From a virus, in IMG/VR virus record IMGVR_UViG_3300037540_000032, positions 1 through 22,028 of that record: a DNA stretch of 22,028 nt; one strand, given 5' to 3'. Numbering within the stretch: the first letter of the stretch is position 1; every line of letters starts with the position of its first letter. The notes under the pieces were generated by a model. It ran no database searches, was not told the DNA's origin, and saw only the letters and a list, made by a program, of their open reading frames with translations. Below are positions 1 through 22,028 of this stretch, piece after piece. The translations under genes and the position numbers were made by a program.

Positions 1-75
1 TCATTTACTTACTAATAAAACAGATTTAGGACATACCCATGTAGAAATAGATATAACCGATCTTGACAAATATAC
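1..75 (+). repeat. Direct repeat copy A shared by both fibre genes
   Basis: Bases 1-75 are identical to 3541-3615, in the same reading frame of the two neighbouring fibre genes. Identity may continue upstream of the window. The repeat encodes a shaft segment containing HTHVEIDITDLDKYT. A third, shorter version lies at 2621-2669. Confidence 0.9.
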
Positions 76-1978
76 GCAAGCAGAAGTTGATGGATTAGTA
101 GATGCTAAAGTAAGTAAGTCTGGCGATACAATGACAGGTGCATTAGTATTATCTGGAGATCCATCAAGTAATCTACACGCTGCTACCAAACAATATGTTG
201 ATAATGAACTATCTACTGGATTGAATAATAAAGTTGATAGGGCAGGTGATGTTATTACTGGTGAAATAGAAATGCAGGATGAAACTCCGATTAATTTCGG
301 ACAGCAATTTTTACTTCACAACAATTCAACAGATCAAAGTCTTGATTTTGTTGCTAATCCTCCTGTTATGGCTACGGCTAAAATGATTCCATATCATGTT
401 GATATTGTTGATAGTAATAATATAAAAACTTGGGTGTCTATAAACACCGGATTCACATTACGAGAAGATAATGTTTATTCAACCGATAAAGTATCAAATT
501 ATACTTCTAATATCTATTCGAGGAATGTAGTACATATGAAACATTGTATTGATGGTCCATATGTATTTTCTATTAATTACGATAGAGGTATCAGTCTTTT
601 AAAGCTTCAAAATGATGGAAGTTTTACATTATTATTATATGAAAGATATCCGGGCACATCGGGAACAACAGATAACATATTTAACGTTGCAGTGGATAAG
701 ACACGAAAACATTTTTATTTTGGATCATATCTCGCTGGTGGAATGGGACGAGTAGATTATTCAGATGAAGGAAATATTACAATACGGACATTAGATGAGA
801 GTGATGGGTTCCTCGACGAACAAATTGGATATGTTTATCGTAATGGTTTTGCGCTGTGTGGGGATTGGTTATATTATACAAGATATGGTAGTTATTATCC
901 TGATGTTTACAGATGGAATGTTGTTACAGAATTAAATGAAGCAATATCTGTTGAAGCTTCTACTGGAGCCGGCGAAAATCTTAGATTTGGTTATATTATG
1001 AATGGGTGGCAGGAGCATAACGATAGATTATGGATACTCTGTCAATATGGAGGTGTGCGTCTTATAACAGGATCATCTACTGTAACCCCAAAACATTTTT
1101 GGATGAATACCGGACTTTATTCTTCCAATGATTGTCATACATATTTGGCGGCAGAAGACCCAGGCAATGAAAATCATGTGTGGTTAGGTGGATGGTATGG
1201 AAGATGGGCTAAATTTGATATAACAGATGTTATTAGTGGAGCATCTTCTGCTCCCACAAAAATTCAAGATGGGACACAATCTGTAAGTGGGAATTTTGGA
1301 TATTCATATGGTTATAATTTTGATTATCTTACACCCGTATTTACAGATGACGATACGGGGATTGTCGTATGTGGTATATATGAATCGGTTGGGGGTGGAT
1401 GGTTTGATCCGGATAATGGAGAGTTTGTTGGAAAAAGTCGTGGTTTTATGCAAAGTACATTGAAGAATGATGATGAGCGATTTCCATATTATCCAGATAG
1501 TGCAGGTAATCCGTTTCAAGCAACAAGCTCAGCCGGGTGTGGAGCGTGGACAAAATCTGAAGATGGAACCGATTATTTTATAGCATACGGTTACGGTACG
1601 AATAACGATATTTTTAGCTTTAGTAAAAATATTCACGCACTTGCAACAAGTGGATATGTTACGTTTGGTGATTATCAATTACCAGGACAAGAAAATGTGA
1701 GTGCTGTTAAAGTTAATGATGTTGCAACATCATTAAATGTCCCCAATGGATGTAGTGCAACTATAGATGTTTCTAATGATGGTGGAACAACTTGGCATAA
1801 TTACGATTGGCAAAACGAGGAGACTTTTGTATTTCCCGATATATACCATAATACCGTTAGAGTTAGATTTAATCTTAATGGATTGGTGAATAAAGCACCA
1901 TACTGGCAAAACAATGGATTCCCAACAGTAACAATGATAGATGAAAGAGTGTATTCAGAAACGCTTGAACTCGCGTAA
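2..1978 (+). CDS. Tail fibre/adhesin protein, 5'-truncated by the window edge
   Basis: The reading frame is open from base 2, so the Met at 131 is internal and the true start lies upstream. The N-terminal visible part is made of short fibre repeats: an HTHVEIDITDLDKYTQ segment, then SGDTMTGALVLSGDP followed by AATKQYVDNEL, the DTMTG/KxYVD pattern of phage fibre shafts. From about base 400 the protein changes to a long aromatic- and glycine-rich region with many short beta-strand-like segments (for example FYFGSYLAGGMGRVDY and HVWLGGWYGRWAKFDI), which looks like a propeller-like receptor or glycan-binding domain; that fold is my inference. It is followed by the second fibre gene after 15 bases (AGAGGTT precedes that ATG). 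It is probably a virion adhesin. I am sure of the tail-fibre class, not of which T4 fibre it corresponds to. Confidence 0.8.
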   Translation, partial: HLLTNKTDLGHTHVEIDITDLDKYTQAEVDGLVDAKVSKSGDTMTGALVLSGDPSSNLHAATKQYVDNELSTGLNNKVDRAGDVITGEIEMQDETPINFGQQFLLHNNSTDQSLDFVANPPVMATAKMIPYHVDIVDSNNIKTWVSINTGFTLREDNVYSTDKVSNYTSNIYSRNVVHMKHCIDGPYVFSINYDRGISLLKLQNDGSFTLLLYERYPGTSGTTDNIFNVAVDKTRKHFYFGSYLAGGMGRVDYSDEGNITIRTLDESDGFLDEQIGYVYRNGFALCGDWLYYTRYGSYYPDVYRWNVVTELNEAISVEASTGAGENLRFGYIMNGWQEHNDRLWILCQYGGVRLITGSSTVTPKHFWMNTGLYSSNDCHTYLAAEDPGNENHVWLGGWYGRWAKFDITDVISGASSAPTKIQDGTQSVSGNFGYSYGYNFDYLTPVFTDDDTGIVVCGIYESVGGGWFDPDNGEFVGKSRGFMQSTLKNDDERFPYYPDSAGNPFQATSSAGCGAWTKSEDGTDYFIAYGYGTNNDIFSFSKNIHALATSGYVTFGDYQLPGQENVSAVKVNDVATSLNVPNGCSATIDVSNDGGTTWHNYDWQNEETFVFPDIYHNTVRVRFNLNGLVNKAPYWQNNGFPTVTMIDERVYSETLELA

Positions 1979-1993
1979 AGAGGTTGAACCCAA

Positions 1994-4390
1994 ATGGCTA
2001 AATTAAAAGAAACAAGTGTTGCCGGGAATCTTACTGTTACAGGCGAGGTGGATGCCACTACTGGATTTAGGTGGGGTGGGCAATCGCTTGATGAAAGATA
2101 TGATAATCGTTATATAAATGCATCTGGTGATACAATGACTGGTAATCTAGTTATTGCAAGTGCTGCTACTTTAACTATAGATAAAGGTGCTAATTTTGAT
2201 TGGCTGGGGACAACCATTAGTTCTGTAATCGATTTAGATGATTATAACTCTACTGTTATGTTGAATAACTATAACGCTGGTTCAAACTTTACTAATAGAC
2301 CAACAGGCACAGATTATGGATCAGTAATTGCATTTGGTGGTGGATACGCAAATATATCCCTTCAATTATTTAATGATATAAATCATAGTAACAGCGATGG
2401 ATCTGAGTTATACTTTCGTGCTTTAAATGGTACGGGGTGGCATACGTGGAGTAAAATTTTAACTGATTTGAATTTTGATAGTGTTACTGGTGGTCCATAC
2501 TTACCACTTACTGGTGGAACACTAACAGGAGCATTAGTATTACCCGGAGATCCAGGTGCTGATGATGAAGCCGCTAGAAAGAAGTATGTTGATGATGAAG
2601 TATCTAATCATACTCATTTAGAAATAGATATAACCGATCTTGACAAATATACACAAGCAGAAGTAGATGCTTTAGTCGCTGGTGCTAAAATGCCGGATGG
2701 TACATTAGATGGTCAATTATTAAGATGGGAATCTGATACTGCTTCATGGGATGGTATTTCAGATGTAGTTGTTGATGATAATGGTGCTCTTTTAATTGGT
2801 AATACGAGCAGTACCCATATGTCAACAGCAGATGCAATGAATCTTGTTGTTCTTGGTAATATAGCTATTACTGATATTGATTTACCCTCGTCAACCATTG
2901 CGTCCAGGATGGTAGGAACATTAGAAGCTCGTCCACCTAGACATTCTGTTAAAATTCTTGCTGATAGTGGATATGACGGTGACGCAATCACTGATGCTAA
3001 TGGATATTTTCCAAATGTATCCGGTGAGGCTGATGTTGCTGGGTTTGATAATCATACTCTTTTCACGTATGCTGATGTTGTAACAGCACTTGATGGAGTT
3101 GGTGGTAGACTTCCAACTTTAGAAGAATTGCGTGCTGGAGCAGGTAAAGGATCTGGGCAGTCCTATGATACAGAATATTTGTGGACTCAAACTAAAGCAG
3201 GACATAATAAAGTTTGGGTTGCGGCAGGTTCTGACACGGATGCTAAAGAACCAATTGCGGTAAGTCTTACAGATAGTTATAGGGCTCGTGTTTTTTGGGA
3301 TGTAAGTAAAGCCAATCTTTCTGTTTATTATGATAATAGTGGTAGATTAAGAACAAAAGAATTACGAGCAGAACACACCGATGGATTGAAATTATTTGGT
3401 GAAGCTGGTGATGGAATATTTGTTGAAGATACTGGTAATGTCGGTATAAAGAATGTTGCACCAAGTGTTGAACTTGATGTTACTGGAAGTATAAACGCAA
3501 GTACTGATATTACTGCGGTTAACGAAGTACAAGCTGGAAGTCATTTACTTACTAATAAAACAGATTTAGGACATACCCATGTAGAAATAGATATAACCGA
3601 TCTTGACAAATATACACAGAATGAAATAGATTCAAGTCAAGCAACACAAGATAATAGATTGACTACATTAGAGGCAGACACTCATCCTGGCAGAACAGAT
3701 AATCCGCATGGAGTAACTGCTGTTCAGGTAGATGCTTATACCCAATCACAAGTAGATTCATTGATTTCTGGTATTGATGTTGGTGGAGTATCAACAGATT
3801 CTAATAACCTTGCTGAATTAGGAACTGATAGTAAGATATGGGTTCCAAGTACCAAAGTACCAATTCCAGTATGGGAGAAGAACTTTAACGATGAAACATT
3901 TACTTCATATGAGTTCCTTGGCATTGAACCCAATCACGATTATAAACTAATAGTCTCTGGGTTTGTGGGCGATACAAACTTCGCAACAGATTTGAATTTA
4001 CAATTCATAACAGCAAATGGTCTTGAAGATAGTACAAAGTATAGATTTATGACATTAATGGCGGGTTCTGGTCCAGGCAATAATGAAGTATATAGCGGAT
4101 ATTATAGTAGTCAAGATCATTTCCTATTGATGAAGTTAGCTTATACCTTTGGTTGTGCAGGAGAGTTCTTGGTTGGATTGAGCCAGAATATGATTAAATC
4201 ATCAGCCATAAATGGTCAATCTTCCAGTTGGGAAACGGGCGGTGGCTATCATACTTTGACTATTGGCGGATTTTATATTGATTCTCTTGGAACTTTACCC
4301 GTTACTGGATTGAGATTAAGTAGGGGAACCACCACTTCTACAACCGTAAAGACTGGAAGATTACAATGGATTAGAATGCCAAGGATGTAA
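1994..4390 (+). CDS. Tail fibre/adhesin with pyocin-knob-like and Lcl/DUF1566-like domains
   Basis: A 798-residue modular virion fibre. Residues 1-54 hold a short N-terminal part ending in a SGDTMTGNLVI repeat. Residues about 78-157 resemble a pyocin-knob domain: a DLDDYN opening, NRPTG at 101-105, QLFND, then WHTWSK. Residues 170-225 are shaft repeats (LTGALVLPGDP, KKYVDDEV, DITDLDKYTQ). Residues about 325-440 resemble an Lcl/DUF1566-type lectin-like fold, with GRLPTLEEL at 371-379 and SYRARVFW at 428-435. A GNVGIKNVAPSVELDVTGS segment (481-499), another HTHVEIDITDLDKYTQ repeat and a NPHGVTAVQVDAYT motif follow. The last about 170 residues look like a beta-rich tip ending LQWIRMPRM. The start has an AGAGGTT ribosome site. 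The class is secure; domain names are by motif recognition only. Confidence 0.82.
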   Translation: MAKLKETSVAGNLTVTGEVDATTGFRWGGQSLDERYDNRYINASGDTMTGNLVIASAATLTIDKGANFDWLGTTISSVIDLDDYNSTVMLNNYNAGSNFTNRPTGTDYGSVIAFGGGYANISLQLFNDINHSNSDGSELYFRALNGTGWHTWSKILTDLNFDSVTGGPYLPLTGGTLTGALVLPGDPGADDEAARKKYVDDEVSNHTHLEIDITDLDKYTQAEVDALVAGAKMPDGTLDGQLLRWESDTASWDGISDVVVDDNGALLIGNTSSTHMSTADAMNLVVLGNIAITDIDLPSSTIASRMVGTLEARPPRHSVKILADSGYDGDAITDANGYFPNVSGEADVAGFDNHTLFTYADVVTALDGVGGRLPTLEELRAGAGKGSGQSYDTEYLWTQTKAGHNKVWVAAGSDTDAKEPIAVSLTDSYRARVFWDVSKANLSVYYDNSGRLRTKELRAEHTDGLKLFGEAGDGIFVEDTGNVGIKNVAPSVELDVTGSINASTDITAVNEVQAGSHLLTNKTDLGHTHVEIDITDLDKYTQNEIDSSQATQDNRLTTLEADTHPGRTDNPHGVTAVQVDAYTQSQVDSLISGIDVGGVSTDSNNLAELGTDSKIWVPSTKVPIPVWEKNFNDETFTSYEFLGIEPNHDYKLIVSGFVGDTNFATDLNLQFITANGLEDSTKYRFMTLMAGSGPGNNEVYSGYYSSQDHFLLMKLAYTFGCAGEFLVGLSQNMIKSSAINGQSSSWETGGGYHTLTIGGFYIDSLGTLPVTGLRLSRGTTTSTTVKTGRLQWIRMPRM
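2621..2669 (+). repeat. Short diverged copy of the fibre repeat
   Basis: This stretch matches bases 43-91 of the first fibre gene with two mismatches and encodes EIDITDLDKYTQAEVD. It sits internally in the second fibre gene, about 0.9 kb before the 75-base copy. Confidence 0.8.
3541..3615 (+). repeat. Direct repeat copy B shared by both fibre genes
   Basis: Identical over 75 bases to the first 75 bases of the window, then diverges (ACACAGAATG here versus ACGCAAGCAG). Both copies are in frame, so homologous exchange between them would swap the downstream receptor domains without breaking the reading frame. Confidence 0.9.
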
Positions 4391-4429
4391 GAACAACGAG
4401 CACAATTAGAAGAATGGCTTACAAGTCTT

Positions 4430-4437
4430 TATAAAAA
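4430..4437 (+). promoter_or_regulatory. Possible weak late-type promoter box upstream of gene 32
   Basis: TATAAAAA matches seven of the eight bases of the T4 late box TATAAATA. T4 gene 32 is known to be transcribed at late times as well as earlier. In AT-rich DNA a seven-of-eight match is weak evidence, so this is only a candidate. Confidence 0.25.
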
Positions 4438-4447
4438 TGCATAAGTG

Positions 4448-4476
4448 TTGAATATTTCTTCTTCTTCTGTTATATT
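4448..4476 (+). promoter_or_regulatory. Sigma70-like extended -10 promoter for gene 32
   Basis: TTGAAT (4448-4453), a 17-base spacer, then TATATT (4471-4476) preceded by TGT, giving an extended -10. Two other intergenic sites in the window have the same plan (6606-6634 and 10205-10233), which raises confidence. The predicted start is near 4483, leaving a leader of about 130 bases before the gene 32 ATG. Confidence 0.65.
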
Positions 4477-4534
4477 AGAATAATGGATTGGAAGAGGATT
4501 TATGCACATAATATGAAAACTATTGTAAATACAT

Positions 4535-4605
4535 ATGCCGACGGGCGGCATTAAATCCCGTAATAACTTAGACAATTCATAGATAACTTTAGATAATTTA
4601 GGAGA
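4535..4605 (+). promoter_or_regulatory. Probable gene 32 translational operator (RNA pseudoknot plus AU-rich leader)
   Basis: Stem 1 pairs AUGCCG (4535-4540) with CGGCAU (4546-4551). Its loop, ACGGG (4541-4545), is complementary to CCCGU (4557-4561), so an H-type pseudoknot can form, with stem 2 being at least CGGG/CCCG. Downstream lies an unstructured AU-rich leader with three related elements: UAACUUAG (4564), UAACUUUAG (4584) and UAAUUUAGG (4594), the last merging with the AGGAGA ribosome site (4600-4605), nine bases before the ATG. T4 gene 32 is known to be autoregulated by gp32 nucleating on a leader pseudoknot and then binding cooperatively over an AU-rich ribosome site. The layout here matches; the function is inferred. 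Confidence 0.6.
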
Positions 4606-4614
4606 AATAGACAA

Positions 4615-5529
4615 ATGAAATCTTTAGAAGAACTCCGCGCTGCATTCAAGCGCAACGAAAATGACGGCTCATCCTCCAGTGGATTCAACAACTACTACCC
4701 TTTCTGGAATCTTGACTTCGGTCAATCCGCAACTATCCGCTTCCTCCCTGATAAGGACGACGATAATCCTCTTGGCTTCTTGGTAGAGAAGCATACCCAT
4801 AACCTGGAAATCAATGGCGAAAAGAAGAAGATTCCTTGCCTTAAGATGTATAACGAGGATTGCCCTATCTGCAAAGTGTCTTCAGACTATTACAAGTCAG
4901 GAGATGAGGATAACGGAAAAAAGTATTGGAAGAAAAGGACTTACATCGCACAAGCACTCATCATAGACGATCCAATCGATCCAAGGGATGGGGAGGAATC
5001 CCAAGAAGGAGAAGTGCGATACATCTCTATGGGGTATCAACTCTACAACGTAGTAAAAGAAGCGTTTGAGTCTGGTGATCTCGATGAAATCCCCTTTGCA
5101 TACAAGGGTGGTTATAATTTTGTTATCAAGAAGACTGAACAAGGCAAGTGGGCAACATATGCTGTTGGTTCCCGTTTTGTTCGTAGGGCAACTGACCTTA
5201 CTGAAGACGAAATTGAATTCGTTGAATCTGAGATGATCGAACTCAATTCATTACTTCCTGATCAACCGGATGCAGAAAAGGTTGAAGGTCAGCTACAAGC
5301 TGCTCTTACCGGACAGGAATACAAGGAAAATAAGGAAGAAGTCGATACACCTCGGAAAGAGCTTGATGAAGAAGACACAAAGGTGACATCAGTCCGAAAT
5401 AAGAAGGTCGAAAAGATTCTTGAAAAAGAAATCGAAGACGAAAAGGAAGAATCATCTGACGGCGACGACGAATACGATGATGAGGCCGATGAGATCCTTT
5501 CTCGAATCCGTTCACGTAAATCCAAGTAA
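4615..5529 (+). CDS. 32: Single-stranded DNA-binding protein gp32
   Basis: A 304-residue protein, close to T4 gp32 (301). It coats ssDNA cooperatively at replication forks and recombination intermediates and is expected to contact UvsX and UvsY. The N-terminus (LEELRAAFKRNE) is basic like the T4 cooperativity domain. The core carries a zinc site: His62, Cys75, Cys83 and Cys86 (CLKMYNEDCPIC), with the same 12-residue His-Cys spacing as T4 His64-Cys77. Aromatic and basic residues (YYPFWNLDFG; KKYWKKRTYIAQA) fit the ssDNA-binding cleft. From about residue 235 the tail becomes acidic and low-complexity (DGDDEYDDEADE), the protein-interaction tail, and ends in a basic RSRKSK. The ribosome site is AGGAGA. 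Codon use is visibly richer in C-ending codons than in neighbours, consistent with high expression. Confidence 0.93.
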   Translation: MKSLEELRAAFKRNENDGSSSSGFNNYYPFWNLDFGQSATIRFLPDKDDDNPLGFLVEKHTHNLEINGEKKKIPCLKMYNEDCPICKVSSDYYKSGDEDNGKKYWKKRTYIAQALIIDDPIDPRDGEESQEGEVRYISMGYQLYNVVKEAFESGDLDEIPFAYKGGYNFVIKKTEQGKWATYAVGSRFVRRATDLTEDEIEFVESEMIELNSLLPDQPDAEKVEGQLQAALTGQEYKENKEEVDTPRKELDEEDTKVTSVRNKKVEKILEKEIEDEKEESSDGDDEYDDEADEILSRIRSRKSK

Positions 5530-5539
5530 GGAGAAATGA

Positions 5540-6604
5540 ATGAGCTTTATTTCAGATCTTAACAAAGATCTGGAGAAAGCTGGTATAATGGCGGGCTCTG
5601 GTAGCCCGCCAAAATATTGGTTTAGCTCCGGAAACTTTGTACTTAATAAAATCCTATCCGGTTCCTTTATGCGATTCATTCCACAAGGTAGAATCGTTTG
5701 CCTTGCTGGTCCATCTGGAACTGGAAAATCATTTCTTGCAGCTAATGCTGCACGAGAAGCACAAAAGGAAGGAGCATTTGTTGTTCCTATTGATACTGAA
5801 AATGCATTAGATGATGATTTTATGACCGCTGTTGGTGTAGATGTAAAAGATAAGAACTATATGTATGTCCCCGCAAACACTATAGAGGATTGTAAGAAAA
5901 CCGTATCTAAAATCGTTGCTGGATATGAGAGTGAATATGCGGATGATGAAAATGCTCCACGAATGCTTATTCTTATTGATAGTGTCGATATGCTTCTTAG
6001 TGAAGCAGAACAAGAACAATTCAAGAAAGGAATTGTAAAAGGTGATATGGGACAAAGGAATAAGCAACTCAAATCAATGCTTCGATCCTTTGTTCAAGCA
6101 CTCAAGAATCATAATATTTCTATGATTATCACTCATCAAGTCTATAAGAATCAGGATTTGATGAATGGTGAAGGTAACTGGATTGTTGCTGATGCTATCA
6201 AGTATTCACTATCACAAATTGTTATGCTAACTAAATTGAAGCTTAGAGATAAGTCAACAAAGGAAACCACTGGGATTAGAATGAAGTGTGAGGGATATAA
6301 AACCAGATTCACTCGTCCATTCCAGACTGTTACTATTGAGGTTCCTTACGAAGAGGGTATGGACCCTTATAATGGATTGCTTGATGTAGCTGTTGAAATG
6401 GGTATTATCAAGCAAAAAAGTTCTTGGTATACCTATGGTAATAATAAGTTTCAAGCAAAGAATTTTGATTTGAAACTCAAACAGGCAGTCTTAATAGAAT
6501 GTGAAGCACATAGAGAGAAGTTCCTTGAAGCACTTGATGAAGATGAAGAATTGACGCCTCAACAAAGTGCTAAGAAACAAAGAATGTCCAAAATGTCTGT
6601 TTAA
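5540..6604 (+). CDS. uvsX: UvsX recombinase (RecA/Rad51-family)
   Basis: A 354-residue ATP-dependent strand-exchange protein, slightly shorter than T4 UvsX (about 390). Walker A is GPSGTGKS at residues 57-64. The catalytic segment VPIDTENALDDDF (82-94) corresponds to the RecA-family glutamate region. Walker B is MLILIDS at 142-148, followed by SVDML. MIITHQVYKNQD is the conserved segment after the DNA-binding loop, and the C-terminus is acidic then basic (EALDEDEEL, KKQRMSKM). It starts 10 bases after gene 32, with AAGGAGA (5528-5534) spanning the gene 32 stop as ribosome site, so the two are probably co-transcribed. UvsX polymerises on ssDNA, displacing gp32 with help from UvsY, which is encoded about 1.7 kb downstream. 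Family assignment is firm. Confidence 0.93.
   Translation: MSFISDLNKDLEKAGIMAGSGSPPKYWFSSGNFVLNKILSGSFMRFIPQGRIVCLAGPSGTGKSFLAANAAREAQKEGAFVVPIDTENALDDDFMTAVGVDVKDKNYMYVPANTIEDCKKTVSKIVAGYESEYADDENAPRMLILIDSVDMLLSEAEQEQFKKGIVKGDMGQRNKQLKSMLRSFVQALKNHNISMIITHQVYKNQDLMNGEGNWIVADAIKYSLSQIVMLTKLKLRDKSTKETTGIRMKCEGYKTRFTRPFQTVTIEVPYEEGMDPYNGLLDVAVEMGIIKQKSSWYTYGNNKFQAKNFDLKLKQAVLIECEAHREKFLEALDEDEELTPQQSAKKQRMSKMSV
5554..5610 (+). other. Two perfect hairpins flanking an extended -10 inside the start of uvsX
   Basis: AGATCTT (5554-5560) pairs with AAGATCT (5565-5571) around a four-base loop. GGCGGGCT (5590-5597) pairs with AGCCCGCC (5603-5610) around a five-base loop. Between them lies TGGTATAAT (5581-5589), an exact extended -10, but I see no good -35. 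The second stem is very GC-rich for this genome. No U-tract follows, so it is not a standard terminator; it may affect mRNA stability or ribosome entry. Confidence 0.4.
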
Positions 6605-6605
6605 G

Positions 6606-6634
6606 TTGATTTTTGAGTGCACCCGTGTTATAAT
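6606..6634 (+). promoter_or_regulatory. Sigma70-like extended -10 promoter before the nucleotidyltransferase gene
   Basis: TTGATT (6606-6611), 17 bases, then TATAAT (6629-6634) with TGT directly upstream. It lies in the only sizeable gap between uvsX and the next gene. The transcript would start about 26 bases before the ATG at 6667. It matches the promoters at 4448 and 10205 in spacing and in the TGn extension. Confidence 0.75.
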
Positions 6635-6666
6635 ACATTTAAGTTTTACAACAAAAGGGCTGAAAG

Positions 6667-7725
6667 ATGAAATCCGCAGAACAATTACTGAAAGACAACT
6701 TGTTAGTCAAGCACTACGCTGGCTCACATGCCTATGGTACTGCTTTGCCTACTTCTGATACAGACTTCAGAGGCATCTTTTGTGCAGACCCTATCAATCT
6801 CCTAACTCCATTCTTCCCTGTTCGAGAAGTGACGGATGTGAACGAGGAAGACACAAAGTACTATGAACTTGCACATTTTATGAAGTTGTGCCTTGATTGT
6901 AATCCGAATATCGTGGAAAGTCTTTGGGTTGATCCTCAAGACATTGTGGACTTGAGTTCTGCTTACACGTATCTTCGCAGACACAGGAAAGAGTTTCTGT
7001 CTAGCAAGATTGCATTTTCCACAACTGGTTATGCAACTGCTCAAATCAAAAGGATCAAAGGGCATAATAAATGGATAAATTCTCCACAAGAAGTGAAAGC
7101 ACCAGAGCAAAAGGACTTTGTGAGTTTGGTTCAATGGTATGGTAATGAGAAAGTAATGCCAAGGGATTTCAAGATGGAAAAGGTTTATAGCTATGCTCAT
7201 CTTGTTTCTTATGGTGGGGACATCTTTGGTGTCTATTCTCATATTGATCGCCAGACTTATAACCTGGAGGATGGTGCACTCAAGACTCAGTATGATGAAG
7301 AGGAAAAGCATGAACTTGGGGTTCCTGTTTGCATCATCAAGTTCAATAGGAATGAATGGAGACAAGCAAAAGACACTTGGAAGAACTATTGGACTTGGAA
7401 AGAAAACCGAAATAAAGCACGTAATGAACTAGAGGAAGACTTCGGTTACGACACGAAGCACGGAATGCATTGTGTGCGTTTGATGCGAATGGGTTTGGAA
7501 GCTTTGCGTGATGGTGAGATCATTGTAAAGCGGCCTGATGCTAAAGAATTATTGAGCATTCGGAATGGTGCGTGGTCTTATGAAGAGATGGTTGAATATG
7601 CTGAATATATGGATAATGAGATTCGGCATGTTTGGTATAAGAAGACTGATTTGCCCAAAAAGCCGGATATCAAGTTTGCTTCTAAAGTGCTGATGGAGGT
7701 GCAGGAGATGGTTTGGAATAAATAA
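6667..7725 (+). CDS. Predicted nucleotidyltransferase (Pol-beta superfamily, RlaP/COG3541-like)
   Basis: A 352-residue protein with the hallmark of minimal Pol-beta-type nucleotidyltransferases: GSHAYGT at 19-25 (the GS motif) followed by SDTDFRG at 30-36, which supplies the first two metal-binding aspartates (Asp31, Asp33). The GSHxYGT...SDxDxRG form is typical of the family annotated as predicted nucleotidyltransferase/RlaP (PF10127-like), found in many large phages and often discussed in RNA repair. Further recognisable segments are ELAHFMKLCLDCNPNIVESLW (about 68-88) and AYTYLRRHRKEFLS. The C-terminal part is helical and charged (HVWYKKTDLPKKPD). It has its own strong promoter and an AAGGGC ribosome site. 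Substrate is unknown; it could transfer a nucleotide to RNA, protein or a small molecule. The family call is good, the role is open. Confidence 0.8.
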   Translation: MKSAEQLLKDNLLVKHYAGSHAYGTALPTSDTDFRGIFCADPINLLTPFFPVREVTDVNEEDTKYYELAHFMKLCLDCNPNIVESLWVDPQDIVDLSSAYTYLRRHRKEFLSSKIAFSTTGYATAQIKRIKGHNKWINSPQEVKAPEQKDFVSLVQWYGNEKVMPRDFKMEKVYSYAHLVSYGGDIFGVYSHIDRQTYNLEDGALKTQYDEEEKHELGVPVCIIKFNRNEWRQAKDTWKNYWTWKENRNKARNELEEDFGYDTKHGMHCVRLMRMGLEALRDGEIIVKRPDAKELLSIRNGAWSYEEMVEYAEYMDNEIRHVWYKKTDLPKKPDIKFASKVLMEVQEMVWNK

Positions 7726-7898
7726 TGTATATGGAAGATGTAAAGCAAGAGTTAGAACACCTATTTGAATATAGAGACAAGATTGTACATGAAGCGTCTA
7801 AGCGGATCTTTATTAAGATAGGTCATGTCTTAAGGGGCATTGATGTTTTCTTGAGCAAGACTGATAAAGCATATTCAAATGGAACTATGTCATGGTAA
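7725..7898 (+). CDS. Unidentified gene upstream of uvsY, N-terminal part ending at an in-frame TAA
   Basis: The ATG overlaps the last base of the preceding stop (TAATG), the coupling used elsewhere in this window. It encodes 57 residues (MYMEDVKQELEHLFEYRDKI..., ending GTMSW) that look helical, then hits TAA at 7896-7898. The same frame stays open without a gap through 7899-8270, and the residues right after the stop (DVQYVEDNNIVVVVFG) read like continuous protein. I therefore think this is the first third of one approximately 180-residue gene broken by a nonsense codon. Alternatives are a sequencing error, a recoded or suppressed stop, or two genuine small proteins. I do not recognise the family. 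T4 also has small genes of unknown role beside uvsY. Confidence 0.5.
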   Translation: MYMEDVKQELEHLFEYRDKIVHEASKRIFIKIGHVLRGIDVFLSKTDKAYSNGTMSW

Positions 7899-7955
7899 GA
7901 TGTTCAATATGTAGAAGACAACAATATTGTTGTAGTATTTGGTGTTCTTAGTTTT

Positions 7956-8270
7956 GTGCCCGGATCTAGATTTGATCTGGGTGGCAAGATAATAGAGATA
8001 ACGGAATCCAATGCGGATTCATTTCAACGAATGGTTCGCATTGGTATTCCGATTGGTCTTGCGTCTGAAGGAACGGAGTCGCAAGTCATTAATTTTCTTG
8101 GTGGTATTGAACAGCAGCATGAATCTTTAGATGAGAATAATGTAAGGAATCTTGCATCAGAACTTCCTAATTTGCCGAGAAAGAGGCGAGAAGATTTTGA
8201 TTGGGATAAACTCACGGATGAGCAAAAGAATGCTTTAGTAATAGGTAATGTGAGTCAGAAACCCAGCTAA
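7956..8270 (+). CDS. Unidentified protein upstream of uvsY, C-terminal part after the in-frame TAA
   Basis: The first usable start codon after the stop is GTG at 7956, without a convincing ribosome site, but the frame is open from 7899 and continuous with the ORF starting at 7725. From the GTG it gives 104 residues. The segment LGGKIIEITESNADSFQRMV, then RIGIPIGLASEGTESQVINF, suggests a compact alpha/beta or beta-strand domain. The C-terminus is charged (LPRKRREDFDWDKL). It overlaps uvsY by one base (TAATG), so translation through this region probably feeds uvsY. No family is recognised. The lack of a good start of its own supports the view that it is the distal part of an interrupted gene. 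Confidence 0.6.
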   Translation: MPGSRFDLGGKIIEITESNADSFQRMVRIGIPIGLASEGTESQVINFLGGIEQQHESLDENNVRNLASELPNLPRKRREDFDWDKLTDEQKNALVIGNVSQKPS

Positions 8271-8725
8271 TGAGTAGAATAGAATCTTTAGGTAAGAAAT
8301 TAGAAAAACTGCCCGGTATTTTAAGAGAATATGAGGATGAGATTGAGAATGTCAAGTCCATATTATCGATAAAGGGTAAAACTCTCAAGGTATGTAATCG
8401 AGATGCTGAACATCAATTTTTCTATGATGAGAAGCGGAAAGAATTAAGCACGCTTGTAAAGTATATGGATGCGAAAGTTAATGCTACTCGTGGGCGACTT
8501 TATCGTGCTTTTACGGAAAACAGTCCAAGAGAACTTTCTGATAGAGCAAGAGATAAGTATATAGATAATGAGCATGACTATCTTATAATGTATGAACTTT
8601 ATCTTGAAGTTAAGGAATTATATGAAAAGTATGAGGCTATTGTTGATGCTTTTCGTAGTAGAGGTTATGCGATAAATAATCTAACCAAATTAGTAACAAA
8701 CAATGTGGAAGACTATATTGTATGA
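8270..8725 (+). CDS. uvsY: UvsY recombination mediator
   Basis: A 151-residue helical, charged protein, near the T4 UvsY length (137). UvsY loads UvsX onto gp32-covered ssDNA. The C-terminal motif FRSRGYAINNL corresponds to the T4 UvsY segment with SRGFAIKH, and an upstream helix YELYLEVKELYEKYEAIVDAF precedes it as in the family. The middle (KYMDAKVNATRGRLYRAF) is basic and fits the nucleic-acid-binding face. Context is strong: its stop overlaps the start of uvsW (ATGA), and T4 also places uvsY next to uvsW. The start is the TAATG overlap with the preceding gene. UvsY is poorly conserved, so the call depends on the C-terminal motif plus gene order. Confidence 0.75.
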   Translation: MSRIESLGKKLEKLPGILREYEDEIENVKSILSIKGKTLKVCNRDAEHQFFYDEKRKELSTLVKYMDAKVNATRGRLYRAFTENSPRELSDRARDKYIDNEHDYLIMYELYLEVKELYEKYEAIVDAFRSRGYAINNLTKLVTNNVEDYIV

Positions 8726-10218
8726 GTAAGAAAATTGTTACTATCAGAATAAATGATGAAGTAAATTGCGTAGTAATGGGTCTATCCAATGACCATAAGA
8801 AGTATTTTTGGGAGAAATACGGAATACACGTACCCGGCTATCATTTTTCACCAAAGTATCAAATGAAACAATGGGATGGTAAAATAAGATTCTTTACCAA
8901 GACCGGGCAAACATATATGTATTTGCTCGATGATATAATTCCTCGGATAATAGGACTCGGATATAAAGTAAAAGTATCAGATTTAAGGAAAGCTAATCCT
9001 ATTTTCCCCGATCCAATCGATGAAAACTTCTTCTCCGATATAATTGATGAGAAAACTGGTTTGCCTTGGGTGATGCGAGACTATCAAGTCGATATGGTGA
9101 ATGCGCTACTTGAAAATGGAAGTGGTATAGGGATTGCCGGAACGGGGGCAGGAAAAACATCAATGACTGCTGCTATTGCTTTATCATATGAAAAAGCAGG
9201 TAATTTAAGGTCTATTATTATTGTTCCGGATAAGAATCTTACTGTGCAAACTATTAGAGAATATGCATTCTTTGGATTAGATGTGGGACAATATAGTGGT
9301 GATAAAAAGGATTATGATCATCAACACGTAGTTTCTACTTGGCAAAGTTTGAATAATAATAAGACATTGATACAGCAATTTGATGTGGTAATAGTTGATG
9401 AATGTCATGGTGCAAAGGCAAGGGTAATAAAGGAATTGCTAGTAAAATATGGCAAGAATATACCATATCGTTTTGGTGTAACCGGAACTTTGCCGAAAGA
9501 GAGATCAGATGCACTTGGAGTTCATACTTCATTAGGTAAGCTTCATTATGAGATAAAGGCACATCAATTGATATCTGATGGACATCTTGCCAATCTTGAT
9601 ATTGATATTTCACAATTGAAGGTTGATTTATCATTTGAATATCAACAATATTTGGATGATACTCCTGAGTTGCCTCTTTTGACTTATAGGCAATTTGCTA
9701 ATAGTTATTTTCCGGATTGGACTGCTGAGAAGAATTATCTTCATTCTATTGAAGATAGAACGGAATGGATTGCCAATAAGATAGAGGAGAGACGGAGCGG
9801 TGGCAAGGGTAATACGTTGTGCCTTGTCAATGGAATAAATTATGGTAAGAAGTTAGGTAAGATGATAGATGGTGCTATTTTCTTACATGGTAAAGATGCT
9901 ATGAAAGTGAGGCAGGAAGCATTTAATCTTTTCAAGGAGAGGGATGATGTAGTTGTTATTGCCACTATTCAAATTGCAAGTACAGGACTTGATATTCCAC
10001 GTATATTCAATCTATTTTATATTGATGTTGGTAGGAGTTTCATTCGTACTATTCAGACAATAGGAAGGGGTCTTAGGAAGGCACATGATAAAGAGCATGT
10101 TAATATCTTTGATATATGTTCTGATACGAAGCATAGCAAGAAGCATTTATTTGAAAGAATCAAGTATTATAAGGAAGCACAATACCCGCACGGGAGACGC
10201 ACTATTGAATATTATTGA
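8722..10218 (+). CDS. uvsW: UvsW RNA/DNA helicase (SF2)
   Basis: A 498-residue superfamily 2 helicase, matching T4 UvsW (about 500). UvsW processes branched DNA and removes R-loops, and in T4 helps switch from origin-dependent to recombination-dependent replication. The N-terminal domain contains FSPKYQMKQWDGKIRFF (43-59), the UvsW double-strand-grip region. Helicase motifs in order: Q-motif-like RDYQVDMV (119-126), Walker A GTGAGKT (140-146), DECH box (226-229), motif III TGT (254-256), motif V ATIQIASTGLDIP (414-426), and motif VI QTIGRGLRK (445-453). The start overlaps the uvsY stop by four bases (ATGA), indicating coupled translation. All motifs are intact. Confidence 0.93.
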   Translation: MSKKIVTIRINDEVNCVVMGLSNDHKKYFWEKYGIHVPGYHFSPKYQMKQWDGKIRFFTKTGQTYMYLLDDIIPRIIGLGYKVKVSDLRKANPIFPDPIDENFFSDIIDEKTGLPWVMRDYQVDMVNALLENGSGIGIAGTGAGKTSMTAAIALSYEKAGNLRSIIIVPDKNLTVQTIREYAFFGLDVGQYSGDKKDYDHQHVVSTWQSLNNNKTLIQQFDVVIVDECHGAKARVIKELLVKYGKNIPYRFGVTGTLPKERSDALGVHTSLGKLHYEIKAHQLISDGHLANLDIDISQLKVDLSFEYQQYLDDTPELPLLTYRQFANSYFPDWTAEKNYLHSIEDRTEWIANKIEERRSGGKGNTLCLVNGINYGKKLGKMIDGAIFLHGKDAMKVRQEAFNLFKERDDVVVIATIQIASTGLDIPRIFNLFYIDVGRSFIRTIQTIGRGLRKAHDKEHVNIFDICSDTKHSKKHLFERIKYYKEAQYPHGRRTIEYY

Positions 10219-10233
10219 AGTATATGCTATAAT
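10205..10233 (+). promoter_or_regulatory. Sigma70-like extended -10 promoter at the 3' end of uvsW
   Basis: TTGAAT (10205-10210), 17 bases, then TATAAT (10228-10233) preceded by TGC. The -35 box lies inside the last codons of uvsW and the -10 just after its stop. The transcript would start about 18 bases before the next ATG, and the ribosome site AAAAAAGGT follows. It is the best consensus match of the three promoters of this type in the window. Confidence 0.75.
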
Positions 10234-10257
10234 AGAGTCAAAAAAGGTAAAAAATAT

Positions 10258-10743
10258 ATGCTGATTTTTGACGATAAAAATAAGGCGATAATAATTGATA
10301 GCATTTATACACCAATAATTTCGAACTATTTTTGGATACTTGATCTTGAGATAATGGATTATACGATAACTCCGTTATTAACTCTTGAAGAGATAGTATC
10401 GCCATCTTTGGTGTTACAAATTGAAGGGTTTACTTTCAATTTACCTGCAACTTGGAACATTTTAGTTGTAGACGGTGAAACCAGTCAGCTTGATTTGATT
10501 GAATCTAACCAATTGGCTGGTAAGGCATTTGATGCATTCACGTTTGGTCCTAATAAATGGAAGCACGAGAATAGTCATATAAAGGTGATTAATTTTGCGT
10601 CTAGTTTCATTCATACAGGTCCATCATTAAATAAACATCAAATGTTATGTCATCCGGTTGGACCTGATACATGGGTAAATGTTGCGCCATCAGATACATT
10701 TAATAGATATTTAAAGAATAGAGTAGCAGGAGATTTAACATAA
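10258..10743 (+). CDS. Unidentified protein, probably conserved in T4-like phages
   Basis: A 161-residue protein I cannot name. It contains beta-strand-rich segments (FTFNLPATWNILVVDGETSQ; LDLIESNQLAGKAFDAFTFG) and a conserved-looking C-terminal block with HQMLCHPVGPDTWVNVAP followed by SDTFNRYLKN. No signal peptide or membrane segment is evident. It is the first gene behind the promoter at 10205 and overlaps the next start by one base (TAATG), so it heads an early or middle transcription unit leading toward the gp31-like and clamp-loader genes. The ribosome site is AAGG about nine bases upstream. It is a real gene by coding appearance, promoter and tight spacing. Confidence 0.75.
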   Translation: MLIFDDKNKAIIIDSIYTPIISNYFWILDLEIMDYTITPLLTLEEIVSPSLVLQIEGFTFNLPATWNILVVDGETSQLDLIESNQLAGKAFDAFTFGPNKWKHENSHIKVINFASSFIHTGPSLNKHQMLCHPVGPDTWVNVAPSDTFNRYLKNRVAGDLT

Positions 10744-11120
10744 TGACAACAAAAAGAAAAAGAAAGCCGTCTATAAAAAAGCAAACAATTGCAGAATTTA
10801 GAGCATGGATAGAAGGGGTGGAAGAACTTCAACCAGAAGACTGGAGTCCTGATGCCTCACAATGGGTTCTTATTCGTAATAGAATAGACAAGATTATTGA
10901 AGGAGATGTACCACTTCGACCCAATTTAGTTCCACGTTATCCTAATAATCCCCAGGGATTTATACCACCTGCACCTCCTGCTGGCGGAATACCGGCGGTT
11001 GCGCCAGAGAATACGGATATAAGTGATGCTGCGGCTAAGTTATTGAAGGGTGGTACTAAAGAGAATCCAGCAAAAACGCCTGAAATCACTGATGGAAATT
11101 TCAACAGTCCATTCGCATAA
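10743..11120 (+). CDS. Unidentified small protein with proline-rich linker
   Basis: A 125-residue protein starting at the TAATG overlap with the previous gene. The first residues are strongly basic (TTKRKRKPSIKKQTI). A compact helical part follows: AEFRAWIEGVEELQPEDWSP then ASQWVLIRNRIDKI (about 17-52), which has the look of a conserved motif. The second half is a proline/alanine-rich linker (NNPQGFIPPAPPAGGIPAVAP) and a polar tail ending NFNSPFA. It is probably a small cytoplasmic or DNA-associated adaptor, which is only a guess from composition. Its end overlaps the start of the DnaE-like fragment. Confidence 0.7.
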   Translation: MTTKRKRKPSIKKQTIAEFRAWIEGVEELQPEDWSPDASQWVLIRNRIDKIIEGDVPLRPNLVPRYPNNPQGFIPPAPPAGGIPAVAPENTDISDAAAKLLKGGTKENPAKTPEITDGNFNSPFA

Positions 11121-11691
11121 GACTATATTAAGTGATAGAACACTTTGGTTCGATGGTGATTCATCATTTGAACCGAGTGCTATTGTAAGCATAATATCTT
11201 CATGTAGTTCTGATGGAAATGATATTAAAAACATATATGTTAATGTATTAACCAAAGAAATTCAAGAATATAACAGATTGGTATCAGATGATGAGCAGAT
11301 ATTAGTAAAAGAAGAAGTTCGTTCATTAGATGTATCTTGGAATATTCCAGAGGAATATAAATTAATAAACGTTGAATCATATATTCTTGATAAGTTTTTT
11401 AAAGAAATTAATGACAATTTATGGGGTGATAAAAACGGTAAGGAGACTCCGTACTTTGCACGTAGAGCAGATAGAGTTTCTAAAGAATTAGCGCTTTTTA
11501 AAAAATTCCAATTATTTGATGTAGTTAAGACTCTAATTTATATCATAAATAAGTTTGAATCTGAAAATATCGTATGGGGTGTAGGGAGAGGCAGTAGTGT
11601 TAGTTCCTATATACTATATCTAATAGGAGTTCATGATATTGACAGTGTTAAATTTAATTTAGATGTGAGAGAATTCCTTCATACATCATAG
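11092..11691 (+). CDS. DnaE/C-family polymerase palm-like fragment (GS-motif half)
   Basis: From the ATG at 11092 this gives 199 residues; a GTG at 11050 would add 14, with deeper overlap of the previous gene. Neither start has a strong ribosome site. The C-terminal 75 residues resemble the PolIII-alpha palm: KELALFKKFQLFDVVKTLIY, then WGVGRGSSVSSYILYLIGVH (162-181), DIDSVKFNLDVREFL (182-196). In bacterial DnaE the matching text is [34 protein letters not shown], followed directly by the catalytic PDFDVDF. Here the ORF stops right after REFLHTS, so the catalytic aspartates are absent. They appear in a separate ORF at 21722. The N-terminal about 120 residues are not recognised and no PHP-type motif is visible. 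It is probably half of a split DnaE-like protein; whether it is active is unknown. Confidence 0.6.
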   Translation: MEISTVHSHKTILSDRTLWFDGDSSFEPSAIVSIISSCSSDGNDIKNIYVNVLTKEIQEYNRLVSDDEQILVKEEVRSLDVSWNIPEEYKLINVESYILDKFFKEINDNLWGDKNGKETPYFARRADRVSKELALFKKFQLFDVVKTLIYIINKFESENIVWGVGRGSSVSSYILYLIGVHDIDSVKFNLDVREFLHTS

Positions 11692-11705
11692 AAGAGGAAC
11701 AAATA

Positions 11706-12107
11706 ATGGGCAAGAAAGTAAGATCAGCACGAGGAGAAATAGTAGATTTTGATTTATTGAGAATCAAGGAAGAGATAGCTTCAGCTCCTCAATCACTTCA
11801 TGTCAGAAAGAGAAAAGACTTTATAGAACAAAGACTTCGTAGGAAAATTAGAACAATTGCTTCTAATATAGAGGAGCAACAAGAAGAGAATAAAAAGAAA
11901 GGGGTAGTTGCGGCTGCAATGGAAGTAGAACCAAAATTACCAGAAACGACAGAAGAGAAAAAGTCTCCAAACACGGATGTTGTGGAAATGCAAGAAGTTG
12001 TAGAGGAGGAGAAACCTACTCCTAAACCAGCTTCAAAACAAAGAGCACGAAAGAAACCAACAACCGAAGAAGGAGAGAAAACTAATGACGCTGAGAGCGA
12101 TAGCTAA
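11706..12107 (+). CDS. Unidentified small charged protein
   Basis: A 133-residue protein with ribosome site GAGGAAC. Its N-terminal third looks conserved: KKVRSARGEIVDFDLLRIK (about 3-21), then VRKRKDFIEQRLRRKIRTIA (33-52), basic helices suited to nucleic-acid or partner binding. The rest is low complexity, alternating acidic and Lys/Pro/Thr-rich (EEEKPTPKPASKQRARKKPT), probably disordered. It overlaps the next gene by 23 bases. I do not recognise a family with confidence. It may be a small regulator or structural adaptor, but the sequence gives no direct proof. Confidence 0.7.
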   Translation: MGKKVRSARGEIVDFDLLRIKEEIASAPQSLHVRKRKDFIEQRLRRKIRTIASNIEEQQEENKKKGVVAAAMEVEPKLPETTEEKKSPNTDVVEMQEVVEEEKPTPKPASKQRARKKPTTEEGEKTNDAESDS

Positions 12108-12441
12108 CCATGTAATTTTTGTATTTCAAGATGAATTTGTAAGAAGATCATCAGATGGAGCAAGTACAGATAAAAAAGAAAGACATTTTGTAGAGAAAAC
12201 AAGTTGGGGATTTAAATTCGCAAATACTAAAGATTCAATGAATAGTGCAAGATGGGGTGTTGTTCTTGCAGTTGGTCCGCTCTGTGATGATGAGATTCAA
12301 CCAGGGATGCGCATCCTTATTGAGCCATTGAAATGGACTAATGGAGTCCAAGTAGGGGAAGATTGGTTTTGGAGGACGGATGATGTAAGCATCCTCGCAG
12401 TGGATGACGATTTCAATATTGAAAATCCGATTGCTGCGTGA
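12085..12441 (+). CDS. GroES/gp31-like co-chaperonin
   Basis: A 118-residue protein with the Cpn10 layout. The N-terminal strand LRAIANHVIFVFQDE (3-17) matches the GroES opening (IRPLHDRVLVK type). A polar, flexible stretch at about 20-55 is where GroES and T4 gp31 have the mobile GroEL-binding loop. GVVLAVGPLCDDEIQPGMRI (58-77) corresponds to the GroES GKVLAVG...VKVGDxVLF core, and WRTDDVSILAVDDD (96-109) to the ending LREEDILAVI. T4 gp31 (111 residues) replaces GroES so that GroEL can fold the capsid protein gp23; the same role is likely here. The usual Ile-Val/Ile-Leu tripeptide of the loop is not obvious. It starts inside the preceding gene and ends 12 bases before gene 44. Confidence 0.7.
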   Translation: MTLRAIANHVIFVFQDEFVRRSSDGASTDKKERHFVEKTSWGFKFANTKDSMNSARWGVVLAVGPLCDDEIQPGMRILIEPLKWTNGVQVGEDWFWRTDDVSILAVDDDFNIENPIAA

Positions 12442-12453
12442 TAGGATGGTTAT

Positions 12454-13380
12454 ATGAATAAACATAAACTATGGGTTGAAAAACACCGACCAAGTAAAAT
12501 TGATGAGTATATCTTTCATGATGATGCAATAAGAAAGCCCATCATGAAAATGATTGATGATAAAACGATACCGCATCTTTTATTTTCAGGAACTCAAGGA
12601 TCTGGAAAGACAACCCTTGCATTTATTTTAATAAATGAGTTGGATATGGACCCAACTGATGTGCTCACCATTAATGCTTCAGACAAGCAGGGTGGTGTAG
12701 ATTATATGCGAGATGAAATCAAATCGTTTATTACTACGCATAGTTTTGGGGATTTTAAGATTGTACATCTTGAAGAGGCAGACTATTTGACTCCAAATGG
12801 ACAAGCTGTTCTTCGTCGAATGATGGAAGAATATTCAGACTTTTCAAGATTTATTCTGACGTGCAACTATGATAATAAGATTATTCCAGCGATTCATTCA
12901 AGATGTCAGCATTTCCATTTCCGTAAACCAGATTTTGATGAAGTTTTAGAATATGTCTATACTATCTTGAAGAAAGAGAGGGTAAAGACAGATTTTGACA
13001 CACTTGAGCGATATGTTACTGTTGGTTTTCCTGATATCAGGAAGATTATCAATCTTGTACAGCAGAATACCATTAATAGGATATTAGTATTAGGTGAAAC
13101 TAATTCATCAGACGATTGGAAGAATGAACTTCTTGAATTGATTGGAAAAGATGATTGGGAAGAAGCTAGAAAGATTGCATGTAAGAATGTAGATAATAAT
13201 GAATGGGAAGACGTTTTCAAGTTTCTTTATGAGAATTTATCTAAATCTAAAAAATTCAAAGACACGAAAAACTGGGAAAGGGGTATTACTATAATAGCAG
13301 AACATCTTTATAAGCATGCATTAGTTGCAATACCTGAAATAAATGGTGCTGCGATGTTTATTGGATTGTCTTTAATATAA
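12454..13380 (+). CDS. 44: Sliding-clamp loader ATPase gp44 (RFC-small-subunit-like)
   Basis: A 308-residue AAA+ protein, close to T4 gp44 (319). Four copies assemble with one gp62 to load the gp45 clamp at primer ends. Motifs: WVEKHRPSKIDEYI (7-20), as in RFC proteins; Walker A GTQGSGKT (46-53); Walker B region KIVHLEEAD (102-110); sensor 1 ILTCN (134-138); and the SRC arginine-finger motif (149-151). The Walker B acidic pair is Glu-Glu instead of the usual Asp-Glu, which is uncommon. The C-terminal helical collar follows from about residue 225. AGGA a few bases upstream serves as ribosome site. It overlaps the next start by one base (TAATG). Unlike in T4, gp62 is not adjacent but two genes further on. 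Confidence 0.92.
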   Translation: MNKHKLWVEKHRPSKIDEYIFHDDAIRKPIMKMIDDKTIPHLLFSGTQGSGKTTLAFILINELDMDPTDVLTINASDKQGGVDYMRDEIKSFITTHSFGDFKIVHLEEADYLTPNGQAVLRRMMEEYSDFSRFILTCNYDNKIIPAIHSRCQHFHFRKPDFDEVLEYVYTILKKERVKTDFDTLERYVTVGFPDIRKIINLVQQNTINRILVLGETNSSDDWKNELLELIGKDDWEEARKIACKNVDNNEWEDVFKFLYENLSKSKKFKDTKNWERGITIIAEHLYKHALVAIPEINGAAMFIGLSLI

Positions 13381-14018
13381 TGTTAATTAGTACCAAAGAA
13401 ATACTATCTCATATAATTGAAACTACTCCAAACTTTATGGATAAATTTAAAAATGAGATATTTGAACCCAAACAACTGGATATAAAAGTATTAAAGTTTA
13501 GAGATACAATGTCAGGAGAAATTAAAATGAAAGATGATGACAGATTATATATGGAAGAACAACTTGCAGAAATTGAAGCGGATGTAGAAGATAGGCGGGC
13601 TGAAGCCGAATGGGATCGAATGCAAGAGAAAGAAGATGATTTATTGTTCATGAGCGATGAAGATTATAGGGATGATGAATACTATGAAGATGGTGAAGAT
13701 GGTGAAGCTGGCTATGAACCAGAATATATGGGGAAAATGGATTTTATGAAGTATATCAAACTGTTAAGTCCGATGGTAAGAGATGATAAACCATTCTGGG
13801 AATTTTCTGAGTTTGAAGAATCAGAGCTTCATATTATTGATGATAGGTTAGAATTCAAGAATGATGTAGAAGTGGATAAAGAGAGTGAGGAGTATCATTT
13901 CTTCTTAGAGTTTCTTAAGCCTGCTGTTGATTATCATTTATCCAAAAATCCGATGGTTAATGAAGAAAACAAGGATGATTTAACTCAGAAGTTTAATGAT
14001 GCTATGCGTATTATATAA
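13380..14018 (+). CDS. Unidentified acidic protein between gp44 and gp62 genes
   Basis: A 212-residue protein coupled to gene 44 by TAATG and to the next gene in the same way. The N-terminal 50 residues appear folded (LISTKEILSHIIETTPNFMD). The centre (about 60-115) is extremely acidic and low complexity with Met and Tyr (EKEDDLLFMSDEDYRDDEYY; EDGEDGEAGYEPEYMG), probably a disordered or DNA-mimicking stretch. The C-terminal part (FMKYIKLLSPMVRDDKPFWE; EEYHFFLEFLKPAVDYHLSK) looks helical. I do not recognise the family. Position inside the clamp-loader operon suggests a replication or transcription accessory role, but that is context only. Confidence 0.75.
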   Translation: MLISTKEILSHIIETTPNFMDKFKNEIFEPKQLDIKVLKFRDTMSGEIKMKDDDRLYMEEQLAEIEADVEDRRAEAEWDRMQEKEDDLLFMSDEDYRDDEYYEDGEDGEAGYEPEYMGKMDFMKYIKLLSPMVRDDKPFWEFSEFEESELHIIDDRLEFKNDVEVDKESEEYHFFLEFLKPAVDYHLSKNPMVNEENKDDLTQKFNDAMRII

Positions 14019-14350
14019 TGAGAAAGAAAATTCCAGAAAATGAATCTGATAGTGAGCGGGAGATTAGATTAGCGAAAGAGAAGATTTCATCTTTTGCCAC
14101 TAGAGGAGAGCGATTGGCATGGGATCGTAAGTTGAAGAAGATGGAGAAGTTCATTGAAGAGCTTGTACCAGTTGAAGATAAGATTCTTGAAATAATCAAG
14201 AATGAGAAGTATCCTATAATGGATAAGATTGAGGCAGTTCGTAAAACAATGATATTGGAATGTGTTCATCCCGAGAATTATCTTATAGTAGATGAAGATT
14301 GGTCGCATGCTCATTGTAAGTTTTGTGGGAAGAATATCAGATGGCGGTAG
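14018..14350 (+). CDS. Unidentified small protein with C-terminal zinc-binding motif
   Basis: A 110-residue protein starting at TAATG. The first 75 residues are a charged, probably coiled helical region (ERLAWDRKLKKMEKFIEELV). The C-terminus carries a candidate zinc knuckle: ECVHPENYLIV, then HAHCKFCGKNIRWR, giving Cys-x-His ... His-x-Cys-x2-Cys. The last 10 bases overlap the ATG of gp62. Function is not known to me. A small zinc protein inside a T4-like replication cluster could be a transcription or replication co-factor, but nothing in the sequence settles this. Confidence 0.7.
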   Translation: MRKKIPENESDSEREIRLAKEKISSFATRGERLAWDRKLKKMEKFIEELVPVEDKILEIIKNEKYPIMDKIEAVRKTMILECVHPENYLIVDEDWSHAHCKFCGKNIRWR

Positions 14351-14829
14351 CAAAAAAGAAAGAATATAAATTAGATACTTTCAAAAAGCTATTGCCTGCT
14401 ATAGATAGGAAGGATGTGGCTTTTTGGGATTCTTTATCAGAAGAGGAGAGGAAAGGATTTACGCCGTTTACTGTTATTCAATGGTTATCTGGGACTGATG
14501 AACCTGCACAAATTTATTATTTGAATGAGTTAGTCAATCCATTTATTTTTGAATTTGCAAAGGATCATCCTGAACTTCTTTATGATTTGATGGTGATATG
14601 TTCCACGGGAAAGAAGAGGTACACTTGGGTTAAAAAGAAAACGTCATTGAAGTTTCCGCAATCTGTGAATATCATTAAGGAATACTTTGGATATAATACA
14701 GTGCATGCCAAAGATGCATTGGATTGTTTATCTGGAGATGATATAATGGGATTTGCCGAAGAGTTAGGATATCAGAAAGAAGAGTTAAAGAAAGTAAAGA
14801 AAGAATGTAATGAGCGCAATATCGTTTAA
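14341..14829 (+). CDS. 62: Clamp-loader small subunit gp62
   Basis: 162 residues from the ATG at 14341, which overlaps the end of the previous gene and has GGAAG upstream; a TTG at 14323 is possible but less likely. Similarity to T4 gp62 is visible in FTPFTVIQWLSGTDEPAQIY followed by YLNEL (T4: [22 protein letters not shown]), in LMVICSTGKKRYTWVKK (T4: LMAAVPRGKRYGKWAK), and in IIKEYFGYNTVHAKDAL (T4: IIKLLAKRYQVNTNDAI). gp62 is the single non-ATPase subunit of the gp44/62 loader. It is shorter than T4 gp62 (187). The family is fast-evolving, so the call rests on these blocks in the right order plus the nearby gene 44. Confidence 0.8.
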   Translation: MAVAKKKEYKLDTFKKLLPAIDRKDVAFWDSLSEEERKGFTPFTVIQWLSGTDEPAQIYYLNELVNPFIFEFAKDHPELLYDLMVICSTGKKRYTWVKKKTSLKFPQSVNIIKEYFGYNTVHAKDALDCLSGDDIMGFAEELGYQKEELKKVKKECNERNIV

Positions 14830-15496
14830 ATTTGAATGTGAATATTGTGGTGGTAAGTTTAAGCAGGAGTCAAGATTTTTAAAGCATGAATGTAAAGAGA
14901 AGAAGCGGCATGCGGAATTCAATACTCAAAATGGGCAATTAGCATATCTTATATATAAGAAATGGTTATTGAAGAATAAGCATGGAGTTGCTAGAAAGGA
15001 TTCATTTTTGAATTCAAGTTATTATAGAACGTTCACTAACATAGCAAGATTTGTTATATCTGTTGATATCATCAATATTGATATGTTTGTTGAATTTATG
15101 GTAAGGAGGAAATATCGTCCGCATATATGGACAGATGTTACTGCATATACTCAATTTTTAGAACATTTAGATAACAAAGAGCGACCTAAAAAGATAATAG
15201 ACATATCGATTAATACGATAATGAAGGAATGTGATAAAAGGGATATATCCACTTCGGAGTTCTTTAATCATTTAGATTCGCATGATATCATTCATCTTTT
15301 AGAAACAAGAAAGTTATCACCTTGGATATTGTTTTTCAGTGATAAATTCAAGACTTTTTACCGTTCAAAACCGAATGTTGATCAAAAAATAATCATTAAT
15401 AGTTTCTTGAACGTAGAAAGTTGGAAAAAGAGATTTAATAAACATCCTGTTATAGTGAAGAAGGTAAAAGTTTATATAAAAGAGCTTGAACTATAA
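14810..15496 (+). CDS. Unidentified protein with N-terminal C2HC-type zinc finger
   Basis: A 228-residue protein overlapping the end of gp62 by 20 bases. Residues 10-28 form a finger: Cys10-x2-Cys13-x12-His26-x-Cys28, in CEYCGGKFKQESRFLKHEC, a C2H2-like arrangement with a terminal Cys. A long, basic, mainly helical domain follows, with distinct blocks such as LAYLIYKKWLLKNKHGVARK (44-63), DSFLNSSYYRTFTNIARFVI, and LSPWILFFSDKFKTFY. There is no membrane segment or signal peptide. It is the last gene before the late promoter, so it probably belongs to the early replication unit. It could be a DNA- or RNA-binding replication accessory factor (in T4 this neighbourhood holds regA), but it shows no RegA likeness that I can see. 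Confidence 0.75.
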   Translation: MSAISFKFECEYCGGKFKQESRFLKHECKEKKRHAEFNTQNGQLAYLIYKKWLLKNKHGVARKDSFLNSSYYRTFTNIARFVISVDIINIDMFVEFMVRRKYRPHIWTDVTAYTQFLEHLDNKERPKKIIDISINTIMKECDKRDISTSEFFNHLDSHDIIHLLETRKLSPWILFFSDKFKTFYRSKPNVDQKIIINSFLNVESWKKRFNKHPVIVKKVKVYIKELEL

Positions 15497-15497
15497 T

Positions 15498-15505
15498 AAT
15501 AAATA
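15498..15505 (+). promoter_or_regulatory. T4-type late promoter box
   Basis: AATAAATA matches seven of eight bases of the T4 late consensus TATAAATA, and fits the looser NATAAATA form reported for T4-like cyanophages. It lies in the 48-base gap directly before a fibre gene and just after the early-type cluster, where a late promoter is expected. No -35 box is needed for late promoters. Confidence 0.6.
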
Positions 15506-15544
15506 TCATAAAGTAAATAAAGGAAATACCCTGGAGAAATTACA

Positions 15545-17083
15545 ATGTCGAGCTATTTTATTAATAACACATCAGGAACAATGGAGCTTATCGTCAATCC
15601 TGGCGAGCTAAATGGTGCTGGTGGTAAAGTTCATTCCACCGATCTACGTCTTTACGGGATGGGTGCTATTAAGTGGGGAGAAGGTATAGATGAAAACTTT
15701 GTTCGTCTTCTTGAAAGTTTCTCCTGTCCACAAAAAGAAGATGATGATGAATGGTTTGGTGGCAAAACCTATGATGCCGCAACCGATAGAGCATGGCCCA
15801 AAGGTCAAAATGATCAAGTAGTAGAAGTTACAAACCCTGATAATACATCAGAAAAAGTAACCAGTTATAGTCCTGGTCCTGGGATGGGAATAACTAAACC
15901 AATCAATGGACAGTTATGGTTTAATAATTCTCAAAAGTTGCTCTACATTTATAATGAATTCAATAAAGGATTGGATACGGTCTCTGGTGCACCAATCATT
16001 GATGGTACATTAGGAACATGGGAAGTTGTTTCTGGTAAGGTTGACCTTGGTAGTTCACCTCCTGTTGGTCCAGACCCAGGTGATTTATGGTTCAAGTCAG
16101 GTGTTGGGGCAGTTTGTGGTGAAAGCCAATTAATGGTTCAGGATGCTCAACATCCAGATGCAGATGCAGATGGTTGGGTATCTGTTTCTGCTAATTATTT
16201 AAAGAAATGTGGCGATACCATGACTGGTGATCTTAACATGGGAACTAATAACATCGTTAATGTTGGTGATCCCGTAGACGATTTTGATGGGTCTAACAAG
16301 AGATTTGTTGAGAACAATTATGTTAATAAATCAAGATTAGATGGGGACACAATGAGTGGTCCGCTTTTCTTGATAGAAGGCGATACTGTTGAAACACAAA
16401 CTACTCGTGTATTAAATCAAGCTAAGTCTGATGCTAGATATTTGAAGAAGGCAGGTGATGAAGCAGAGGGGTGGTTAAAATTATGGAAAGACCATACTCC
16501 TGATATAACAAATTCCACATTTGATTGGCATGCTGTTCCAGTTGGTTTATTAAGGAGTTATGTTGATGGAGCAACAGGAACATTTGGTAAAGGTGCTATA
16601 TATTATGGTAATGCAGTAATTGATGCTAGTGTCGGTGGTGGTGTTTATTCTACTTTTGATTTTAGTGGTAGCTGGAAAGCAGATTATGAATCAAAGATAG
16701 GATCTGCAGTTGATGATGCTGATTTCTTGGTTGTTGCCATTCCTACATTCGAACAAATTCGAGTACCAAACCCTCGTCCTGTTTGGAAAAAGAATTTAAC
16801 AAGTGTTACAGATACCGCCGGTAGTATCGGTGAATATGGACTTGTCGATTATAACTCTGGTCCTGGTATTGATGCTAATAGTAATCCATCTTTTTATCCG
16901 GATGTTAATAGTTTCTGTAAGGTTCAAGTAAAAACAGGACCAACTGCTCAAAAAGTTAGAGCACCACAAAGAACAACAAACTATTCTACCAATGGTAATG
17001 CTAAAGTTAGAATTCATTTCTTTGGTGGACCAAAGGATATTCTTTGGAATTTTGATCCAAGTGCAACAATTGAAAAGATTTAA
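15545..17083 (+). CDS. Baseplate-attached tail fibre-like structural protein
   Basis: A 512-residue virion protein. The N-terminus carries a baseplate-attachment-like segment, MGAIKWGEGIDENFVRLLES (39-58), with a counterpart at about 50-72 of the protein encoded at 18830, and then a PINGQLWFNNSQKLLYIYN segment of the kind seen in T4-like short-fibre and gp10/gp12-type proteins. Three shaft repeats follow: YLKKCGDTMTGDLNMGTN, SRLDGDTMSGPLFL and YLKKAGDEAEGWLKL. The C-terminal about 150 residues are Gly/Ser/Asn-rich and beta-prone, ending RIHFFGGPKDILWNF. The ribosome site GGAGA lies about eight bases upstream, with a late box 40 bases upstream. It is probably part of the baseplate fibre set made late in infection; exact T4 equivalence is uncertain. 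Confidence 0.78.
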   Translation: MSSYFINNTSGTMELIVNPGELNGAGGKVHSTDLRLYGMGAIKWGEGIDENFVRLLESFSCPQKEDDDEWFGGKTYDAATDRAWPKGQNDQVVEVTNPDNTSEKVTSYSPGPGMGITKPINGQLWFNNSQKLLYIYNEFNKGLDTVSGAPIIDGTLGTWEVVSGKVDLGSSPPVGPDPGDLWFKSGVGAVCGESQLMVQDAQHPDADADGWVSVSANYLKKCGDTMTGDLNMGTNNIVNVGDPVDDFDGSNKRFVENNYVNKSRLDGDTMSGPLFLIEGDTVETQTTRVLNQAKSDARYLKKAGDEAEGWLKLWKDHTPDITNSTFDWHAVPVGLLRSYVDGATGTFGKGAIYYGNAVIDASVGGGVYSTFDFSGSWKADYESKIGSAVDDADFLVVAIPTFEQIRVPNPRPVWKKNLTSVTDTAGSIGEYGLVDYNSGPGIDANSNPSFYPDVNSFCKVQVKTGPTAQKVRAPQRTTNYSTNGNAKVRIHFFGGPKDILWNFDPSATIEKI

Positions 17084-17108
17084 TCTTGAGGAGAATTAAA
17101 ACAACATT

Positions 17109-17678
17109 ATGATAATATTACTTACAGATAGCACATATAATATCATTATTTCATATTTTGATGTAATTGAAACGCAAAATATGGAAGGTACTGGCATTAC
17201 AATGTCGCAAGATTCGTATATTGATGGTAAGAAAAGTCTTATGTATACGTTGAAAATGAGTGATGTTCCAGAAGATTTAAGAGAAGATTTAGTATCATAC
17301 TATAGCGACTTTATCTATACTAGCGAAGGCGGATTTAAACGTAGACCAATGATAGCTATTGAATCAGCAGATATCGATCAAAGAATTAAGATATCTCAGG
17401 ATGGTGCATCGGTGTTTCCTGTAGGTAAAGATATAAATCTGAGAGTAAAATATATAGATCCTGATGGTGTTGGGTTTATTCATAGCTTTGATAAAATAAA
17501 AATCAAAGATAGAAATGAATTTATAACAACTCCTACTTTCTTTAAAGTTGAGGAAGATATGTATACATATGAATTCTCTGTAAAGTCTAATTTCCCAGGA
17601 GTGTCTTTGCTAAGAGCTAAAGATGTTAATTATTTGTGTGGATTCGATACATTTTTAATGAGATTTAAACAACCATGA
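17109..17678 (+). CDS. Unidentified small protein in the tail operon, possibly Ig-like
   Basis: A 189-residue protein, mostly predicted beta-strand by eye. The stretch DQRIKISQDGASVFPVGKDI then NLRVKYIDPDGVGF (about 92-122), followed by MYTYEFSVKSNFPG, has the alternating pattern and PDG turn of Ig-like or carbohydrate-module folds. The opening MIILLTDSTYNIIISYFDVI is hydrophobic but lacks a basic n-region, so I do not call it a signal peptide. GAGGAG lies 15 bases upstream of the ATG, a long spacing; an ATT codon just before the ATG would fit better. The stop overlaps the next ATG (ATGA), so translation is coupled to the U32-like gene. A structural or chaperone role is only inferred from location. 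Confidence 0.7.
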   Translation: MIILLTDSTYNIIISYFDVIETQNMEGTGITMSQDSYIDGKKSLMYTLKMSDVPEDLREDLVSYYSDFIYTSEGGFKRRPMIAIESADIDQRIKISQDGASVFPVGKDINLRVKYIDPDGVGFIHSFDKIKIKDRNEFITTPTFFKVEEDMYTYEFSVKSNFPGVSLLRAKDVNYLCGFDTFLMRFKQP

Positions 17679-18808
17679 GTTTTATATACGATCTGCCATT
17701 TCATAATAATCCATATTATGCTCAACATTTAACAAAAAAATACGGAAATAAGATGTATTCTGTATATTTCGGAATGCCTTCATTAGGTATTCCAGATGCA
17801 CGCATTCAAGATGAACCTTTGGATGTGGATGATCTTATATGCAACTTATTAATGTTGCCAGAACATACAAAGAAATATGTAACTATGAATGGAAGATATA
17901 CTCCATTCATGAATTATGATAAGGATAGATTGTCTAAAGTTGTAGATGTTTTTCGGAAGATGTTTGAAGCAAATGTTTTAGATGGACTTCTTTATCTTGA
18001 TTTTTATTATTTGAGAATGTTAGCGGAAGTAGATCCGGAATTATTCTCTAAATTGGAAGCCGTATCAAGTATTAATTGTTATCTTGATAATATTGAGAAA
18101 TTCAATTCACATCTGGTATACATCAATGATATAGGAATGAAACAACCATCAAAGCTTATATTTGACCGTTCGCTTAATAGAAGAATGGATGGATTGGCTC
18201 AACTTTCGAAGGAAGTTAAAAAGAAACATCCTCAAATGAAGATTGAGTTGCTTGTTAATGAAGGTTGTTTATATCAATGTCCGTTTAAGGTAAATCATGA
18301 TATTGCTATATCAATGGTTAATGATGTATCATTTTTGGGTCAGCAATATCTTTCTCATCAAATGAGTGATAATAGTTTTGATCTTGGTGCTTTAAATGAA
18401 GAATGGGGATGTATAAGGCATCTTGATGAAAAGCCTTCTAGAATGTTTCAAATACCTTTTATACGTCCAGAAGACCTTGATAAGTATGAGGATCTATTTG
18501 ATATTGTTAAAATATCAGGTAAAGTGCTTCCCGACCAAACAGTATATAATATCATTGATGCGTATGAGAGAAGAGAATGGGATGGGAATCTATTAGGTAT
18601 ACTTGATGCTACTGGTGCTCTTCGAGATAATTATTATATATTTAACGATGAGATTCCAGATAATTTTCATAAGATGCTTACAACATGCGATAAGAATTGT
18701 ATGAAATGTAAGTATTGTGAAGTAGTAGCAGATAAAACAATGCAATCAACCGAGAAAAGAGTTGTGCCATCCGAAGAGTTACAATTTTGCCCCTCGTCAT
18801 CTGTATAA
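17675..18808 (+). CDS. Peptidase U32-like TIM-barrel protein with probable iron-sulphur cluster
   Basis: A 377-residue protein with the look of the U32 family (UbiU/UbiV, TrhP, RlhA, YhbU relatives). Indicative segments are LIFDRSLNRRMDGLAQL (161-177), KIELLVNEGCLYQCPF (189-204), and IPFIRPEDLDKYEDLFDIVK (260-279) followed by ISGKVL, the U32 text FIRPEDL...FKIxGR. Candidate cluster ligands are Cys198, Cys202, Cys246 and a C-terminal group CDKNCMKCKYC (Cys338, 342, 345, 348). Characterised relatives are 4Fe-4S proteins acting in oxygen-independent ubiquinone hydroxylation or in hydroxylation of tRNA or rRNA, rather than being proven proteases. It overlaps the preceding gene (ATGA) and ends at the late promoter of the next fibre gene. 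Why a tail operon carries it is unknown. The call rests on motifs only. Confidence 0.7.
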   Translation: MSFIYDLPFHNNPYYAQHLTKKYGNKMYSVYFGMPSLGIPDARIQDEPLDVDDLICNLLMLPEHTKKYVTMNGRYTPFMNYDKDRLSKVVDVFRKMFEANVLDGLLYLDFYYLRMLAEVDPELFSKLEAVSSINCYLDNIEKFNSHLVYINDIGMKQPSKLIFDRSLNRRMDGLAQLSKEVKKKHPQMKIELLVNEGCLYQCPFKVNHDIAISMVNDVSFLGQQYLSHQMSDNSFDLGALNEEWGCIRHLDEKPSRMFQIPFIRPEDLDKYEDLFDIVKISGKVLPDQTVYNIIDAYERREWDGNLLGILDATGALRDNYYIFNDEIPDNFHKMLTTCDKNCMKCKYCEVVADKTMQSTEKRVVPSEELQFCPSSSV

Positions 18809-18811
18809 ATA
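18804..18811 (+). promoter_or_regulatory. Consensus T4 late promoter (TATAAATA)
   Basis: An exact TATAAATA overlaps the TAA stop of the U32-like gene and lies 18 bases before the next ATG. The transcript would begin at about 18817, next to the ribosome site AAAAGGA (18816-18822), giving an unusually short leader. It is the strongest late-promoter match found in an intergenic position here. Confidence 0.75.
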
Positions 18812-18829
18812 ATGTAAAAGGAATTAGAG

Positions 18830-21694
18830 ATGTCAACGAATTACGAAATAACATATTCTGATGGGTATTTGAAGTTCATAGTATCCCCGTATTCAGCAAA
18901 TGGTCCATTGAGTCCATCCAGTGAAACTTTTTATACTGGTGCTATCAAGGCCGATACTTCTCTTGCTATAGTAGGCAAGGGTTCAGATAACTATGGAGAA
19001 CGAATGCAAGAGAATATGATCCATTTATTGGAACATTTCTCTAATGAAAAAGAGCCCTCATATCCCTCCGGTGGTCAAATTTGGTGTGATCGGTCTGGTA
19101 TTATCCCGAGATTAAGAGTTTATAATTTAAAGAAGCATGATAATTCATCTTCTATTCAAAGTGAAGTGTGGATTCACGGTGATCAAACTAGTAGATTTGG
19201 TACAGGCGGCGTAACAACTTTGCGGTTGTTTAATCCAAATAATTTTAGTAAAGAAGATTATAAATTCACCAGTGTAATTTATGAACAATTAGCTAATAGA
19301 ACAAGATTCATACTTTCAACACCAAAGGGTGTTAGAGCAGGTTGGTATGTTGGAGGATGGGATGATATTATTACCTCTTCAACTGGTGAAACTGATGCAC
19401 TACTTTCTCGTATTATTAATGTTAATACTAATATAAATTATCCAAAAGATGCTGTTAATGTTGAAACATTGAATAGTAAATTTGAAGATACCCCAATTCC
19501 ATTAGAAAACTTGTCTGATGTTGAGATGGGATCAAAGGTTAATAATAATATTCTTTATTTTGATAGTAGTGATTCGTATTGGAAAAATGCAAGTATTAGC
19601 GATGTTTTAGTTGCAGAGGGAGATATAACTTTTGGTGGTGATTTAAATCTGAATGGTAATACCATTTATGGGTTTGGTTCAGATATGGATATGAACTATA
19701 AGAAGATAGTCAAGGTCGCATATCCAGATGAATATGATCCTAGTAGCGAATTTCATGCCGTAAATGTTGGTTACTTTCTTAAAAGAATGCCCGGCGGTGG
19801 AGATAACGGAATCTCAAGGTTACAACATCTTTCTGATGTAAGCAATACCTTAACTCCTACATCAAACGATATTTTCTATTTTGATGGCGCAGATTGGACA
19901 AATTTAAGTGCTAATGCTATTGGTTCTATTTTAAACTTTGTTCCCCTTTCTGGAACAACGGCAGGTAAAGGATCAGATCCATATTATCTTGATAAGGATG
20001 CTATGTTGCATTATAATCCATCATCAGATTTCATTGGTGATGAACCCACTATTAGAAGTAAAATAGGACCATATGGTTTAATTACCCTTGGTATGGGCGA
20101 TACTCTATGGGGTGAAATAGACGATACAAGAGTTCAACACGGTTCGTTTGATGGTACAAGAAATTTCGTTCAACTCGGTTGGAATCAAGCAACACCACAA
20201 AATCCAATAGTTCCTGGCAAAACCGCACCAGATAATGCAGATGGTGTGGAATTTCCATTTGATATTTATTCTGCTTCACACAGAGCATTAGATCCTAAAC
20301 AAGTAATAAGTAATGGTCTTTATTTTGAAAAATCACTCTCTAAAATAGCAGACAATTATCCATTCGTCTCCCTCGATTCAATAGTTGATATTGTTAACCA
20401 ATCCTTGGGTGACTTAACATCTTCACCATTTAGAGCACTTTATACAGGTGCGGATTTTGATTCAACACCACAAATAATCCCAACTAATTATATTGTTGGT
20501 AAATCAAATCTTGAAATTTATGTAGATGGCATAAAACAATATTCATCTATTAATAATTGGAGAAAAAGCGCATTAGAAGCAGATGCTTCTGGATCTAATG
20601 GTTATCTTGATTATGTTATTATAGGATCGTATGATGGTGAAGGAGTTGATGAACAACCAAGCTATCTTGTTGTTGATGGTAATGAAACAATACGATTTAA
20701 TGAATTACAGGAAGTATCACAATCATTTACTGTAATAGATCAAAATGAAAGTCTAGTGGAAACATTAACTGTTAATGATGAATATGGATCTGAATTTGAT
20801 GGTGGAACCGAAACTACTATCATATATGTAAACGAAGATCCAGATTGGGGTGCTTTAGATACAACATATAGTATCAGAGTCGATAACGAATATAATGTGG
20901 GAACGAAAATTTGGGGTGGATATCCAACAGGATTAGATATTTCAAACGTATATATGTTTAAAATAACAGTAGACGGAAATACAATATATCCCACTATTTT
21001 TGGATCTGATGATTTATCTGTTGGTGATAATCCTAAAAACGTTGCACAAGTAGTGGATTCTATAAATGCGTGGTCATTGTTAAATGGAGAGGTTTTCTCT
21101 GTATATCTTGAAGCTGGTGATATTTACTTCTTTAGTGGTGAACAAGGTAATAAAGATGTAGATTTAGAAGATACTATTAGTACATCTGGTATTTTTGGAT
21201 CTTATAGTATTATCGGTGTTTATGATGACCCAGAATTGCCAGGAGTTGGTATGGCATTTGAAACATCAGGACTCGTTGCCCAAACAGTATTCTTACCAGG
21301 AATAGAAATGGTGGTTACTAATTCTACCAGCGCACTAAATGACGGAACTTATATTGTAAAGGAAACAGAAACCATTGGCGGTGTTAATACCAGAGTTTAT
21401 GTTCAGGATGGAATTATTCCAAACATAGCTCCGGGTGGAGATATGGATGTAACACCATTACCATTGTTCGGGAATATGTATGGTGGCGCAACTACGGATA
21501 GAGTTCACTATTACTATAGTTTTACTGATCCTACTACATGGAATGAAAAGATTGATGCTCATCCTAATACAACTTATAACGGAAATTATAAGGAATTAGG
21601 AATGGTTGGATTCGAATCAAATGAGATAGAATGGATCGATACTCCTGCATCAGGTGCAAAGATCGAAGTTATAGTTCGCAAATCTGTTGACTAA
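18830..21694 (+). CDS. Large baseplate-attached tail fibre-like structural protein
   Basis: A 954-residue virion protein under a consensus late promoter. The N-terminus has the attachment-like segment GKGSDNYGERMQENMIHLLE (49-68), parallel to that of the protein at 15545, and then SGGQIWCDRSGIIPRLRVYN, the GQLW...LYN segment also seen there. The middle has duplicated fibre units: LSDVEMGSKVNNNILYFDSS and LSDVSNTLTPTSNDIFYFDG, each followed by a Trp-Asn/Thr-Asn segment. Residues from about 600 on are beta-rich domains with Asp/Gly/Thr content, consistent with stacked receptor-binding or Ig-like modules. The end is IEVIVRKSVD. It shares an N-terminus but little else with the 512-residue paralogue. 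It is probably a baseplate or short-fibre component; no catalytic motif is seen. Confidence 0.78.
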   Translation: MSTNYEITYSDGYLKFIVSPYSANGPLSPSSETFYTGAIKADTSLAIVGKGSDNYGERMQENMIHLLEHFSNEKEPSYPSGGQIWCDRSGIIPRLRVYNLKKHDNSSSIQSEVWIHGDQTSRFGTGGVTTLRLFNPNNFSKEDYKFTSVIYEQLANRTRFILSTPKGVRAGWYVGGWDDIITSSTGETDALLSRIINVNTNINYPKDAVNVETLNSKFEDTPIPLENLSDVEMGSKVNNNILYFDSSDSYWKNASISDVLVAEGDITFGGDLNLNGNTIYGFGSDMDMNYKKIVKVAYPDEYDPSSEFHAVNVGYFLKRMPGGGDNGISRLQHLSDVSNTLTPTSNDIFYFDGADWTNLSANAIGSILNFVPLSGTTAGKGSDPYYLDKDAMLHYNPSSDFIGDEPTIRSKIGPYGLITLGMGDTLWGEIDDTRVQHGSFDGTRNFVQLGWNQATPQNPIVPGKTAPDNADGVEFPFDIYSASHRALDPKQVISNGLYFEKSLSKIADNYPFVSLDSIVDIVNQSLGDLTSSPFRALYTGADFDSTPQIIPTNYIVGKSNLEIYVDGIKQYSSINNWRKSALEADASGSNGYLDYVIIGSYDGEGVDEQPSYLVVDGNETIRFNELQEVSQSFTVIDQNESLVETLTVNDEYGSEFDGGTETTIIYVNEDPDWGALDTTYSIRVDNEYNVGTKIWGGYPTGLDISNVYMFKITVDGNTIYPTIFGSDDLSVGDNPKNVAQVVDSINAWSLLNGEVFSVYLEAGDIYFFSGEQGNKDVDLEDTISTSGIFGSYSIIGVYDDPELPGVGMAFETSGLVAQTVFLPGIEMVVTNSTSALNDGTYIVKETETIGGVNTRVYVQDGIIPNIAPGGDMDVTPLPLFGNMYGGATTDRVHYYYSFTDPTTWNEKIDAHPNTTYNGNYKELGMVGFESNEIEWIDTPASGAKIEVIVRKSVD

Positions 21695-21721
21695 TGTAAG
21701 AAATTAGCGTATCATATCCAT

Positions 21722-22028
21722 ATGGATATTGATATAGACTGCAGTGGAGATTTCGAGCCGGAAAAGATATTCCCGAATGCAGTTCGTGCTTCAATGATTC
21801 AAAAAGATAAACTGCTAAAACATAACGCTGGCATATATTTCCAAAAAATACCAAAAGATTCTATTACTGGATTTTCTGCTATCCCCTATAAAGAAGCAGA
21901 AGATCTAGGCTATATGAAAATAGATTTCCTACACCTCCCGAGTGTTCTTGATTATTTTGATTCCAAACAAGATATTAGAACACTTATGCACAAAGAACCA
22001 GATTGGAAGCTTCTTAGAAAAGAATCAA
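21722..22028 (+). CDS. DnaE/C-family polymerase palm-like fragment (catalytic-aspartate half), 3'-truncated
   Basis: The frame is open from the stop of the fibre gene to the window end. The first ATG is at 21722 (102 codons visible) without a strong ribosome site. It opens MDIDIDCSGDF, which resembles the catalytic MPDFDVDF of PolIII-alpha. LKHNAGIYFQKIPKDSITGF (32-51) aligns with the DnaE KHAGGVVIAPTKITDF block. EDLGYMKIDFLHL (60-72) aligns with EYAGLVKFDFLGL, which carries the third catalytic Asp, here Asp68. The following EPDWKLLRKES fits the DnaE IPLDD...FDMLQRSET segment. About 100 residues normally present between the first two blocks are missing. It begins almost exactly where the fragment at 11092-11691 ends in the DnaE alignment. 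Similarity is by eye; the 3' part is outside the window. Confidence 0.55.
   Translation, partial: MDIDIDCSGDFEPEKIFPNAVRASMIQKDKLLKHNAGIYFQKIPKDSITGFSAIPYKEAEDLGYMKIDFLHLPSVLDYFDSKQDIRTLMHKEPDWKLLRKES

Follow-up and report, generated by a model that had tools for sequence, protein, structure and literature searches.

A conserved H-type pseudoknot and repeat tract in the gene 32 leader of a T4-like phage form a predicted autoregulatory operator

The question raised by this locus is how a DNA-coating protein that is indifferent to sequence picks out one mRNA. The gene 32 pseudoknot is the textbook example of a protein repressing its own translation. In T4 and RB69 the knot and the UUAAA repeats that accompany it are required for autogenous repression, the footprints of gp32 extend from the knot toward the start codon, and the knot nucleates gp32 while the less structured repeats let its binding spread cooperatively across the ribosome site (PMC535899; PMC3014915); the RB69 operator has been probed and footprinted by experiment (PMC535899). 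In this study, we analyze a stretch of 22,028 nucleotides of viral DNA (IMG/VR record IMGVR_UViG_3300037540_000032, positions 1 to 22,028; hereafter, the window), in which a first-pass annotation had proposed a pseudoknot and an AU-rich operator ahead of a gene 32 homologue. We put at roughly 0.8 the probability that the knot and the repeat tract following it act together as the translational operator of gene 32, through which gp32 would repress its own synthesis.

The identity of the gene is secure, with the 304-aa open reading frame matching phrog_1192 (E 3e-39) and the Pfam gp32 family (44.6 bits, where the cut-off is 26.8). Residues H62, C75, C83 and C86 are invariant in the window's clade and have a zinc-site-like spacing, resembling that of the T4 zinc ligands. 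Every part of the proposed knot was found exactly where it had been placed, namely the stem 1 arms AUGCCG and CGGCAU, the loop ACGGG and the partner CCCGU (Table 1), and the element runs from -80 to -54 relative to the gene 32 start at 4615, matching the 54 to 80 nt that had been claimed. The whole loop of the stem 1 hairpin (ACGGG, 4541-4545) has its full complement in CCCGT (4557-4561). Since pairing of all five loop bases would leave a loop 1 of zero length, which is sterically doubtful in known knot geometry, the likelier role of A4541 is that of a single-base loop 1 above a 4-bp stem 2, its pairing with U being optional.

Table 1. Features in and around the gene 32 leader of the window
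Feature	Position	Strand	Basis or remark
Possible sigma70-type promoter TTGAAT-N17-TATATT, TG before -10	4448-4476	+	weak
TGTAAATA, degenerate match to T4-type late promoter TATAAATA, just 5' of knot	4524-4531	+	weak
Stem 1, 5' arm AUGCCG	4535-4540	+	sequence, covariation, chance scan
A, probable one-base loop 1 (or A-U pair with 4561)	4541	+	A in 30/33 knots
Stem 2, 5' arm CGGG	4542-4545	+	sequence, covariation, chance scan
Stem 1, 3' arm CGGCAU	4546-4551	+	sequence, covariation, chance scan
Loop 3 UAAAU, short form	4552-4556	+	relatives: 7-26 nt, mostly with embedded hairpin
Stem 2, 3' arm CCCG(U)	4557-4561	+	sequence, covariation, chance scan
Repeat 1 UAGACAA	4569-4575	+	motif count
Repeat 2 UAGAUAA	4580-4586	+	motif count
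Repeat 3 UAGAUAA	4590-4596	+	motif count
UAGGAG, partial repeat fused to Shine-Dalgarno AGGAG	4599-4604	+	sequence
Repeat 4 UAGACAA, adjoining start codon	4608-4614	+	motif count
Gene 32 homologue, single-stranded DNA binding protein, 304 aa	4615-5529	+	phrog_1192, Pfam gp32
UvsX-like recombinase, next gene downstream	5540-6604	+	ORF list, phrog/Pfam profiles

Within the window such a structure is rarely met. Knots of exact form (a perfect 6-bp stem, a 5-nt loop and a full loop complement within 20 nt) occur once on the + strand, in the gene 32 leader, and twice in weaker versions on the - strand. Under strict scoring the leader knot ranks first over both strands of the 22 kb, and 0 of 4000 dinucleotide shuffles of the leader (4391-4614) score as well. 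The stable portion of the predicted fold is stem 1 alone, the tract beyond it being weakly folded and unpaired in the centroid. Reading the hairpin as a terminator was rejected: the + strand has no U-run, and the one terminator-like match, a weak one, lies on the - strand, whereas the genes flanking the leader are on the + strand.

Searches of viral contigs for gp32 returned 28 and 80 loci, to which further loci were added later, and the same knot topology written in other letters was found in relatives whose gp32 is about 40-60% identical. These leaders were compared by a strict scan that demanded a stem 1 of at least 5 bp and -6 kcal/mol, a stem 2 of 4-7 bp and -6.5 kcal/mol, a loop 1 of 0-1 nt and a loop 3 of 3-30 nt that had to contain a hairpin if longer than 14 nt. 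Among the 61 non-redundant leaders of the window's clade, 39 match, against 6/61 of their reverse complements and 421 of 12200 shuffles (3.5%). Elsewhere in these loci the scan matches 22 of 175 upstream regions of other ORFs and 118 of 1011 downstream tiles; at a score of -18 or better the corresponding numbers are 30/61 for the gene 32 leaders, 4/175 and 16/1011. Leaders fetched after the thresholds had been fixed gave 8/12 matches in sense and 0/12 in antisense; among the eight, two come from duplicates of a single leader whose knot is weak and doubtful, and of the 12 leaders two are short. The remaining 22 of the 61 clade leaders fail the strict scan, including whole subclades (L042/L052/L055/L056/L060 and L046/L114), so that the knot is dispensable. 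Five of these knot-less relatives (L042, L052, L055, L056 and L114) have in common a hairpin with a CGTTG-containing loop upstream of gp32, which is possibly a replacement operator.

It might be argued that the hairpin exists by itself and that its loop finds a complement by coincidence, and single-strand folding programs do give the hairpin alone, knots being outside their model. In a test made blind to the partner, the strongest hairpin with a 5-nt loop was chosen first in each leader and a complement of loop bases 2-5 was then sought; it was found within 40 nt downstream in 31/48 leaders, against 4.7 expected, and upstream in 4/48. Moreover, all five pairs of stem 2 covary, in contradiction to coincidence, and we regard the hairpin-only reading as almost certainly wrong.

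The first-pass annotation had named compensatory changes in both stems as the check to be made, and the relatives provide them in abundance. When the whole knot was aligned with MAFFT by sequence alone, the 3' arm of stem 2 was misaligned wherever loop 3 varied in length, and pairs were therefore counted in 33 fixed-register cores. In these, 98.1% of the cells are paired, a percentage inflated by the selection of the cores for pairing, and two-sided changes occur at all 11 pairs (128 double-change cells); the covariation score is 0.979, compared with 0.235 for shuffled and 0.11-0.21 for slid pairings. Because of that selection, it is the partner-blind, antisense, slid and held-out controls that bear the argument. 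The freedom of the letters is evident in knots such as AGGCTG-AGAGG-CAGCCT...CCTCT (L005), CAGGTG-AAGGG-CATCTG...CCCTT (L045), CCGGCG-ACACG-CGTCGG...CGTGT (L053), CCATTG-ATGGG-CAATGG...CCCAT (L062) and GCTGTG-ACGGG-CATAGC...CCCGT (L072). At one homologous position stem 2 reads AGAGG/CCUCU, AGAAG/CUUCU or AGACG/CGUCU; in the homologous group L088/L093/L104 one of its pairs is G-C, A-U or C-G, and L142 represents a G-U state intermediate between AUGGG/CCCAU and AUAGG/CCUAU. On this comparative evidence, the gene 32 leader holds a real and conserved H-type pseudoknot RNA element.

Two details are nearly constant. The pair that closes the loop of stem 1 is G-C in 31/33 knots, and the first loop base is A in 30/33, facing U in 27 and A in three (L001, L006 and L081); two-sided changes at this position are seen in 3 of the 33 knots, with the A able to pair with U in the 27. 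The knots come in two forms. Firstly, a short form with a loop 3 of 5-17 nt and no hairpin is found in the window and in relatives of the L062, L069, L106 and L072 type. Secondly, a long form has a loop 3 of 15-26 nt with a small hairpin directly preceding the 3' arm of stem 2 (L001, L002, L004, L005, L041, L053, L088 and others); most relatives carry this extra hairpin, and the window belongs to the short form. H-type knots that carry a loop 3 hairpin are known among riboswitches, and the long form has a topology like that of known knotted riboswitch classes, which invites the thought that the knot binds another regulator, be it a small molecule or some other protein of phage or host. However, Rfam at its curated score matched no family in the window or in 15 loci, the letters of the knot are nearly unconstrained besides the loop 1 A and the G-C closing pair, unlike a small-molecule pocket, and the knot precedes the gene of a single-stranded DNA binding protein whose T4 relative binds such a knot. 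A regulator other than gp32 is, in our judgment, very unlikely.

The leader between the knot and the start codon is occupied by repeats. Three UAACUUAG-like elements had been described there, and these are indeed present at 4564, 4584 and 4594, with the last running into AGGAG; TAGAYAA proved to be the cleaner unit. The units begin at 4569, 4580, 4590, 4599 (the UAGGAG) and 4608, with spacings of 11, 10, 9 and 9 nt. Four copies of TAGAYAA fall in the 53-nt tract where 0.13 are expected, and 0 of 5000 shuffles get to four, although this count overstates the significance, the motif having been picked after the sequence was seen. No UUAAA occurs in the window tract between knot and start, and it is plausible that the UAGAYAA repeats are a functional substitute for it. 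Across the clade UAGAYAA is enriched (23 against 4.1), with many members having other A-rich elements; the periodicity of the tract is weak overall, and we consequently claim the fixed spacing of 9-11 nt only in the window, in L066 and in a few other leaders. The tract of L169 (TAACTTTAGACAACTTAGACAACTTTAGACAGGAGTAGACA) is almost identical to that of the window, and tandem units of UAGAYAA type, 9-10 nt apart and 5' of the gp32 Shine-Dalgarno, are also present in the L169 and L089 leaders. In L066 the last 80 nt before the position 1992 hold six TAGATA units at intervals of 10 nt (autocorrelation z 5.1); this leader has no strict knot, as if the units can suffice by themselves.

With regard to transcription, many relatives have a strong TTGACA-N16/17-TATnnT promoter whose -10 box ends 4-8 nt 5' of stem 1 (L045, L057, L058, L062, L103, L106 and others), so that their mRNA would start at the knot. 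An intact NATAAATA, the T4-type late promoter, is found no more than 300 nt upstream of the start in 52/61 clade leaders. The window has no strong promoter adjoining the knot, and sigma70-type matches in its region number 2, against 3.1 expected by chance, and are accordingly weak. The predicted placement of the transcript start at the knot in many relatives would suit an element that chiefly stabilises the 5' end, capping the mRNA and slowing 5'-initiated decay with no need of gp32 binding, and in T4 the gene 32 mRNA undergoes a processing cut at -71, close to where the knot begins on its 5' side (PMC3014915). A plain hairpin would be enough for a cap, yet compensatory changes have preserved stem 2 and the loop 1 A; of the genes tested in these loci, it is gene 32 to which the element is specific; a cap leaves the repeat tract up to the ribosome site unexplained; and the window has no strong promoter next to the knot. 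It is thus unlikely that stabilisation of the 5' end is the main function.

The reading that we favor is autogenous repression. The leader would fold into an H-type pseudoknot with a stem 1 of 6 bp, a one-base loop 1, a stem 2 of 4-5 bp and a loop 3 of 5 nt; after the knot, a UAGAYAA tract with little structure would continue past the Shine-Dalgarno as far as the AUG. Whenever gp32 is in excess of the available single-stranded DNA, one molecule would bind the knot, others would load cooperatively along the repeats until the ribosome site is covered, and gp32 synthesis would stop. The fold, its compensated conservation, its position and the repeats are computed, and the binding of gp32, nucleation, cooperative filling and repression are drawn by analogy with T4 and RB69. 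That the window element resembles the T4 operator in its working is the best explanation that we can offer, with gp32 binding and repression as its predictions.

The parallel with T4 that the first-pass annotation had drawn holds for the order of the parts, whose dimensions and repeat sequence differ. As in T4 and T2, an H-type knot upstream of gene 32 is followed by AU-rich repeats that lead into the Shine-Dalgarno and the start, and the T4 knot (UGCC-A-GCUAUGA-GGUA-AAGUG-UCAUAGC) has a one-base A loop 1, which is also the probable reading in the window, and the same 5-nt loop 3. In contrast, stem 1 has 6 bp in the window and 4-5 in T4 (4 in the same scan), stem 2 has 4-5 bp as opposed to 7, the repeats are UAGAYAA every 9-11 nt and not UUAAA every 5 nt, and the loop 3 hairpin of most window relatives is absent from T4. 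The RB69-type operator has the same plan as the window and is close to T4 in sequence; the differences from T4 apply to it as well. Among the T4-like leaders scanned, knots of T4 dimensions were found in T4, JK45, Klebsiella phi1 and LQ5; nothing that convinces as a knot was seen in those of Aeromonas 25, an RB49-type phage, KARL-1, a Slopekvirus, KVP40, phiM7, cyanophages and YB07; the RB49 leader has been reported to have no knot (PMC535899; PMC3014915). The leaders of RB49-type phages, KVP40 and cyanophages are AU-rich before gp32 like the window but have no strict knot. In the 60 nt before gp32, KVP40 (L127) and P-SSM4 (L130) have periodic repeats of ACAATA/CAATAC type, with lags of 5/10 and 9/18, respectively, and neither has a convincing knot. 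A set of 23 jumbo-phage leaders (XacN1, RaK2, PA5oct-type and kin), in which the T4 leader was included, gave one strict match.

Whether the control was kept in a distant T4-like phage, as had been suggested, is a matter of descent, and here the claim is weakened: gp32 of the window is 28% identical to that of T4 over 195 aa, and the clades sampled between them are mostly without the knot. When leaders are placed on a quick gp32 tree, the clade of the window has the knot in many members and seems to have lost it several times, and it is absent from the jumbo-phage clades and from most T4-like rows. This patchy distribution is compatible with a single origin followed by many losses, and also with two origins. 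We tentatively raise the idea, on balance a doubtful one, that this large uncultured T4-like/jumbo clade has an operator class of its own, often at the mRNA 5' end and independent of the T-even knot; as read, it would typically be a three-stem knot with a loop 3 hairpin, and in some members UAGAYAA repeats at even spacing. If an independent origin is true, self-control of a single-stranded DNA binding protein through a knotted leader has evolved at least two times.

The gene 32 knot is documented in the open literature for the T-even/RB69 group only (PMC535899; PMC3014915), and we found in open-access literature no report of one outside that group. The window very probably presents a self-shut-off switch like that of T4 in a lineage with no apparent earlier description. 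About 40 divergent, covarying knots, each with its own single-stranded DNA binding protein, offer a natural set for testing mRNA recognition, and with them it could also be tested whether such control is inherited or reinvented. As for the surroundings of the operator, gp32 is preceded by large tail-fibre-like genes (131-4390, then the leader 4391-4614), and in many T4-like phages by gene 59. Just downstream of uvsX, at 6667-7725 of the window, is an RlaP-type RNA-repair nucleotidyltransferase (phrog_388). Further on, a short ORF of 213 aa (11050-11691) has matches to Pfam DNA_pol3_alpha and phrog_11127 over a portion of the NTPase domain of DNA polymerase III alpha, which makes it a DnaE-like fragment amid replication genes of T4 type.
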